A stretch of 64,000 bases of DNA from Bifidobacterium breve. Lineage in GTDB: Bacteria; Actinomycetota; Acidimicrobiia; Acidimicrobiales; Ilumatobacteraceae. Below, piece by piece: positions 1 to 64,000 of this stretch (position 1 is the stretch's first letter; each line of letters opens with the position of its first letter). The stretch covers positions 62,001 to 126,000 of the forward strand of contig CAMCZG010000001.1 in the NCBI GenBank assembly GCA_945886445.1, written 5' to 3'. The notes below the pieces were generated by a model that saw only the letters and a program-made list of their open reading frames with translations, searched no databases and had not been told where the DNA came from. A program made the translations under genes and the position numbers.

Positions 1-1075
1 GGGCGCTATCTATCTCTCCGATGCGCGTGCAAGTGGCATTGCAGTGCGCACTCCCGACATCAACTTGTCGCGTTCCGATTTTATTTCTCTCATGCCTCAG
101 GGCGAGAAGGCAGTCAGCTTTGGTTTGTCTGCTATTCGTAACGTAGGCGAGGGCCTAGTAGAACAAATGTTGGCAGAGCGCGATGCCAATGGTCCGTTTG
201 CAACGTTCCATGAATTCGCAGAGCGCACTCCTGAAACTGTGCTGAATAAGCGCACGGTTGAGTCGCTCATCAAAGCAGGCGCCTTCGACACCCTTGGGCA
301 TCCACGCCGTGGGTTACTCATGTCTTTTGAACGTATTCTCGACAGCAGCATCACTCGTCGTCGCGAACGCGATCGCGGCATCATGAGTTTGTTTGGCGAT
401 GAAATGGCAAGCGACAATGGCTTTACCGATCGCGTCGAAATCCCTGCTTTAGAGTTCGATAAAACCGATCAGTTGCGCAATGAAAAAGACATGTTGGGTC
501 TCTACGTCTCAGACCACCCGCTCATGGGTATTGAGCATGCATTGCGGCGCAGAATTGATTGCGGAATTGGTGAGGCACGCGAGCGCGATGATGGTTCTTT
601 TGTTATGACCGGTGGCGTCATTACTGGCTTAGCCAAGAAGTACACCAAAAAAGGCGACCAAATGGCCGTCTTTGTTTTGGAAGATCTCGACTCAAGCATT
701 GAAGCCACGGTGTTTCCAAAAACCCTCACCGACTTTGCTCATCTGCTCACCGACGATGCAATTGTTGCCATTCGGGGGCGAATTGACCGCCGTGACGATG
801 CCCGCGTTGGCATCATGGTCACCAAAGTCGAAGTTCTTGAGCACCTCGGTCAAGGCGCACGTGTCGTTACCCTCAAATTGCCCGCTGCAGCCATTAACGA
901 ATCAGCCATTGCGCGATTGAAAGGCATTTTGGTGGAATTCCCCGGGGAAGTTCCCGTCTTTGTCGACATGGGAGGCGATGTCACCGTGCAACTTGGCGCG
1001 GGCTTCAATGTCAATATCGACAAGGCGATGGGCGATCTCGTTGTCGCATTTGGTGACAGTGTTGTGGTCGCCTAG
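1..1075 (+). CDS. dnaE: DNA polymerase III alpha subunit, C-terminal part (partial)
   Basis: C-terminal portion of the replicative polymerase; the reading frame is open from base 2, so the gene begins upstream of the window. It opens with the segment YLSDARASGIAVRTPDIN, typical of the end of the DnaE fingers region, continues with a helix-hairpin-helix stretch (IRNVGEGLVEQML and LIKAGAFDTLGHPRRGLL), and then the OB-fold domain (GGVITGLAKKYTKKGDQMAVF) that contacts single-stranded DNA. The last ~80 residues resemble the tau-binding tail. The catalytic PHP and palm domains lie outside the window. Assignment by motif is firm. The stop is followed by the largest gap in the window. Confidence 0.95.
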   Translation, partial: GAIYLSDARASGIAVRTPDINLSRSDFISLMPQGEKAVSFGLSAIRNVGEGLVEQMLAERDANGPFATFHEFAERTPETVLNKRTVESLIKAGAFDTLGHPRRGLLMSFERILDSSITRRRERDRGIMSLFGDEMASDNGFTDRVEIPALEFDKTDQLRNEKDMLGLYVSDHPLMGIEHALRRRIDCGIGEARERDDGSFVMTGGVITGLAKKYTKKGDQMAVFVLEDLDSSIEATVFPKTLTDFAHLLTDDAIVAIRGRIDRRDDARVGIMVTKVEVLEHLGQGARVVTLKLPAAAINESAIARLKGILVEFPGEVPVFVDMGGDVTVQLGAGFNVNIDKAMGDLVVAFGDSVVVA

Positions 1076-1206
1076 TGCGATATCAGCATTTTTTTGCCCG
1101 TTTTTGTGAAGTTTCTCAACTGATTTGTTCATTGCGTAGGCGCAAGGCAAATCCGCTGGCAGAATGGGGGGCGAATGTGCAGGTTCAGTAAGGAGCATCT
1201 GGCGCT

Positions 1207-1866
1207 ATGGCACTAGAGGTCGACACTAGAGACTCATCGGCAATGACCGAGACTGATCTCGAGGAAATGGCCTCCATGGGGGGCGCTTTTGACATGGAAT
1301 TATTGTCGAAAGCTCAAACAGACTGGGTACTCAATACCACCGCCCGGCTCGATGGCAAATTGCACGGATACAGCTTTTCCACCCTGGAACGTATTGGTGG
1401 CACCCCTTGTGTGCTCTTGGGGCTCATGAGCATTAAGCGCACTCCGAAGCGTGACTCAATCTTGAAGGGCCTCATGACCGAGGCCTACCACAGGGCCCTC
1501 ATGGCTTTCCCCGACGAAGACGTTGTCGTGGGGTCGCGCTTCACGAGCGCTCACGGACTCGAAGCATTCAAGGCTCTGACCGAAATGATTCCTCGTCCTG
1601 GGCACCGCGCCGTGGGCGAAGAGCGAGCATGGGGTCGGCGTTTATCGAAGCGTTTTGGTGTCGAGCGCGCTTATGACGAGCAGTCATTCATTGTGAAATC
1701 TGCCGGGCAATCTGGCTTTCTCGATCATGAATCAACGAAGCCGGAAAAAATTAATGCCGACATTGCGGCAATGTTTGACAAAGTGGCAGCCAACAAAGGT
1801 GGAGCACTCATCGTTCATGGTTGGACCATGACCGAAAGCCTTGTCAAACTCGGCAAATTGCAGTAA
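1207..1866 (+). CDS. Conserved-looking hypothetical protein, 219 aa
   Basis: I do not recognise this protein. It is soluble, with no signal peptide, membrane segment or clear cofactor motif. The middle (LHGYSFSTLERIGGTPCVLLGLMSIKR begins near residue 50) alternates strand-like and helix-like stretches, and VVVGSRF near residue 114 could belong to an acyltransferase-like fold, but no acetyl-CoA P-loop is visible, so I do not assign that function. ATG 1207 has AAGGAG at 1190-1195, an 11-nt spacing that is slightly long. Codon use looks like its neighbours. It stands alone after dnaE and ends 5 bp before the nitroreductase start, so the two may be cotranscribed. Confidence 0.75.
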   Translation: MALEVDTRDSSAMTETDLEEMASMGGAFDMELLSKAQTDWVLNTTARLDGKLHGYSFSTLERIGGTPCVLLGLMSIKRTPKRDSILKGLMTEAYHRALMAFPDEDVVVGSRFTSAHGLEAFKALTEMIPRPGHRAVGEERAWGRRLSKRFGVERAYDEQSFIVKSAGQSGFLDHESTKPEKINADIAAMFDKVAANKGGALIVHGWTMTESLVKLGKLQ

Positions 1867-1871
1867 CCCTC

Positions 1872-2477
1872 GTGGAGTTTGTGCGCGTTGTCCGTACGCG
1901 ACACATGACGCGTTCTTTCGCACACACCGCCGTCGCTCGTAGCACAATAAGTGAATTGCTCGATCTTGCTGTGCGTGCACCGAGTGCAGGAAAAACTCTA
2001 GGCTGGTCGGTTCTTGTGTTGGAGAACGAAGATGTAAAGACGTTTTGGGATTTATCGTTGCCGCTAGAAAAGCGCGAAAACTTTTCATGGCCACATTTGC
2101 TCGACGCGCCAGTCATTATGTTGCCCTTTGCCGATGCGCAAGCCTATGCAGATCGATACGCAGAGCCAGACAAAGCGCATACAGGTCTTGGCGCTTCTAT
2201 TGAGGCATGGCCAACTCCGTATTGGACCATCGATGCTTCATTTGCGGTCATGACGCTTTTGCTCGGCGCGCACGATATGGGTCTTGGCTCATTATTTTTT
2301 GCTGTATTCAATGGTGAAGAAAAAATACGTACACATTTTGGAGTGCCAGATACTCAACAGCTCATTGGGGCTATTGCACTGGGCTGGCCCCGAGAAGAAC
2401 AAGAACGAGAAGGGCGCAGTGCATCTCGCAAACGACGCAGCGCAGATGAAGTAGCCCACTTTGGGCGATGGCGTTAA
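1872..2477 (+). CDS. Nitroreductase family protein
   Basis: FMN-dependent nitroreductase-fold oxidoreductase, 201 aa. The start is taken as GTG 1872 because the N-terminus then reads MEFVRVVRTRHMTRSF, matching the usual MEFxxVVxxRRxVRxY opening of the family; an upstream TTG at 1821 would overlap the previous gene by 46 bp. The RAPSAG motif near residue 38 is the conserved flavin-contacting segment, and the C-terminal half (ASFAVMTLLLGAHDMGLGSLFF, then IGAIALGWP) is the canonical dimer and flavin-site region. The substrate cannot be told. In actinobacteria such proteins are often found with F420 and flavin enzymes, and an F420-related gene lies 3 kb away. Its end overlaps the convergent DUF255 gene by 4 bp. 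Confidence 0.85.
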   Translation: MEFVRVVRTRHMTRSFAHTAVARSTISELLDLAVRAPSAGKTLGWSVLVLENEDVKTFWDLSLPLEKRENFSWPHLLDAPVIMLPFADAQAYADRYAEPDKAHTGLGASIEAWPTPYWTIDASFAVMTLLLGAHDMGLGSLFFAVFNGEEKIRTHFGVPDTQQLIGAIALGWPREEQEREGRSASRKRRSADEVAHFGRWR

Positions 2478-4456
2478 GCCAACTGGGTGCGTAACATTTC
2501 AGCGTTCTGCGCAGGGGTCATGCATACATTGCGTTCGCATACATAGGCCACGCCTTCGCTGCGACCTTGCCATAGTGGTGAAGTGTCGGGGTTGCCCCAT
2601 AACACAACAGCATTAGGCCGCCACGACTCACGAACGACGTCTCGCAAGATTGGGCTGTTTCCAGGAATCACAATTTCGGTGATGCCGCTGTTCATGATGT
2701 GTAAGGCACTCAATGCATTTCCTGCAGCACTTGGTGCTTTGTGCATTATTTGATCGAGTAATTGCATAATGCGATGCGCATGTTGCTCGTAACGACCTTC
2801 GCCGGTCATTGCAGACAGGCGATAGAGCGCAACAGCGGCTGTTGAGTTTGCCGATGGGGTGGCGTTATCGAGCAAATCTTTTTGACGGGCAATGAGTTGC
2901 TCGCCATTGTTGCCTGTGGTGAAAAGGCCACCACGTTGCGGATCCCAAAACTCATCGAGAAGTTGGTTGGCTACTTCACATGCATGCTGAGTCCACTTGT
3001 TGTCACCTGTTGCTTCGGCAAGGCGAGTAAAGGCATCAATGAGTGCGGCAAGGTCGGCTGCAAGGGAATGATGGCGCGCACGAGGTGTGCCTGTTTCGTG
3101 CCAACTGCGTTTCCATGTGCCATCTTCACTGCGTAGCTCACGAATGAGAAATTCGGCATTAGCAATAGCGGCGGCTAGCCACGATTCGTTGTTGAAGGCA
3201 GCAGCTGCTTCGGCGAGTGACGAAAGCATGTAGCCGTTCCATTCGGTCAGTACTTTGTCGTCAAGGAGCGGACGTGCTCGTTCTAGTCGCTTAGTGAACA
3301 TCACTTGCCGGGCAGCCTCAATGCGTTCATTGCGCAAAAGAGAGCCCCGCTCAAAGTGACGAGTGAGAATATTTCTACCTTCGAAATTTCCTGCATTTGT
3401 CATGCCATACCATTCAAAAATCTCAGCAGAGAGTTCAGCATCGAAGAGTTCGTGCACTTCGTGCGGCGTCCAAGTGTAGAACCAGCCCTCGTGATGGTGG
3501 CCAGACTCATCGGCCGAGTCGGCATCTTCCGCAGAGAAGAAACCACCGTCTGGGTGTGTGAGGTCGCGCAACACGTAGTTGATGGTTTCTTCAACCACTT
3601 GTTTGTACCGAGGAAATTGCGTTACTTGGTAGGCATGTAGATACACGCGCACAAGAAGCGCCTGGTCGTAAAGCATCTTTTCAAAGTGTGGTACAAGCCA
3701 CTCGCGGTCAACGGAGTAACGAGCAAAACCGCCACCCAGGTGGTCGTAGATTCCGCCCGATGCCATGGCGTCGAGTGATGTTGTCGACACGTGTAGAGCA
3801 GCAGCGTTGGGATGTGTGGCATTGCTCCGAAGCAACAGATCAATATTCATGGTGGAAGGGAATTTTGGCGCGGCGCCAAACCCGCCCCATTCGCTATCGA
3901 ACCCACCAACAAGGTGAGTAACTGCACTAGTGACCGTGCTCATACTGGCAACTGCGTTGGAGGGCTCGGCAAACTCGCTGCGTTGGAGCGATTGCATGAG
4001 TGCATCAACATTGGTGTCAATATCTTCTCGTCTATTCTCCCAAACGTCGGTAACGGCAGTCATCAATTGCAGGAAAGATGGCTTCGGGAAATAAGTGCCA
4101 CCAAAGAATGGTTTCGCATCGGGCGTCATGAACACGGTCATTGGCCAACCGCCACGCCCGGTCATTGCTTGAACGGCTTCCATGTACACCGCGTCTACAT
4201 CGGGGCGTTCTTCGCGATCAACTTTAATATTGACGAACAGAGTGTTCATCTGTGTTGCAACATCGTTGTCTTCAAAACACTCATGGGCCATGACATGGCA
4301 CCAGTGACACGCTGAGTATCCAACCGATAGCAAGATGGGAACATTGCGCTTTCGCGCTTCTGCAAAGGCGTCGTCGCCCCAAGCAAACCAATGGACTGGG
4401 TTGTTCTCGTGCTGTCGAAGGTAAGGCGAAACTTCGTTGGCGAGCCTGTTTGTCAT
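2474..4456 (-). CDS. Thioredoxin-domain protein of the DUF255 / YyaL / SSP411 family
   Basis: A 660-residue cytosolic protein with an N-terminal thioredoxin-like domain followed by a long all-helical barrel related to N-acylglucosamine 2-epimerases. Visible signatures: NPVHWFAWGDDAFAEA at 19-34, the SACHWCHVM redox motif with cysteines at 50 and 53, DREERPDVD near 81, GGWPMTVFMTP near 102 and FFGGTYFP. The C-terminal part has barrel motifs such as DHLGGGFARYSVDREWLVPHFEKM, cut here into recognisable pieces. Length matches the family. The biochemical role is not established; a redox or sugar-related activity is only suggested by the folds. It lies 2 bp downstream of fabI on the minus strand, so the two form one unit. 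Confidence 0.92.
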   Translation of the reverse strand: MTNRLANEVSPYLRQHENNPVHWFAWGDDAFAEARKRNVPILLSVGYSACHWCHVMAHECFEDNDVATQMNTLFVNIKVDREERPDVDAVYMEAVQAMTGRGGWPMTVFMTPDAKPFFGGTYFPKPSFLQLMTAVTDVWENRREDIDTNVDALMQSLQRSEFAEPSNAVASMSTVTSAVTHLVGGFDSEWGGFGAAPKFPSTMNIDLLLRSNATHPNAAALHVSTTSLDAMASGGIYDHLGGGFARYSVDREWLVPHFEKMLYDQALLVRVYLHAYQVTQFPRYKQVVEETINYVLRDLTHPDGGFFSAEDADSADESGHHHEGWFYTWTPHEVHELFDAELSAEIFEWYGMTNAGNFEGRNILTRHFERGSLLRNERIEAARQVMFTKRLERARPLLDDKVLTEWNGYMLSSLAEAAAAFNNESWLAAAIANAEFLIRELRSEDGTWKRSWHETGTPRARHHSLAADLAALIDAFTRLAEATGDNKWTQHACEVANQLLDEFWDPQRGGLFTTGNNGEQLIARQKDLLDNATPSANSTAAVALYRLSAMTGEGRYEQHAHRIMQLLDQIMHKAPSAAGNALSALHIMNSGITEIVIPGNSPILRDVVRESWRPNAVVLWGNPDTSPLWQGRSEGVAYVCERNVCMTPAQNAEMLRTQLA

Positions 4457-4458
4457 CG

Positions 4459-5226
4459 CTATGCGCCGGTGGCGTGATAGCCGCCATCAACATGGATAAT
4501 TTCACCTGTTGTGGCGGGGAAGTAGTCAGATAAGAGCGCAACACACGATTTAGCAACGGGAAGGCTGTCGGTGACGTCCCAACCAAGTGGTGAGCGGTCG
4601 TCCCAAACATCTTCAAACTTTTTAAATCCAGGAATGGACTTTGCTGCCATTGTCTTCACGGGGCCGGCTGCAATTAAATTAAAACGAATGTTTTGTGGCC
4701 CAAGACCGCGCGCTAAGTAGCGACTGGTTGACTCGAGAGCCGACTTTGCAACGCCCATCCAGTTATATGCCGGCCACGCAACGGTGTTGTCGAAGTCGAG
4801 CCCTACGAATGATCCGCCAGAAGTCATGAGCGGCACAAATGCATCGGCCAAGGTCTTTAACGAATACGCAGATACTTGAATGGCAACCGATACATCGCTC
4901 CACTGTGCTTCCATGATGTCTTCACCAAGGCAATTTGCTGGTGCAAAACCAATGGAATGAAGAACGCCATCTACTGCACCCCAGTGGGCTTTTACCGACG
5001 CGCGAACAGAGTCAACGTGAGCCGGGTCAGTGACATCAAATTCAAAAACGGGGGCCTCGTGTGGAAGTTTGCGTGCAGTGCGTTGCGTGAGCGAGAGACC
5101 ACGACCTGCGCCCGTGAGCACTACTTCTGCCCCTTCTTCTTGGGCAAGTTTCGCTACGCCAAAAGCCAGCGACGCATCGGTGAGCACACCGGTGACAACA
5201 ATTCGTTTTCCTGTGAGAATTCCCAT
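4459..5226 (-). CDS. fabI: Enoyl-[acyl-carrier-protein] reductase (NADH), InhA-type
   Basis: Catalyses the last reductive step of fatty-acid elongation, reducing trans-2-enoyl-ACP with NADH. It is a 255-residue short-chain dehydrogenase. The N-terminus carries the FabI-type cofactor site (VTGVLTDASLAFGVAKLA, residues 11-28), the HSIGF segment at 90-94, and the catalytic YNWMGVAK with Tyr154 and Lys161 (Y-x6-K). The motifs AAGPVKTMA and SPLGWDVTD, and the DGGYHATGA tail, fit the actinobacterial InhA branch. No FabG partner lies next to it. ATG 5226 is preceded on the minus strand by TACGGT and a 7-nt gap, so the message is probably leaderless. The DUF255 gene follows after 2 bp. Confidence 0.95.
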   Translation of the reverse strand: MGILTGKRIVVTGVLTDASLAFGVAKLAQEEGAEVVLTGAGRGLSLTQRTARKLPHEAPVFEFDVTDPAHVDSVRASVKAHWGAVDGVLHSIGFAPANCLGEDIMEAQWSDVSVAIQVSAYSLKTLADAFVPLMTSGGSFVGLDFDNTVAWPAYNWMGVAKSALESTSRYLARGLGPQNIRFNLIAAGPVKTMAAKSIPGFKKFEDVWDDRSPLGWDVTDSLPVAKSCVALLSDYFPATTGEIIHVDGGYHATGA

Positions 5227-5233
5227 TCCCTAG

Positions 5234-5239
5234 ACCGTA
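5234..5239 (-). promoter_or_regulatory. Candidate -10 box of fabI (leaderless)
   Basis: Read on the minus strand, TACGGT stands 7 nt before the fabI ATG at 5226. It matches TANNNT. At that distance the transcript would begin at or next to the start codon. No Shine-Dalgarno sequence is present. Confidence 0.5.
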
Positions 5240-5308
5240 GTTCACCCGTTCTCGAAGAGGTGGATCTCAAAGTTCTCATCTGTGTGCTTCGTGTGCAAGG
5301 CTAAACGA

Positions 5309-5992
5309 ATGTCTTTAGAGCTAACGAGTGTCGGGGTGCTAGGCGGTACGGGGCCAGCAGGTACGGCACTTGCCGCCCGACTTTCCTCCATTGGGTACAA
5401 CGTGGTCATTGGTTCACGTTCCAGCGAGAGGGCCGAAGAAAAGGCGAAGGAAATTCGTGACGCATGGACAGCACTGAACTTGCCATTGCGTGGAGGATCC
5501 AATGAAGAAGCCGCTACATGCGACATTGTGGTGGTTGCCACCCCGTGGGACTCTGCGGCAACAACTGTTCGTGAGCACTCGGTAGCGCTGCGCGGCAAAG
5601 TACTCATCAGCATGGCCAACGCACTCGTGCGCGTGGGGCATGAATTCCAACCTTTGGTACCACCGCGAGGAAGCGTGGCAGCACATGTGCAAGTAGCCGC
5701 CCCCGACTCCTACGTTGTCGCCGCTTTTCACCATTTGCCAGCAAAGGAATTAGGACACCTCGGCGATCCCATCGATAGCGACGTGCTGATTTGCTCCGAT
5801 CACAAAGCGGCTATTGAAACGGTGAGTGAAATGGTGCGTCGCATTCCAGGCTGTCGTCCGCTCGACTCAGGCGAACTGTCTAATGCCACTGCCATTGAGG
5901 CTTTCACCGCAGTATTGTTGCAACTTAATATTCGATACAAAACCAGAGCCGCACTAAAGCTCAATGGGATCAAAGGAGATCCTCGGGCGTGA
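5309..5992 (+). CDS. NADPH-dependent F420 reductase-like protein (NpdG family)
   Basis: Rossmann-fold protein of the F420H2:NADP oxidoreductase (Fno/NpdG) family, which moves hydride between coenzyme F420 and NADP. The dinucleotide site SVGVLGGTGPAGTALAARL is at the N-terminus, followed by IGSRSSERAEEKA, where the Ser-Arg after the second strand suits the NADP phosphate. VVVATPWDS and LISMANAL are further family landmarks, and HHLPAKELG lies in the F420 region. Start taken as ATG 5309 (MSLELTSVGVLGG), giving 227 residues; upstream GTG 5282 would add a cysteine-rich stretch unlike the family. The gene ends 4 bp inside mshC. Catalytic direction is not visible from sequence. Confidence 0.85.
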   Translation: MSLELTSVGVLGGTGPAGTALAARLSSIGYNVVIGSRSSERAEEKAKEIRDAWTALNLPLRGGSNEEAATCDIVVVATPWDSAATTVREHSVALRGKVLISMANALVRVGHEFQPLVPPRGSVAAHVQVAAPDSYVVAAFHHLPAKELGHLGDPIDSDVLICSDHKAAIETVSEMVRRIPGCRPLDSGELSNATAIEAFTAVLLQLNIRYKTRAALKLNGIKGDPRA

Positions 5993-7131
5993 TGCGCTTA
6001 TTTGATACCGCACGTAATGCAGTGGTGCCATTTGAACCTCAGCCGCAAGTGCTGATGTACACCTGCGGCATTACGCCCTACGATGCAACACATCTTGGTC
6101 ACGCAGCCACCTTCATGGCATACGACATTTTGCAGCGGCGCCTCATCGACTTAGGGCATACAGTGAAGTGTGTACGCAATGTCACCGATGTAGACGACCC
6201 ACTTTTCGCAAAAGCTAAAGAACTCGGCGTCCATTATCTCGATCTTGCCGCAGGTGAAGAAGCACGTTTCAATGCCGACATGGAAGCTCTCAACATGCTG
6301 CCAATGAGCAGTACCCCGCGAGCATCATCGGCAATTCCCGATATTCGTGGCTTCATTGGCATGGTGCTCGATCGCGGCTTTGCCTATCAGGCAGGCGGAA
6401 ATGTGTATTTCGATGTCAGCAAGTTCCCCAGTTTTGGTTCGGTCTCGAACTACAGCGAAGAGTTCATGGTGGAACTTGCCAATGAGCGGGGAGGCAATAT
6501 TGCAGACCCTAATAAACGCCATCCGCTCGACTTTGTCTTGTGGCAAACAAGCGCGCCCGATGAACCGGCATGGGAAACAATGTGGGGTGCTGGTCGACCC
6601 GGCTGGCATATTGAATGTAGTGCTCTTGCTTTGCGTGAATTAGGTACAACCATCGACCTGCATGGTGGTGGAAGCGATCTTATTTTCCCGCATCACGAGT
6701 GCGAACGTGCGCAATCGGAAGCTGCAACAGGCGCACCGTTCGTGCGTCACTGGATGCACGTTGCAATGGTGTCAATGGACGGGCACAAGATGTCTAAGAG
6801 CCGTGGCAATTTAGTTTTTGTCGATGCTCTGCGTAAAGAGTGGGATCCGCGAGTAATACGACTCGGTCTTATTGCTCATCACTATCGCATTGAGTGGGAA
6901 TGGAACACGAGCATCATGCCCGAAGCACTTGCACGACTGCAGTTGTGGCAGAGCGTTTCACACGATGCGAAAACAGCAAAATCACCAGAGTCAATAGCAG
7001 TTCTTGTGGAGGTGAGAGCAGCACTAGACGACGATCTCAATTCACCTCTCGCGCTACAACTCATCGACTCTGCAGCACGAGCACGGGTCAATGTGGTTAC
7101 TGTGGCTGAACTTCTTGGTGTTCAGTTATAA
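5989..7131 (+). CDS. mshC: Cysteine:glucosaminyl-inositol ligase (mycothiol synthesis)
   Basis: ATP-dependent ligase joining cysteine to GlcN-inositol, the penultimate step of mycothiol synthesis. It is a class I synthetase-fold relative of CysRS. The N-terminal motif CGITPYDATHLGHAATF (26-42) is the MshC form; CysRS has CGPTVYDxxHIGH. Zinc ligands are Cys26, the Cys in GWHIECSALAL, and the two His of FPHHECERAQSEA; KMSKSRGN follows. At 380 aa it lacks the anticodon-binding domain of CysRS and is slightly shorter than the mycobacterial enzyme. It overlaps the NpdG-like gene by 4 bp. Its presence strongly implies mycothiol in this organism; mshA, mshB and mshD are not in the window. Confidence 0.9.
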   Translation: MMRLFDTARNAVVPFEPQPQVLMYTCGITPYDATHLGHAATFMAYDILQRRLIDLGHTVKCVRNVTDVDDPLFAKAKELGVHYLDLAAGEEARFNADMEALNMLPMSSTPRASSAIPDIRGFIGMVLDRGFAYQAGGNVYFDVSKFPSFGSVSNYSEEFMVELANERGGNIADPNKRHPLDFVLWQTSAPDEPAWETMWGAGRPGWHIECSALALRELGTTIDLHGGGSDLIFPHHECERAQSEAATGAPFVRHWMHVAMVSMDGHKMSKSRGNLVFVDALRKEWDPRVIRLGLIAHHYRIEWEWNTSIMPEALARLQLWQSVSHDAKTAKSPESIAVLVEVRAALDDDLNSPLALQLIDSAARARVNVVTVAELLGVQL

Positions 7132-7171
7132 ATCGCAAGACAAATTAGACCTTCCCTTACGACCTACGCTC

Positions 7172-7177
7172 TAGACT
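7172..7177 (+). promoter_or_regulatory. Candidate -10 box of thrS (leaderless)
   Basis: TAGACT ends 7 nt before ATG 7185. It supports ATG 7185 over the GTG one codon upstream and suggests a leaderless thrS transcript. Confidence 0.5.
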
Positions 7178-7184
7178 CTCGGTG

Positions 7185-9161
7185 ATGTCTGTATTGTCTA
7201 TTTCCCTGCCCGATGGTTCTGCTCGCGAATTGCCAGCCGGGTCTACAGTGGCCGATCTTGCGGCCAGTATTGGCTCTCGTTTGGCAAAAGCAGCTCTTAC
7301 TGGTGTGGTCAATGGGTCTGAAGTCGACCTCAACGTGGCCTTAGCCAACGGTGATGTCGTTTCCATTGTGACTGCCGATTCCGATGCGGGGCGACACGTT
7401 CTGCGTCACTCCACTGCACATGTTTTGGCCCAAGCGGTGACGCAACTGTTTCCTGGAGCAAAATTTTCCGTTGGCCCTGCAATTGAAGATGGTTTCTATT
7501 ACGACTTTGACCTTCCCGAAGGTCGCACCTTCAGTGAGACAGATCTTGTTGCCATCACCTCGCGGATGAAAGAAATTGTTTCTGCAAATCAGCCTTTCAC
7601 CCGGTCAGAAGTGTCGGCACGCGATGCGTTGAAAATTTTCTCCGATCAGCCCTACAAATGTGAAATCATTGAACGCGTTACCTCTGGCTCTGCCGATGGT
7701 GTAGACGCCGATGAAGTGGGCAGTGGTGACGCCATCAGCGTGTATCGCAATAGCCCTGAATTCGTCGACCTCTGCCGTGGTCCTCACGTACCAACAACGG
7801 GAAAACTCGGACACTTCGCGCTCATGAAAGTTGCCGGTGCGTATTGGCGCAGCTCCGATAAAGGGCCCATGCTGCAACGCATTTATGGCACGGCTTGGGA
7901 ATCGAAATCTGCATTAGAAGAACACCTCAATCGTCTGATTGAAGCGGAAAAGCGAGATCATCGTCGTCTTGCTGTTGAACAAGATCTGCTGTCGTTTCCA
8001 CAAGAACTTGGTGGAGGTTTGGCGGTGTGGCATCCAAAGGGTGCCATCGTGCGCAAATTAATGGAAGATTACAGTCGCGACCGGCATCAGTCGGGCGGAT
8101 ATCAGTTCGTTTTTACTCCGCATCTTGCTAATGCGAATTTGTTCCAAACTTCAGGCCACCTCGATTTTTATAAAGATGGCATGTACCCACCCATGGAAAT
8201 GGATAACGGTACGTATTACCCCAAGCCAATGAACTGCCCCATGCATTGTCTGATTTATCGGGGAAGACAACGCAGTTACCGCGAACTGCCGCTGCGACTT
8301 TTTGAACTCGGAACTGTCTATCGCTACGAGCGTGCTGGAACTTTGCATGGTTTGTTGCGTATTCGTGGATTCACGCAAGACGACAGTCATATTTTTTGCA
8401 CCGAAGATCAAATGGCCGATGAAATTACCTCCCTGCTCGATTTCGTTATGTCGGTGTTACGACGTTTTGGATTCGAAGATTTTGAATTCAATTTGTCTAC
8501 ACGTGACCCCAATAAGTCGGTAGGTTCCGACGACATTTGGGAAAAGGCAACCGCGGCACTACGTGAAGGACTCGACAGGCATGGAGTGGTGTACAAAATC
8601 AAAGAAGGCGACGCCGCTTTCTATGGACCTAAAATTGACATAGACGTACGTGACGCCATTGGTCGTAAGTGGCAATTATCAACTATTCAGTGCGACTTCA
8701 ACTTGCCAGAGCGATTCAAATTGGAATATGTAGGAGCCGACAGTGGTCGCCATCAGCCCATCATGTTGCATCGTGCACTCTTTGGATCCGTCGAGCGTTT
8801 CTTCGGAGTGTTGTTAGAGCATTATGCAGGTGCGTTACCCACCTGGCTTGCGCCAGTTCAGGTGCGTATCTTGCCAGTGGCTTCTGCTCACGAAGAGTAC
8901 GCAGCAGAGCTGCGCAGTCAGTTCGCCAACGCAGGTCTTCGTGTCGATGTGGTTCATGCTGACGATCAACTAGGCAAGCGCATTCGTAATGCGAAGCTCG
9001 AGAAGTTGCCCTATGTATTGGTAGTAGGTGACGACGATGTCGCGCATCATTCAGTTGGAGTGAACCCACGTGGTGGAGAAGTTGAACGAGATGTTCTTGC
9101 TCACGACTTTCTTGCCCGTGTGCTTGCCGAAATTGCTGAAGATTCAGCAGCGAAGTCCTGA
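7185..9161 (+). CDS. thrS: Threonine-tRNA ligase
   Basis: Charges tRNA-Thr. The 658-residue protein has the full bacterial layout: TGS domain (about 1-60), editing domain with the HSTAHVLAQAV HxxxH pair near 76 and CRGPHVP further on, then the class II catalytic core with MNCPMHC (zinc Cys), RGFTQDDSHIFC (zinc His) and MLHRALFGSVERFF (motif 3), and a C-terminal anticodon-binding domain ending with GVNPRGGEVERD. The start could also be GTG 7182; the -10 box spacing favours ATG 7185. It opens the thrS-HIT-pgsA-patA run that is conserved with mycobacteria, with the next gene after only 3 bp. Confidence 0.97.
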   Translation: MSVLSISLPDGSARELPAGSTVADLAASIGSRLAKAALTGVVNGSEVDLNVALANGDVVSIVTADSDAGRHVLRHSTAHVLAQAVTQLFPGAKFSVGPAIEDGFYYDFDLPEGRTFSETDLVAITSRMKEIVSANQPFTRSEVSARDALKIFSDQPYKCEIIERVTSGSADGVDADEVGSGDAISVYRNSPEFVDLCRGPHVPTTGKLGHFALMKVAGAYWRSSDKGPMLQRIYGTAWESKSALEEHLNRLIEAEKRDHRRLAVEQDLLSFPQELGGGLAVWHPKGAIVRKLMEDYSRDRHQSGGYQFVFTPHLANANLFQTSGHLDFYKDGMYPPMEMDNGTYYPKPMNCPMHCLIYRGRQRSYRELPLRLFELGTVYRYERAGTLHGLLRIRGFTQDDSHIFCTEDQMADEITSLLDFVMSVLRRFGFEDFEFNLSTRDPNKSVGSDDIWEKATAALREGLDRHGVVYKIKEGDAAFYGPKIDIDVRDAIGRKWQLSTIQCDFNLPERFKLEYVGADSGRHQPIMLHRALFGSVERFFGVLLEHYAGALPTWLAPVQVRILPVASAHEEYAAELRSQFANAGLRVDVVHADDQLGKRIRNAKLEKLPYVLVVGDDDVAHHSVGVNPRGGEVERDVLAHDFLARVLAEIAEDSAAKS

Positions 9162-9164
9162 GCG

Positions 9165-9695
9165 ATGTTGGAACACTTATGGAATGGATGGCGATCCGCT
9201 TACGTTCAGCAGTGGAGTGAGAGCGCTGGCAGCCCACCTGTGCCAACAACGGGTTCTGTATTTACTCAGATTTTGAACAGTGGTCTGAGCGATGATGAGT
9301 CACACATTGTTCACCGAGGAAATTCATGTTTTGCCATCATGAATGCATTCCCATATGCATCTGGACATTTGTTAATTTTGCCGTACCGCGAAGTTGCTGA
9401 CCTTGAAGATCTTTCTGGAGAAGAAGCACAAGAGCTCTGGGCAACAGTGACAACTGCAGTACAGGTACTGAAGTCGGTGTACCAACCGCAAGGACTCAAT
9501 GTTGGAATTAATCTTGGACCGCCTGCCGGAGGAAGTGTTTCTCAACATCTTCACGTCCATGTCGTTCCACGATGGATTGGCGATGCAAATTTCATGACAG
9601 CTGTGGCAAATACGCGTACATTGCCTGAAGCAATAGGAGATTCTGCACAGCGCATCCGTGCTGCTTGGCAAAAGTTCGGTAACGTGGGCACGTGA
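9165..9695 (+). CDS. HIT-family nucleotide hydrolase or phosphorylase
   Basis: Histidine-triad protein, 176 aa, expected to cleave dinucleoside polyphosphates or nucleotide adducts. The catalytic signature is QHLHVHVVPRW (H-L-H-V-H-V-V) near residue 128. Upstream it has NAFPYASGHLLILPYREVADLEDL, in which the NxxP(Y/F) and GH(L/V)L elements are those of the HIT fold. The position directly after thrS and before pgsA matches the mycobacterial gene Rv2613c, described as an Ap4A phosphorylase; that specific activity is inference from position and overall likeness. ATG 9165 lies 3 bp after the thrS stop, and the end overlaps the next gene by GTGA. Confidence 0.88.
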   Translation: MLEHLWNGWRSAYVQQWSESAGSPPVPTTGSVFTQILNSGLSDDESHIVHRGNSCFAIMNAFPYASGHLLILPYREVADLEDLSGEEAQELWATVTTAVQVLKSVYQPQGLNVGINLGPPAGGSVSQHLHVHVVPRWIGDANFMTAVANTRTLPEAIGDSAQRIRAAWQKFGNVGT

Positions 9696-10183
9696 GCCAC
9701 GACGAAATACGCGACCAACTTCCCGATGACCTCAATGTTGCAGCGTTCTCGGGACCTTATGAGTTTCCCGACAATAGCCGTCGTCGCACCCCTGGTTATC
9801 TCTATGTTGGTGTTGCCTTAGCGTGCCTTGCTTTTCGCGCCTTTGGACCATCTGACAGTGCACTTGTAGGTAAGGGTTGGATAGGCGCGGCAATTCTGCT
9901 CGGGGCGTTCGGACTCTTCAGTATTTCGTCGGGTTGGCGCATGACTGTTGATGAAAAGCACGCACTTGTATTAGCAACACGTGCCATTGGCTTCCCGGTT
10001 GGCCATGCATCAGCGCAGCAAGTGTGGCGCGGGTTTCGTAGCCGACCCACGTGGCGCGTGTTTTGTTACAGCGCAGAAGACCCTCCAATGCGACGTGGGC
10101 TAGTGCTCGTCGATGCAATCAATGGCTCTGTGGTGGAGAAACTGACAGAGGCGAATCCCGATTTTCCGGAAAGCATAAAGTAG
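9692..10183 (+). CDS. Small two-helix membrane protein
   Basis: A 163-residue protein with no family that I can name. Two membrane segments are visible, LYVGVALACLAFRAFG near 37-52 and GWIGAAILLGAFGLFSI near 63-79, followed by a soluble C-terminal domain of about 85 residues (MTVDEKHALVLATRAIGFPVGHA onward, ending in VDAINGSVVEKL). Start GTG 9692 overlaps the HIT stop codon (GTGA). It sits between the HIT gene and pgsA, where mycobacteria have no gene, so it may be a lineage-specific addition to the phospholipid cluster. A link to membrane lipid synthesis is only contextual. Confidence 0.7.
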   Translation: MSHDEIRDQLPDDLNVAAFSGPYEFPDNSRRRTPGYLYVGVALACLAFRAFGPSDSALVGKGWIGAAILLGAFGLFSISSGWRMTVDEKHALVLATRAIGFPVGHASAQQVWRGFRSRPTWRVFCYSAEDPPMRRGLVLVDAINGSVVEKLTEANPDFPESIK

Positions 10184-10186
10184 TAT
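10181..10186 (+). promoter_or_regulatory. Candidate -10 box of pgsA, made from the upstream stop codon
   Basis: TAGTAT ends 6 nt before ATG 10193. Its first three bases are the TAG stop of the preceding membrane-protein gene, so termination codon and promoter element coincide. Confidence 0.5.
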
Positions 10187-10192
10187 TTCGTT

Positions 10193-10879
10193 ATGTTCGA
10201 CGGTCATTTTCGTGAGCAGGTAGAACGTGCAGTGAAGCCAATGGGCGAGTCTTTGCGCAAGGTGGGTGTTACTCCCGATCTGCTCACGGTTGCCGGATTG
10301 CTCCTCGCGGTTGCTGCAGGAATATCTGTAGGTGCGGGTGCGTTACGTCTTGGCTTATTGCTTGTGATCTTGGCTGCGTTGCCCGACCTCCTCGATGGGG
10401 CAGTGGCTAAGGCCGGAAACACCGCTAGTCAACGTGGAGCATTTTTCGACTCGGTCATCGATCGTGTCACCGATGCATTGCTGCTCGGTGGTGTTGCCTG
10501 GTACCTGGCATCAAATGACAGTGCGCACATGTCGGTGTTGCCTTTTGCAGTCATGGCAGTGTCGGCAACTATTAGTTACGAACGTGCGAAAGCAGAATCG
10601 TTAGGTTTGCAGGCCAAAGGCGGGCTCATGGAGCGCGCCGAACGAATTATCTTGTTGTGTCTTGGTTTGTTGTTCGACAATTTACTTGTGCCCATTTTGT
10701 GGATCATGTTGGTACTCACGACAATTACTGCTGTGCAACGCTTCGTCAAGGTGTGGAAGCAAGCGGCAGTAGCGCCGGCAACAGAGGTAAAGATTGAAGA
10801 GCGTTTAGCACGCCGTGAAACAAAGTATGCGGTACGCCAAGAACGTCGACATTCCAACCGCCGTTCCACTTCGCGCTAG
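10193..10879 (+). CDS. pgsA: CDP-alcohol phosphatidyltransferase, PgsA1 / phosphatidylinositol phosphate synthase type
   Basis: Integral membrane enzyme of the CDP-alcohol phosphotransferase family. By context, it most likely makes phosphatidylinositol phosphate from CDP-diacylglycerol and inositol phosphate. The metal-binding signature is present as Asp65, Asp68-Gly69, Gly82, Asp86 and Asp90 (PDLLDGAVAKAG then GAFFDSVIDRVTD). The usual Arg after Ala72 is Lys73. About six membrane helices are visible. The C-terminus is long, basic and arginine-rich. It is followed after 8 bp by a PatA-like acyltransferase, as in mycobacteria, which supports the PI branch over phosphatidylglycerol phosphate synthesis. 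Confidence 0.88.
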   Translation: MFDGHFREQVERAVKPMGESLRKVGVTPDLLTVAGLLLAVAAGISVGAGALRLGLLLVILAALPDLLDGAVAKAGNTASQRGAFFDSVIDRVTDALLLGGVAWYLASNDSAHMSVLPFAVMAVSATISYERAKAESLGLQAKGGLMERAERIILLCLGLLFDNLLVPILWIMLVLTTITAVQRFVKVWKQAAVAPATEVKIEERLARRETKYAVRQERRHSNRRSTSR

Positions 10880-10887
10880 AGGGCACC

Positions 10888-11814
10888 TTGGCCACAACGC
10901 GTGAATCTGTCACCGATGCATTCACCGTTGGTTCGTATCGTCTTGCATCTGTATTGGCGAAGGTTTCGCCTGGACCAATGGCATATGGCGTAGCCAAACT
11001 TGTGGGTCATTTGGCTGCGGTGTCGCTGCAGTCGCGTCGAGCCATTATTGAACGACACATACGCCGTGTGCGACCCGACTATTCCGAATCGCAAGTGCGC
11101 AAGGCAACTCAAGGCGCCTTCGATAGTTACTCACGTTATTACGTAGAGAGTTTTCGCCTTCCATCTCTGTCTGCCGATGTTGTCGACGCGACCTTCACCC
11201 TCGACGGCTTTGACGCCATTACCGATTCTTTAAAAGATGGAAACGGGGCCATTCTTGCGTTGCCGCACCTCGGGGGTTGGGAGTGGGCCGGTCGTTGGCT
11301 GTGTGATCAGGGAGTAAAGACAACAGTTGTTGTAGAAGCCTTGCAACCTCCAGAACTTTTTGAATGGTTTGTGAGCCTAAGAACCAAGTTGGGAATGAAT
11401 GTTGTTCCTCTTGGACCAAATGTTGCGGGCGAAGTTTTGAGGGCATTGCGCAACAATGAAGTGGTGTGCTTGTTGTGCGACAGAGATCTACAAGGTGGAG
11501 GAGTGCCAGTCAATTTCTTTGGTGAAAGTACAACTCTTCCCGCAGGGCCAGTTACTTTGTCATTGCGTACCAATGCTCCCGTTTTTCCCGTAGCTGTATA
11601 TTTCACAGAGGCCTATAACGGACATCATGCAGTCATTCACCCGGCAATGCATTTCGAACGATCGGGAAAGTTGCGAGAAGACGTGCGAGTAGGCACACAA
11701 GCTCTTGCAAAAGAATTAGAAACACTTATTTGGGCAGCGCCAGAACAGTGGCATCTCTTTCAGCCAAATTGGCCGAGTGACCCCGGCTTTGTGGCGAAAA
11801 GCAATAACGCTTAG
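10888..11814 (+). CDS. patA: LpxL/HtrB-family acyltransferase, PatA-like
   Basis: Membrane-associated acyltransferase of the lysophospholipid/lipid A acyltransferase family. In mycobacteria the gene at this position (after pgsA, before pimA) acylates phosphatidylinositol mannoside. The catalytic HxxxxE motif is LPHLGGWEWAGRW, with His127 and Glu132; CLLCDRDLQGGGVPVNFFG further on is the typical second block, followed by LPAGPVTLS. Length is 308 residues. The start is TTG 10888 with AGAGGG just upstream; no ATG or GTG gives a better N-terminus. It is separated from pimA here by the arsenic genes and an LLM enzyme. Its end is 2 bp from the convergent arsR. Confidence 0.85.
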   Translation: MATTRESVTDAFTVGSYRLASVLAKVSPGPMAYGVAKLVGHLAAVSLQSRRAIIERHIRRVRPDYSESQVRKATQGAFDSYSRYYVESFRLPSLSADVVDATFTLDGFDAITDSLKDGNGAILALPHLGGWEWAGRWLCDQGVKTTVVVEALQPPELFEWFVSLRTKLGMNVVPLGPNVAGEVLRALRNNEVVCLLCDRDLQGGGVPVNFFGESTTLPAGPVTLSLRTNAPVFPVAVYFTEAYNGHHAVIHPAMHFERSGKLREDVRVGTQALAKELETLIWAAPEQWHLFQPNWPSDPGFVAKSNNA

Positions 11815-11816
11815 CG

Positions 11817-12170
11817 CTACGACAAAAATTCTCGTACTTCAGATAACGCTTGGGCGTTAACGGAATACCACACCCAGGTTCCGCGCTTTGTTCCAGTAAT
11901 CAGTGCAGCCTCTCGCAATATTTTGAGGTGATGGCTGATGGTGGGTTGAGACCTTTGCAATTCATCAACAAAAGAACATGCGCATACTTCTTGGCTAGGG
12001 TCACGGGCAATGAGGGTAAAAAGCTTGAGTCGAATGGGGTCACCTAATGCTGAAAAGACCTTGGCGAGCGTCACGGCATCTTTGTTGGTGAACGTTGATG
12101 TGCTTTGTGGTGAACAACATGCAGCAATGGCTGCGCGACGGGAAGTATGTGTTATATTGATAACTGTCAA
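11817..12170 (-). CDS. arsR: ArsR-family arsenic-responsive repressor
   Basis: Winged-helix metalloid sensor of 117 aa that should repress the divergent arsI operon until arsenite binds. The DNA-recognition helix is in VDELQRSQPTISHHLKILREA (69-89). Thiols are Cys18-Cys19 near the N-terminus and Cys63 and Cys65 (EVCACSF), resembling the actinobacterial ArsR type that uses an N-terminal Cys pair plus one Cys from the partner subunit, not the CVC-type motif on the recognition helix. The only canonical start before the Cys pair is TTG 12170, which lies inside the operator, so the message would be leaderless or nearly so. The start is therefore less certain than the gene. Confidence 0.88.
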   Translation of the reverse strand: MTVINITHTSRRAAIAACCSPQSTSTFTNKDAVTLAKVFSALGDPIRLKLFTLIARDPSQEVCACSFVDELQRSQPTISHHLKILREAALITGTKRGTWVWYSVNAQALSEVREFLS

Positions 12171-12177
12171 TATAACA
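12150..12177. promoter_or_regulatory. ArsR operator: perfect 11-bp inverted repeat
   Basis: TGTTATATTGA at 12150-12160 is exactly reverse-complemented at 12167-12177, with a 6-bp centre. It lies between the divergent arsR and arsI genes and covers promoter-like elements: TTGACA on the minus strand (12170-12165) and TTGATA on the plus strand (12157-12162), with TAATCA 17 bp further at 12180. This is the length and AT-richness expected of an ArsR/SmtB operator. Confidence 0.75.
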
Positions 12178-12211
12178 AATAATCACTGCTTTCACTAGCT
12201 CAGGAGCCTGT

Positions 12212-12685
12212 ATGTCACGAGTCCAACTCGCGCTCAACGTCGATGATCTCGATGCCTCAATTGCCTTCTATTCCGCAATGTTTCAAGTAGAGCCGCACAA
12301 GGTGCGTTCTGACTATGCAAACTTCATTGTTGACAACCCACCACTCAAACTCGTTCTCATTGCAGGCAAGGGCGAGCCCGGAACAATGAACCATGTTGGT
12401 GTTGAAGTAGAAACAACTGCTGAAGTGGTGCAGGCCGCTGAATTAGCTGAGACCGCAGGAATTGCCACCACATTGCAAGAAAAAGAGACCTGCTGCTACG
12501 CACTGCAAGACAAGGTCTGGATTCATGGACCCAACTTGTCGTGGGAGATCTACACGGTGCTCGACGAAAATGCGGGCGCAGGCTCAATGGCAATGCCACG
12601 CCAAGCGCTACAACCAATCGATTTCATTGGCGTATCTGGCGATGCTTGCGCGCCTGGAGATGCTTGCTGCCCAACGGAGGCGTGA
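12212..12685 (+). CDS. arsI: ArsI/CadI-family metalloenzyme (vicinal oxygen chelate fold)
   Basis: Member of the ArsI/CadI family. ArsI enzymes are Fe(II)-dependent dioxygenases that break the carbon-arsenic bond of trivalent methylated or aromatic arsenicals; CadI is a metal-induced relative. The 157-residue protein keeps the expected metal ligands (Gln5, His61, Glu112) and the substrate-thiol pair Cys94-Cys95 in KETCCYALQDKVWI. An extra cysteine-rich tail, GDACAPGDACCPTEA, ends the protein. ATG 12212 is preceded by AGGAG at 12202-12206. It is the first gene of the operon, one base away from the channel gene. The substrate (organoarsenical or other) is inferred from residues and the neighbouring arsR and arsC. 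Confidence 0.85.
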   Translation: MSRVQLALNVDDLDASIAFYSAMFQVEPHKVRSDYANFIVDNPPLKLVLIAGKGEPGTMNHVGVEVETTAEVVQAAELAETAGIATTLQEKETCCYALQDKVWIHGPNLSWEIYTVLDENAGAGSMAMPRQALQPIDFIGVSGDACAPGDACCPTEA

Positions 12686-12686
12686 A

Positions 12687-13361
12687 ATGAAAACGTTGCA
12701 CCGTCGCTTGCTGGCCGAGTTTTTGGGAACGTGTGGAATTGTTCTTGTTGTTGTTGGATCCGGAATTATGGCGGAACGACTATCGCAAGACGTCGGCGTT
12801 CAATTACTAGCCAATACCATTGCAACAACGGGTGGCTTGCTTTTGTTCATTTATCTTTTCAGTTCAATTTCTGGTGCGCAGTTCAACCCAGTAGTAACGG
12901 CTACTGAATATTTCGACAAGCGAATCAACGCTGGCGATGCCATCCAATATGTTGTTGCGCAAGTAGCAGGAGCTTGTGCTGGAGCAATGATTGCCAACAT
13001 TATGTTTTCACTCGATGTGGTGAACCTTTCCACCAAGGTGCGTTCGGGCGTTCCGCAGTATGTAGGTGAGGTAGTAGCTACTGCAGTGTTAATTCTGCTC
13101 ATTCAAGGTTGCATTCGCACAAACAGAACCACGGCAATTCCGTACTTAGTTCCTGCATGGATCACCGCTGCGTATTGGTGCACGTCTTCAACCAGTTTTG
13201 CTAATCCGGCAGTGAGCGTGGGGCGTTCTTTGTCGAACACTTTTGCTGGTATTCGCCCGAGTTCCGTACCGATGTTTGTTGTTGCACAGTGCATTGGTGC
13301 AGTTGTTGGTGTGCTTTTGGCCCGCGGTGTTTTTATAGACGAAAGCAAGTCATCACAATGA
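12687..13361 (+). CDS. MIP-family channel (aquaglyceroporin-like, AqpS-type context)
   Basis: Six-helix channel protein of 224 aa. Two pore half-helices carry the family motif: SGAQFNPVVTA with Asn67 (NPV, not NPA) and SFANPAVSVGR with Asn173-Pro-Ala and the selectivity-filter Arg180. In the ars operon of Sinorhizobium an aquaglyceroporin (AqpS) lets arsenite formed by ArsC diffuse out, and actinobacterial channel-ArsC fusions are also known; the same role fits here because no ArsB or Acr3 pump is present. That role is inference. ATG 12687 has GGAGG at 12676-12680, and its TGA overlaps the arsC start (ATGA). A longer in-frame upstream region overlaps arsI and is rejected. Confidence 0.88.
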   Translation: MKTLHRRLLAEFLGTCGIVLVVVGSGIMAERLSQDVGVQLLANTIATTGGLLLFIYLFSSISGAQFNPVVTATEYFDKRINAGDAIQYVVAQVAGACAGAMIANIMFSLDVVNLSTKVRSGVPQYVGEVVATAVLILLIQGCIRTNRTTAIPYLVPAWITAAYWCTSSTSFANPAVSVGRSLSNTFAGIRPSSVPMFVVAQCIGAVVGVLLARGVFIDESKSSQ

Positions 13362-13777
13362 GTAAATCATTTGGCATTCTTTTTTTGTGTGTGCACAATG
13401 CTGGTCGGTCTCAAATTGCTGCTGCTTTAACGCGCAGCTTGGCAAGTGCAAATGTTGTGGTTTTGTCAGGCGGTTCTGCGCCTGCGAGCAGCGTGAACCC
13501 AATGGCGCTGGCCGCAATGGAAGAGTTGAGCATTTCACTTGCCGACGAACAACCGAAAAAGTGGACCATGGAGATGTTGCACGAAGTAGATGTGGTCATC
13601 TCAATGGGCTGTGGCGATGACTGCCCGATTCTGCCAGGAAAAGAACGTCTCGATTGGGAAATTACAGACCCCGCCGGACAAGACCTCAATTTTGTGCGCG
13701 GTGTACGCGATGAAATTCGACTTCGTGTAGAAGATTTTCTTCGAGAACGCAGTTTGTTAGCTATACAAAGCAATTAA
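13358..13777 (+). CDS. arsC: Arsenate reductase, low-molecular-weight phosphatase fold
   Basis: Reduces arsenate to arsenite in the cytosol. The 139-residue protein has the P-loop CVHNAGRSQ with nucleophile Cys11, the general acid Asp104 in TDPAGQ, and a GCGDDCP segment with Cys85 and Cys89 that could form the relay disulfide used by thioredoxin-coupled actinobacterial ArsC. Mycothiol/mycoredoxin coupling is an alternative because mshC is present in the window; sequence alone does not decide. The start overlaps the channel stop (ATGA). The 3' end overlaps the convergent LLM gene by 21 bp. Confidence 0.9.
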   Translation: MSKSFGILFLCVHNAGRSQIAAALTRSLASANVVVLSGGSAPASSVNPMALAAMEELSISLADEQPKKWTMEMLHEVDVVISMGCGDDCPILPGKERLDWEITDPAGQDLNFVRGVRDEIRLRVEDFLRERSLLAIQSN

Positions 13778-14680
13778 TTCATTAATTGCTTTAGCTTGGC
13801 CGCCTGTAGTTGAAGACATCACAGCAATAGGGGTAACGCCGGTTGCGTACCACGCTGCAATTCCTTCACGTACACGGTCTGCAGACCCGCTGAGCGTGCA
13901 GTCATCAAGCCATTTGTTGCTCATGGCGCTCGGTATTTCATCTCGTTTTCCTGCAGCCAGGAGCACCTCAACAGCATCCATTTCTTCTTGGTAGCCAGCT
14001 TCGCGCCAATAGTTCCGGTAGTTCGGCAAAGTGACGTAACCAGTGAGGGTTTTTCGATTAATTGCACGAGCCGCATCAATGTCGTCATCAATCACTGTAG
14101 GAATCATGTTCGATAGAAAAAATGCTGATGGTAAGTGTGCTTCATTGCGTTTGAGTTGAGCGGGTGTGAAGCTCAAAGAGGCATTAGCCCAAATTGCTCC
14201 ATTGCCGATCTCGCCAGCAAGTTGGAGCATCTTGTCGCGCAGTGCAGCTAGGTAAATAGGTGGCAGCGCGCCTGAGAACTTTTCCTGAGCGCGCATGGCC
14301 TCTACGTAGTTGCGAATATCAGACAGCGGTTTTCCTGTTTCCACACCCAGACGTTGAACAACAGGGCCATGACTGACGCCAATGCCGAAACCAAATCGTC
14401 CGCCTGACACTTCATGAATGTGGGCGGCAGTGTTCGCGGCCTCAACAGGGTGGTTGTAGTAGATGGGTTGGATCGAGGTCCAGTACCGCAGTGTGGAGGT
14501 GGTGTGGGCAAGAGATACGCACAGACCCATGGTTGCACCCAGGCTGGGGCAAGCAAGTCCGGCAAAGCCAAATGAATCCAAGCGACTGGCTAACTCCAAA
14601 ATAGTGGAGCGTTTTGTTGGGCTCGCAACAAGCGAAACCGCAGGAAGGCCCGTTGACGGAAGAGAATCATGCAAAGTCAT
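13757..14680 (-). CDS. LLM-class F420-dependent oxidoreductase
   Basis: Luciferase-like TIM-barrel enzyme, 307 aa, of the group that in actinobacteria usually uses F420 instead of FMN. Visible features: GFAGLACPSLG near residue 37, the barrel segment EVSGGRFGFGIGVSHGPVV (residues ~90-108), which contains the typical SGGRFxxGxG loop, LPPIYLAALRDKMLQLAGEI, and a C-terminal LSGSADRVREGIAAW. Substrate unknown. Start ATG 14680 (MTLHDSLPSTGLP) is supported by a -10-like TACCGT 6 nt upstream; longer forms run into pimA. It is transcribed toward arsC and overlaps its end, and is divergent from pimA with 60 bp between them. Relation to arsenic is not evident. Confidence 0.85.
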   Translation of the reverse strand: MTLHDSLPSTGLPAVSLVASPTKRSTILELASRLDSFGFAGLACPSLGATMGLCVSLAHTTSTLRYWTSIQPIYYNHPVEAANTAAHIHEVSGGRFGFGIGVSHGPVVQRLGVETGKPLSDIRNYVEAMRAQEKFSGALPPIYLAALRDKMLQLAGEIGNGAIWANASLSFTPAQLKRNEAHLPSAFFLSNMIPTVIDDDIDAARAINRKTLTGYVTLPNYRNYWREAGYQEEMDAVEVLLAAGKRDEIPSAMSNKWLDDCTLSGSADRVREGIAAWYATGVTPIAVMSSTTGGQAKAINELIALYS

Positions 14681-14686
14681 GACGAG

Positions 14687-14692
14687 ACGGTA
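14687..14692 (-). promoter_or_regulatory. Candidate -10 box of the LLM gene (leaderless)
   Basis: TACCGT on the minus strand ends 6 nt before ATG 14680. It supports this start over longer upstream ones. Confidence 0.45.
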
Positions 14693-14728
14693 CCCGATAC
14701 TCGCTACCGTAGAGATGTGTCGGACCAA

Positions 14729-14734
14729 GATAAT
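14729..14734 (+). promoter_or_regulatory. Candidate -10 box of pimA (leaderless)
   Basis: GATAAT (one mismatch to TATAAT) ends 6 nt before ATG 14741, in the 60-bp gap shared with the divergent LLM gene. Confidence 0.4.
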
Positions 14735-14740
14735 GCCCCC

Positions 14741-15946
14741 ATGCTGCGCATTGGCATGATGTGCCCGTACAGCCTGTCGTTGCCCGGAGGCGTGCAAATG
14801 CAGGTTCTCGGTTTAGCCCGTGAATTGCGGGCGATGGGCCATGAGGTGCGTGTGCTTGGGCCGTGTGATGGTGCACCACCAGAACCATTTGTCACTCCGT
14901 TGGGCAAGAGCCTTCCCACTGCAGCGAACGGTTCAGTAGCCCCCATCGCTCCCGACCCATCTGCTGCGCTGCGTACCATTCGCGCCTTGAACGACGAAGC
15001 ATTCGATGTCATTCATCTTCACGAGCCCATTGCCCCAGGTGTCACCATGACGGCGTTGATGTTGCGTCTTGCACCCACGGTAGGAACATTCCACGCTGCA
15101 GGTGATTCGGCAAGTTATAAGTATGTCAACAAACCAAGTCGATGGCTTGCCTCGCGAATTGATATTCGTGTTGCAGTATCGAAAGACGCCGAACTTTTAG
15201 CAAGTCGGTATCTCGGTGGCAGTTATGAGATTTTGGGTAATGGCATTGAAATCAATCGGTATGTCAAAGAAGCGATGTCAACCGATAAGTACGCGAAATC
15301 AAAAACACCAACGATCTTTTTCTGTGGACGCCATGAGCCGAGAAAAGGTCTCGATGTTCTTTTGCAAGCCATGCAATTTCTTCCATCAGACGTTGAATTG
15401 TGGATTGCATCAGATGGCTCAGACACAGAACGTTTGAAGCGGGAATGGGCCCATGACCCACGTGCGAAGTGGTTGGGTCGCATTAATGATGATGAAAAAA
15501 TTCGTCGCATGCAGGAAGCAACCGTATTTTGTGCTCCTTCACTGCACGGTGAATCTTTCGGGGTGGTACTTCTTGAAGCAATGGCGGCAGGAACTCCTGT
15601 GGTGGCAAGCAATATTGCTGGTTATCAAAATGTTGCAACGCACGATGTAGATGCACTTCTCGTTGAACCAGGCGACGAGCGTGGTTTAGCAAGTGCGTTA
15701 GCCAAGGTGATGACCAATTCGCGTTTGTCGACACGACTCATTGAGGCCGGACAAATTCGAGTAGATGAGTCTTCTATGCGTCATCTCGCCGAGAAATATG
15801 TTGCTGTTTATCGCAGGGCCTTGGAAATGGAGCAAAATGGGCAAGGCGACGGCTATGCCCATCGTCAGTCGCCCGGCACATCGCAGGGTCGTTGGCGTCT
15901 GAGCCGTATGCTGGCATTCTTCAAACATCTACTCCTGCGGAAGTAA
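14741..15946 (+). CDS. pimA: Phosphatidylinositol alpha-mannosyltransferase (GT4)
   Basis: GT-B glycosyltransferase that puts the first mannose on phosphatidylinositol, on the cytosolic face of the membrane. The 401-residue protein starts MLRIGMMCPYSLSLPGGVQ, nearly the mycobacterial PimA opening, with the acceptor-site Gly-Gly-Val-Gln. Other landmarks: HLHEPIAPG near 88, the FCGRHEPRKGLDVLL donor-site Arg and Lys, and the EX7E region in GESFGVVLLEAMAAGTPVVASN. The start at ATG 14741 is chosen from the N-terminal match and the -10-like GATAAT 6 nt before it. The last ~35 residues are basic and not family-typical. With pgsA and patA it forms a split PI-mannoside cluster. Confidence 0.92.
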   Translation: MLRIGMMCPYSLSLPGGVQMQVLGLARELRAMGHEVRVLGPCDGAPPEPFVTPLGKSLPTAANGSVAPIAPDPSAALRTIRALNDEAFDVIHLHEPIAPGVTMTALMLRLAPTVGTFHAAGDSASYKYVNKPSRWLASRIDIRVAVSKDAELLASRYLGGSYEILGNGIEINRYVKEAMSTDKYAKSKTPTIFFCGRHEPRKGLDVLLQAMQFLPSDVELWIASDGSDTERLKREWAHDPRAKWLGRINDDEKIRRMQEATVFCAPSLHGESFGVVLLEAMAAGTPVVASNIAGYQNVATHDVDALLVEPGDERGLASALAKVMTNSRLSTRLIEAGQIRVDESSMRHLAEKYVAVYRRALEMEQNGQGDGYAHRQSPGTSQGRWRLSRMLAFFKHLLLRK

Positions 15947-15949
15947 AAT

Positions 15950-16924
15950 ATGGCCAATACCCAACAACGCAAGAAGCCCTCAACTTCTTCTCGCAACAGT
16001 TCTCCTCAGCGGCAACAGGCTCGCCCAGCCCAAAAGACTCCTGTCGCAAAACCAGTTCCAGCAAAAGTTGCTTCGCCTGCCAAAGCGGCTGTGGTCAAAC
16101 TGGAGAAGAGGTTTTCGCTCAAGCCATACTTTCTTCTTCTCGGGGCCTTTGTCGGCGTTCTTATTGGTGTGGTACCAACGCTTGTCTTAGGGCTTGTTGT
16201 GTTGCTCCCAATTTTCGTTGTCCTTGGGGCCGGTTTTGGTTTGGTTGTGTATCGGCGAGCAGTAGCGCAGAGTTTTTCTCTCATGAATTCCTTTGTGACC
16301 TCACAAGAAATTAACAGCGAAGATCATCCTCGACTCTTTAACTTGCTCGAAAGCTTGTGTGCGGTTTCTGGAGTATCGGTGCCAGTTGTTGGCGTAACAA
16401 CCGATGCAACTGTTAATGCTTATGTGGTCGCAGACCCACTTGGCGTTGAACAAAGCCACGTCGTTTTCACCGAGGGCGCATTGCGAGTCATGGAGCGCAT
16501 CGAATTAGAAGGTTTCGTTGCTGCATGTTTGGCAAGAATGAAATCTGGGCGACTCGAATTGCAAACAGAAACGGCTGGTGTAGTTGCAGCGCTTGGAAAG
16601 TTCATTCCTTCTGGTCTTGCACGCAAGGCACTTGAAGCGTGTTTCGTTACGCAAGATGTTTTTGATTCCGATATCAAGGCCTGCGGCATCACGCGCTTTC
16701 CGCCAGGCCTCATTGCTGCTTATGAGAAAATGTCTGCTGAGTCAACAGTCACATCGGGTGTGAATCCGTTGAATATCCATCTCTGGTTGGCAAACCCAAG
16801 GAGCACATTTTCAGCAAACTCATCGAATTCATCGGTAAGCGGTGCATCGTCTTCTACAGTTATAGGAAGTGAAGTTGTGCACCCTGCACTAGCCACGCGA
16901 TTGGCATTACTCCGGGAGATATAA
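15950..16924 (+). CDS. Membrane protein with a degenerate M48 metalloprotease-like domain
   Basis: A 324-residue protein. The first 50 residues are Lys/Pro/Ala-rich; two hydrophobic helices follow (59-77 and 79-100), as in HtpX-like proteases. The segment HPRLFNLLESLCAVSGVSVP (126-145), then NAYVVADPLG, VFTEGALRVM, ELEGFVAACLARMKSG, and the tail HPALATRLALLRE match the M48 order of landmarks. Where M48 enzymes have HEXXH, this protein reads ACLAR (192-196): both zinc histidines and the catalytic glutamate are gone. It is thus predicted to be proteolytically inactive and may be structural or regulatory. It begins 3 bp after pimA. The family call is my own alignment by eye. Confidence 0.7.
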   Translation: MANTQQRKKPSTSSRNSSPQRQQARPAQKTPVAKPVPAKVASPAKAAVVKLEKRFSLKPYFLLLGAFVGVLIGVVPTLVLGLVVLLPIFVVLGAGFGLVVYRRAVAQSFSLMNSFVTSQEINSEDHPRLFNLLESLCAVSGVSVPVVGVTTDATVNAYVVADPLGVEQSHVVFTEGALRVMERIELEGFVAACLARMKSGRLELQTETAGVVAALGKFIPSGLARKALEACFVTQDVFDSDIKACGITRFPPGLIAAYEKMSAESTVTSGVNPLNIHLWLANPRSTFSANSSNSSVSGASSSTVIGSEVVHPALATRLALLREI

Positions 16925-16927
16925 AAG

Positions 16928-18022
16928 TTGAAGTCATCAGTGAAGTTGAATATGCGTTTCATCTCAGCAGTTGTTGTAGCCGGCGGCTTAGCGCTCGCAG
17001 CCTGCGGCGGTAGTTCCACAACTTCCGATACCGAACCTGGCTATGGCGATGGTTCGCTGGTGTCAGAGCTCTCCGGGCCAACCACTACCTTGCCAGCGCC
17101 AGAGGTCATGCCACTTACTGGTTTGCCTATCACTGATGCAGCAACTTCCATTCGTCCTGCACTTGTTGCGAAGATCGATAATCATCCAGCGGCACGCCCG
17201 CAGTCGGGGCTCAATGCGGCCGACATTGTTTATGAAGAAAACGTAGAGCAACTCACGCGGTTAGCTGCAGTGTTTCATACCAATGCTCCAACAAGCGTCG
17301 GTCCTATTCGTAGTGGTCGCACACAAGACGTTGCGTTGTTCTCGGCTTATTTGAATCCGCTTTTTGTATGGAGTGGTGGCAACAGCAAAGTGTCCTCTGC
17401 AGTTAAGAATTCACCTTTGGTGAACATGGGCGCTTTGATTGCTTACAAACAAGGCGGTTATCGCCGAGAATCAGGTCGCAAGGCTCCGCACAACTTGTAT
17501 GCCGATGCCGAAAAAATATACACACTTACTCCAAAAGGTGCCTCACGCCCGCCGCAGCAATTTGTGTACCGTGGCGATAGCGATGCAATGCCAACTTCTG
17601 CATCGTCGTCCGCTGGCCTGCATCTCTCGATGGACGGTGTTCAAGTGTCGTGGATGTGGGACACAGCATCGTCGTCGTACATGCGATGGAGCGGCAAAGA
17701 TAAGCATCTCGATGCAGACAAAACTCAAGTAGCAGCGAAAAATGTGGTGGTCATGTACATGGTGTACAAGGCGAGCGCAGCCGATGTGCGCAGCCCTGAA
17801 GCACAAAGCGTGGGTGAAGGCGATGCATGGATCTACAGCAATGGATCGCTCGTCAAGGGCAAATGGGCGCGTGCCCTTGCAACCGATGTCTTCACCCTCA
17901 CCGATTCTGCAGGTGCTCCTGTCAAGCTCACACCAGGCAATACATGGATTGAACTTCCTCGCCTCAATAAGGGTGCCGATATTCCTACAGGGTCTGATCC
18001 AGCAAAAATCAAGTTCCCGTAA
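16928..18022 (+). CDS. DUF3048-family lipoprotein
   Basis: Secreted lipoprotein of 364 aa. The N-terminus has a basic start, the hydrophobic stretch FISAVVVAGGLALAAC and lipobox LAAC-G, so it should be lipidated on that cysteine, followed by a Ser/Thr-rich linker. The body matches the DUF3048 (YerB-like) family: LTGLPITDAATSIRPALVAKIDN, ARPQSGLNAADIVYEE, and PTSVGPIRSGRTQD, each a known block of the family. Function is not established. The start may be TTG 16928 (3 bp after the previous stop) or ATG 16952, which gives a more usual signal peptide (MRFISAVV). No regulator or partner is visible beyond the upstream membrane protein. Confidence 0.85.
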   Translation: MKSSVKLNMRFISAVVVAGGLALAACGGSSTTSDTEPGYGDGSLVSELSGPTTTLPAPEVMPLTGLPITDAATSIRPALVAKIDNHPAARPQSGLNAADIVYEENVEQLTRLAAVFHTNAPTSVGPIRSGRTQDVALFSAYLNPLFVWSGGNSKVSSAVKNSPLVNMGALIAYKQGGYRRESGRKAPHNLYADAEKIYTLTPKGASRPPQQFVYRGDSDAMPTSASSSAGLHLSMDGVQVSWMWDTASSSYMRWSGKDKHLDADKTQVAAKNVVVMYMVYKASAADVRSPEAQSVGEGDAWIYSNGSLVKGKWARALATDVFTLTDSAGAPVKLTPGNTWIELPRLNKGADIPTGSDPAKIKFP

Positions 18023-18043
18023 GACACATCGCGCCTCGCTAGG

Positions 18044-18049
18044 TACGAT
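18044..18049 (+). promoter_or_regulatory. Candidate promoter of pdxS (leaderless)
   Basis: TACGAT ends 6 nt before ATG 18056. AAGACA at 18021-18026 is a possible -35 element with a 17-bp spacer. Confidence 0.5.
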
Positions 18050-18055
18050 AGAGAC

Positions 18056-18946
18056 ATGACTTCTACATCTTCGAACTCCGGCTCAATGCGTGTGAATCGC
18101 GGTCTTGCAGAAATGCTGAAGGGTGGCGTCATCATGGATGTGGTCACGCCTGGGCAAGCAAAAATTGCTGAAGATGCCGGAGCATGTGCAGTCATGGCTC
18201 TTGAGCGCGTACCTGCCGACATTCGTCGCGATGGAGGCGTAGCTCGAATGAGCGATGTTGAGATGATTGAAGGCATTCAAGCAAGCGTCAGCATCCCAGT
18301 CATGGCGAAAGTTCGCATTGGTCATTTCGTTGAAGCACAAATTCTTCAATCATTAGGTGTTGACTTTATAGATGAGTCTGAAGTACTCACCCCGGCTGAC
18401 GAGGCTCATCACATCGATAAATTTAATTTCACTGTTCCTTTTGTATGTGGTGCTACCAACCTTGGTGAAGCGCTACGACGCATCAGCGAAGGTGCGTGCA
18501 TGATTCGTTCCAAGGGTGAGGCAGGAACAGGAAACATTGTTGAAGCAGTGCGGCACCTGCGCAGCATTATTGGCGATATTCGGCGCATCACGCAGGCCGA
18601 TTCTGCCGAATTATTCGATTGGGCAAAGAAACTGCAGGCGCCTTTGCCATTAGTGCAAGAAGTTGCAGAACTCGGGTGGCTTCCAGTGCCAATGTTCTGT
18701 GCCGGCGGCATTGCAACACCTGCAGATGCAGCGTTGGCAATGCAGTTAGGTGCTGAAGCAGTATTTGTTGGCTCAGGAATTTTTAAGAGTGATGATCCAG
18801 CCCCGCGTGCCCGAGCCATTGTTGAAGCAACTACTCATTTCCGTGATGCAAGTATTTTGGCAAAGGTCAGCCGCGGTTTAGGTGCCCCAATGACCGGCAT
18901 TGCGATGGATGAAATTAATCAGCGCTATGCAGAGCGTGGTTGGTGA
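18056..18946 (+). CDS. pdxS: Pyridoxal 5'-phosphate synthase subunit PdxS
   Basis: Synthase subunit of the DXP-independent vitamin B6 pathway. It builds PLP from ribose 5-phosphate, glyceraldehyde 3-phosphate and ammonia supplied by PdxT. The 296-residue barrel protein contains [20 protein letters not shown] near the N-terminus, the imine-forming Lys in [16 protein letters not shown], the second lysine in [18 protein letters not shown], and the [17 protein letters not shown] and FVGSGIFKS phosphate-binding segments. Length is standard. pdxT follows after 25 bp, and together they make the 12+12 synthase-glutaminase complex known for this family. Confidence 0.97.
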
Positions 18947-18971
18947 CCTCAAGTAGAGGTCACGAAAGCCC

Positions 18972-19562
18972 ATGCCCATCGTCGGAGTTTTAGCTCTTCA
19001 AGGCGCGTTCCATGCCCACGTTAAAGCACTGAGCCAACTCAATGTTGAAGTGCGCGAAGTGCGTTTGCCTCACGATCTAGATGGTGTCGACGGGGTGGTG
19101 CTGCCAGGTGGGGAAAGCACCACAATGTCGCAGTTGCTCTTGTCGAGTGGCGTTTTCGATGTTCTTACTCAGCGTATTGCTGATGGACTGCCCACAATGG
19201 GTACTTGTGCTGGCCTTATTCTTCTTGCTGAGCGAGTACTCGATGCGCGCCCCGACCAGGTGAGTTGCTCAGTTCTCGACGTCACGGTGCGTCGCAATGG
19301 ATACGGGCGTCAAATTAATAGTTTCGAAACCGATATTGCCGTGACAGGGCTCGAAACTCCTTTCACCGCAGTCTTTATCCGTGCTCCCATCATTGAAGAG
19401 GTGGGTGGTGGGGTAGAAATTCTTGCTGTGCACAACGGTGTACCAGTAGCCGTGGCTTCGCAAAATGTTCTCGCCGCGTCATTCCACCCAGAACTCACCA
19501 GCGATGTACGATTTCATGAACTTTTTCTCCATATGATTTCGTCGGCGAGCACCGTTCGGTAA
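18972..19562 (+). CDS. pdxT: Pyridoxal 5'-phosphate synthase glutaminase subunit PdxT
   Basis: Class I glutaminase that delivers ammonia to PdxS. The 196-residue protein begins MPIVGVLALQGAFHAHVKAL, has the GGESTTMSQLL oxyanion segment, the nucleophilic Cys in MGTCAGLILLA, and the His-Glu of the triad in SFHPELTSD near the C-terminus. Length is normal for the family. ATG 18972 lies 25 bp after pdxS, and the same gene pair precedes yebC and ruvC in mycobacteria. No promoter-like box was found directly before it, so cotranscription with pdxS is likely. Confidence 0.96.
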   Translation: MPIVGVLALQGAFHAHVKALSQLNVEVREVRLPHDLDGVDGVVLPGGESTTMSQLLLSSGVFDVLTQRIADGLPTMGTCAGLILLAERVLDARPDQVSCSVLDVTVRRNGYGRQINSFETDIAVTGLETPFTAVFIRAPIIEEVGGGVEILAVHNGVPVAVASQNVLAASFHPELTSDVRFHELFLHMISSASTVR

Positions 19563-19588
19563 CAAGTACACCTATAAGGGCAGGGAAT

Positions 19589-20338
19589 ATGTCAGGCCAT
19601 TCCAAATGGGCAACGATCAAACACAAAAAGGCTGCTGTCGATAAGAAGCGTGGAAAGCTTTTTGCCAAGATGGCTCGTCAAATTGAAGTTGCAGCTCGTG
19701 AAGGTGGTGGTGACGCAGAAACCAATGCGGCACTGCGAACAGTTGTGCTGAAGGCAAAAGCCGGACAAATGACAAATGAGGCTATTGATCGCGCAGTTAA
19801 GCGTGGAAGCGGCGAAGCAAATGGTGCGAACTATGAATCCATCACCTACGAAGGCTATGGGCCAGGTGGTGTTGCAATGTTGGTAGATGTGCTCACCGAC
19901 AATCGCAATCGCACAGCGTCAGACGTGCGCCTTGCTTTCTCGAAATTTGGTGGTTCCATGGCCGAGCCCGGAGCAGTTGGTTGGCAGTTTTCGCGTAAAG
20001 GCGTCATCATCGTCGACGGGGCTGCCTCAGAAGATGATGTAATGACTGCCGCGCTTGAATCTGGTGCTGACGATATTGAACGCGATGGCGATGTGTGGCG
20101 CGTGACAACAGAGCCATCGGCAATGTGGAACGTTAAAATTGCACTGGAAGCAGCGAAGTTCACAGTGCTCGATGCGGAAAGTACCATGGTGTCCGACACG
20201 TCAATTCCGGTATCTGATGTTGAAGATGCGCGCAAAGTTCTGCGCATCATGGACATGTTGGAAGACAACGACGATGTTCAAGACGTGTATTCAAATTTCG
20301 ATATAGCGGAAGAAATTATGGCGGAGATGGATCAATGA
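19589..20338 (+). CDS. yebC: YebC/PmpR-family regulatory or translation-associated protein
   Basis: Broadly conserved DUF28 protein of 249 aa. Family members have been reported as DNA-binding regulators and, more recently, as factors that relieve ribosome stalling; which applies here cannot be told. The N-terminus MSGHSKWATIKHKKAAVDKK, the segment REGGGDAETNAALR, the DRAVKRGSG motif, and YEGYGPGGVAMLVD with TDNRNRT are diagnostic. It lies directly upstream of the peroxiredoxin and ruvCAB, a common order in actinobacteria. ATG 19589 is preceded by AGGGA. Its TGA overlaps the next start (ATGA). Confidence 0.95.
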   Translation: MSGHSKWATIKHKKAAVDKKRGKLFAKMARQIEVAAREGGGDAETNAALRTVVLKAKAGQMTNEAIDRAVKRGSGEANGANYESITYEGYGPGGVAMLVDVLTDNRNRTASDVRLAFSKFGGSMAEPGAVGWQFSRKGVIIVDGAASEDDVMTAALESGADDIERDGDVWRVTTEPSAMWNVKIALEAAKFTVLDAESTMVSDTSIPVSDVEDARKVLRIMDMLEDNDDVQDVYSNFDIAEEIMAEMDQ

Positions 20339-20790
20339 GTATTTCAGTTGGAGACCAAGCACCCGATTTTTCACTGGTAGGCACAGGCAATGTGACCCAC
20401 TCGTTAAATGCTTATAAAGGGAAAACAGTTGTTCTTGTGTTTTACCCGGGCGACAACACCCCTGTGTGCACCAAGCAGCTTGTGTGTTACAACAATGAAC
20501 TTGCACAATTCAGTGAGTTAGACGCGCAGGTTCTTGCTCTCTCGGCGCAAGATCTCGAGAGTCACGAAAAATTTGCGGCCCAACACGGTTTCCAGTTTCC
20601 GCTGCTAGCCGATACGGAAAAATCGGTTGCCCGTGCATACGGAGTTCTGGGGCCACTCGGCATTCCACGGCGCAGCATTTTCGTCATCGACGCCTCTGGG
20701 GTGGTCCGCTATGTGCACAGGGCCCTTGTGGGGGTTACGTTTCGCCCGGTGGAAGAACTGGTTGCCGCTATTTCCGCAGCAAATGCTTAA
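20335..20790 (+). CDS. bcp: Bcp-type peroxiredoxin
   Basis: Thiol peroxidase of the AhpC/Bcp family, 151 aa, that reduces hydrogen peroxide and organic hydroperoxides in the cytosol. The active-site block is FYPGDNTPVCTKQLVC, with the peroxidatic Cys after PV and a second Cys six residues later. Classical Bcp has its resolving Cys five residues on, so the pair is spaced slightly differently here. The catalytic Thr of TPVC and the Arg in GIPRRSIFVID are present. ATG 20335 overlaps the yebC stop. Insertion between yebC and ruvC is not typical of mycobacteria. The reductant (thioredoxin or mycothiol-linked) is unknown. Confidence 0.9.
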   Translation: MSISVGDQAPDFSLVGTGNVTHSLNAYKGKTVVLVFYPGDNTPVCTKQLVCYNNELAQFSELDAQVLALSAQDLESHEKFAAQHGFQFPLLADTEKSVARAYGVLGPLGIPRRSIFVIDASGVVRYVHRALVGVTFRPVEELVAAISAANA

Positions 20791-20809
20791 CTTCACCAAC
20801 CTATTTGGC

Positions 20810-20815
20810 TACAAT
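20810..20815 (+). promoter_or_regulatory. Candidate promoter of ruvC (leaderless)
   Basis: TACAAT ends 7 nt before ATG 20823, with TTAACT at 20787-20792 as a possible -35 box after a 17-bp spacer. This argues for ATG 20823 over TTG 20805. Confidence 0.55.
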
Positions 20816-20822
20816 CAAACAT

Positions 20823-21380
20823 ATGTTCGTACCAGAAAAGGCTCCTCAAGCGTCGCCTGTTGTCCTGGGCATCGACCCGGGCCTCACGCGGTGTGGTTAC
20901 GCGGTCCTGCGGCGTACCTCTGGGGGGAAATACGAGGCCGAAGCACTAGCGCTCGGGGTCATACGTACTGAACCGAGCGAACACCTGGCAAATCGTCTTG
21001 CTCAGGTGCATGAAGACATCACCGATCTCCTTGCCGAATTTTCACCAGATGCTGTTGTCATCGAGCAGGTGTTTCTCCACCACAACGTACGTACCGCAAT
21101 GAGCGTTGCACAAGTCAGTGGAGTGGTGTTGTCGCTAGCCGCGCTAGCCGGCTGTGCGGTGGCCCAATACACGCCTACTCAGGTAAAAGCTGCTGTTGCC
21201 GGCTGGGGTCAAGCCGATAAAACACAAATTCAAAAAATGGTGAAGGCGCGACTCGGTTTGGCGTCGCTCCCACAACCAGCAGACGCCGCCGATGCCGCTG
21301 CGTTGGCCTTGTGTCATCTTGCAATGTCGCCAGCTCTTTCTGGGGCCAACACGCGTATTTCACGCAGGGTTGCTTCATGA
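20823..21380 (+). CDS. ruvC: Holliday junction resolvase RuvC
   Basis: Endonuclease that cuts Holliday junctions made by recombination and moved by RuvAB. RNase H-like fold, 185 aa. Acidic catalytic residues are visible: Asp in VLGIDPGLTRCGYAVL, Glu in VVIEQVFLHHN, and the two Asp in PADAADAAALALCH. The start ATG 20823 (MFVPEKAPQ) fits both the family length and the leaderless-type -10 box 7 nt upstream. It heads a ruvC-ruvA-ruvB operon with ATGA and 8-bp overlaps, a standard arrangement. Confidence 0.96.
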   Translation: MFVPEKAPQASPVVLGIDPGLTRCGYAVLRRTSGGKYEAEALALGVIRTEPSEHLANRLAQVHEDITDLLAEFSPDAVVIEQVFLHHNVRTAMSVAQVSGVVLSLAALAGCAVAQYTPTQVKAAVAGWGQADKTQIQKMVKARLGLASLPQPADAADAAALALCHLAMSPALSGANTRISRRVAS

Positions 21381-21976
21381 TCGGATCCTTGCGCGGAACA
21401 GTGCTCGAGCGCAATGCACCTGCCCATGTGCTTGTTGAAGTGTCAGGTGTGGGGTACATCGTGACGGTGACCCCAAGAGTTTTTGGTGAGCTTGAGCCCA
21501 CCACAGCTTGCTTTTTATATGTCCATCATCAAGTTCGTGAAGATGCGCAAACGCTATTCGGTTTCCTTTCGCGTGAAGAACGTGACAGCTTTCAAATTCT
21601 CATTGCGGCTCACGGGGTGGGGCCATCAATGGCAATGGCTGTTTTGGCGACGCACTCTCCAAAAGGGCTGGCGAACATCGTCATTACCTCCGATCTTGCA
21701 GCTCTCACAATGGTGCCAGGAGTCGGTAAAAAAACCGCCGAACGACTTCTCGTTGAATTACGTGGCAAGTTCGACATGCTCGATTTGCCAAGTATCAGCG
21801 GAGCAGAATCGCACGGCACTTCGTCACTCGGAGATTTACGCGAAGCGCTCGTCGGATTGGGCTACGACAACGAGGAAATTCGTTCTGTCCTTTCTGAATT
21901 GAATCCTGCAACAGATGCCACGTTGGAAAAGGTGTTGCGCGATGCCCTGCAAATTCTCGGAGCTCGACGTGCGTGA
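21377..21976 (+). CDS. ruvA: Holliday junction branch migration protein RuvA
   Basis: Tetrameric DNA-binding subunit that holds the four-way junction for the RuvB motors. The 199-residue protein opens [12 protein letters not shown], the OB-fold domain, then has helix-hairpin-helix motifs in [13 protein letters not shown] and [19 protein letters not shown], and a C-terminal RuvB-contacting domain starting around [16 protein letters not shown]. The start overlaps the ruvC stop (ATGA 21377-21380). Length and domain order are standard. Confidence 0.96.
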
Positions 21977-23018
21977 CGAATTTGTTGATCCGCATATATT
22001 GACGCCGCATCACACGGAACGTGAGGTGGAAATGGAGAGCGAAGAGACGGGGTTGCGCCCGCGGCTCCTCGACGACTTCATTGGCCAACGAGAGCTCAAA
22101 GAACATTTACGTATCGTTCTCACCGCGGCGCGCCAACGTTCGCAAGCGGCCGACCATGTGCTGTTGGCAGGTCCACCAGGGCTAGGTAAAACCACCATGG
22201 CATGCATCATCGCCGAAGAGATGGGTGCAAAATTGCACATCACTTCGGGCCCCGCGCTCGAACGTGCCGGCGACCTTGCCGCAATCCTCACCAAACTTGG
22301 CGAACATGACGTGTTGTTCATCGACGAAATTCATCGGCTGTCGCGTTCAGTTGAAGAAATTATGTATCCAGCGATGGAAGATTTCCAAATAGACATTGTT
22401 GTAGGCAAAGGCCCTGCAGCATCATCTATTCGCTTATCGCTACCGCCGTTTACATTGGTAGGCGCGACCACTCGCACCGGAATGATTACTGGTCCTTTGC
22501 GTGACCGTTTCGGTTTAGTAAGCCGGCTCGACTTTTACGATGAAGAAGAACTCACCGCAATTGTTCTGCGCGCTGCTCGCATTTTAAATATCACCATCGA
22601 TGGCGATGGTGCAGCACAAATTGCACGTCGCAGTCGGGGAACTCCACGAATCGCAAACCGACTATTACGTCGTGTGCGCGATTATGCAGAAGTGAATCAC
22701 CCAACACCGTCGGGTGAGGGAATAATTGATGCAGGTATTGCGGCCGATGCACTGGTTCTTTTCGGAGTCGATGCTCGCGGGCTCGACAAAGTAGACCGCG
22801 CCATTCTTTCTGCGCTATGCAAACAATTTGGTGGAGGCCCCGTTGGGCTCACTACGTTGGCTATTAGCGTCAGTGAACAGCCTGAAACGCTTGAAGATGT
22901 CTACGAGCCATTCCTCATCCAGCAAGGCTTCTTGTCGCGTACTCCGCGCGGTCGTATTGCAATGCCGGCGGCTTTTGAACATCTCCATATGACGCCACCT
23001 GAACGCTTTCCCTCGTAG
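21969..23018 (+). CDS. ruvB: Holliday junction branch migration ATPase RuvB
   Basis: AAA+ hexameric motor for branch migration, 349 aa. Walker A is [20 protein letters not shown], Walker B is [16 protein letters not shown], sensor 1 is GATTRTGMI, and the arginine finger region is [10 protein letters not shown]. The C-terminal winged helix includes [10 protein letters not shown] and [18 protein letters not shown] 21969 is taken as start, overlapping ruvA by 8 bp, and gives [15 protein letters not shown]; a later ATG at 22032 is possible, since the N-terminal 20 residues are poorly conserved. Its TAG stop forms part of the queA -10 box. Confidence 0.96.
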
Positions 23019-23021
23019 TCT
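23016..23021 (+). promoter_or_regulatory. Candidate -10 box of queA, made from the ruvB stop codon
   Basis: TAGTCT, whose TAG is the ruvB stop, ends 6 nt before GTG 23028. It suggests a leaderless queA transcript starting within the ruvB-queA junction. Confidence 0.5.
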
Positions 23022-23027
23022 TGAACG

Positions 23028-24068
23028 GTGCAACTCGCCGATATCGACTACAACTTGCCCGACCACTTCATTGCACAAGTTCCCATGGAGCCCCGTGATG
23101 CCGCACGCATGCTGGTGTGTGTCAACGGCACAGTTGAGCATAAAAAGGTCAGCGACATCACCGACTTTTTGCAAGCGGGTGACGTTCTGGTTGTCAATGA
23201 AACCAGAGTGCTGTCAAGTCGGCTTTCCTTAGTGCGTAGTACGGGAGGTCGGGTAGAAGTGTTACTGCTTGAGCCTTTGCAAGATGATGATAGCGAATGG
23301 GAAGCTCTCATTCGACCCGGTCGAAAAATGCGAGTCGGTGAATTTCTTGCTACGTCTTCGGGTGAAAAATTTGCAGAAGTGCTTGGCCGCTCTGCTGCTG
23401 GCGACACCTTTCGCATCCGGTTATGTGTTGGAGCAACTCCCAGCGAGCGTAGGGCCGCAATAGAGGCGGTAGGGGCATTGCCATTACCTCCGTACATCAC
23501 GACGACGTTGGAAGATCTTGAGCGCTATCAAACGGTGTATGCCCATGAGGCGAAGTCTTCTGCTGCGCCAACTGCTGGTTTGCATTTCACTTCTGAGTTG
23601 CTCGAAAAAATCAAAAATATGGGTGTGGTCATTGCGAAAGTGGAATTAGTAGTGGGACTCGACACCTTTAAACCAGTCGATGAAGAGAACCCCCTCAACC
23701 ATGTCATTCATTCCGAGTGGTACAACGTTCCGCAAGAAACCATGAATCTTGTTGAAAACGCAAAGCGAGTAGTTGCTGTTGGTACTACTTCAGTGCGCGC
23801 ACTTGAGTCGGCAGCTGTTGCCGGGGAACTCTCGGGTCGCACACGGCTTTTCATTACCCCCGGATACTCATGGAAACTTGTTGATCTCATGATGACCAAC
23901 TTTCATATGCCAAGAACCACGTTGTTGCTCATGGTGCAGGCATTCATCGGGGAAAAATGGCGAGATCTCTATGCTGAAGCACAACGTGAGAATTATCGTT
24001 TCCTTTCTTTTGGTGACGCCATGCTTCTTGCTCGGTTCAACAACTCAACGACGGAAAGCGACCTCTAG
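23028..24068 (+). CDS. queA: S-adenosylmethionine:tRNA ribosyltransferase-isomerase
   Basis: Penultimate enzyme of queuosine synthesis; it transfers and isomerises the ribosyl part of S-adenosylmethionine onto 7-aminomethyl-7-deazaguanine in tRNA, making epoxyqueuosine. The 346-residue protein starts MQLADIDYNLPDHFIAQVP, with LVVNETRVLSSRL near 50, SSAAPTAGLHFTSELL in the middle, and TTSVRALE, FITPGY and NFHMPRTTLLLMVQAF near the end, all family landmarks. GTG start 23028. It overlaps tgt by one base (TAGTG), which fits their sequential roles on the same tRNAs. Confidence 0.96.
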   Translation: MQLADIDYNLPDHFIAQVPMEPRDAARMLVCVNGTVEHKKVSDITDFLQAGDVLVVNETRVLSSRLSLVRSTGGRVEVLLLEPLQDDDSEWEALIRPGRKMRVGEFLATSSGEKFAEVLGRSAAGDTFRIRLCVGATPSERRAAIEAVGALPLPPYITTTLEDLERYQTVYAHEAKSSAAPTAGLHFTSELLEKIKNMGVVIAKVELVVGLDTFKPVDEENPLNHVIHSEWYNVPQETMNLVENAKRVVAVGTTSVRALESAAVAGELSGRTRLFITPGYSWKLVDLMMTNFHMPRTTLLLMVQAFIGEKWRDLYAEAQRENYRFLSFGDAMLLARFNNSTTESDL

Positions 24069-25168
24069 TGCATCCAGTTTCATTTGAAGTGCAAGCAACG
24101 CAGGGCACGGCCCGTGCTGGCGTGGCTACAACTGCCCATGGAAGCTATTCAACTCCGTGTTTTATGCCGGTGGGTACTCGTGGAGCCGTGCGGTATCTCA
24201 GCGCAGTCGACTACGAAGATCTTGGCGCACAAATTGTGCTGGGTAACACGTATCACCTGATGTTGCGTCCTGGGGCCGACACGGTGGAGGCGTTGGGTGG
24301 TCTTGGAAAGTTTGCAGGTTGGGGTGGGCTCACGCTCACCGACTCGGGTGGATTCCAAGTTTTTTCTCTTGAACCAAAAGTCGATGACGACGGGGTTACT
24401 TTTAAGTCAACATACGATGGGTCGCTACATCGGTACACGCCAGAAACTGCGGTGGAAGTGCAACAGAAACTTGGCGCAACTATTCAAATGGTTCTCGACG
24501 TGTGTCCACCGTTGCCATCTGAGCCACATGTAGTGGAGTTGGCATTGAAGCGCACTTCTATGTGGGCCGAGCGTGCTCGTGAGCATCACTCACGTGCAGA
24601 CCAGGCGTTGTTTGGCATTGTGCAGGGTGGAATCAATCCAGAACTTCGCGCGAGAAGTGCCATTTCAACAGCAGCTTTAGAATTTGATGGTTATGGAATT
24701 GGTGGTCTCTCTGTTGGGGAGTCGCGTGAAGAAATGTTGCCAGCGTTGGCGGCTGCACTGCAGAACCTGCCCACAAATCGACCTCGGTATCTCATGGGCG
24801 TAGGAGACCCCGCTTCGCTGATTGAGGCGGTCAATTTAGGGGTCGATCAATTTGACTGTGTTTTGCAGACCCGCCTTGGACGTCACGGGACTGCTTTGAC
24901 GAGCACCGGCAAGTTGAATATGAAAAACGCCCAATACGCGTTACAAGATCTGCCACTTGATGCTGAATGTGCGTGCATGGTCTGTCGACGTCACTCTCGG
25001 GCCTATATTCGCCACTTATTCCAAACATCCGAGCCAACGGCCTCACGATTGGTGTCGTATCACAACATTGCGTGGACTTTTACCCTCATGGCCGAGATGC
25101 GTGAATCCATCGGAAATGGCACATTTCAGCAGATGAGGCAACGGGTAATGGGGGTCTGGGGCTCGTAG
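24068..25168 (+). CDS. tgt: tRNA-guanine transglycosylase
   Basis: Exchanges guanine-34 of GUN-anticodon tRNAs for preQ1, upstream of QueA. TIM-barrel of 366 aa. The LTDSGGFQVFSL block contains the catalytic Asp, the nucleophile Asp lies in DQFDCV, and the zinc site is CACMVC with a later His. Two usually invariant blocks differ: the segment normally reading CV(M/L)PTR is CVLQTR, and the usual AFDECPP reads VLDVCPP. The protein otherwise is full length and aligns throughout, so activity is still likely. GTG 24068 overlaps queA by one base; the end overlaps an alternative yajC start in the same way. Confidence 0.94.
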   Translation: MHPVSFEVQATQGTARAGVATTAHGSYSTPCFMPVGTRGAVRYLSAVDYEDLGAQIVLGNTYHLMLRPGADTVEALGGLGKFAGWGGLTLTDSGGFQVFSLEPKVDDDGVTFKSTYDGSLHRYTPETAVEVQQKLGATIQMVLDVCPPLPSEPHVVELALKRTSMWAERAREHHSRADQALFGIVQGGINPELRARSAISTAALEFDGYGIGGLSVGESREEMLPALAAALQNLPTNRPRYLMGVGDPASLIEAVNLGVDQFDCVLQTRLGRHGTALTSTGKLNMKNAQYALQDLPLDAECACMVCRRHSRAYIRHLFQTSEPTASRLVSYHNIAWTFTLMAEMRESIGNGTFQQMRQRVMGVWGS

Positions 25169-25172
25169 TGGC

Positions 25173-25178
25173 TACGCT
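25173..25178 (+). promoter_or_regulatory. Candidate -10 box of yajC (leaderless)
   Basis: TACGCT ends 7 nt before ATG 25186. This supports ATG 25186 over GTG 25168 as the yajC start. Confidence 0.45.
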
Positions 25179-25185
25179 TGTCGCC

Positions 25186-25563
25186 ATGTCTCTTTCCCCA
25201 ACTGCTCTCCTTGCCGCCGAAAAATCTTCTGGCGGGGGTTCCGCCGTATTTCAGCTCTTTTTCTTTGGCCTCATTTTTGTGGCCATGTACTTCCTGCTTA
25301 TTCGCCCACAGCGCCGGAAGGCAAAAGAAGCACAAGAGTTGGTGCGGGCAGTTCAAATTGGCGATGAGGTACAGATGTCCTCAGGTTTCATTGGCTTCGT
25401 CACCGGCTTTGACGAAGACGACAGCGCAGGCAATGTGGTCTGGATCGAATTGGTTGAAGGTGTCGAAGTGCGAGCACTGAAATCGGCAATTGTGCGTCGC
25501 ATTGAAGTGCGCACCGAGGTCGCTGCTGTTGAGAGCGACGACTCTGACGATTCAGACAAGTAG
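25186..25563 (+). CDS. yajC: Preprotein translocase subunit YajC
   Basis: Small accessory membrane protein of the SecDF complex, 125 aa. One transmembrane helix (LFFFGLIFVAMYFLLI) is followed by the diagnostic RPQRRKAKEAQELVRAVQIG and MSSGFIGFVTGFDED, and the tail is Asp/Glu/Ser-rich. The start is uncertain: GTG 25168 would overlap the tgt stop by one base, but the -10-like TACGCT 7 nt before ATG 25186 favours the latter. secD follows after 8 bp and secF overlaps secD, the usual order. Confidence 0.93.
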   Translation: MSLSPTALLAAEKSSGGGSAVFQLFFFGLIFVAMYFLLIRPQRRKAKEAQELVRAVQIGDEVQMSSGFIGFVTGFDEDDSAGNVVWIELVEGVEVRALKSAIVRRIEVRTEVAAVESDDSDDSDK

Positions 25564-25571
25564 TTCACCAC

Positions 25572-27239
25572 ATGCGTCGCAAACTCCTCTTTACTCTCAT
25601 AGCCACTGTCTTCGTCTCAATGGCAGCAATGGCAGGAAATCTCATTGCTGGGAACAAGCCTTCTCTGGGGCTCGACCTTCAAGGTGGGGCGTCAGTCACC
25701 CTTGAACCAAAAGGTGACTACGACACGGTTGCATTAGACGTAGCTGTGGAAATTATTCGTGCACGTGTTGACTCCATCGGAGTAGCTGAGCCAGAAATTA
25801 TCCGCCAGGGAAGCACTGTGGTCATCAACCTGCCAGGCGTGAAAGACCAACAACGCGCTCTCGACATTGTGGGCCGTACAGGCGAAGTGTTGCTTCGCCC
25901 GGTATTGCAGTCGGGCTTCAAGAACACCGATGCAACAACCACAACTATTGCCGGTCAAACCACGTTGCCCGCAGTGACATCGTCCACCGTGGCTGGCGCT
26001 ACCACCACTATCGCTGGCGCTACAACGAGTCAACCAGCAAGTTCAGGCGGGCTCGGCAGTACCCGGCGCCCCATGAGCGCAGCAACTACGACAACTCCAA
26101 CAACAAGTCCTGCAACGACCGCCCCGTCGACCACTACTGCTGTGGTTGATGCCGGAGCAACTACAACAACTGTTGCTATCGCTGTATCACCCTCAGTTCC
26201 GCAGCAAGACATTTCCATGACCAACGAACCCACCAAACAGGCAGTTTTAGAAGGACGCGATGGGCGGGTGTATTTCGCAGGTCCTTCGCAAGCTGATGGG
26301 CAAGTGTTCGCCAACGATGCTGCGGCACAAATCAACAACGGTTCATGGGTCGTTGCAGTCGGTTTACGTGACGGCGCGAGTGGAGAAGACAAATGGAATG
26401 CTCTCGCCGCACAATGCTTCCAAAAAGCAGCAACATGCCCGACCGGGCAAATTGCCATCGTGCTCGACGGAGTCGTCATTTCTGCCCCAGTTGTGCAAAC
26501 GGCAAATTTCAACGGCAGTGTGCAAATCAGCGGCGACTTTAAAGAGGCTGAAGCAAAAGACTTGGCCAAAATTCTTGAGTTTGGTGCCGTGCCGGTACGT
26601 TTTGACTCACCCACGGCACAGACCGTTTCTGCGACGTTAGGAAAAGACTCCCTCAACGCTGCGTTAATTTCTGGTCTCGTCGGCGTACTGCTCGTATTGC
26701 TCTTCCTCTTCTTCTATTATCGACGTTTAGCCATTGTGGTCGTAGGTGGTTTAGCAATTTCCGGCATGTTGCAATGGAGCGCAATCTCTTGGCTGTCGCA
26801 GCGCAACGGGCTCGCGCTCTCGCTATCGGGTATCACCGGCATCATTGTTTCCATTGGTGTAACGGTCGACTCCTACGTAGTGTTTTTCGAGAAACTCAAA
26901 GACGATGTTCTTGGCGGAAAAACGCTGAAGAATTCTGCTTCGCGCAGTTTTGACGCGGCATGGCGAACCATTGTGGCTGCCGACACGGTGTCGCTTATCG
27001 GTGCAGTAGTGCTGTGGTTTCTTACGGTTGGCTCGGTGCGAGGATTTGCCTTCTTCCTTGGGTTGTCAACATTTTGCGACATCATCGTTGCGTATTTCTT
27101 CACGCGACCTACGGTTATTTTGATGGCGCGATCCAAATGGATGAACGGCGCCAATATGTTCGGAGTGCACGCTCGTCGCAAGGACGAAGGTAACGAAGTA
27201 TCTGCGGGAAGTTCTACAGAAGGTGTGGTGGCGCGATGA
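25572..27239 (+). CDS. secD: Protein translocase subunit SecD with a Thr-rich insert
   Basis: Proton-driven helper of Sec export, working with SecF. The 555-residue protein has the first membrane helix near the N-terminus, then LGLDLQGGASVTLEP, the P1 domain, and the C-terminal helices with ITGIIVSIGVTVDSYVVFFE, where the Asp and Tyr belong to the conserved channel motif. Residues about 118-208 form a low-complexity insert dominated by Thr, Ala, Ser and Pro, with repeats of ATTT and IAGATT, splitting the P1 domain. A Pro-rich insert at a similar place is known in mycobacterial SecD. The ATG lies 8 bp after yajC; the end overlaps secF (ATGA). Confidence 0.95.
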   Translation: MRRKLLFTLIATVFVSMAAMAGNLIAGNKPSLGLDLQGGASVTLEPKGDYDTVALDVAVEIIRARVDSIGVAEPEIIRQGSTVVINLPGVKDQQRALDIVGRTGEVLLRPVLQSGFKNTDATTTTIAGQTTLPAVTSSTVAGATTTIAGATTSQPASSGGLGSTRRPMSAATTTTPTTSPATTAPSTTTAVVDAGATTTTVAIAVSPSVPQQDISMTNEPTKQAVLEGRDGRVYFAGPSQADGQVFANDAAAQINNGSWVVAVGLRDGASGEDKWNALAAQCFQKAATCPTGQIAIVLDGVVISAPVVQTANFNGSVQISGDFKEAEAKDLAKILEFGAVPVRFDSPTAQTVSATLGKDSLNAALISGLVGVLLVLLFLFFYYRRLAIVVVGGLAISGMLQWSAISWLSQRNGLALSLSGITGIIVSIGVTVDSYVVFFEKLKDDVLGGKTLKNSASRSFDAAWRTIVAADTVSLIGAVVLWFLTVGSVRGFAFFLGLSTFCDIIVAYFFTRPTVILMARSKWMNGANMFGVHARRKDEGNEVSAGSSTEGVVAR

Positions 27240-28354
27240 GCGGTCGCTGGGGTCGTCTATACAACGGTGAAACAACAATTGACTTTGTTGGTCGCCGGTG
27301 GTGGGGTTTTATTGCTTCGGGAATCGTGGTGCTAGCAACACTCTTTTCGCTCCTTTTTCAAGGTCTCAATTTAGGTATTGACTTTGAAGGTGGAGTTGCA
27401 TGGGAAGCGCCACTTAAAAATGAACTCACCATCGATTCCGCTACAAAGATTCTTGAAGACAATAATATTGAAACTCGCAGTGCAAAAATTCAGACACTTG
27501 GTGGTGGCTCGAGCGAGAGAATTCGTATTCAAGCTGACGATCAAAGTGCTGAAGCACGTAGTGCAGTACAAAAGTCGTTGTCCGAAAAGGCAAAAGTTGA
27601 CGTAGCGGAAGTGAGTGTCTCAAGTGTGAGCTCATCTTGGGGGCGCAGCATCACAACGAAGGCAATTCGTGCTCTGCTCGTCTTTTTCTTGTTGGTTTCC
27701 TTGTATATCGCTTGGCGGTTTGAATGGAAAATGGCAATTGCCGCTATTTTGGCGATGGTACACGACGTCGTCGTTAGCGTCGGCGTGTATTCGCTTTTGG
27801 GTTTCGAAGTTACGCCGGCAACTGTTATTGCGTTTCTCACCATTTTGGGTTTCTCGTTATACGACACCATTGTGGTGTTCGATAAAGTGCACGACAACAC
27901 GGGTCGTTTCAGTGCTTCACGTGTGTCGTACGAAGACATTGTCAACGTTTCAATGAACCAGGTACTCATGCGGTCGCTCAATACTAGTCTTGCTGCAATT
28001 TTGCCCGTGTTGTCATTGTTGGTGCTTGGAGCAGGTGTATTCGGGGCAGTTGCACTTCAAGAGTTCTCGTTGGCTTTATTCGTCGGCCTTTTAACGGGTG
28101 CCTATTCTTCAATCTTTATTGCAACGCCGTTGCTATCTATTTTGAAGTCTCGCGAACCAAAGTTCCGTTCACTTATTGGTCAACGTTCGTTAAAAGCCGA
28201 TATGACCACCCTGATGCAAACAGGTTCCTCGGTTTCGCGCAAGCAGTCTGCCCGTTCCGGAGCAGACTCATCTGGTTCAACAGTCACGCCAATTGATGCT
28301 GTGACAGCAGTGTTGTCGCACCCACCGCGGCCGCGCAAAAAGACACGGCGGTAA
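27236..28354 (+). CDS. secF: Protein translocase subunit SecF
   Basis: Partner of SecD in the export motor, 372 aa. FVGRRWWGFIASGIVVL is the first helix region, followed by GLNLGIDFEGGVAWE, the periplasmic domain, and the C-terminal five-helix bundle containing FLTILGFSLYDTIVVFDKVHDN and MNQVLMRSLNTSLAAILPV, both SecF signatures. The C-terminal 60 residues are hydrophilic and basic, ending in PRPRKKTRR. It overlaps secD by 4 bp and is followed 3 bp later by apt, the same order as in mycobacteria. Confidence 0.96.
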   Translation: MSGRWGRLYNGETTIDFVGRRWWGFIASGIVVLATLFSLLFQGLNLGIDFEGGVAWEAPLKNELTIDSATKILEDNNIETRSAKIQTLGGGSSERIRIQADDQSAEARSAVQKSLSEKAKVDVAEVSVSSVSSSWGRSITTKAIRALLVFFLLVSLYIAWRFEWKMAIAAILAMVHDVVVSVGVYSLLGFEVTPATVIAFLTILGFSLYDTIVVFDKVHDNTGRFSASRVSYEDIVNVSMNQVLMRSLNTSLAAILPVLSLLVLGAGVFGAVALQEFSLALFVGLLTGAYSSIFIATPLLSILKSREPKFRSLIGQRSLKADMTTLMQTGSSVSRKQSARSGADSSGSTVTPIDAVTAVLSHPPRPRKKTRR

Positions 28355-28357
28355 ATT

Positions 28358-28882
28358 ATGCACAACGACTCATTGCAAAGGTACATCCGCAACATTGAAG
28401 ATGTGCCAGCACCAGGAGTTACCTTTCGCGATATCACTCCACTGATTGGCGATCCGCAGGGGTTCAAAGAGGCAGTGAATTCCGTCGTTGCAATGTCACA
28501 GGGTCTGAAAATAGACAAGGTCGTTGGAATTGAAGCTCGTGGTTTTATTCTTGCAGCACCGGTCGCTTTCCACCTAGGTGCTGGTTTTGTTCCTGTGCGT
28601 AAAGCGGGAAAGTTGCCTTGGGAAGTTGTTCGCGAGGAATATGCGTTGGAGTACGGAACAGATGTCTTGGAAGCGCATCGCGACGCTGTGCGCCCAGGAG
28701 ACTCTGTGGTCATCGTCGATGACGTATTGGCTACAGGTGGAACCGCAAAAGCAGCGGTAAAACTTATTGAAGGTCTCGGCGCACACGTTGCGGCCTTGCT
28801 GTTTCTCATAGAGCTCGAGGCTCTTGGCGGTCGAAGCGTGTTAACGGGGCACACCATCAACTCGGTGATGACGTACAATTAG
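28358..28882 (+). CDS. apt: Adenine phosphoribosyltransferase
   Basis: Purine salvage enzyme making AMP from adenine and PRPP. The 174-residue protein has the N-terminal IEDVPAPGVTFRDITPLIGDP, VVGIEARGFILAAPVA, the flexible-loop region VREEYALEYGTDVLE, and the PRPP-binding VVIVDDVLATGGTAKAA. Length is standard. ATG 28358 starts 3 bp after secF; relA begins 5 bp after its stop. The position secF-apt-rel is typical of actinobacteria. Confidence 0.96.
   Translation: MHNDSLQRYIRNIEDVPAPGVTFRDITPLIGDPQGFKEAVNSVVAMSQGLKIDKVVGIEARGFILAAPVAFHLGAGFVPVRKAGKLPWEVVREEYALEYGTDVLEAHRDAVRPGDSVVIVDDVLATGGTAKAAVKLIEGLGAHVAALLFLIELEALGGRSVLTGHTINSVMTYN
28874..28879 (+). promoter_or_regulatory. Candidate -10 box of rel (leaderless or very short leader)
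   Basis: TACAAT ends 8 nt before ATG 28888 and lies just before the apt stop codon at 28880-28882. I see no convincing -35 box. Confidence 0.45.
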
Positions 28883-28887
28883 CACGT

Positions 28888-31125
28888 ATGGCTTCGGGTG
28901 ACCGCGTTCTTCCCTGGAGGCGCAGTTCCGCAGCGCCTGCAGAAGAACTTGCCCCACTACTAGCGGCATATCGCTCGCGCCATCCCAAAGCATCAATCGC
29001 TCTCATCAATAAGGCATACGTAACTGCGCGTGGTGCGCACCAGCATCAGCTGCGGGGAAGTGGCGAGTCGTACATTAACCACCCAATTGCTGTGGCAAAA
29101 ATTGTTGCCGACATTGGGCTCGACGATATTTCGCTTGCAGCTGCTTTGTTGCACGATGCCGTTGAAGACACTGAAATAACTTTAGAAGAAGTAGAACGTG
29201 ATTTTGGAAAAGAAGTTGCCAGCATCGTTGATGGTGTTACCAAATTAGAACGCTTGCAGTTCGACTCGAAAGAAGCCCAACAAGCCGCAACGATGCGCAA
29301 AATGTTGGTTGCAATGGCGCGCGACATTCGCGTTTTAGTTATTAAGCTCGCCGACCGATTACACAACATGAGAACTCTTGCAGGACTGTCGGTGGAAAAA
29401 CAACAGCGTATTGCTCATGAAACGCTCGATATTTACGCACCACTTGCACACCGGTTAGGTATGCAAGAGATGAAGCAGCAGCTAGAAGACCTGTCGTTTG
29501 CGGCCATTTATCCGAAGCGATTCGCAGAGTTAGACCATCTCGTAGGAACACGTACCCCAGAAAGAGAGGTGTACCTCGCCAAGGTTGTTGGAGACGTACA
29601 AATCAAACTCTCTGAGTTGGGTATAAAAGCCGAAATTACGGGTCGCGGCAAGCACCTGTGGAGTATCTATGAAAAGATGGTGCAGAAGAGTCGGGAATTT
29701 GATGAAATTTTCGATCTTGTTGCAGTGCGCATCATCGTAGATTCCGTCAAAGATTGTTATGGGGCTTTGGGCTGCATTCACGGGCGCTGGAAGCCGGTGG
29801 TGGGCCGTTTCAAAGACTACATAGCAATGCCGAAATTCAACTTGTATCAGTCTTTGCATACCACGGTCATTGGCCCAGAAGGCAAGCCCTTAGAGGTGCA
29901 AATTCGTACTCGTGAAATGCACAACAGAGCTGAGTGGGGTGTTGCGGCACACTATGCCTATAAAGACGGTACGGCTCCTGGCGATATTGACTGGCTGAAC
30001 CGCATTATCGACTGGCAAGCCGATGTTGCCGACCCTACGCACTTTATGGAAGGCCTGAAAGAAGACCTCGTTCAAGATGAGTTGTTTATTTTTACGCCGA
30101 AGGGCAAAGTAATTCCCTTACCTCTGCATTCTTCGCCGGTCGATTTTGCTTATGCAGTGCATACCGAAGTGGGCCACGCTTGCATTGGGGCCAAGGTAAA
30201 TGGCCGGCTTGTCACGTTGAACTATGAGCTGCATTCGGGCGATACCTGTGAAATATTTACCGCAAAGTCTGATGATGCTGGGCCGTCGCGCGACTGGTTG
30301 AACTTTGTCGCTAGCCCCCGTGCGAGAAACAAAATTCGGCAGTGGTTCTCGCGTGAACGCCGTGATGAAATGATCGAGGCGGGTAGGGAAGACTTCGTTT
30401 CGGAATTACGGCGAGAAGGACTGCCTGTGCATAGCATTTTGAGCTCCGATGCATTAATGGCGGAAGTAAACGATGGCGGCCACGTCGACATTGATTCTCT
30501 TTTTGCGGCAATTGGCGAACATCATGTGAGTGCGCGAGGTTTGGCTCAACGAATTGCGCGAGTGATGGAGCTGGGTACCGAGGGCGAAATTCTTGCCTCC
30601 GACCTGCGCATCGATCGTCCACGACGGCTCACGCTGGAAGGTCCGGCCATACATGTCGACGGCCTCGACGACGTGCTCGTGCGACTGTCAACATGTTGTA
30701 CCCCTGTTCCTGGTGATGAAATTATGGGGTTCATTACCAAGGGTCGCGGCGTCAGTGTGCACCGCATCGACTGTGTAAATGCCGGGGCGCTTGTACAAGA
30801 GCAGGCAAGTCGTGTGGTGGAGGTGGAATGGTCCGACAACCAGCGTGGTTCTACGTTTAGGGCAAGTGTTGAAGTGGTCGCACTCGACAGATCGCGCCTC
30901 TTGCGAGATGTGGCAAATGCCCTTTCTGACCATCATGTGAATATCGTCGCGTGTACTACTCAAACAGGCCTAGATCGTGTTGCAAAAATGCGTTTCGAGT
31001 TCGAACTGGCTGACCCTAACCATCTCGATGCGGTGCTACGCACAATCAAGAATATCGATGGGGTATATGACTCATATCGGGTTCTGCCGGGAAATACCAC
31101 GGGTTCGACCGACTCCGACGAGTAA
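28888..31125 (+). CDS. relA: Bifunctional (p)ppGpp synthetase/hydrolase Rel
   Basis: Stringent-response enzyme that makes and removes (p)ppGpp, 745 aa. The N-terminal HD hydrolase domain contains LAAALLHDAVEDTEITLEEV; the synthetase domain has GRGKHLWSIYEKM and the GRFKDYIAMPKFNLYQSLH block, whose RFKD is the RxKD motif of bifunctional Rel proteins, not the ExDD of RelA-only enzymes. TGS (DELFIFTPKGKVIPLP) and the conserved-cysteine domain (STCCTPVPGDEIMGFI) follow, then a C-terminal ACT domain. All regulatory domains are present, so control by the ribosome is expected. The TAA stop contributes to the hisS -10 box. Confidence 0.97.
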   Translation: MASGDRVLPWRRSSAAPAEELAPLLAAYRSRHPKASIALINKAYVTARGAHQHQLRGSGESYINHPIAVAKIVADIGLDDISLAAALLHDAVEDTEITLEEVERDFGKEVASIVDGVTKLERLQFDSKEAQQAATMRKMLVAMARDIRVLVIKLADRLHNMRTLAGLSVEKQQRIAHETLDIYAPLAHRLGMQEMKQQLEDLSFAAIYPKRFAELDHLVGTRTPEREVYLAKVVGDVQIKLSELGIKAEITGRGKHLWSIYEKMVQKSREFDEIFDLVAVRIIVDSVKDCYGALGCIHGRWKPVVGRFKDYIAMPKFNLYQSLHTTVIGPEGKPLEVQIRTREMHNRAEWGVAAHYAYKDGTAPGDIDWLNRIIDWQADVADPTHFMEGLKEDLVQDELFIFTPKGKVIPLPLHSSPVDFAYAVHTEVGHACIGAKVNGRLVTLNYELHSGDTCEIFTAKSDDAGPSRDWLNFVASPRARNKIRQWFSRERRDEMIEAGREDFVSELRREGLPVHSILSSDALMAEVNDGGHVDIDSLFAAIGEHHVSARGLAQRIARVMELGTEGEILASDLRIDRPRRLTLEGPAIHVDGLDDVLVRLSTCCTPVPGDEIMGFITKGRGVSVHRIDCVNAGALVQEQASRVVEVEWSDNQRGSTFRASVEVVALDRSRLLRDVANALSDHHVNIVACTTQTGLDRVAKMRFEFELADPNHLDAVLRTIKNIDGVYDSYRVLPGNTTGSTDSDE

Positions 31126-31128
31126 CCT
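31123..31128 (+). promoter_or_regulatory. Candidate -10 box of hisS, made from the rel stop codon
   Basis: TAACCT, whose TAA is the rel stop, ends 6 nt before GTG 31135. Confidence 0.45.
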
Positions 31129-31134
31129 CTTGTC

Positions 31135-32397
31135 GTGCCATCGTTTCAAACAACTCCCGGGACTCGCGATATTTTGCCTCCCGATGCGGCACGTTGGCGC
31201 GGCTTTGTAGAGAAATTTGCGTCTGTAGTTTCTTTGGCGGGTTTCCAGCACATTGTGTTGCCGATGTTTGAAGATCTCGGAGTCTTTCAGCGACTTGGCG
31301 ACGCAACCGACGTAGTGACAAAAGAGATGTACGACTTTGTCGACAAGGGTGGTCGCCACGTTGCGTTGCGGCCAGAACAAACAGCCGGAGTGTGTCGTTC
31401 ATATGCCCAACACCGACCAACGGCTCCGTGGAAGGTCTGGTACGGAGGCCCTAACTTCCGCTACGAACGTGCTCAGCATGGGCGCTACAGGCAGTTCGAC
31501 CAAGTGGGCGTTGAAGCTTTAGGAAGCGATGACCCTTTGCTCGATGTGGAAGTCATTGCGCTAGCAGTTGAGTTCTTTCAGGGTCTTGGTTTACGCAACG
31601 TTGTTTTGCACATCAACTCTTTAGGCGACTCAGGTGACCGTTCACGGTATGTAGACGCTCTTGCCCAATACTTTGAAGGTCATTTAGCGGAATTGAGCCC
31701 CGAGAGTGTGGCAACGCTTCAACGAAACCCACTACGTGTACTCGACTCCAAGCGCGAGAACGAACAGAGTGTTGTGTCGCAGGCTCCTTCAATCAGTAGT
31801 TTCCTCAGCGATGAAGCTGCATCACATTTTGCCCAAGTAAAACAAGGTCTCGATGCCCTTGGCATCTCTTATGTAGTGAACGAGCGTCTCGTACGCGGGC
31901 TCGACTACTACTGCCGCACTACTTTTGAATTTCAATCCACTGCTTTGGAGTCTGCTCAAACAGCGGTAGGAGGGGGTGGGCGCTACGACGGGTTGGTAGA
32001 AGATCTCGGCGGCCCCGCAACCCCCGGTATCGGCTTTGCTATTGGTCTCGATCGAACACTTCTGGCATGTGATGCCGAGAATGTTTTTGCCCATCCGTCT
32101 ACACGTGCCGACGTATTCGTTATTGATACCACAGGTGGAATGCAGGCACTGCAGTTGTGTCAACAATTTCGCAACGTAGGGCTCTCGTCGGAACGTACGT
32201 ATGGCGCACGGGCAATGAAGGCTCAAATGAAAGCTGCCGACAAGTCGGGTGCTTCATTTGCCGTCATCATTGGCACCGACGAATTGTCTCAAGGTGTTGC
32301 AACAGTGAAGTCAATGGTCGATGGACATCAAGAAGAAATATCCCTTGAATCTGTCGTAGGGCATGTGGCTGCACAAATAGGAAAGGTAATTTCATGA
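31135..32397 (+). CDS. hisS: Histidine-tRNA ligase
   Basis: Class II synthetase charging tRNA-His, 420 aa. The start GTG 31135 gives MPSFQTTPGTRDILPPDA, the usual HisRS opening. Motif 2 lies in GGPNFRYERAQHGRYRQFDQVG, the HisA block is RGLDYYCRTTFEF, motif 3 is GIGFAIGLDR, and the C-terminal anticodon-binding domain ends the protein. The stop overlaps the aspS start, so hisS-aspS form a unit. Confidence 0.96.
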   Translation: MPSFQTTPGTRDILPPDAARWRGFVEKFASVVSLAGFQHIVLPMFEDLGVFQRLGDATDVVTKEMYDFVDKGGRHVALRPEQTAGVCRSYAQHRPTAPWKVWYGGPNFRYERAQHGRYRQFDQVGVEALGSDDPLLDVEVIALAVEFFQGLGLRNVVLHINSLGDSGDRSRYVDALAQYFEGHLAELSPESVATLQRNPLRVLDSKRENEQSVVSQAPSISSFLSDEAASHFAQVKQGLDALGISYVVNERLVRGLDYYCRTTFEFQSTALESAQTAVGGGGRYDGLVEDLGGPATPGIGFAIGLDRTLLACDAENVFAHPSTRADVFVIDTTGGMQALQLCQQFRNVGLSSERTYGARAMKAQMKAADKSGASFAVIIGTDELSQGVATVKSMVDGHQEEISLESVVGHVAAQIGKVIS

Positions 32398-34160
32398 TTT
32401 CACAGTCAACCTCAATGCGCTCACATTTGTGTGGGGAATTGCGTCCCGAGCACATCGGAACCACAGTGCAAATATGTGGCTGGTTGTCTCGGCGCCGTGA
32501 ACACGGTGAGCATTTAGCATTTTTTGATATTCGCGACCACTCCGGAATCGTCCAATGCGTTGTTGACCGCACAGTAGATGTGCGCTCCGAGTATGTTGTG
32601 CGCATTACTGGTGTCGTTCGTGAACGACCAGAGGGCACATTGAATACTCAAATTCCAACGGGAGCCATAGAAATTGGTGATTGTGTAGTTGAGGTGCTCA
32701 ATGAGTCTGAGCCTCCTCCGTTTCCTATCGACTCACGCGCCGACGATGTAGATGAGAACATTCGTTTGCGTTTCCGGTATTTAGACATTCGTCGTGAACG
32801 GATGCAGAAAAACCTCCGCTTGCGGTCAAAAATCAACTCAGCCATCCGAGCTGCAATGGAATTGCAAGAGTTCGTAGAGGTGGAAACACCGTTCCTGATG
32901 CCTTCCACCCCTGAAGGTGCGCGCGAGTTTCTTGTTCCTTCTCGTAAAGAGCCAGGCTCGTTCTATGCGCTGCCGCAGTCACCTCAATTGTGGAAGCAGT
33001 TGTTGATGGTGGCCGGAGTCGATAGGTATTTCCAAATTGCACGATGCCTGCGCGATGAAGATCTTCGTGCAGACCGTCAGTACGAATTCATGCAATTAGA
33101 TGCGGAAATGAGTTTTGTTACCCAGCCCGATGTGCTCGCTGCAATCGGAAAAGCTGTTACCGCTGCTGCCGAAGCCGCAACTGGTGTAGCGGTGCCGCCC
33201 ATCGAGCAAATCACTTGGCATGAGGCAATGAACAGGTTTGGTGTCGATAAACCCGATCTTCGTTTTGGTCTCGAGCTGCACGAACTCACCGATATTTTTG
33301 CATCGACGGAATTCAAAGCATTTGCAACAGCTGATTCCATTAAGGGCATTCGTGTCGATGCTGCTACGTATCCTGAACAGGCTGCATCGGGAAGAGGCAG
33401 GCTCGACGCACTCACCGACCGCGCCAAGCAGGTGGGTGCAAAAGGTTTGGTCTGGTTGCGTGTTGCGCAAGGAAAGACGTTTGAATCTCCTGTAGCAAAG
33501 TTTATTTCCGCTGCAGAAAGCGCTGCATTATGTGACCGCTTCTCCGCTGTACCGGGCGACCTCATACTGATTGTTGCCGACGAATGGGACACCACCTGTG
33601 AGGTTCTTGGGCAGTTGCGTAACGATATTGCACGCCCTCCCGTTCATGAAGGCCCGTATCGCTACGTGTGGGTCGTCGATTTTCCTCTATTTGTCGGAAT
33701 CGATGCTGTGACCGGTCGTCCGAAACCTGGGCATCATCCGTTTTGTCATCCACATCCTGACGACTTGCAGTACCTCGATTCCGAGCCGTTGCGTGTACGT
33801 GCTTTGGCATATGACCTTGTGTTGAACGGGTGGGAGCTTGGTTCGGGTTCCATTCGTATTCATGAGCCCGAATTGCAACGGCAAGTATTCAACAAGTTAG
33901 GCATTAGCGACGAAGAAGCCGATCGCCGTTTCGGGTTCTTCTTGCAGCCATTTAAATATGGCGCTCCACCACATGGTGGTTTCGCATTTGGCATCGACCG
34001 GCTAACAGCAATTCTTGCGGGCGAAGACAACATTCGTGAGGTTATTGCATTCCCCAAGACCCAATCGGGTAGTGACCCAATGACCAACGCACCAACTGTT
34101 GTTGATGCTGCTCAACTCAATGAACTAGGTATTCGTACATTACCTCCGGCAGTGAAGTAG
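32394..34160 (+). CDS. aspS: Aspartate-tRNA ligase (bacterial type)
   Basis: Class IIb synthetase for tRNA-Asp, 588 aa. The N-terminal OB-fold has HLCGELRPEHIGTTVQICGW and SRRREHG, followed by FRYLDIRR, motif 2 FQIARCLRDEDLRADRQYEF, the GAD insertion domain in the middle, and motif 3 GFAFGIDRLTAIL. The start may be ATG 32394, overlapping the hisS stop, or ATG 32415 (MRSHLCGELRPEHIG), which fits the family better. Whether it also charges tRNA-Asn cannot be decided here. The TAG stop is 7 bp before the rarA N-terminus. Confidence 0.95.
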   Translation: MISQSTSMRSHLCGELRPEHIGTTVQICGWLSRRREHGEHLAFFDIRDHSGIVQCVVDRTVDVRSEYVVRITGVVRERPEGTLNTQIPTGAIEIGDCVVEVLNESEPPPFPIDSRADDVDENIRLRFRYLDIRRERMQKNLRLRSKINSAIRAAMELQEFVEVETPFLMPSTPEGAREFLVPSRKEPGSFYALPQSPQLWKQLLMVAGVDRYFQIARCLRDEDLRADRQYEFMQLDAEMSFVTQPDVLAAIGKAVTAAAEAATGVAVPPIEQITWHEAMNRFGVDKPDLRFGLELHELTDIFASTEFKAFATADSIKGIRVDAATYPEQAASGRGRLDALTDRAKQVGAKGLVWLRVAQGKTFESPVAKFISAAESAALCDRFSAVPGDLILIVADEWDTTCEVLGQLRNDIARPPVHEGPYRYVWVVDFPLFVGIDAVTGRPKPGHHPFCHPHPDDLQYLDSEPLRVRALAYDLVLNGWELGSGSIRIHEPELQRQVFNKLGISDEEADRRFGFFLQPFKYGAPPHGGFAFGIDRLTAILAGEDNIREVIAFPKTQSGSDPMTNAPTVVDAAQLNELGIRTLPPAVK

Positions 34161-34167
34161 GTCTTGT

Positions 34168-35436
34168 ACGAGCGACAATCTGTTCTCGGCATCTGCTGCA
34201 GAGCAACTGCAGCGCCAGGCTCCTCTCGCTGCACGTTTGCGACCGCGTAGCCTCGACGAAGTAGTTGGGCAAGAGCATCTTGTTGGTATCGGTAAACCGT
34301 TACGAGTGCTTATTGAAAGCGATCAGTTGTCATCGGTAATTTTGTGGGGTCCTCCCGGCATCGGGAAAACCTCACTTGCAGAAGTAATGGCGGCGCAGTC
34401 AAGTGCGTACTTCGTGCGCTTATCTGCTGTCTCGTCTGGTGTGAAAGATATTCGAGAAACTATTGCTCACGCACAGCATTTACTCGGTGAAAAACAGCGT
34501 CGTACAATGGTGTTTATCGATGAGATTCATCGGTTCAGCACCTCGCAGCAAGACGCACTACTTCCGGCAGTGGAGAGCGGGCTACTCGTCCTTGTTGGCG
34601 CTACAACCGAGAATCCATTTTTTGAAGTCAATGCACCGCTACGAAGTCGCTCCACTTTGTTCCATCTCGAGCCACTATCGGCATCTGAGTTGTCAGTATT
34701 GGTTGAACGAGGTTGTCTAGCCGAAAATGCACATTTAGATGAAGTGGCCAAAAAGCATCTCTTAGATATGGCGCAAGGCGATGGTCGTCAAATTCTCACG
34801 TCATTAGAAGTCGCCTGTGCACTGGCGCGCAGCGACGTAAAAAACATATCGGGCAGTTCGGTCTTTGTTTCATTGGAAAATGTAGAAGCTGCTCTGAGCA
34901 CAAGCGCCCTGCGCTACGGCCGAGACGATCATTACGATGTTATTTCGGCCTTCATTAAGAGTATTCGAGGATCCGCAGTCGATGCGGCAATTCATTGGTT
35001 GGCACGGATGTTGGTTGCAGGCGAAGACCCAAGGTTTATTGCGCGTCGGCTCGTCATTTTGGCGAGTGAAGATATTGGAATGGCCGACCATACTTCTTTA
35101 CTGGTTGCCACTGCGTGCGCACAGGCTGTTGAACATGTTGGTATGCCCGAGGCGCAACTTAATCTGGCGCAGGCAACCATACATTTGGCATCAGCGCCGA
35201 AAAGTAATACCACGGCAAATGCAATTTGGAACGCAATGAGCGAAGTGCGCAGTGGTGGAATTGGCGAGGTGCCATTATTTCTGCGCGATGGTCACTACCA
35301 GGGAGCGCAAACCCTGGGGCACGGCACCGGTTATGTTTCGCCGCATGTTGCAACATCGCACAACCCTGCAGCGCAAGCGAATGACTATTTGCCCGAGGCT
35401 TTAGATGGTCGTCACTACTACGATGAGAACTTATGA
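34168..35436 (+). CDS. rarA: Replication-associated recombination protein A (RarA/MgsA), non-canonical start
   Basis: AAA+ clamp-loader-like ATPase acting at stalled forks, 422 aa from the start proposed here. Walker A is LWGPPGIGKTSLAEV, Walker B is TMVFIDEIHRFSTSQQD, and ALLPAVESGLLVLVGATTENPFFEVN is typical RarA. The conserved N-terminus SDNLFSASAAEQLQRQAPLA is in frame, but it has no ATG, GTG or TTG: the codon where the family has Met is ACG at 34168, and the first canonical start (TTG 34237) would delete the conserved residues. The start is therefore ACG or CTG 34180, or an undetected base change. The stop is overlapped by the next gene (ATGA). Confidence 0.85.
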   Translation, partial: TSDNLFSASAAEQLQRQAPLAARLRPRSLDEVVGQEHLVGIGKPLRVLIESDQLSSVILWGPPGIGKTSLAEVMAAQSSAYFVRLSAVSSGVKDIRETIAHAQHLLGEKQRRTMVFIDEIHRFSTSQQDALLPAVESGLLVLVGATTENPFFEVNAPLRSRSTLFHLEPLSASELSVLVERGCLAENAHLDEVAKKHLLDMAQGDGRQILTSLEVACALARSDVKNISGSSVFVSLENVEAALSTSALRYGRDDHYDVISAFIKSIRGSAVDAAIHWLARMLVAGEDPRFIARRLVILASEDIGMADHTSLLVATACAQAVEHVGMPEAQLNLAQATIHLASAPKSNTTANAIWNAMSEVRSGGIGEVPLFLRDGHYQGAQTLGHGTGYVSPHVATSHNPAAQANDYLPEALDGRHYYDENL

Positions 35437-35861
35437 CGGGTCGCGATATCGCAGTTATTGTGGGTTTGGTCATGTGCTCTTTGGCATTTGCTGCGTTGAG
35501 CATTGTGCTGCTTCAGGTCTTGTCTGCATTGCGAGAGTTGCGCACAGATCTCGATCTTTTTGAATCACATGTGTTGCCCCTCATGGCAGACCTGCGAGAT
35601 GCCACCGATGAAACACGCGAAGTTGTAGATGAGGCTCGCGAAGATTTGGAGCGCTTCGACAGGGTTCTAGGCTCGGCAGAAGTGGTGAGTACTGCCTTAG
35701 CCGATACCTCTCGAGTTGCGCGAACGGTTATTACGTCTCCGCTCATCAAGACCGTTGCTGTTGTGCGAGGGGTGTCTCGTGGATTACGTAAATTCTCTAC
35801 ATCTACTCCAACTCAGGCTCCGCAGCGTAAATCGCGGAGTCATAGAAAATCTGCCAGATAG
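35433..35861 (+). CDS. DUF948-like membrane protein
   Basis: A 142-residue protein with one N-terminal helix (IAVIVGLVMCSLAFAALSIVL) and a long helical, probably coiled-coil stretch rich in Asp, Glu and Arg (LRELRTDLDLFESHV through DEAREDLERFDRVLG), then a basic tail. This matches the DUF948 pattern. In Streptomyces a DUF948 gene and a short partner precede alaS, the same as here; that comparison is from memory. Function unknown; a cell-envelope or stress role is often suggested for such proteins. ATG 35433 overlaps the rarA stop. Its TAG stop belongs to the -10-like box of the next gene. Confidence 0.8.
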   Translation: MTGRDIAVIVGLVMCSLAFAALSIVLLQVLSALRELRTDLDLFESHVLPLMADLRDATDETREVVDEAREDLERFDRVLGSAEVVSTALADTSRVARTVITSPLIKTVAVVRGVSRGLRKFSTSTPTQAPQRKSRSHRKSAR

Positions 35862-35864
35862 GGT
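35859..35864 (+). promoter_or_regulatory. Candidate -10 box of the 35871 gene, made from the upstream stop codon
   Basis: TAGGGT, whose TAG ends the DUF948-like gene, stands 6 nt before ATG 35871. Confidence 0.4.
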
Positions 35865-35870
35865 GCAGGC

Positions 35871-36107
35871 ATGCGTCGTTTGGTCTGGTTCTTTGCAGGT
35901 TTCGTAGTGGCCCTCATTGGAGGCGGCTATGCAAAAAGGCGAGTGGTCTCCGCGGCACAAGATCTTGCACCAACGCGAGTTGCACAACGAGCCAAGGTAC
36001 GTGCAGGGGAAGTCTCCAGAAGTGTTCGTTCTCGCTTCACCGATGCCGTTCACGAAGGACAAAGTGCAATGCGTGAGCGTGAATCAGAACTCCAACCGAA
36101 GCCGTAA
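35871..36107 (+). CDS. Small membrane protein, DUF6167-like
   Basis: A 78-residue protein with an N-terminal helix (LVWFFAGFVVALIGGGYA), a basic AKRR, and an amphipathic Arg/Glu-rich tail ending RERESELQPKP. The pattern of aromatic residues, the Gly-rich helix and a C-terminal REGxxxREAEL-like ending resembles the short DUF6167-type protein that in Streptomyces lies between DUF948 and alaS. No function is known. It is too short for confident homology by eye, but the conserved position supports a real gene. alaS follows after 18 bp. Confidence 0.7.
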   Translation: MRRLVWFFAGFVVALIGGGYAKRRVVSAAQDLAPTRVAQRAKVRAGEVSRSVRSRFTDAVHEGQSAMRERESELQPKP

Positions 36108-36111
36108 CGGC

Positions 36112-36117
36112 TAAGAT
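36112..36117 (+). promoter_or_regulatory. Candidate -10 box of alaS (leaderless or very short leader)
   Basis: TAAGAT ends 8 nt before ATG 36126, inside the 18-bp gap before alaS. Confidence 0.45.
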
Positions 36118-36125
36118 TTGGGGCA

Positions 36126-38771
36126 ATGAGTACTCCCTCGAATCCGTTAAGTTCCCCAGCTCGTCCGCATTCAGCTAACGAGGTGCGTAACGCTTTTCGT
36201 GATTTTTTCATTGCCAAAGGCCATGCCCAGGTCGAGTCGGCCAGCCTTATTCCTCATGACCCCACCGTGCTATTCACTGTTGCGGGAATGGTGCCCTTTA
36301 AGCCCTATTTCGTAGGTGATGAAACTCCGCCGTATCAGCGGGCAGTCAGCGTTCAAAAGTGTGCTCGTGCAGGTGGAAAGCACAACGATCTCGACGACGT
36401 TGGACGCACGAAGCGCCACCTTGTTTTCTTCGAAATGCTCGGTAACTTTAGTTTCGGTGACTATTTCAAAGAGAGCGCCATTCCTTGGTCATGGGAACTC
36501 GTCACAGAGGTCTTCGGATTCGATGGTGACCAACTGTGGATCACCGTTCATGAAAGTGATGATGAAGCAGAAGCTATTTGGCACGAGCAAGTAGGTGTGC
36601 CGATGTCGCGTATTCAGCGGCTCGGCGATAAAGATAACTTCTGGCAAATGGGCGATACGGGCCCATGTGGCCCATGTTCAGAAATTCACATCGATCGCGG
36701 TCCAGCTTTCGGCCCAGACGGTGGCCCTCTGAATGATCCATTTGGCGACCGGTTCCTCGAGTTTTGGAACCTCGTATTCATGCAATACAACCAAGCCCCC
36801 GACGGTTCGCGTACGCCGTTGCCCAAACCTTCAATCGATACCGGTGCTGGCTTAGAACGCATCGTTGCACTAATGCAAAAAACAAACTCTGTGTGGGAAA
36901 CCGACCTGTTGATGCCATTGGTTGAACAGGCACAATCATTAACGGGTAAAAAGTACCTGTCTGGCGACTATGACGACAAGTCCAGTTTCAGCTTGCGCGT
37001 TCTTGCAGAACATGCCCGTTCCTCCACGATGCTTGTGAACGATGGGGTATTTCCTTCAAACGAAAACCGTGGCTATGTGCTGCGACGCATCATTCGACGC
37101 GCGGTACGACATGCTTATATTTTAGGAACCGAGAAGCTGGTGATGCCTAGTTTGGTTAACACAGCAATTGATGGAATGGGTTCGGCGTATCCCGATGTTC
37201 AAAAGAACCGTGACTTCATAGTCGATGTTCTTACCCGTGAAGAAGAGAAGTTCCGTCAAACTTTGAAAACCGGTACCCACATTCTGGATGAAGCACTCGA
37301 TAAGAGTGGCAAGAACCTCAGCGGCTCTACTGCATTTTTGTTGCACGATACTTATGGCTTTCCTCTTGAACTGACACAAGAAATTGCCAGCGAAAGAGAA
37401 GTTGAAGTAGATCTCGACGGTTTCCGTGTTGAGATGAACCAACAGCGCGATCGCGCTAAACAGGCGCGCAAGGGTGGAAAAGTTGACGATTCACAAATTG
37501 CGACGTATCGCAACATCATGGAAACCCAAGGTGTCACCACATTCGTGGGCTACGAGTCCGTCGAGTCAAGCTCAAAAATCGTTGGCCTCAACGAATCTAT
37601 TGTTCATGACGGATGTTTCGAGGTTTTTCTTGACGTCACCCCTTTCTACGCTGAAAGCGGTGGTCAGGTCGGAGACACCGGATCCATTGCCAATGCCGAT
37701 TGTGAATTAGAAGTTCTCGATACAACCTTCGCGCTACCCAACTTGCGTATGCATCTGTGTCGTGTGGTGCGTGGCATTCCCAAAGTAAATGCTCAGGTTG
37801 TTGCCACCATCAACGATGCGAGGCGAACAGAAATTCGTCGTCACCATACTGCAACCCACATGTTGCACTGGGCGTTGCGCGAAGTATTAGGTGAGCATGT
37901 AAAACAGGCTGGTTCACTTGTAGAGCCAGAACGTTTGCGTTTTGACTTCAGCCATTATGCGGCCGTTTCGCAAGAAGAGCTGCGGGAAATTGAGCGCATT
38001 GCCAACTTGCAAGTGCTCAAAAACTGTGGAGTATCGGTTTACGAAACAACAAAAGATGAAGCCACAAAGGCTGGGGCTATTGCATTTTTTGGCGATAAGT
38101 ATGGCGATCTCGTGCGGGTGCTCGATGCTGGTGACTCTGTAGAACTCTGCGGAGGAACCCACGTTGGAGCCACCGGCGATATTGGTGCAATTAAAATATT
38201 GTCCGAGAGTTCTATTGGCTCAAACTTGCGTCGTATAGAAGCTGTTGCTGGCACCCACTCAATAGCGTTCATTCAGCAACAAAATGTCACGCTGTCTCAT
38301 GCGGCAGAGTTGCTAGGCGCAACTCCCGACACCGTGAATATCTACATAGAGCGCAAGATCGACGATATGCGTGCACTGCAAGATGAGAATCGCGTTTTGC
38401 GTTCGCGCCTTGCAGCAACCCAGGCAGGTGAAATTGCTGCGGCCGCAGTGAACGGTGGAGTAGTGCAACAAATCGATGGGTTGACTCCTGGAGATCTACG
38501 GGAATTAGCTATAGCTATTCGCAATGTCAGTGGCATACGAGCCGTGGTGCTTGCTGGCGTCACCGATACCGGCGGCGTTGCCATTGTTGCTGCAACAACA
38601 CCAAGTGTTTCTGTTTCTGCAGGCAGCCTCATTGCGGCTGCTGCAAAGGCAGTGGGCGGCGGTGGGGGTGGCAAGGGTGACATTGCCACAGCTGGTGGCA
38701 AAAATACTGCAGGTCTGCCAGAAGCAATTTCTCTAGCTGTGGTTTCCGTTCAAGAAGCACTTGGTGCCTAG
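36126..38771 (+). CDS. alaS: Alanine-tRNA ligase
   Basis: Charges tRNA-Ala and clears Ser- and Gly-tRNA-Ala, 881 aa. The class II core has FTVAGMVPFKPYFVGDE, KCARAGGKHNDLDDVG and NFSFGDYFK. The editing domain contains the zinc motif RRHHTATHMLHWAL and CGGTHVGATGDIG, and the C-terminal C-Ala domain ends in a Gly-rich segment (AKAVGGGGGGKGDIATAGG), typical of the family. Length is full. Start ATG 36126 (MSTPSNPLSSPARPHSANEV). ruvX follows after 2 bp. Confidence 0.97.
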   Translation: MSTPSNPLSSPARPHSANEVRNAFRDFFIAKGHAQVESASLIPHDPTVLFTVAGMVPFKPYFVGDETPPYQRAVSVQKCARAGGKHNDLDDVGRTKRHLVFFEMLGNFSFGDYFKESAIPWSWELVTEVFGFDGDQLWITVHESDDEAEAIWHEQVGVPMSRIQRLGDKDNFWQMGDTGPCGPCSEIHIDRGPAFGPDGGPLNDPFGDRFLEFWNLVFMQYNQAPDGSRTPLPKPSIDTGAGLERIVALMQKTNSVWETDLLMPLVEQAQSLTGKKYLSGDYDDKSSFSLRVLAEHARSSTMLVNDGVFPSNENRGYVLRRIIRRAVRHAYILGTEKLVMPSLVNTAIDGMGSAYPDVQKNRDFIVDVLTREEEKFRQTLKTGTHILDEALDKSGKNLSGSTAFLLHDTYGFPLELTQEIASEREVEVDLDGFRVEMNQQRDRAKQARKGGKVDDSQIATYRNIMETQGVTTFVGYESVESSSKIVGLNESIVHDGCFEVFLDVTPFYAESGGQVGDTGSIANADCELEVLDTTFALPNLRMHLCRVVRGIPKVNAQVVATINDARRTEIRRHHTATHMLHWALREVLGEHVKQAGSLVEPERLRFDFSHYAAVSQEELREIERIANLQVLKNCGVSVYETTKDEATKAGAIAFFGDKYGDLVRVLDAGDSVELCGGTHVGATGDIGAIKILSESSIGSNLRRIEAVAGTHSIAFIQQQNVTLSHAAELLGATPDTVNIYIERKIDDMRALQDENRVLRSRLAATQAGEIAAAAVNGGVVQQIDGLTPGDLRELAIAIRNVSGIRAVVLAGVTDTGGVAIVAATTPSVSVSAGSLIAAAAKAVGGGGGGKGDIATAGGKNTAGLPEAISLAVVSVQEALGA

Positions 38772-38773
38772 TT

Positions 38774-39205
38774 GTGACGAGGCCTTTGCGCGTACTTGGT
38801 ATCGACTTAGGTTCAAAACGAATAGGCATAGCGGTGAGCGATCGCAGCGGAACCATTGCATCGCCCCTCTTGGTTCTGCAGCGCTCTGGTAGTACGAAAA
38901 AAGATCACGACAACATTCGTCTCTTGGTGGAAGAAGAAGAATGTGAGGCTGTTGTTGTGGGTCTGCCACTATCCATGGATGGTTCCGTGGGAAAAGCTGC
39001 AAGTGCTGCCATTGCCGAAGCAAAGCAATTGGCTACCGTGGTCAATGTGCCTGTAAGTACCTACGACGAGCGCCTCACAACGGTGAGCGCAGACCGAGCG
39101 ATGATTGAGGCAAAGATGAATGCTCAGGCACGCCGGCGTGTGGTCGATAAAGTCGCTGCTGCTGTGATGTTGCAATCATGGCTCGATCGTCAGGCGAATC
39201 TGTAA
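38774..39205 (+). CDS. ruvX: RuvX/YqgF-family putative Holliday junction resolvase or rRNA-processing nuclease
   Basis: RNase H-fold protein of 143 aa. It shows VLGIDLGSKRIGIAVSD (first acidic residue), EAVVVGLPLSMDGSVGKAA, VSTYDERLTTVSADR and a C-terminal VDKVAAAVMLQSWLD with the last Asp. Family members have been proposed as alternative resolvases and as the factor maturing the 5' end of 16S rRNA; neither can be confirmed here. GTG 38774 starts 2 bp after alaS, and mltG begins directly after its stop. The alaS-ruvX-mltG-aroE order is widely conserved. Confidence 0.94.
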   Translation: MTRPLRVLGIDLGSKRIGIAVSDRSGTIASPLLVLQRSGSTKKDHDNIRLLVEEEECEAVVVGLPLSMDGSVGKAASAAIAEAKQLATVVNVPVSTYDERLTTVSADRAMIEAKMNAQARRRVVDKVAAAVMLQSWLDRQANL

Positions 39206-40360
39206 ATGACCAACGACTGGAACGAAGACCCGTGGGACGTCATCGACGAAGTTCCAGCTCACGACCTTGCGACTCAAGGACAAACACGTGGTCCTTCGCG
39301 CTCGCTCGTACTCATCGTCGTGAGTGTATTTCTTGCTCTGGTGCTCATTGCCGGTGGCGGGTCGCTGTGGTACCTGCGTCAGGTAAACCCAGTTGGTGAC
39401 CCTGCGACTGCGGTGAACTTCACAGTGGCGGCCAATGACACCTTGAACAATGTGAGTAGCAGGCTCGAAAAAGAAAAGATTATTACTAGCGCTCGAGTGT
39501 TTCGTTGGTATGTGGGTCGCAAGGGCGGCATCACTTTTTACCCAGGTTATTTCCTCTTAAAGCCCCATGATCATATGGGCAACATTATGGCTGTACTCAA
39601 TACGCCGCCGGAACAAACATTTACCAATGTCACATTCCCTGAGGGTTTCACCTTGGAGCAAATGGCTTCACGACTTGCTGAAAAAGTGCCGCGACTCGAT
39701 GCCGTAAACTTCTTGCAGCAGTCGGTGAGTGGTGTGGCTACTTCAGCGTTTGCACCCACTGGGTCAACAAACCTCGAGGGCTTATTGTTTCCCGATACTT
39801 ACCAAATATCTGGTGACGATTCAGCTACTCGCGTGTTGCAGAGAATGGCTGCCCTCATGGAGCGGGTAGGGCGACAAGAAGGCATTTCAAAATCTGAAGC
39901 ACAACTTGGATACAGCTCGTATGAAGTACTTACTGTGGCGTCAATGATTGAACGCGAAGCAAAGGTCGACGCCGATCGTCCAAAAATTGCGCGTGTCATT
40001 TATAACCGCTTGAAGCGCAAGATGCTGCTGCAAATAGATGCAACCTTGCGGTACAAGCAAGACGCAGCACTATCAATTGGCGAACTGCAGAAAATTGATT
40101 TCCCCTACAACACCTATTTGTACAAAGGCCTGCCACCAACACCTATTGCACAACCTGGTCGCGCTTCAATACGAGCAGCATTGAACCCTTCTCCCAACCC
40201 GTCAGCGGGAGACCCCATCTGCGTTGGGTTGAAGGCAAATGAAAAGTGTGAATATCTGTATTACGTCATTGCAGATAAAGAGGGCGGACACGTTTTTGCT
40301 GCAACATTTGCACAGCACGAAGCAAACATCGCCAAGGCTAAATTGGCAGGTGTGATGTGA
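39206..40360 (+). CDS. mltG: Endolytic murein transglycosylase MltG
   Basis: Single-pass membrane enzyme that cleaves nascent peptidoglycan strands and sets chain length. The 384-residue protein has a short acidic cytosolic N-terminus, one helix (LVLIVVSVFLALVLIAGGG, about 33-51), and the YceG domain: FPEGFTLEQMASRLAEK, LEGLLFPDTYQI, VASMIEREAKVDADR with the presumed catalytic Glu in IERE, IYNRLKRKMLLQIDATLRY, PYNTYLYKGLPPTPI and YYVIADKEGGHVFAATFAQH. Length is usual. ATG 39206 is contiguous with the ruvX stop, and the end overlaps aroE by GTGA. Confidence 0.95.
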   Translation: MTNDWNEDPWDVIDEVPAHDLATQGQTRGPSRSLVLIVVSVFLALVLIAGGGSLWYLRQVNPVGDPATAVNFTVAANDTLNNVSSRLEKEKIITSARVFRWYVGRKGGITFYPGYFLLKPHDHMGNIMAVLNTPPEQTFTNVTFPEGFTLEQMASRLAEKVPRLDAVNFLQQSVSGVATSAFAPTGSTNLEGLLFPDTYQISGDDSATRVLQRMAALMERVGRQEGISKSEAQLGYSSYEVLTVASMIEREAKVDADRPKIARVIYNRLKRKMLLQIDATLRYKQDAALSIGELQKIDFPYNTYLYKGLPPTPIAQPGRASIRAALNPSPNPSAGDPICVGLKANEKCEYLYYVIADKEGGHVFAATFAQHEANIAKAKLAGVM

Positions 40361-41223
40361 ATCGAGGAGAAAACGCACTCAACATGCATCACTCAGCACG
40401 TATTTCGTGCGTGCTCGGACAACCAGTTGCTCACAGTTTGTCTCCGGCAATTCACAACGACTGTTTTGAACACAGTGCAGTGAATGCGCGATATTTCTCC
40501 TGTGATGTGTCGCCGAAAAATCTTGAAAGCATGGTCAGGAGTCTGCAATCGCAGCACTTCCTTGGCGCTTCAGTCACCATGCCGCACAAAGAGGCTGTTC
40601 TCTCGCTGTGCGACACAGTTTCTTTGCGGGCTCGAGCGTTGTCATCAGTGAATACTCTGATTCCCCAAGCTGATGGCAGTTTGCATGGCGACTCCACCGA
40701 CGGCGCGGGTTGCGTTGATGCGCTCGCACATCATGGAGTGCATCTGCAAGGGAAGTCGGTGCTTGTCATTGGCGCCGGAGCTACTGCACGGGCATGTATT
40801 GAGGCCTTGTCGCATACTGATGTATCGCGTATTGGCGTGTTGAATCGATCAGAAGATCGTGCACAGCAAGCAATGCAACTTGCCGCGGGGAAGGGCTATG
40901 TTGCGCAACTGTCCGACGTCCCAGAAGTAGATGTTGTCATTCACACAACTCCTGTTGGCATGAAACAAGGTGTTCCTGGGGGCGAGTCTCCACTTCCCAT
41001 GAACGTGTTGAGGTCTCACCACGTTGTTCTCGATGCCGTCTATCAGCCACTAGAAACTCAATTGCTACTCGACGCGCGAAACATAGGGGCGCAGGCCATC
41101 GACGGGCTGTGGATGTTGGTTTACCAAGCAAAGGCACAACAATTGCTGTGGACTGGGTCGAATCCAGACCCATTACGCATGCGAATTGCTGCAGAGCGCG
41201 AACTCGCACAGCGGGGCAGATAA
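40357..41223 (+). CDS. aroE: Shikimate dehydrogenase
   Basis: NADPH-dependent reduction of 3-dehydroshikimate to shikimate. The 288-residue protein has the substrate-site SLSPAIHN, the catalytic Lys in VTMPHKEAV and Asp in STDGAGC, and the Rossmann segment [17 protein letters not shown] followed by LNRSEDRAQ, and PVGM. The C-terminal [13 protein letters not shown] and [12 protein letters not shown] are typical. GTG 40357 overlaps the mltG stop; ATG 40384 ([14 protein letters not shown]) is an equally likely start. Its TAA stop is part of the aroC -10-like box. Confidence 0.93.
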
Positions 41224-41226
41224 CCT
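41221..41226 (+). promoter_or_regulatory. Candidate -10 box of aroC, made from the aroE stop codon
   Basis: TAACCT, whose TAA is the aroE stop, ends 8 nt before ATG 41235. Confidence 0.4.
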
Positions 41227-41234
41227 CTGAAGCA

Positions 41235-42395
41235 ATGTTGCGCTATCTCACTGCCGGTGAATCTCATGGTCAAGCCCTCGTCGTTATTGTGGAAGGGCTT
41301 CCTGCAGGGTTGCCCGTCACCATGGAAGACATCCAAGAGGAAATGGGTCGCCGGCGCTTGGGTTTTGGCCGAGGGCCACGTCAGCGTTTCGAAGTCGATG
41401 AAATTTTGCTTCTCGGTGGTGTTCGCCATGGGCGCACCCTGGGTTCGCCCGTTGCAATTCAAATTCAAAACACTGAATGGTTTCGCAGCGATAAATGGCA
41501 CGAAGAGATGTCTCCTGCACCTGGTCAAACGAAAGATCCACTCACACAGCCGCGCCCTGGTCACGCCGACCTCGCGGGAATGCAAAAATATGGATTCACC
41601 GATGCTCGCGATGTTCTTGAACGGGCAAGCGCTCGCGAAACTGCAGCACGTGTAGCTGCCGGAGCTCTTGCGAAGCTTCTTTTGCGTTCCATTGGCGTTG
41701 AAGTGCTTTCTCATGTCATTCAAATGGGTGACGTGCGGGCCCCTTCACAGGTGCGACCCACCATGTCCGACCTTGCTGCAGTCGACGAAAGTCCTGTGCG
41801 CTGTTTCGACGCATCGGTTGAAGCGCGCATGGTGACGGCAATTGAAGACGCTGCGCGTGAAGGCGACAGCCTCGGTGGAGTAGTTGAGGTTCTTGCTTAT
41901 GGCGTACCTGTAGGCCTGGGCAGTCATGTTCATTGGGACCGCAAGATCGACTCCATGTTGGCCCAAGCGGTCATGAGCATCCAGGCAGTTAAAGGTGTGG
42001 AAATTGGTGACGGATTTGAAGTTGCAGGCCGTCGAGGCAGCCAGGCCCACGATGCAATTGAATGGGATGCAACAAATGGTGCTTATCGTCGGCTCTCGGC
42101 GTTGTCCGGTGGTACTGAGGGCGGAATGACGACGGGTGAAATGGTTGTGGTGCGAGCTGCAATGAAGCCATTAGCCACGTTGAATAAGCCAACACTGCAA
42201 ACGGTCGACACTGTCACAAAAGAAAACACGGTGAGTTTCAAAGAGCGCACCGATGTCACTGCTGTGCCGGCCATGGGAGTGGTTGCAGAAACCATGGTTG
42301 CCTTAGTTCTTGCTGCTGAAGCGCAAAGGAAATTCGGTGGTGACTCCGTTGCGGAATTCCAAAGGAATCATCGGTCCTTTATTGAGTCGTTGTGA
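41235..42395 (+). CDS. aroC: Chorismate synthase
   Basis: FMN-dependent last step of the shikimate pathway, turning EPSP into chorismate. The 386-residue protein starts [20 protein letters not shown], with [49 protein letters not shown], the [11 protein letters not shown] segment and TEGGMTTGE, all family-defining. The ATG 41235 start is exact for the conserved N-terminus; a longer frame overlapping aroE is rejected. aroK overlaps its end by GTGA. Confidence 0.97.
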
Positions 42396-42955
42396 ACAGT
42401 GCGCCTATTCCGGTGCATCATGTTGTTCTCATTGGGTTAATGGGCACAGGTAAAAGTACGGTTGGGCGTGTCTTGGCGAAGGAACTAGATCGAGACTTTG
42501 TCGATACCGATGCTGCCATCGAGCGAGATGCGCAAAAAGATATCGCTCATATTTTTACTGAAGATGGCGAAGACTATTTTCGCTCACAAGAAATTGCGAA
42601 ACTCACAGAGCTTCTCAACGAAGGGCGTCCTCTTGTTATTTCTACTGGTGGTGGAATTCTTGAATCTGTGAAGTGCCGAACACTTCTTGCAGAAAAAAAG
42701 AGTGAGGGAACCTTGGTCGTTTGGCTACAGGCTTCTCTAGACATCATGCTTGAACGTACGGCCCGTTCTCCGCACAGGCCGTTGTTGGCTCAGGCCAAAG
42801 GAAAAGGCGCACGCGAAGACATCTTGAAGTCGCTGGAGGCTCGAAGGGCTCCTTGGTACGGCGAGGCCGCCGATTTGGAAATTTCCACCGACACAATGTC
42901 GATTCAACGTATTGTGAGAACCGTGATATCAACTATCAATTATTCTGCGTTGTGA
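42392..42955 (+). CDS. aroK: Shikimate kinase
   Basis: Phosphorylates shikimate with ATP, 187 aa. The P-loop is [17 protein letters not shown], shikimate-binding residues are the Asp pair in FVDTDAAIE, the Arg of YFRSQE, and the GGG of ISTGGGILE; the lid contains RPLLAQ. A slightly longer N-terminus than usual ([11 protein letters not shown]) precedes the P-loop. GTG 42392 overlaps the aroC stop, and aroB follows after 7 bp, an arrangement shared with mycobacteria. Confidence 0.96.
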
Positions 42956-42962
42956 GCACCAT

Positions 42963-43997
42963 ATGAGCCTGAATTCATTGCCATCCATTCAAGAAGTCCT
43001 CGTGCCGCTCGGCGAGCGGTCATATAGCGTTTTCGTGGGAAAGGGTGCTGTCTCTCACATCCATCAGCTCTTGCCACAGTCGGCTAAGCGTGCAGTCGTG
43101 GTCACCCAGTCTGGAATTGCAGCCATACCCGATTTGGAAATTCCTACACTCACTATTCATATACCTGCTGGTGAAGAACATAAATCTTTATCAACTATTG
43201 AAGATCTGTGTCGCCAATTTGCGCAGTTTGGACTCACGCGCAACGACGTGGTTATTGGTGTAGGCGGTGGGTTGGTAACAGATGTCGCCGGATTCGCAGC
43301 GTCTTCCTATCATCGAGGTACTGCTGTAGTTCATGTGGCAACCACTCTTTTGGCCATGGTCGATGCTGCAATTGGGGGAAAGACGGGGGTCAACCTTCCT
43401 GAAGGCAAAAACCTTGTGGGTGCGTTTTGGCAACCCAGTGGAGTTGTTTGCGATACCAATTATTTAGACACGTTGCCAGAAAAAGAATTGCGTTGCGGCT
43501 GGGGAGAAGTGGCGAAGTATCACTTTCTCACTGGCGACGACATGCTCGCCCTTTCAGTTGACGAACGTATTGCACTCTGCGTGAAAATTAAGGCAGATAT
43601 TGTGGCAGCCGATGAACGTGAAGGCGGCATTAGGGCGTTGTTGAACTATGGCCATACGTTTGGTCATGCCATTGAAACCACCACGCACCACCAATATGCC
43701 CACGGTGAAGCCGTAGCAATTGGCTTGCTCTGTGCGGCGCATCTTGCTCACGTCTTGGGTCGTATTGATAGCGCAAGAGTGGAGCACCACTACAATGTCA
43801 TTCGCAAGTATGGCTTGCAAGCAGCTTTGCCCAGTGGTGTGAGTGCGCAAGAGTTTCTAGAAGTCATGGCACGAGACAAAAAAGCTATCGACGGACTCAC
43901 TTTTATTCTCGATGGACCAAAAGGCTTAGAAACAGTCTCGCCGGTTGCGCAAGAGTCGGTCGTTGAGGCTTTAAATCGCATGGCGACCAAGTCGTAA
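42963..43997 (+). CDS. aroB: 3-dehydroquinate synthase
   Basis: Second step of the shikimate pathway; NAD- and metal-dependent cyclisation of DAHP. The 344-residue protein has GGGLVTDVAGFAASSYHRG, TTLLAMVDAAIGGKTGVNLPEGKNLVG, RCGWGEVAKYHFL (metal Glu), LNYGHTFGHAIE and HGEAVAIG (metal His). The usual GGGVVGD is GGGLVTD here, a minor change. ATG 42963 lies 7 bp after aroK. aroQ starts 16 bp after its stop. Confidence 0.96.
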   Translation: MSLNSLPSIQEVLVPLGERSYSVFVGKGAVSHIHQLLPQSAKRAVVVTQSGIAAIPDLEIPTLTIHIPAGEEHKSLSTIEDLCRQFAQFGLTRNDVVIGVGGGLVTDVAGFAASSYHRGTAVVHVATTLLAMVDAAIGGKTGVNLPEGKNLVGAFWQPSGVVCDTNYLDTLPEKELRCGWGEVAKYHFLTGDDMLALSVDERIALCVKIKADIVAADEREGGIRALLNYGHTFGHAIETTTHHQYAHGEAVAIGLLCAAHLAHVLGRIDSARVEHHYNVIRKYGLQAALPSGVSAQEFLEVMARDKKAIDGLTFILDGPKGLETVSPVAQESVVEALNRMATKS

Positions 43998-44002
43998 AGA
44001 GG

Positions 44003-44008
44003 TACTCT
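44003..44008 (+). promoter_or_regulatory. Candidate -10 box of aroQ (leaderless)
   Basis: TACTCT ends 5 nt before ATG 44014, in the 16-bp gap after aroB. Confidence 0.35.
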
Positions 44009-44013
44009 GCATT

Positions 44014-44475
44014 ATGGCTCTCGAAAAAAATATGAAGTCGGTGCTTTTGTTGCACGGTCCCAACCTGCAGCTATTAGGTTCACGTGAACCCGAAATTTAC
44101 GGCTCTGCAACGCTCCTCGACCATGTTGCAACTGTGCGAAAAGCCGTCGAAGTGCTCGGCTGGTCGCTCACCGATATTCAGTCGAATAATGAAGCAGATC
44201 TTGTGGCTGCCATCCACGATGCGCGACAAAACCATGCGGCAATCATTATTAACCCCGGAGCCTTCACGCATTACTCCTGGGCAATTCACGATGCATTAAG
44301 TGCCTATAGCGGCCCCATCGTTGAAGTGCACTTGTCGCAGCCTCTGCGGCGTGAATCATGGCGCCATGTCAGTGTGGTCGCCCCGCTCGCAATAGGCACC
44401 ATCGCCGGCTTTGGGGCCGCAGGCTACGAGTTGGCCGTCGCTGGCTTATCTCATTATTTCCAGTCACATCACTAA
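44014..44475 (+). CDS. aroQ: Type II 3-dehydroquinate dehydratase, divergent active site
   Basis: Small dodecameric dehydratase of the shikimate pathway, 153 aa. Family landmarks: LLHGPNLQLLGSREPEIYG (with Arg24 and Tyr29), IQSNNEADLVAAIHDA, IIINPGAFTHYSWAIHDAL (Asn80), VEVHL, and FGAAGYELA. The motif normally reading SN(I/V)HxRE, whose His is the general acid, reads SQPLRRE at 108-114, so Asn and the catalytic His are Gln and Leu. Either another residue replaces it or the protein has reduced or altered activity. The position in an otherwise complete aroE-C-K-B cluster argues for a working enzyme. ATG 44032 is an alternative start. Confidence 0.88.
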   Translation: MALEKNMKSVLLLHGPNLQLLGSREPEIYGSATLLDHVATVRKAVEVLGWSLTDIQSNNEADLVAAIHDARQNHAAIIINPGAFTHYSWAIHDALSAYSGPIVEVHLSQPLRRESWRHVSVVAPLAIGTIAGFGAAGYELAVAGLSHYFQSHH

Positions 44476-45665
44476 TGCCTGTGCAAACTCTTTCACCAAT
44501 AAACGTTTCGCAGCGCATTAATGCTGTGCGCGAAGTACTGCACAACGCAGATACACCGTCACGTTGCGCAGCAGTTCTCATTACTTCAGCGGTCAATATT
44601 CGGTGGCTCACCGGGTTCACTGGCTCTGCTGGAATGGTGCTGGTGTCTGCACACCCCGAGGCGCCTTCATATCTCGTGACCGATGGTCGCTACATTGCGC
44701 AAGCAGAGCAGCAATTACGGGCTGGCAATTGTCCTGTGGAAATTGTGGAGAAACGTTCATTGAAAGAGCAATTGCAATTTGTTGTCAGCAAATTGCTCGA
44801 GAGTCGCGTTTCGGTAAAGCCAGGTTGCTTGGGTATCGAATCTCACGATGTCTCTGTTGAGATGCTGCAACAACTTGAAGCAGAAATGAATTCGCACGGC
44901 GCCACGCCCGGGGCATTCACATGGAATGCAATTCAAGAAGTTTTCATTGACTTGCGAAGGAAAAAATCAACTGCAGAATTGGAACGCATTACCCTGGCCG
45001 CATCAATTGCCGATGAAGCTCTGCACTCTGTGTTGCATCTTTTATTGCCAGGCATCTCGGAAGAGCAGTTTTGTTTACATCTCGATTACGCGATGCGGGA
45101 ATTGGGCGCACAAGATGTGAGCTTTCCGAGCATTGTTGCTTTCGGAGACAATTCTGCGCTTCCTCATCATCGTCCGAGTCGGAAAGTGCTGAATGAAGAT
45201 GAAGTAGTTGTTGTCGACTTCGGTGCCCTTGTCGATGGGTATCACTCAGATATGACTCGTTCATTTATTAGTACGAAGGGGTCAACGTCGCGCGGGAAAG
45301 AACTCATGGCGCGTTTTGATGCCGTGAAGCTCGCTTGTGAAGAAGGTGGCAAACTTGTAGCCCCTGGCGTGTCGGCTGCAAGCATCGACACCCGTTGCCG
45401 CGAGGTACTTGCGCAGGCAGGGCTGGAAAATGAACTAAATCATGGCGTTGGGCACGGGGTAGGGCTGCTCATTCATGAAGCGCCATGGATAAACCCAAGA
45501 TCTTTAGACGTTCTTTGCGAGAATGACGTGGTGACCGTAGAGCCAGGGGCGTATCGTATGGGGCTTGGCGGTGTACGTGTGGAAGACCTTTTCATCGTTA
45601 CCTCGGCAGGCCACGTCAACATATCTCGTAGCCCAAAAACACCATATTCAACACTGAACGTTTAG
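44475..45665 (+). CDS. M24B-family Xaa-Pro peptidase (PepP/PepQ type)
   Basis: Metallopeptidase expected to remove the residue before proline, 396 aa. The N-terminal creatinase-like domain has [17 protein letters not shown] and [10 protein letters not shown]; the catalytic pita-bread domain shows the dinuclear metal ligands Asp in [20 protein letters not shown] (two), His in [13 protein letters not shown], and Glu in [10 protein letters not shown] and VRVEDL. ATG 44475 overlaps the aroQ stop by one base (TAATG), so an earlier in-frame start is rejected. In mycobacteria pepQ sits between aroQ and efp, as here. Confidence 0.92.
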
Positions 45666-45673
45666 GAAAGATT

Positions 45674-46237
45674 ATGCCTTCAATTAGCACGAACGATTTC
45701 AAAAACGGCATCACGCTTGAACTCGACAACGGACTTTTCACTGTTGTGGAATTTCAACATGTGAAACCCGGTAAGGGTGGCGCCTTCGTGCGTACCAAGT
45801 TGCGTAACGTACGCAACGGTAACTTGTTAGAAAAAACGTTCAACGCTGGCATCAAGGTCGAGCAGGCCATTATTGATAAGCGTGACATGCAGTTCTTGTA
45901 CAAAGACGGTGAAGAATATGTGTTCATGGATACCGATTCGTACGACCAAACAAATGTTGGTCCAACTTCTCTTGGCGACGCAGTTGACTATCTCATCGAG
46001 TCTGCAGTTGTCATTATTGCTTTCCACGGAACCGAAATCGTTGGTGTTGAAATGCCTGCTTCGCTAGAACTACTCATTGCTGAAACTGACCCTGGCGTGC
46101 AGGGTGACCGCGTGTCGGGTGCTCGTAAACCAGCAACATTGCAAACTGGTAAAACTCTCCAAGTGCCTCTTTTCATTAACCCTGGTGACAAGGTCAAAGT
46201 CGACACCCGCAGCGGCGAATACATCACGCGCGTTTAA
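45674..46237 (+). CDS. efp: Translation elongation factor P
   Basis: Relieves ribosome stalling at polyproline, 187 aa, three beta-barrel domains. The modifiable loop reads [17 protein letters not shown], with Lys at the tip, so lysine-based (or no) modification is expected; no epmA or ymfI-like modifier lies in the window. The C-terminal [17 protein letters not shown] is invariant in the family. AGGAAAG precedes ATG 45674. nusB begins directly after its stop. Confidence 0.97.
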
Positions 46238-46669
46238 ATGAAAAATGCATCCCCGAAAGGGAACTTCGCCTCAGGTCATGCTTCAGATGCTCGGGAACAG
46301 GCACTCATTTTGCTGTATGAAGCTGAATCACGCTCAATGTTGGTATCCGACGTGGTGCGCGAGCAGGTGGTAGTGCCCCATAGTGCCGCAGTTGCGCTTG
46401 CGCTAGGGGTAGAAGAAGCGCAGGTCACCTACGACGAGATGATCTCTTCGCGGGCCAAAGGTTGGCGCCTCGAGCGGATGCCCATGATCGACCGTGCAGT
46501 TCTGCGCTTGGCTCTGCACGAACTGCGGGAATTCCCCGATGTGCCCACTGCTGTAGTGATGAACGAGGCCATTGAACTCGCCAAACGCTTCTCAACAGAA
46601 GACTCAGGGCGTTTTGTGAACGGAATTCTGTCTGCTTTGCTCGAATCTGTTCGCCCAAATGCCAAATAA
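46238..46669 (+). CDS. nusB: Transcription antitermination factor NusB
   Basis: All-helical RNA-binding protein that acts with NusE in rRNA antitermination, 143 aa. Landmarks: SDAREQALILLYEAESRS, RLERMPMIDRAVLRLALHEL, DVPTAVVMNEAIELAKRFS and the terminal SGRFVNGILSALL. ATG 46238 abuts the efp stop with no gap. The first ~12 residues are poorly conserved and could be trimmed by a later start. The order pepQ-efp-nusB matches mycobacteria. A candidate pyr promoter follows. Confidence 0.95.
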   Translation: MKNASPKGNFASGHASDAREQALILLYEAESRSMLVSDVVREQVVVPHSAAVALALGVEEAQVTYDEMISSRAKGWRLERMPMIDRAVLRLALHELREFPDVPTAVVMNEAIELAKRFSTEDSGRFVNGILSALLESVRPNAK

Positions 46670-46673
46670 CTGC

Positions 46674-46679
46674 TAACCT
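46674..46679 (+). promoter_or_regulatory. Candidate promoter of the pyr operon
   Basis: TAACCT at 46674-46679 fits the -10 pattern; TTCGCC at 46650-46655 is a weak -35 candidate after an 18-bp spacer. Transcription would start near 46686, giving a leader of about 45 nt that begins just before the PyrR-binding hairpin. Confidence 0.4.
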
Positions 46680-46691
46680 GAAAGAAATTCA

Positions 46692-46726
46692 CCGTCAAAC
46701 GGGTCCTGAGAGGCTCGAACGGAAGG
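46692..46726 (+). promoter_or_regulatory. PyrR-binding RNA hairpin controlling pyrR translation
   Basis: The leader of pyrR contains GGTCCTGAGAGGCT (46702-46715), which fits the PyrR-binding consensus with UCCNGNGAGGYU. It folds as a hairpin: bases 46700-46705 pair with 46712-46717 around a CUGAGA loop; an A-rich bulge (46696-46699) and a lower stem CCGT (46692-46695) with ACGG (46719-46722) follow. The lower stem takes in the start of the Shine-Dalgarno GGAAGG (46721-46726), so PyrR-UMP binding should block translation initiation, the mode described for mycobacteria. There is no room for a terminator, which argues against the Bacillus attenuation mode. Confidence 0.8.
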
Positions 46727-46730
46727 CAAT

Positions 46731-47288
46731 ATGACGAATACAGAGAAGGCAGCCAGTGTGCTGACCAGCAACGATGTGCAGCGCGCAGTACGCCGCATCG
46801 CTCATGAAATTATCGAACATGTTGCCTCAGTGGCCGGTTCTCTCAGTTCTCCAGAAAAAATTGCCATCATGGGCCTCCAGCATGGCGGCGTGTGGCTTGC
46901 TGAAGCCATCTATTCCAACATCCTAGAAATACAACCCGATGCGCCTGTGGTGCTCGGATCCATCGACGTCAGCATGTACCGAGACGACATTGGGTTGCGA
47001 CCCACTCTAGAAGTAGCAACATCACATGTTCCCTGCAGTCTCGATGGGGTGTTGGTGGTGCTTGTCGACGATGTGTTGTTCACGGGGCGTACGGTACGCG
47101 CAGCACTCGACGCCCTCATTGAATTCGGTCGACCACAAGCCGTACGTCTGGCAGTGATGGTCGACCGCGGGCATCGGGAACTCCCTATACGACCCGATTT
47201 TGTGGGGAAGAATCTCCCTACTCACGTAAATGATGAAGTACTCGTGCGCATGTCGGGTGTAGAAATTTTTCCAGGAGTGCACGCATGA
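46731..47288 (+). CDS. pyrR: PyrR bifunctional regulator / uracil phosphoribosyltransferase
   Basis: RNA-binding regulator of pyrimidine genes with UPRTase activity, 185 aa. Phosphoribosyltransferase landmarks: the PRPP loop VVLVDDVLFTGRTVRAALDAL, DVSMYRDDIGLRP, and VMVDRGHRELPIRPDFVGKNLPT, the last being a PyrR signature. The N-terminal region (VRRIAHEIIEH) is typical. ATG 46731 has GGAAGG just upstream within the RNA hairpin described at 46692-46726, so the gene probably controls itself and the operon. pyrB overlaps its stop by 4 bp. Confidence 0.95.
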   Translation: MTNTEKAASVLTSNDVQRAVRRIAHEIIEHVASVAGSLSSPEKIAIMGLQHGGVWLAEAIYSNILEIQPDAPVVLGSIDVSMYRDDIGLRPTLEVATSHVPCSLDGVLVVLVDDVLFTGRTVRAALDALIEFGRPQAVRLAVMVDRGHRELPIRPDFVGKNLPTHVNDEVLVRMSGVEIFPGVHA

Positions 47289-48268
47289 AGCATCTCCTCT
47301 CAATGGACGACCTGTCGCTTAGTGAAGTGCAGCAGTTATTGTCGCTTGCCGACGAAATGAGTGAAATACAAAAGCGCTCTCAACCAAAAGTTCCTGCTCT
47401 ACGCCATAAAACAGTGGCAAGTCTCTTTTTTGAAGACAGCACGCGTACTCGGTTGTCGTTCGAGACGGCAGCTAAGCGGTTATCGGCCGACACCATGACC
47501 TTTAGCGCAGCATCGTCAAGCGTGAACAAGGGCGAGAGTTTGCGCGACACGGTAGAAACTCTGTCGGCGATGGGCGTAGACGCATTCGTGGTTCGTCATA
47601 AAACTGCTGGTTTGCCACTAGCTATGACCCAGTGGACGAATGCTCATATTGTGAACGCTGGCGATGGCGCACATCAACATCCCACTCAAGCCTTGCTCGA
47701 TGCATTTACGCTCACTCGTGCCCTGGAAATGGGCAATTCTCTTGCAGGCGTGCGCATAGCAATGGTCGGAGATATTCGCCATAGCCGAGTTGCGCGCAGC
47801 ACGGTGCGAGCTTTTGTTTTGCTCGGCGCCAAGGTCACCCTCGTTGCGCCAGCCTCGCTGTTGCCTCCGTCGCTCATTTATAGCAATGCCGCTCACACGA
47901 GCCATGAGTGGCCAGTTTCTGTATCGCATGAACTCGATGAAGTTCTTGGCGAAGTCGATGTTGTGTACCTCTTGCGCATGCAACACGAACGCATGAATGC
48001 AGCGTTTATCTCTTCAGTAGACGAATACGCACTGCATTTTGGTTTAACAGCACAGAGGTTGGCGAAACTCCCTAGTCACTTCAAGTTGATGCACCCCGGT
48101 CCCATGAATCACGGGGTGGAAATCGGTGTAGACCCAGCGTTGGTTCCTGGGTCACTCATTGCACAACAGGTAACCAACGGTGTGTCTATACGAATGGCTG
48201 TGCTGCTTTCACTACTTGGTCCCGCAGCTTCAAGTGAAACGACGAAAGAAGAGAGAGATGTCTCATAG
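47285..48268 (+). CDS. pyrB: Aspartate carbamoyltransferase catalytic subunit
   Basis: Transfers carbamoyl from carbamoyl phosphate to aspartate, 327 aa. The carbamoyl-phosphate motif is FFEDSTRTRLSFETAAKRL, followed by VVRHKTAG, the HPTQALLDAFTL segment, GDIRHSRVARS, and MHPGPMNHGVEI with VTNGVSIRMA at the end. No regulatory chain (pyrI) is present, the norm for this group. It overlaps pyrR by 4 bp and pyrC by 11 bp. Confidence 0.97.
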   Translation: MKHLLSMDDLSLSEVQQLLSLADEMSEIQKRSQPKVPALRHKTVASLFFEDSTRTRLSFETAAKRLSADTMTFSAASSSVNKGESLRDTVETLSAMGVDAFVVRHKTAGLPLAMTQWTNAHIVNAGDGAHQHPTQALLDAFTLTRALEMGNSLAGVRIAMVGDIRHSRVARSTVRAFVLLGAKVTLVAPASLLPPSLIYSNAAHTSHEWPVSVSHELDEVLGEVDVVYLLRMQHERMNAAFISSVDEYALHFGLTAQRLAKLPSHFKLMHPGPMNHGVEIGVDPALVPGSLIAQQVTNGVSIRMAVLLSLLGPAASSETTKEERDVS

Positions 48269-49571
48269 CAAATCCGTTCTCATTATTGGTGGAACAGTCG
48301 TCAATACTTCGGGTGAAGTACTTGCCGACGTCATGATTGACCAAGGGGTTGTGCAAGAAGTCGGACCAAACATTTCTGCGAAGTATGCCGCTGAAAATGA
48401 AGGTGGACCACGGCGCATCGATGCAACTTCTTGCGTAGTTACTTCAGCATTTGTAGACCTGCACACTCACCTGCGTGAGCCCGGCCGCGAAGAATCAGAA
48501 ACCATAGAGACAGGGTCCCGTGCAGCAGCGCTTGGTGGCTACGGGGCTGTCATAGCCATGCCAAATACCGAGCCGGCACAAGATTCAGTTGCAGTGGTGG
48601 AGTTTGTGCGGATGCAAGGGGAGCGTGCCGGCTTGGTCGATGTGGTTCCGTCTGCGTGTATCACCGTGAATCGCAGTGGCTTGCAACTCAGCCCGTTTCA
48701 TTCGCTGGCGCAAAACGGAGTGACTCTGTACACCGACGATGGCAATGGGGTGCAAGATCCGGTCATCATGCGCCGAGCAATGGAATACGCCAAAGAGCTC
48801 AACATCACCCTCATGCAACATTGCGAGGTCTCTCGACTCACCGAAGGCGCAGTGATGCACGAGGGTTGCTGTTCTTCTCACCTCGGGCTGCCAGGTTGGC
48901 CATCAATCGCAGAAGTTTTGATGCTGCAACGTGATCTTGAGCTAGTGCGAGAAACGGGTGCGAAAATGCACTTTCTGCATCTGTCCACTGCGCGCAGTGT
49001 GGAACTCGTGCGCCAGGCGAAAAATGAAGGCTTGCCCATCACGGCCGAAGTGACTCCGCATCACTTTTCTCTCACTGATGAAAAGCTGTCTGGGTTCAAC
49101 ACTGTGTTCAAAGTAAATCCACCATTACGCACCATGGAAGATATTGAAGCACTGCGTGCGGGGATGCAAGACGGAACAATTGACGCCATTGCTACCGATC
49201 ATGCTCCACATGCGGCGCATCTGAAAGATCAAGATCTCCAAGCAGCGCCACCGGGAATGTTGGGCTTGCAAAGTGCGCTCGGTGTGGCAATGAAGTACTC
49301 GGGTTGTTCAGTTCAACGAGTAATTGAGTTGATGTCTTGGGCTCCTGCTCGTATTGCTGGTCTCACTGCTCGCCAAGGAAATTCTGTTGCCTCTGGCAAC
49401 ATCGCAAACCTCGTCGTTTTCAACCCAGCAGCACAATGGGAACAATCTCTCGATCAGATCGTGAGCAAAAGTCAAAACACCCCTTATCTCGGACTCCCAT
49501 TGCAAGGTCAAGTGCAATGTGTTCTGCGAGATGGAAAAGTCATAGTAGAAGCAGGAGTAGTAACAAAATGA
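48258..49571 (+). CDS. pyrC: Dihydroorotase, class I
   Basis: Cyclises carbamoyl-aspartate to dihydroorotate, 437 aa. The zinc-binding DLHTHLREPGREESET, VIAMPNTEPAQDS, MQHCEVSR, FLHLSTARSVEL, AEVTPHHFSLTDE and ATDHAPHA segments define the class I (PyrC type 2) enzyme. ATG 48258 has GAGAGAG just upstream and overlaps pyrB by 11 bp; a longer in-frame start inside pyrB is rejected. carA overlaps its stop (ATGA). Confidence 0.96.
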   Translation: MSHSKSVLIIGGTVVNTSGEVLADVMIDQGVVQEVGPNISAKYAAENEGGPRRIDATSCVVTSAFVDLHTHLREPGREESETIETGSRAAALGGYGAVIAMPNTEPAQDSVAVVEFVRMQGERAGLVDVVPSACITVNRSGLQLSPFHSLAQNGVTLYTDDGNGVQDPVIMRRAMEYAKELNITLMQHCEVSRLTEGAVMHEGCCSSHLGLPGWPSIAEVLMLQRDLELVRETGAKMHFLHLSTARSVELVRQAKNEGLPITAEVTPHHFSLTDEKLSGFNTVFKVNPPLRTMEDIEALRAGMQDGTIDAIATDHAPHAAHLKDQDLQAAPPGMLGLQSALGVAMKYSGCSVQRVIELMSWAPARIAGLTARQGNSVASGNIANLVVFNPAAQWEQSLDQIVSKSQNTPYLGLPLQGQVQCVLRDGKVIVEAGVVTK

Positions 49572-50662
49572 GTGCGCCGAATGGTTTTACAGATGGGCAC
49601 CTCGTGCTCGCTAACGGCGAAGTATTTGAAGGTGAAGTGTTTGGAGCACTGCCTGAGTCGGGCATTTCTGCTGGCGAAGTTGTTTTCAACACCGCAATTA
49701 CCGGGTATCAAGAAATTATTACCGACCCTTCTTATGCCGGGCAGATCATTACCTTTACGCAGCCTCATATAGGGAACTACGGAACTGTTGATGTAGATAA
49801 CGAATCGGTGAGGCCCTTTGCTCGCGGTGTGGTCATGCGCCAAATGGCGCGTCGTCATAGCAACTGGCGCGCACAAGACTCGCTGTTGTCGTCGCTGCAA
49901 CGCTGGGGGATTCCCGCAATTGGCGGAATCGATACGCGACGCCTTACACGCATTTTGCGTGATGCCGGTGCAATGAGTGGTTCTTTTGGAACTGCCGATC
50001 CGAAAATACTTTTACAATCTGCACAAAGCGAAAAAGGTACGGCAGGGGTCGATCTTGTTTCTCAAGTCACCACACAGTCGGCCTATGAAATGGGTTCAGG
50101 CAAATACAAAGTGGTGGCCTATGACTTTGGAATCAAATCAACCATTGTGAATTGTCTTGCCGAAATTGCCACCGTACGTGTTGTGCCTGCCCATACCAGC
50201 GCTGAAGAAGTGTTGCAGATGAAACCCGACGGTGTCTTTTTGTCGAACGGTCCGGGCGATCCGGAAATGGTGAATACTGCAGTGCAATCCATCAAAGATC
50301 TACTGGAAAAGGGCGTACCCATTTTTGGAATTTGCCTTGGTCATCAACTACTGGCGCGAGCAATAGGCGCTAAAACCTACAAACTCCCATTTGGCCACCA
50401 TGGTGGCAACCACCCGGTAAAACGTCTCGAAACAGGCACTGTAGAAATCACCAGTCAAAATCACAATTTCTGTGTCGATGAGAAATCTCTTGCTCAACTC
50501 ATCGATGTCACGCATATCAACCTCAATGATGAAACAAATGAGGGAATGAGAGTGCGCGGTGCAAGGGCGTTCAGCGTTCAGTACCACCCTGAGGCGGGTC
50601 CGGGACCTCACGATTCAAGATATCTCTTTAACCAGTTTGCCAATGTTATGGACGGAAAGTAA
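49568..50662 (+). CDS. carA: Carbamoyl phosphate synthetase small subunit
   Basis: Glutaminase subunit feeding ammonia to CarB, 364 aa. The N-terminal domain has [20 protein letters not shown] and [10 protein letters not shown]; the class I amidotransferase domain has [12 protein letters not shown], the nucleophile Cys in [26 protein letters not shown], and the His-Glu pair in [16 protein letters not shown] 49568 overlaps the pyrC stop; the longer upstream frame inside pyrC is spurious. It overlaps carB by one base (TAATG). Confidence 0.97.
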
Positions 50663-53600
50663 TGCCGCGTCGTAACGATATTCACAGCATCTTAATTATC
50701 GGTTCCGGACCAATTGTTATTGGTCAGGCATGCGAGTTCGACTATTCGGGAACGCAGGCATGTCGTGTGCTGAAAGAGGAGGGCTATCGCGTCATACTTG
50801 CGAACTCGAACCCGGCCACCATCATGACCGACCCCGACTTTGCCGACCGCACATATATCGAACCACTCACGGTAGAAGTTTTAGCCAAAATTATCGAACG
50901 CGAAAAACCAGATGCTGTATTGCCCACGCTCGGTGGCCAAACAGGGCTCAACCTTGCAATGGCACTCTTTGAAAAAGGTCTCGTCGGGGTGCCGGGCACT
51001 CCAGAACTCATTGGCGCGAATGCTGAAGCAATCTCAACAGCTGAAGATCGAGACAAATTTAAACAGGCAATGATTGAAATCGGTTTATCGGTTCCACGCA
51101 GTGGTGTCGCTCGCAATATGGAAGAAGCGCATGAGGTGCTTGCTGAAATTGGTTTACCCATCATTATTCGACCTGCTTATATTTTGGGTGGTCGCGGAAC
51201 AGGCATTGCAAATACGCAAGAAGAGTTTTTGAAACTCGCCTCGAACGGTTTAGATGCAAGCCCTATCCGTGAAATTCTTATCGAAACTTCCATCGTTGGG
51301 TGGAAGGAATATGAACTTGAAGTAATGCGCGACAAGGCCGACAACTGCGTCATCATCTGCTCAATTGAAAACCTCGATGCGATGGGTGTACATACAGGAG
51401 ACTCCATCACAGTGGCGCCTGCGCAAACCTTGTCTGACGTGGAATATCAAAAGATGCGCGATGCCGCATTTGCATGTATTCGTCGAGTAGGAGTGGAGAC
51501 AGGCGGTTCCAACGTCCAGTTTGCGGTCAACCCTGTAAACGGCGATCAGGTTGTCATTGAAATGAATCCCCGTGTTTCACGTTCATCTGCGCTGGCTTCA
51601 AAGGCGACGGGTTTCCCAATTGCCAAAATTGCGGCAAAACTTGCGGTGGGTTACACGCTCGACGAAATACCTAATGACATCACCAAAATGACTCCAGCAA
51701 GCTTTGAGCCAACAATTGACTATGTCGTAACCAAAATTCCGCGGTGGGCATTTGAGAAACTTCCCGGTACAAGTGGTGTGCTTGGCACGCAGATGCAAAG
51801 CGTGGGAGAAGTGATGGCCATCGGGCGCACGTTCCCAGAAAGTTTGCAAAAGGCCTTACGTTCATTAGAGCAAGGTCGTGCAGGGCTGAACGCCGATTCT
51901 TCTGAAGTGCACATGCGCAATTTGAGCGATGATGAACTATTACAAAAATGCGCCATTCCTACCCCCGATCGTATTTTTCAGGTAGGAGAGGCCTTGCGCC
52001 GCAGAATTGATGTGGAGAAGGTTCAAGAGCATTGCTTGTACGACCATTGGTATCTCGATCAGATGATCTCCATCATCGACGAGCGTTTGGAGTGGGAATC
52101 TTTGGCTGCTCAAGGTATGCAGCTGAGCGAAATTTCACGCTCTGTGTGGCGTCGTGCGAAGCGACTCGGCTTCTCCGATGTTCAACTAGCTTTTCTTCTT
52201 GGTTCAAGCGAACGCGAAGTGCGTGCTGCTCGAAAAGCAGCTGGAGTAATTACCACATTCAAAACTGTCGATACTTGCAGCGCTGAATTTGATGCAAAGA
52301 CTCCGTATCACTATTCAACATATGAAGACGAAAACGAAGTGCGACCCTCGTCTCGCCCACGCGTCATCATTTTGGGCAGTGGACCCAACCGCATTGGTCA
52401 AGGCATTGAATTTGACTACTGCTGTGTGCATGCAAGCTTTGCCCTGCGTGACGCCGGGTTTGAAACAGTGATGTTGAACTGCAACCCAGAGACCGTGTCT
52501 ACTGACTACGACACCAGCGACCGGTTGTATTTTGAGCCACTGACCTATGAAGATGTTCAAAATGTAATTGAGGCAGAAACTCTTGCAAGTGGAGGAGTGG
52601 AACCGAAAGTTATTGTGAGCTTGGGCGGGCAAACTCCATTGAAACTGGCTTCGCAAATTGACGCTCGTCTCATCGCCGGTACGTCACCAAACTCCATCGA
52701 TCTGGCAGAAGATCGTGAACGGTGGAACGCTTTGTGTGAAGAGTTGTTTATTCCTCAGCCTCCTGGTGGCACCGCAACTACTTTTGATCAAGCGCGCAGT
52801 ATCGCTTCACGTATCGGTTATCCAGTTCTGGTACGCCCTAGCTATGTTTTGGGCGGCCGTGCAATGCAAATTGTTCACGATGAAGATCATCTCCAACGTG
52901 CTATGAAAGAACTTGCTCATGAAGGTTCACTTGGCCGTGAGGGTGGTCTCTCTGCAGAGCGCCCCATCCTTGTCGACCATTTTCTTGAAGATGCCACAGA
53001 GGTAGATGTCGATGCGGTACGAGACATTACCGGCGAAGTGCTTATTGGTGGAGTCATGGAGCATGTGGAAGAAGCGGGTGTTCACTCTGGAGACAGTGCA
53101 TGCGCAATTCCTCCTCAAACTCTCCCCGACTGGGTAGTTGAAGTCATTCATTCTTATGCAATAGCTTTGGCAAATGCCCTAGAAGTAGTTGGTCTCTTGA
53201 ACGTGCAGTTTGCAGTATCAGGAACAACTGTCTATGTCATTGAGGCAAACCCGCGCGCAAGTCGCACTGTTCCGTTCGTGGCTAAAGCAACTGGTGTGCC
53301 GTTAGCAAAGGTTGCAACGCGCGTGATGCTTGGAGCAACGTTGAATGAATTGCGCATAGAAGGTTTACTCACCGAGCCAATTACAGGTCACGTCTCGGTG
53401 AAAGAAGCGGTTCTGCCCTTTAGTCGCTTCCCCGAAGTCGACACGGCGCTTGGGCCAGAAATGCGTTCTACTGGTGAAGTAATGGGAATCGATGCAACGT
53501 TTGGTCTTGCTTTCGTCAAAGCCGAAACCGCTGCAGGAACAATTCTGCCAACGACTGGCTTGGTGTTTTTGTCACTCGCAGATCGCGATAAACCTGCCGG

Positions 53601-54006
53601 ACTCGTGGTTGCTCAGCGACTCAGAGAATTAGGTCTCGGAATTGCTGCTACTTCGGGAACAGCAACATACCTATCGCGCTTCGGAGTTGTCGTCGACCGC
53701 ATCGTGGCAAAAGTTTCAGAGTCAACAATTGGTAGCGACACTGCAGTAGGTCTCATCGAATCTGGTGATGTTGCCTTCGTTGTTAATACCCCTCGAGGAG
53801 CAGGATCTCGTTCCGACGGACAGGCGATACGTAAAGCAGCAAACGTTCATCACGTTTCTTCAGTAACCACGGTTGAAGCTGCCTTAGCTGCTTTTCAGGG
53901 TCTCATCGAGCAAAAGAAGCACCCTCTGACCGTTTGTTCACTGCAAGAGTTTCACCACATCGGCCGACAACGAGCAAGTCAAGTGGGTGCAGCACATGAG
54001 GCATAG
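50662..54006 (+). CDS. carB: Carbamoyl phosphate synthetase large subunit
   Basis: Makes carbamoyl phosphate from bicarbonate, ammonia and two ATP, 1114 aa. Two homologous halves are visible: the first begins [22 protein letters not shown] and the second at [19 protein letters not shown], each with ATP-grasp elements ([12 protein letters not shown] and [31 protein letters not shown] and [18 protein letters not shown]). An MGS-like allosteric domain ends the protein. The length is at the upper end of the family. It overlaps carA by one base and pyrD by 11 bp. Confidence 0.97.
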
Positions 54007-54949
54007 TCACCTCAAGTCTTTTGCACGGAAACAATGTGCCGATGGCGTTTCCATCGGTTCTGTTCATTTGCATCAGCCCGTGCTCACCGCATCGGGTACG
54101 GCAGGTCATTGCGTTGAACTCAATCACTACTTTTCCATGGCGGAAATTGGCGCAACAGTAGTGAAATCTTTATTCGCCACACCGTGGCCTGGTAACCCAG
54201 CACCTCGACTGCATCCCACGCCAGCAGGAATGATCAACGCCGTGGGTCTGCAAGGACCAGGTGTACCCAAGTGGTGTGAAACAGATCTTCCCGAGCTCGA
54301 GAAACACGGGGTCACAATTGTGGCGAGCATATGGGGTCGCACGGTTGAGGAATATCGTCAAGCTGCAGAAATGCTGGCGCCACATGCGCACCGCATTGCC
54401 GCTCTCGAAGTCAACTTGTCTTGCCCCAACTTGGAAGGTCGCGGGGGAATCATTGCTCACGATTCCGTGATGAGCGCAAATGTTATTGCAGCGTGTGCTG
54501 CAGCCGGTGTGCCACTGTGGGCAAAGTTGAGCCCCAACACCGATCGACTCATCACTATTGCCGAAAGCGTTGTTGAGGCTGGAGCAGAAGCGCTCACCCT
54601 CACCAATACTTTGTTGGGGTTGTTGTTGAACACCGATACTGCTCAACCGGTGTTGGGAAATGGCGGCGGGGGAGTATCAGGTCGAGCAATGTTCCCTGTT
54701 GCATTACGCGCGGTCTTCGATGTGCGCAAGGCACTGCCGCACATTCCCATTGTCGGAGTCGGCGGTATTGCCAGCGGCAACGATGCAATTGCAATGATGC
54801 AAGCAGGTGCTCATGCAGTTCAAGTTGGAACAGCCTCTTTTGCGCGTCCCGATGCTGCAATGAAAATATTGAATGAAATGCATGCATGGATGCGAAAACA
54901 GGGCGTGTCTCAATGGTCAGATATCACCAATACGGCTCATCGTTCATGA
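53996..54949 (+). CDS. pyrD: Dihydroorotate dehydrogenase, class 1 type
   Basis: Oxidises dihydroorotate to orotate, FMN-bound TIM barrel of 317 aa. [24 protein letters not shown] with the class 1 catalytic Cys (class 2 has Ser), [31 protein letters not shown] and [27 protein letters not shown] are visible as separate blocks. Mycobacteria have a class 2 enzyme, so this differs. Class 1B needs a PyrK electron-transfer subunit; none lies nearby. The start is ATG 53996 or GTG 53987, both within the end of carB. pyrF is also absent from this cluster. Confidence 0.93.
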
Positions 54950-54989
54950 TGTTGTATGAACATTTCCCAATTCGGGCTATTGATTTCGG

Positions 54990-54995
54990 TAGTGT
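54990..54995 (+). promoter_or_regulatory. Candidate -10 box of the mihF-like gene (leaderless)
   Basis: TAGTGT ends 6 nt before ATG 55002, in the 52-bp gap after pyrD. Confidence 0.45.
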
Positions 54996-55001
54996 TAGGT
55001 C

Positions 55002-55310
55002 ATGAAAGTCGCAAGTTTCTCTACTCTCAGTGAGGTAGAAACTGCTATTGCTGAGGTCTTGCAAGGAAGAGAACAATTTACGGCTGCTGTTGCCCGCGGC
55101 GAATTTCACGCCATATCTGTCGGCGAATTCATTATCAGTCACCCACACGTGCATGCGCTCTACGTTGTGAAAGTTGCAGAGTCTGTTCCCGGAATGGGAA
55201 AGGTGTCTGCTCGGCGCACACTCGATGAATTGGGTGTCAACTATCTCAGCCCCTGTCTCTCCATCACATCTGTTCAATGGGAAACACTCTTTGCCGGTGG
55301 GCAACAATGA
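55002..55310 (+). CDS. MihF-like protein (actinobacterial integration host factor position)
   Basis: A 102-residue helical protein in the place of mihF, between the pyr operon and gmk. The C-terminal half keeps the helix-two-turn-helix pattern VVKVAESVPGMGKVSARRTLDELGV (cut here), matching the mihF GKV(R/K)A core. After it, where mihF has the arginine cluster RRxRGLG that contacts DNA, this protein has LSPCLSIT. The N-terminal region also differs from mihF. It may bind DNA differently, or have another role. Position and core motif support the homology; function is uncertain. gmk overlaps its stop. Confidence 0.75.
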   Translation: MKVASFSTLSEVETAIAEVLQGREQFTAAVARGEFHAISVGEFIISHPHVHALYVVKVAESVPGMGKVSARRTLDELGVNYLSPCLSITSVQWETLFAGGQQ

Positions 55311-55876
55311 GTGCTTCACGCGACCCCATTATTTTGGTGCTGTCGGGGCCCGGTGGTGTGGGCAAAGGCACCATTGTTCAAGCTCTGGTGAAGCGCGATC
55401 CACAACTGTGGTTGAGCCGGTCATGGACCACACGTAACCATCGAGAAAATGAAGATCCAAACGCTTATGTTTTTGTGACTCGCGAAGATTTCCAAGAACG
55501 CATCGCGGCAAATGGATTTTTAGAGTGGACCTCATTTTTAGGCAACTATTACGGGACCCCGTCTCCTGAACCGATAGAAGGAAACGACATCGTTCTGGAA
55601 ATTGAGGTCGACGGGGCCCAACAGGTGAAAACCAGCCATCCCGACGCAGTTCTTGTTTTTGTATTGCCCCCGTCTCGCCTCGAGCAGCAGCGTCGGTTGC
55701 GGGGTCGGGGAGACCCCGAGCAAAAGGTGGAAGAGCGCCTCCGCAAGGCCGAAGAAGAAGAACCCGTTGGCATTGCCATCGCCGACCATGTTGTGGTTAA
55801 TGACGATCTCGAGCTTACTTTGCAGGAACTTTTGCGAGTTTTACACCACGAACGTAACCGGCGCACGACTCGGTAG
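55307..55876 (+). CDS. gmk: Guanylate kinase
   Basis: Phosphorylates GMP to GDP, 189 aa. The P-loop is LSGPGGVGKGTIV where most bacteria have GPSGVGKST. GMP-site residues are in SRSWTTRNHRENE and YVFVTREDF, followed by GNYYGTP, VLEIEVDGAQQV and the lid RLRGRGDPEQKVEERLRKA. ATG 55307 overlaps the mihF-like gene; the longer frame upstream is rejected. Its TAG stop coincides with the rpoZ -10-like box. Confidence 0.95.
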   Translation: MSASRDPIILVLSGPGGVGKGTIVQALVKRDPQLWLSRSWTTRNHRENEDPNAYVFVTREDFQERIAANGFLEWTSFLGNYYGTPSPEPIEGNDIVLEIEVDGAQQVKTSHPDAVLVFVLPPSRLEQQRRLRGRGDPEQKVEERLRKAEEEEPVGIAIADHVVVNDDLELTLQELLRVLHHERNRRTTR

Positions 55877-55879
55877 GAT
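55874..55879 (+). promoter_or_regulatory. Candidate -10 box of rpoZ, made from the gmk stop codon
   Basis: TAGGAT, whose TAG ends gmk, would start transcription near 55886 and give a leader of about 45 nt. Unlike the leaderless cases, rpoZ has a Shine-Dalgarno GGAGG at 55921-55925. Confidence 0.45.
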
Positions 55880-55930
55880 AAACCCACTTCGTCGACCCTG
55901 TTTTTCTCACTACACATCTTGGAGGCCCCC

Positions 55931-56314
55931 GTGGCACGTGCAAATGACTCAATGATCAACCCGAAAATTGAAGAACTCCTCAATCGGGTCGACTCGAAAT
56001 TCAGCCTTGTTACCTTGGGTGCGCGTCGTGCGCGCCAAATCAACTCATACTTCAATCAGCTAGGTGACGGCTTGGGTAACTCCATCCCGCCTCAGGTGAG
56101 CTCGGTTGCCCGTAAGCCCATCAGCATTGCCTTTGAAGAAATTGCAGCTGACAAAATTATCAAAACGGAAATGCCAGAAGATGTGTACTACGACGCGGTC
56201 GATGGCAACGTGTATCTCACCGATTGGGCTGCAGCTGCACAAGAGCAGGCCGCTATCGACGCTGAAATCGCTGCTGAAGCCGCAGAGAACAGCACATCAG
56301 ACAACGCCGAGTAA
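55931..56314 (+). CDS. rpoZ: RNA polymerase omega subunit
   Basis: Small subunit that helps assemble beta' into RNA polymerase, 127 aa. MINPKIEELLNRVDSKFSLVTLGARRARQIN (in parts) is the conserved core, followed by PPQVSSVARKPISIAFEEIAADKI, the actinobacterial extension. The C-terminus is Ala/Glu-rich and acidic. The start is GTG 55931, 5 bp after GGAGG; ATG 55961 lies at the conserved core and is possible. coaBC starts 45 bp after the stop. Confidence 0.93.
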   Translation: MARANDSMINPKIEELLNRVDSKFSLVTLGARRARQINSYFNQLGDGLGNSIPPQVSSVARKPISIAFEEIAADKIIKTEMPEDVYYDAVDGNVYLTDWAAAAQEQAAIDAEIAAEAAENSTSDNAE

Positions 56315-56359
56315 GTTGCCGTTGGCACTGTCAGAAGAACCTCTTTCAACTGTTGTGTC

Positions 56360-57592
56360 ATGACTGACTCCTCAATTTTCAGAGACAAATTTATTGTTGT
56401 CGGTGTTTGCGGTGGCATAGCTGCATACAAGTCAGTTGAACTCATTCGCTACCTGGTCGATGCTGGGGCACATGTTGCCACCATCATGACCCCCGATGCA
56501 GAACACTTCATTGGGAAAACTACCCTGTCGGCGTTGTCCTCTGAGCCAGTGCACACCTCGTTATGGGACGACCAAAGCGTTATTCCCCATACGCGGCTTG
56601 GTCAAAAAGCCGATGTCATCGTTGTTGCGCCAGCCACGGCTCGTCTCATTGGGTCGTACGTTGCTGGTATCTCCTCAGATCTGCTCACGACAACTCTGAT
56701 CGCTACACAAGCACCAGTTGTGGTGTGTCCGGCAATGCACACAGAGATGTGGGAGCACGATGCTGTGCAGCACAATATTTCTGTTCTGCGCAGTCGGGGA
56801 GTTTTCATTACGCCCCCTGAAGAGGGTCGTCTCGCCGGTGGAGATGTAGGCAAGGGTCGTCTTGCGGCAACAGAAAATATTGTGGAAATAATGGCGCAAG
56901 CTCTACAACCTCATACAGGCAACGGTTCGCTATCGGGAAAACACTTTTTGGTGACGGCAGGGGGAACTCGTGAACCAATCGATGCGGTACGTGTTCTTGC
57001 TAACCGTTCGAGTGGCAAACAAGGTCATGCCATTGCACTTGCAGCGGCATCGCGGGGTGCTCTCGTTACTCTCATCACCACTGTGGAAATGGCCCCCGCC
57101 CGGCACGGCATTTCACAAGTGCAGGTAGAAACAGCGCAGCAAATGCAAGATGCTGTTGAAAGAATTGCGCCAAGTGCCGATGTCATCGTGATGGCAGCAG
57201 CGGTAGCCGATTTTCGGCCCGTTCTCATTGCCGATGGAAAGTGGAAAAAGGAAGATGGTGTGCCGCCAATTGTCCTTGAGGCCACATCCGATATTTTGGC
57301 GGGTCTCGGGAAAATGAAGCGTCCGGGTCAAATACTGGTGGGGTTCGCCGCTGAAACCAACAATCTCTTGGCGAACGCACAAGGCAAGTTAGAGCGGAAA
57401 AACCTCGACCTGATTGTTGCAAACGATGTCTCGTTGCCACAGGTGGGTTTCGGGCACGAGACCAATGCGGTGGTCATCATCAGCGTCAATGACGATCCGA
57501 TAACGGTCGATCTGGCCAGTAAAACCACTATCGCGCAACGCGTATTGGATAGCGTAGAGAAGTCACTTCATCGCATACAGGAGCACACGTGA
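56360..57592 (+). CDS. coaBC: Bifunctional phosphopantothenoylcysteine decarboxylase/synthetase
   Basis: Two consecutive steps of coenzyme A synthesis, 410 aa. The N-terminal CoaC flavoprotein domain has [40 protein letters not shown] and [15 protein letters not shown]; the C-terminal CoaB domain has [48 protein letters not shown] and [10 protein letters not shown]. Order and length are standard. ATG 56360 follows a 45-bp gap with no recognisable -10 box. metK overlaps its stop by GTGA. Confidence 0.95.
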
Positions 57593-58782
57593 GCAAGTAC
57601 ACATTTACATCAGAGAGCGTCACCGAGGGTCACCCCGACAAAATGGCAGACCAAGTGTCTGATGCCGTGCTCGACGCCATTTTGACGGAAGATCCTCATG
57701 CTCGTGTTGCGTGTGAAACTTTGCTCACCACTGGCTTGTGCATCGTCGCTGGTGAAATTTCCACAAATGCTTACGTACCCATTCCCGACATCGCTCGCGC
57801 AGTCATCAACGAAATTGGCTACGACAACGCTCTCTTTGGTTTCGATGGCAACACCTGCGGAGTCATGGTCACACTCGATGCGCAGAGCCCCGATATTGCC
57901 CAAGGCGTTGACTCAAGCGAAGAAGTGCGCAAGGGCAAAAGCGGTGAAGACATTTTGAATAGTCAAGGTGCTGGCGACCAAGGAATGATGTTTGGTTATG
58001 CATGTAACGAAACCGACGACCTCATGCCACTTCCTATTTGGCTCGCACATCGCATGGCAGAGCGCCTCACCGAAGTGCGTAAGTCGGGGGCAATTCCATA
58101 CCTGCGTCCAGACGGTAAAACCCAAGTCACTTTCGACTACGAAGACGGCAAGCCTGTTCGGTTGAAAACAGTGCTCATTTCCACTCAGCACGCCGCAGAA
58201 GCCGATCGCGACACGGTCATTCGTCCCGACCTCATCGAGCAAGTCATTCGCCCAGTTATTCCTGCGCAATTCCTCGATGACAATTACGACATCTTCGTCA
58301 ACCCAACTGGCAAATTCGTATTGGGTGGCCCACATGCCGACACCGGACTCACCGGACGTAAAATTATCGTCGATACATACGGTGGCATGGGTCGTCACGG
58401 TGGTGGAGCCTTCTCAGGTAAAGACCCATCGAAGGTCGACCGCTCTGGTGCCTACGCTGCACGTTGGGTAGCCAAGCATGTTGTCGCCTCAGGCGCTGCA
58501 ACTCGCTGTGAAGTACAAGTTGCCTATGCCATTGGCGTGGCGCACCCGGTCAGCATTTTGGTGGAAACCTTTGGAACTGAAATTGTTCCTACTGCAGTCA
58601 TTGAGCAAGCAGTGCGCGACGTGTTCGACCTGCGTCCTGCCGCAATTGTTCGTGACCTCGACCTGAAGCGTCCGATCTATCGCAAGACTGCTGCATATGG
58701 TCACTTCGGTCGCGCATTGCCGCAGTTCACGTGGGAGCACACTTCACGTCTCGCCGAGTTCAAGGCGGCTGTCAAGCTCTGA
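57589..58782 (+). CDS. metK: S-adenosylmethionine synthetase
   Basis: Makes S-adenosylmethionine from methionine and ATP, 397 aa. The N-terminus reads [56 protein letters not shown], and [19 protein letters not shown] are signatures 1 and 2. The C-terminus [11 protein letters not shown] is standard. GTG 57589 overlaps coaBC. It would supply SAM for QueA and the methyltransferase in this window. The following priA start is uncertain but close. Confidence 0.97.
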
Positions 58783-58811
58783 ACCAGCAAGAATTAATCT
58801 CTACGCCCTCG

Positions 58812-60566
58812 TTGGGTAGGCGCATTGTTCGTGTTGTGCCCAATGTGAGTGGAGTGAATAAAACTTTCGATTACCTTGTGCCCGAGTCCTTGAAAAATGT
58901 CAAGGTCGGCAGCATCGTTCGCGTTGAACTTCAAGGTCGTCGTGTCGATGCATGGGTAATCGATGAGGTTGTCCGTCCGGGTCTCATCAAATTTAAAGAC
59001 GTCATCAGCCTTCTCTCAGAAGGACCATCTGAAGAAGTAGTGCAGCTCTCGCAGTGGGCAGCGCAACGGTTCTGTGGGCCTGTGAGGGCTGTTCTCTCCT
59101 CCGCAAGCCCATCTCTTCGCATCAAGAAATTGGGTACACGTCACAGCGGAGCAGCTCGTAAATCGGGCCAACGTGGTGTTGTCGCAGAGGCTGAAGAACT
59201 TTTTGACAACCAGCGAGGTGGAGTGCTCGTGTGGCCAGCTCCACGCCCGTTACGCCCTGTGCTTGAATCTGGCATATCGCGGGGAAGAACGCTTGTTGTT
59301 ACTCCGTCAGTAGGTTTTGCTCGCACCATTGCGCAGGCTCTTCGGCGAGAAGGTTTATCGGTTGCTTTAATGCCAGACGACTGGCAGCGCGCCGCTGAAG
59401 GTGTCGATGTGGTGGTAGGTGCACGTAGTGCCGTGTGGGCATCTATCCCAGAACTCAAGAGCATCATTGTTCTCGATGAACATGATGAACGCTTGCAAGA
59501 TGAGCGCAGTCCTACATGGCATTCCCGCGATGTAGCAATTGAAAGAGCGCGGGCCCTTGGCATTCCATGTCTGTTGGTTTCTCCGCTTCCGACAGTTTCA
59601 GCAACGCATTGGGCAGGGTCTCAAGCAGTGCGTTTCGTTGAACCAGCATCGGGTGATTGGCCGTCCATAGAGGTAGTTGACCCATACAGCGATTTGGGTG
59701 ACGAAGAGAAGCCTCAATTTGGTCTCCTTTCATCACGGCTCATTGAAGTTCTGCGCGACAAGTCAAAAACCGTTGTATGTATTTTGAATACCAAGGGTCG
59801 GTCACGCCTGTTGTCGTGTAAGGCCTGTAAGGCAATTATTCGTTGTGAAAACTGCGACGCAGCTGTTATTCAAAACGAAGAGGGAATACTGGAATGTAAT
59901 CGTTGCGGAGCTCATCGCCCCGCTACGTGCCAGTCGTGCTCAAGCAATGCTCTTGCACTCCTGCGCAAAGGTGTTGCCAAGATGCGAGATGAAATTGAGA
60001 AGGCAGCGTTAAGGCAAGTTGTTGAATTGTCGGCAGAGACAACTGTTGCTGCAAATGCGGCATCTCTGGTGTACATCGGCACCGAAGCAGCCTTGCATCG
60101 TGTTTCCTCGGCCGACGTGGTCGTCTTTCTAGATTTCGACAATGAGTTATTCGCACCTACCTATAGGGCTGGTGAGCAGGCGTGGACCTTGTTGATCCAT
60201 GCAACTCGGCTCTTGAAGGGGTCGAGCAAGGCACTCATTGTTTTGCAGTCGCAAGACGCGTCAAATACTCAGTACACCGATTTTGTTTCGCCAGATCCGC
60301 AATTACTTATTGAACGCGAACAGAAAAAACGCAAGGTGATGCAGTTGCCCCCATATGCGGCAATGGCCCGTGTAGTTTTCGCTGACCGAACGTTCAACCC
60401 TGCCGATTGGGCACATTGCAAACTTGCATTTTCTTCTAGCGTGAAGACTGCAGAGTTTCTTGTACGGGCGGAAAATGACGAGGCACTTTCTCAAGGTATT
60501 GCCCAACTACGCGATGAGCTATCGACTCGGTTCCGTTGTTATGTCGATCCGATGCGTTACGCATAA
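58812..60566 (+). CDS. priA: PriA-like primosomal protein, helicase motifs degenerate
   Basis: Replication restart protein of 584 aa. The N-terminal 3'-DNA-binding domain shows VRVVPNVSGVNKTFDYLVP and VGSIVRVELQGRRVDAWV. Where PriA has the Walker A GxTGSGKT, this protein reads GGVLVWPAPRPLRP, and motif II is LDEHD, so ATPase and helicase activity are not expected; actinobacterial PriA proteins are known to lack helicase motifs. Eight zinc-site cysteines are present (CKACKAIIRCENC and CNRCGAHRPATCQSC). The start is unsure: TTG 58812 is the first canonical codon after metK, preceded by TAATCT 11 nt upstream. The end overlaps a convergent methyltransferase by 48 bp. Confidence 0.88.
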   Translation: MGRRIVRVVPNVSGVNKTFDYLVPESLKNVKVGSIVRVELQGRRVDAWVIDEVVRPGLIKFKDVISLLSEGPSEEVVQLSQWAAQRFCGPVRAVLSSASPSLRIKKLGTRHSGAARKSGQRGVVAEAEELFDNQRGGVLVWPAPRPLRPVLESGISRGRTLVVTPSVGFARTIAQALRREGLSVALMPDDWQRAAEGVDVVVGARSAVWASIPELKSIIVLDEHDERLQDERSPTWHSRDVAIERARALGIPCLLVSPLPTVSATHWAGSQAVRFVEPASGDWPSIEVVDPYSDLGDEEKPQFGLLSSRLIEVLRDKSKTVVCILNTKGRSRLLSCKACKAIIRCENCDAAVIQNEEGILECNRCGAHRPATCQSCSSNALALLRKGVAKMRDEIEKAALRQVVELSAETTVAANAASLVYIGTEAALHRVSSADVVVFLDFDNELFAPTYRAGEQAWTLLIHATRLLKGSSKALIVLQSQDASNTQYTDFVSPDPQLLIEREQKKRKVMQLPPYAAMARVVFADRTFNPADWAHCKLAFSSSVKTAEFLVRAENDEALSQGIAQLRDELSTRFRCYVDPMRYA

Positions 60567-61166
60567 AACTCGGAATCCTTTTTTGCTCCCCAGACGTTTG
60601 ACGTCAAAACCATTTTCAACTATCCATTGTGCAAGAGAATCGGAACCAAGATTTTTTTGTACAACAAGCCAAGCTTCTCCAGTTGGTGACAATCGAGGCA
60701 ACCATCGCAGGAGCAACTCATGCAATGCATCTTTCCCAATGCGAATGGGCGGGTTGCTCCAGATGAGATCAAACTGAATGTCGCTTGGAACATTGTCGGG
60801 GGTTTCCACGTGAATATTTTTGAGTTGTGCAATGTTGATATTTCGCAGTACGAGGTCACGAGCACGCGGGTTCACATCGACGGCCCATACCTTGCTTGCA
60901 GGAGCCAGTTTTGCCATACATAAAGACATTGGCCCCCAGCCACATCCGAGGTCGAGGAAGTTGCCGTGGTCTGGTGGTAACGGCACCAAAGTGAAAAAGA
61001 CTGCTGTTCCTCTGTCGAGGTGGTCGTAGCTAAAGACGCCCCTGTCGCTCTTTGCGAGGAAATCGTGACCAAAAGCATTCCAATTGACGTCTCGTACTGC
61101 AGAGCCAATATTCGCAAGGTCGCCCTCTTCAGAGGAAAAGTAATGTTGCTGCGCTCCGGAGTTCAT
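60519..61166 (-). CDS. RsmC-like class I SAM-dependent methyltransferase
   Basis: Rossmann-fold methyltransferase of 215 aa. The SAM site is FLDLGCGWGPMSLCMAKLAP, acidic ribose residue in VWAVDVNPRARDL, and catalytic motif IV is FDLIWSNPPIRIGKDALHEL; the SNPPI(R) tetrad matches the 16S rRNA m2G1207 (RsmC) type of guanine-N2 methyltransferases. The substrate is therefore probably rRNA, but this is inference. ATG 61166 gives MNSGAQQHYFSSEEGDLAN; longer forms run into def. Only 19 bp separate it from the divergent def start. The 3' end runs 48 bp into priA on the other strand. Confidence 0.88.
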   Translation of the reverse strand: MNSGAQQHYFSSEEGDLANIGSAVRDVNWNAFGHDFLAKSDRGVFSYDHLDRGTAVFFTLVPLPPDHGNFLDLGCGWGPMSLCMAKLAPASKVWAVDVNPRARDLVLRNINIAQLKNIHVETPDNVPSDIQFDLIWSNPPIRIGKDALHELLLRWLPRLSPTGEAWLVVQKNLGSDSLAQWIVENGFDVKRLGSKKGFRVLCVTHRIDITTEPSR

Positions 61167-61172
61167 CGTAGA

Positions 61173-61178
61173 TAGCCT
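61173..61178 (+). promoter_or_regulatory. Candidate -10 box of def (leaderless)
   Basis: TAGCCT ends 7 nt before GTG 61186. It lies inside the 19-bp gap shared with the divergent methyltransferase, so promoter elements of both genes must overlap each other's coding starts. Confidence 0.45.
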
Positions 61179-61185
61179 TGCAGGT

Positions 61186-61737
61186 GTGGGATACGAAATC
61201 AGGACATATGGCGATCCGGTATTGAAGTCGCAATCGCTTGTAATTGAAAATATCGACGACAAGTTGGTGCGCCTCACCGATGCAATGCTCGACATCATGT
61301 ACGACGCGCCGGGCATTGGCTTGGCAGCTCCTCAAATTGGTGTTCAAAAACAACTCTTCGTCTATGACATTGGTGACGGGGCAGAGGTGCTCATTAATCC
61401 GGTCGTGGTCGAGTCAAGCGGCGAATGGGTGTACGAAGAAGGCTGCCTGTCTATTCCCGGTCTCTATGTCGAGATGGTTCGTCCCAAAGAAATTCTTCTC
61501 AAAGGCATTAATATTAATGGTGAAGAAGTTTCGGTTGAGGCCGACGAACTCTTGGCGCGACTCTTTCAGCATGAACTCGACCACTTGAATGGCGTCTTGA
61601 TGTTTGAACGCATGACTCCAGATCAGCGAACCGAAGCTTTAGCGGAATACCGTCGCTTAACAGAAGCACTCGACGACCCCTCTGGGGCACGAGAGAAAAT
61701 CAAGAGCCAAGAGCCCAAGGTCATCAAACTGAAGTAG
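61186..61737 (+). CDS. def: Peptide deformylase
   Basis: Removes formyl from nascent N-terminal methionine, 183 aa. The three PDF motifs are present: GIGLAAPQIG, EEGCLSIPG (metal Cys) and FQHELDHLNGVL (two metal His and Glu). The N-terminus YEIRTYGDPVLKSQS is typical. GTG 61186 is the start. fmt, its partner in the formyl-Met cycle, follows directly; the coding of fmt appears to begin within ~50 bp of this stop, but with no canonical start codon. Confidence 0.96.
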   Translation: MGYEIRTYGDPVLKSQSLVIENIDDKLVRLTDAMLDIMYDAPGIGLAAPQIGVQKQLFVYDIGDGAEVLINPVVVESSGEWVYEEGCLSIPGLYVEMVRPKEILLKGININGEEVSVEADELLARLFQHELDHLNGVLMFERMTPDQRTEALAEYRRLTEALDDPSGAREKIKSQEPKVIKLK

Positions 61738-61754
61738 GAAATATCGCATCTCTA

Positions 61755-62729
61755 CTGGTACCCGCGCCTTCTGGGCCTACTGAACGCGTCATCTTTTTTG
61801 GTACTCCAGAAATATCAAGCGAAGTGCTCACGTTGCTCATCGAGAGCGGAATACACGTTGAAGCAGTTGTAACGCGTCCCGACAAACGGCGTGGTCGCGG
61901 CTCTGATACTTCGCCTTCTCCTGTAAAGGCCGCAGCAGCCCATTTCAATATTCCATGTTTCGATTCCATCGATGCAGTGGTGTCCGAGCTCCAAAATAGA
62001 GACTCTCTAGCAGGCGTTACCGGTGTGGTGGTTGCCTATGGGCGCATCTTGAAAGAACCGCTCATCTCTCTGATGCCGCTCGTCAACCTGCATTTTTCCT
62101 TGTTGCCGCGTTGGCGTGGCGCTGCACCTGTTGAGCGCGCAATTTTAACTGGTGACGCAAAGACTGGTTCGAGCATCATGCAGATAGAAGAGGGACTCGA
62201 CACGGGGGGCGTTTATTCAGTTGAGGAAGTGGAGATACTCACTCACGAGAGTGCAGATGAATTACGTTCACGACTCGGAGTGGTAGGGGCGCAGCAGTTA
62301 GTACATATGTTGCGTCATGGTTTCCCTCAGCCAACAGCACAAGTTGGTGAACCAGTACATGCGGAAAAGATTTCTCCGTTTGAATTGCAAATCAATTGGA
62401 ACGAGCCGGCAAAAAATGCTGTGCGACGGGTGCGTTTGGGTGGCGCGTTTACGAATTTCAGAAATCAACGCGTCAAGGTTCTCGATGCCCGTGTGCACGA
62501 ATCTGTATCAGACAATATTGCGAACAACAGTTTTGCTATTGGCGCAGTAACGGAAGTACGAAAAGACGGAATGATGGTGCGTACAGTAGATGGCTATCTA
62601 CTTGTTGTGCATGTGCAAGCAGAAAGCAAAAAACCTATGCTGGCCAGAGACTGGGCAAATGGGTTACGAGTGGCCGTCGGCGATCAATTTGAGTTTCTCT
62701 CTTCTTCTACAAATAAGGATGCAACATGA
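61755..62729 (+). CDS. fmt: Methionyl-tRNA formyltransferase, start codon unclear
   Basis: Formylates initiator Met-tRNA, giving fMet for def to remove. The conserved N-terminus RVIFFGTPEISSEVL is encoded at 61785-61829, followed by TRPDKRRGRG, NLHFSLLPRWRGAAPVERAI (catalytic Asn-His), and EEGLDTGG (catalytic Asp), then the C-terminal OB domain. No ATG, GTG or TTG lies in frame between the def stop and GTG 61824, which is after the conserved GTPE. CTG 61755 is used here as a provisional start (324 aa); ATC 61743 is another option, as is a frameshift from def. The stop overlaps the next gene (ATGA). Confidence 0.88.
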   Translation: MVPAPSGPTERVIFFGTPEISSEVLTLLIESGIHVEAVVTRPDKRRGRGSDTSPSPVKAAAAHFNIPCFDSIDAVVSELQNRDSLAGVTGVVVAYGRILKEPLISLMPLVNLHFSLLPRWRGAAPVERAILTGDAKTGSSIMQIEEGLDTGGVYSVEEVEILTHESADELRSRLGVVGAQQLVHMLRHGFPQPTAQVGEPVHAEKISPFELQINWNEPAKNAVRRVRLGGAFTNFRNQRVKVLDARVHESVSDNIANNSFAIGAVTEVRKDGMMVRTVDGYLLVVHVQAESKKPMLARDWANGLRVAVGDQFEFLSSSTNKDAT

Positions 62730-63202
62730 CCACCGCGTGGCAGGCAAAAGTTCTCACAGTCAGCGACGGAGTATCAACGGGTCATCGTGAAGATCTCTCT
62801 GGTCGAGCACTGGTTGCGTTTCTCGAAGAGCATGGGTTTGTGGTGGTCGAGCATGCCCTGTGTGCCGATGGGGAAGAAACGGTGTTCGCACAACTCCTGA
62901 CTATGACCAGTGAATTCTCTGGTCTTGTGGTCTCCACGGGTGGCACGGGGTTTTCTTCCCGCGATGAAACTCCGGAAGGTGCTGTACGAATTATTCAGCG
63001 ACTTGCTCCTGGTTTGTCAGAAGCAATGCGGGCAGTAAACCCGCTAGGTCGACTCTCGCGAGGAGTTGCCGGAGTAGTGGGGCAGTGCATCGTGGTGACA
63101 ACGCCCGGTAGCCCCAAAGGCTGTGTTGAGCAGCTCAGCGCCATTATTGATGTACTCCCACATGCTCTTGCATTGCTATGTGAGACCCCAACGCAGCACT
63201 GA
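62726..63202 (+). CDS. MogA/MoaB-family molybdenum cofactor protein
   Basis: Molybdopterin-binding domain protein of 158 aa, expected to adenylylate molybdopterin during cofactor synthesis. TVSDGVSTGHREDLSG is the N-terminal block, VVSTGGTGFSSRDETPEG the GGTG-(S/F)xRDxTPE signature, and LSRGVAGVVGQCIVVTTPGSPKG the C-terminal phosphate site. No other moa or moe genes are close. ATG 62726 overlaps the fmt stop, so it is cotranscribed with fmt. I cannot separate MogA from MoaB by eye. Confidence 0.9.
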   Translation: MTTAWQAKVLTVSDGVSTGHREDLSGRALVAFLEEHGFVVVEHALCADGEETVFAQLLTMTSEFSGLVVSTGGTGFSSRDETPEGAVRIIQRLAPGLSEAMRAVNPLGRLSRGVAGVVGQCIVVTTPGSPKGCVEQLSAIIDVLPHALALLCETPTQH

Positions 63203-63238
63203 GGGCAATAATCCCGAGGCATCCATAACGTGTTCTCC

Positions 63239-63244
63239 TAAGAT
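63239..63244 (+). promoter_or_regulatory. Candidate -10 box of hisG (leaderless)
   Basis: TAAGAT ends 6 nt before GTG 63251, in the 48-bp gap after the MogA/MoaB gene. No -35 box is evident. Confidence 0.45.
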
Positions 63245-63250
63245 GCAAGG

Positions 63251-64000
63251 GTGCTTCGCCTCGTCTTGCCTAAAGGTTCATTAGAAAAAGCTACCCTCGA
63301 ACTTTTTGAGGCTGCCGATCTCACCGTCATTCGTTCGTCATCAGTTGATTATCGCGCGTCTATTGACGACCCACGTGTAGTTGAAGTGCGTATCTTGCGT
63401 CCTCAAGAGATTCCCGTGTATGTCGCTGAAGGCCTCTTTGACCTTGGCATTACAGGCCGCGACTGGGTGGAAGAAACCAGCAGCGATGTTCATAGTTTGG
63501 GCGAATTGCAATATTCAAAAGCAACAAACAATCCAGTTCGCGTAGTGGTTGCTGTCGATGGAAATTCTTCAGTTCAACGCACAGAAGACTTACCTGCGGG
63601 CGTGCGAGTGGCGAGCGAATATCCTGAAATGACCAAGCGTTATTTTGCCGCCAAAGGAATACAGGCCGATGTGCGGTTGTCGTACGGAGCAAGCGAAGCG
63701 AAGATCCCCGACATCGCAGACTGTGTTGTTGACATTACGGAAACCGGTAGGGCACTACGTGCGGCTGGGCTACGTATTATCGACACCATTCTCACTAGCT
63801 ACACAGAACTCATTGCTCACCCAGCCGCGTGGGCGAACCCAGAAAAGCGTCACGCAATGGAGCAACTCCACACATTGCTCCTCGGAACCTTGGAAGCGCG
63901 TGGGCAGGTTCTGGTGAAGCTCAACGTGAGTGAAGCAAGTTTTGAAAAAGTTTTGAAAGTATTGCCATCAGCCAAGTCGCCAACGGTAAGCCGCTTGGCA
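63251..64000 (+). CDS. hisG: ATP phosphoribosyltransferase, long form (partial)
   Basis: First step of histidine synthesis: ATP plus PRPP. 250 codons are in the window and the gene runs past its end. GTG 63251 gives MLRLVLPKGSLEKATLELFE; EGLFDLGITGRDWVEE and VRVASEYPEMTKRYFAAKG are catalytic-domain blocks, ADCVVDITETGRALRAAGL the PRPP-binding region. From about residue 218, GQVLVKLNVSEASFEKVLKV begins the ACT-like regulatory domain of the long form, so feedback control by histidine is expected. The TAAGAT box 6 nt upstream supports a leaderless start. hisE is not adjacent upstream. Confidence 0.93.
   Translation, partial: MLRLVLPKGSLEKATLELFEAADLTVIRSSSVDYRASIDDPRVVEVRILRPQEIPVYVAEGLFDLGITGRDWVEETSSDVHSLGELQYSKATNNPVRVVVAVDGNSSVQRTEDLPAGVRVASEYPEMTKRYFAAKGIQADVRLSYGASEAKIPDIADCVVDITETGRALRAAGLRIIDTILTSYTELIAHPAAWANPEKRHAMEQLHTLLLGTLEARGQVLVKLNVSEASFEKVLKVLPSAKSPTVSRLA

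Follow-up and report, generated by a model that had tools for sequence, protein, structure and literature searches.

The closest described counterpart of the protein studied here is HtpX, an M48B metallopeptidase that is linked to LemA in relatives, and two other members of the M48 class have retained roles without peptide cleavage. BepA/YfgC, an M48C protein with chaperone-like activity, is a precedent for an assembly role that is not wholly dependent on proteolysis, as its protease-dead variant E137Q retains part of the assembly function (PMC8423444). Similarly, catalytically dead ZMPSTE24 (M48A) keeps a function based on binding without cleavage, the restriction of viral entry (PMC9601121). 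Pseudoenzymes and pseudoproteases are already known as a kind, whereas the M48 case described below appears to be new, as do its recurrence and its link with lemA. Neither M48 nor HtpX is mentioned in a review on inactive homologues of metallopeptidases from 2024 (PMC11266112). Our literature search turned up neither an M48 pseudoprotease family nor this locus, and nothing relevant on LemA with HtpX.

The window, which is the whole stretch of 64,000 nucleotides that was analysed, encodes a pimA-linked HtpX/M48 pseudoprotease of 324 residues (15950–16924, + strand). The original prediction had described this protein as M48-like, with two N-terminal helices, an otherwise intact frame and Ala-Cys-Leu-Ala-Arg in place of the catalytic HExxH, and our analyses agree with it on each of these points. 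The open reading frame is uninterrupted, all of the M48 landmarks named in the prediction are found in its product, and translation together with an alignment of 128 syntenic copies places ACLAR at residues 192–196 (codons 16523–16537, +, inside the interval 16505–16540 first proposed), with R196 at the position of the second zinc-binding His. The third zinc ligand is gone as well. The former third-ligand motif RExxAD now reads DVFDSD (residues 236–241; 16655–16672, +), in which the Glu aligns at V237, one residue before F238, and Asp241 is retained. The non-catalytic core motif TRFPPGL (residues 248–254; 16691–16711, +) is kept, its Thr, Arg and first Pro being found in 97, 95 and 100%, respectively, of 80 degenerate copies. 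The two membrane helices were recovered, both as model helices and by hydropathy, at residues 58–80 and 85–115 (16121–16294, +). They are preceded by a basic, Pro/Ala-rich and disordered N-terminal tail (residues 1–51; 15950–16102, +; pLDDT mostly <50), a trait of a subgroup that is also present in relatives of 82–97% identity. Alignment and hydropathy further revealed that the TM3–TM4 hairpin is absent after the old active site, the stretch from that site to the third ligand comprising 38 residues versus 71–79 in nearly all intact copies (65 in one), and hydropathy detected no TM-like segment in the hairpin region of 75 of the 80 degenerate copies.

The M48 likeness of this protein is beyond chance, as the NCBIfam HtpX model PRK04897 matched residues 61–215 with an E-value of 7e-20, although the score of 71.4 bits does not reach the equivalog threshold of 355. 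A Pfam M48 search of the 324-residue protein gave no match, and PF01435 was matched by only eight of 18 sampled members of the pimA-linked group, so that surveys relying on Pfam overlook many such proteins. In the AlphaFold model, for which 36 relatives were used (pLDDT 80.3, pTM 0.74), two long helices at the N-terminus are followed by an M48 core, and M48/M56 proteins were its top PDB matches in fold searches by Foldseek and VIA-align. The VIA-align matches included ZMPSTE24 (Z 12.5, rmsd 10.0 over 188 residues), Ste24p (Z 12.2, rmsd 4.3 over 183), 3c37 (Z 11.7, rmsd 3.6 over 153), BepA (Z 11.6, rmsd 3.2 over 155) and the HtpX domain (Z 9.0, rmsd 3.2 over 98). Structure prediction therefore returned the M48 fold that had been anticipated.

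The order of genes at the locus is pgsA-like, lipid acyltransferase, pimA, pseudoprotease, DUF3048 and pdxS. The upstream PI/PIM context, which is syntenic in most loci, is formed by a PgsA-like CDP-alcohol phosphatidyltransferase (10193–10879, +; PF01066) and a PatA-like lipid acyltransferase (10888–11814, +; PF03279). The PimA-like GT4 mannosyltransferase (14669–15946, +; Pfam GT1/GT4 domains) ends 3 nt before the start of the pseudoprotease. Downstream are a DUF3048 putative lipoprotein (16928–18022, +; PF11258 and PF17479; lipobox-like LAAC), whose likelier start is the ATG at 16952, and pdxS (18056–18946, +), which is syntenic, served as a single-copy probe and anchors the downstream end of the conserved locus. 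An ars-like cluster (ArsR, glyoxalase-type, aquaporin and low-molecular-weight phosphatase; 11817–13777) separates the acyltransferase gene from pimA. The cluster, also seen at L046, L050, L052, L163, L165 and L166, is common to the genus and the sister genus, which shows independently that these loci are in register. A luciferase-like monooxygenase gene (13757–14797, −) overlaps the annotated start of pimA head to head, and the start codon of one or the other probably lies further inside.

Named relatives assign the window to Ilumatobacteraceae, in the order Acidimicrobiales. We surveyed this order with the pdxS probe, using the upstream region of ~115 genomes, most of them metagenome-assembled and one per species, together with 20 earlier loci. 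An M48 frame neighboring pimA was present in 118 of 118 loci with both pimA and pdxS in view. The 128 pimA-linked M48 copies comprised 37 with HExxH and a long hairpin, 11 with HExxH and a short hairpin, and 80 without HExxH, the latter being spread over 24 of the 41 sampled families. All ten members of the genus that have the locus (window included; identity down to 35%) are without HExxH, and the ACLAR/VCLAR/VGLAR group spans the genus. Consequently, a recent local error does not account for the substitution, and the ACLAR-type replacement is shared by close homologues genus-wide. What goes beyond the original prediction is a recurrent, order-wide conversion that is tied to the loss of lemA and in which two transmembrane segments are gone as well. 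Other classes of the phylum have the same slot with degenerate copies of their own (FCLGR, HCLVR and similar; L249–L252 and L254). Copies with HExxH and without the TM3–TM4 hairpin were seen at L034, L035, L038, L110, L117, L122, L140, L146, L150, L151 and L153, among others, and represent a possible intermediate or a distinct form of the protease. In another member of the phylum (L258; G317:C15), tandem M48 genes, both HELAH, are located after lemA and before pdxS, the second being without part of the hairpin region. Two records with full Ilumatobacteraceae synteny are titled otherwise, L169 (CAMBPP010000036.1) as Bifidobacterium breve and L175 (JAGWWV010000011.1) as Acidobacteria. Their loci are 97% and ~36–38% identical, respectively, to the window protein, and because of this identity and synteny the record names are very likely wrong.

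Among six close relatives the dN/dS of the pseudoprotease was 0.13, far under 1, compared with 0.029 for pimA, 0.048 for DUF3048, 0.020 for pdxS and 0.079 for pdxT; by this measure it evolves ~4–5 times faster than pimA. In the next group of relatives its value was 0.28. The former catalytic helix (residues 191–232; dN/dS 0.053) is the lowest region of the protein bar its 12-residue C-terminal end, where the value was 0 from little data. G141, E187, D241 and P251 are invariant in the 80 degenerate copies (64 after down-weighting above 60% identity), in which T174, W279 and R317 are conserved at ≥98% and T248 and R249 at ≥95%. The M48 core is therefore maintained by purifying selection without its zinc site. 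Recent error or decay was ruled out by the intact frames and the dN/dS values, and the earlier description of a retained pseudoenzyme rather than a decaying gene is well supported, since the M48 fold was obtained, no close homologue has HExxH and dN/dS is well below 1.

The state of the active site is associated with lemA, which at intact loci is the gene between pimA and htpX. We found lemA at all 36 testable intact long-hairpin loci of the sampled order (a 37th is truncated where its contig stops) and at all 62 testable intact named loci (the 63rd is likewise cut), versus only 16 of 80 degenerate loci. The spacing of the genes conforms to this, the M48 start lying >300 nt past the pimA stop at 36 of 36 intact-site, long-hairpin loci (median 583) and the degenerate frame following directly after pimA in 47 of 76 (median 4 nt). 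In independent pairs on the species tree, ~8 (8.4) of 14 pointed in the same direction and none in the opposite one (sign test, p ~0.004). Given these distributions, a pimA-lemA-htpX cluster has repeatedly been stripped to pimA-pseudoHtpX. Loss of lemA is not required for degeneration, because lemA persists at the 16 loci. Because some degenerate loci have lemA and no intact long-hairpin locus is without it, degeneration of the protease seems in most lineages to have preceded or coincided with the loss of lemA, although the order of losses can vary, since eight of the 11 short-hairpin HExxH loci have no lemA in view (at least one of them being cut by a contig end).

Individual genomes illustrate the same association. 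In the sister genus (G016) the flanks are as in the window, including the same ars genes, and the slot holds lemA-htpX(HELSH). Within genus g13, G186 has pimA-lemA-htpX(HELSH) (L291), and G024 has just the pseudo-copy at pimA, with a lemA-M48(HEMAH) pair elsewhere. No lemA adjoins the pseudoprotease in the window, where the M48 start follows 3 nt after the pimA stop, and the sole LemA of that genome is encoded on another contig, where the surrounding 11 kb contain no M48 frame. This remaining LemA (L289; G000:C3) is of a different type and stands beside an ORF that by eye resembles a TPM-domain protein, apparently as a separate LemA pair. The presence of DUF3048, which was also considered as a correlate of activity, had no clear association with it (25 of 37 intact and 57 of 79 degenerate loci).

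Of the four site residues, none is left in 41 of the 80 degenerate copies and a single one in 33. In place of the second His there is Arg in 53 of 80, one of Arg, Gln and Lys in 70 and Tyr in none, despite Tyr being as near to His by mutation as the replacements found. This bias, which base composition and shared descent may also have influenced, suggests a preference at that position for a side chain that is positive or can form hydrogen bonds. On a species tree built from frame-checked proteins of the neighboring genes there were 16 changes of site state, 14 of them forced by well-supported branches, whereas the tree of the M48 gene itself groups the degenerate copies on long branches and forces only three to four changes. 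A single clade of all degenerate copies was rejected (AU p 0.016, subject to a long-branch caveat) and a clade of those in Ilumatobacteraceae was not (AU p 0.10). As judged from these trees, the losses are multiple, their number depending on whether the locus is vertically inherited: at least three to four by the gene tree, and 14–16 if it is. Partial states exist within lineages, such as HELAR in L100 versus HELSH in its congener L038, HELSR in L149, QQLSQ in L127 and L182, and HELAR with the hairpin retained in L247. L182 is the type strain Ilumatobacter nonamiensis YM16-303, in which the hairpin and the RETLAD third ligand are intact and lemA is not in view, and is a case of recent loss in a named type-strain genome.

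We propose that the HtpX-type M48 protease gene of a pimA-lemA-htpX-DUF3048-pdxS cluster gave rise to this gene in place, and that the zinc site (HExxH and the third Glu), the TM3–TM4 hairpin and the neighboring lemA would have been lost in the ancestor of the genus. The remainder would be a two-helix membrane anchor with a folded, catalytically dead M48 core, expected by homology to be on the cytoplasmic side, the same side of the membrane as PimA. Such a protein is predicted to be unable to cleave peptides and probably acts by binding rather than cutting, as the gene has been kept and selected despite repeated loss of the cutting site. Potentially, it is a membrane adaptor or chaperone for the PI/PIM-synthesis enzymes encoded just upstream, PimA and perhaps the acyltransferase or PgsA, using a client-binding surface inherited from HtpX, whose clients the helices and M48 core presumably hold. 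That this is a retained pseudoprotease derived from a LemA-linked HtpX we regard as very probable. The account as a whole, from in-place descent through a dead M48 core to a binding role as PI/PIM adaptor or chaperone, we consider reasonably likely, and a specific PimA/PIM adaptor role is put forward tentatively on the basis of gene linkage. The earlier suggestion of a regulator or scaffold of envelope assembly may hold in view of the strict pimA linkage in all 118 loci. It is conceivable, at about the strength of the adaptor role, that a phylum-spanning LemA-HtpX pair at pimA was repeatedly converted, through change of the second His to Arg and loss of TM3–TM4 and lemA, to a non-catalytic adaptor of glycophospholipid synthesis. 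Against a tight, obligate partnership with PimA, evolution at ~4–5 times the dN/dS of pimA is looser than expected, and against in-place descent in every lineage, the gene tree groups many degenerate copies, perhaps by long-branch attraction.

Other roles for the protein have to be weighed. As a decoy regulator like iRhom-type pseudoproteases, the dead protein might compete for, or hetero-oligomerise with, the other M48 protease of the genome and thereby restrain it. Candidates for such a target are widespread: another Pfam M48 gene was found in 67 of 70 degenerate genomes, it was intact (HExxH and RExxAD) in all 20 degenerate genomes checked, and the window genome has two (HELMH and HEMSH). 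However, the conserved linkage is to pimA rather than to the other M48 gene, and three degenerate genomes, one of them 100% complete (G203), are without any Pfam M48, making a decoy role rather unlikely. A second, active M48 may simply permit the loss of activity by making it tolerable, although the same three genomes indicate that a spare is not strictly needed. In the four long-hairpin-type genomes with a single Pfam M48 match, the pimA-linked copy is intact. We favor the adaptor or chaperone over the decoy, with the remaining probability split among other roles. A further reading is an enzyme with a new chemistry, based on a residue other than the zinc site; Arg, Gln or Lys at the second-His position in 70 of 80 copies and the invariant E187 and D241 do indicate a constrained pocket, but there is no common nucleophile (C193 gives way to Gly in L050 and to further residues in other copies) and the invariant polar residues are equally invariant in active relatives, so that we give this reading hardly any credence. 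A Cys protease was rejected in particular, as C193 is not conserved.

A slowly decaying, functionless relic that has persisted by chance or because pimA and DUF3048 are transcriptionally coupled would be in keeping with evolution several times faster than that of the neighboring genes, the loss of the hairpin and lemA, and frequent invisibility to Pfam. Neutral decay would break frames and erase invariant residues, whereas the M48 frame is open in all 118 loci, residues outside the active site are invariant across dozens of families and the closest group and the one after it have dN/dS values of 0.13 and 0.28, respectively; a relic is accordingly very unlikely. The history of the gene could also differ from the one we propose, with a single ancient pseudoprotease paralogue having stood next to an active HtpX beside pimA and the two having then been lost differentially. 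The grouping of most degenerate copies in gene trees, apart from active copies of the same family, the tandem copies in L258 and the pseudo-copy of G024 that coexists with a lemA-M48 pair elsewhere all point in that direction. Nevertheless, the AU test rejected a single clade of all degenerate copies, if not the Ilumatobacteraceae one, the long branches of degenerate copies attract each other, active and dead copies stand side by side in none of the order's loci examined, and partial states occur within lineages (L100/L038, L149, L127, L182 and L247). We consider an ancient paralogue improbable, to about the same degree as the decoy.

The locus displays successive stages of conversion, from an intact protease with lemA, through an intact site without the hairpin and sites with one His lost (HELAR, HELSR), to full degeneration, and because so many stages can be seen it represents a natural experiment on the function of HtpX and LemA. 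To our knowledge little is known of what LemA does, and its strict tie to an intact protease offers a clue that can be tested. If the repeated, phylum-spanning conversion to a non-catalytic adaptor is correct, the ancestral HtpX would also have had a binding role at the pimA locus, and LemA would serve the proteolytic function only. That the M48 gene is always linked to pimA suggests a factor of PI/PIM metabolism outside mycobacteria that has been overlooked.

Compared to the known systems, the pseudoprotease is most like HtpX, with which it shares two N-terminal TM helices, the M48 core, the slot between pimA and pdxS, and the motifs GLC...G...P, NA, TxGLL, ExEG, AD...TRYPPGL, LW and R..LLREL. 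Unlike HtpX, it has no HExxH, third Glu or TM3–TM4 hairpin, usually no adjoining lemA, and an HtpX score of 71 versus 355 bits. With BepA/YfgC it has the M48 fold in common (Z 11.6), but BepA has a TPR domain and is an active protease, soluble in the periplasm, whereas the pseudoprotease is a membrane protein without a zinc site. Ste24/ZMPSTE24 is its best fold match, yet is eukaryotic, ~15% identical to it and a multi-TM CAAX protease whose zinc site is intact. The iRhoms, FtsHi and inactive metallopeptidase homologues have likewise kept their fold under selection after the loss of catalytic residues, but belong to other peptidase families.
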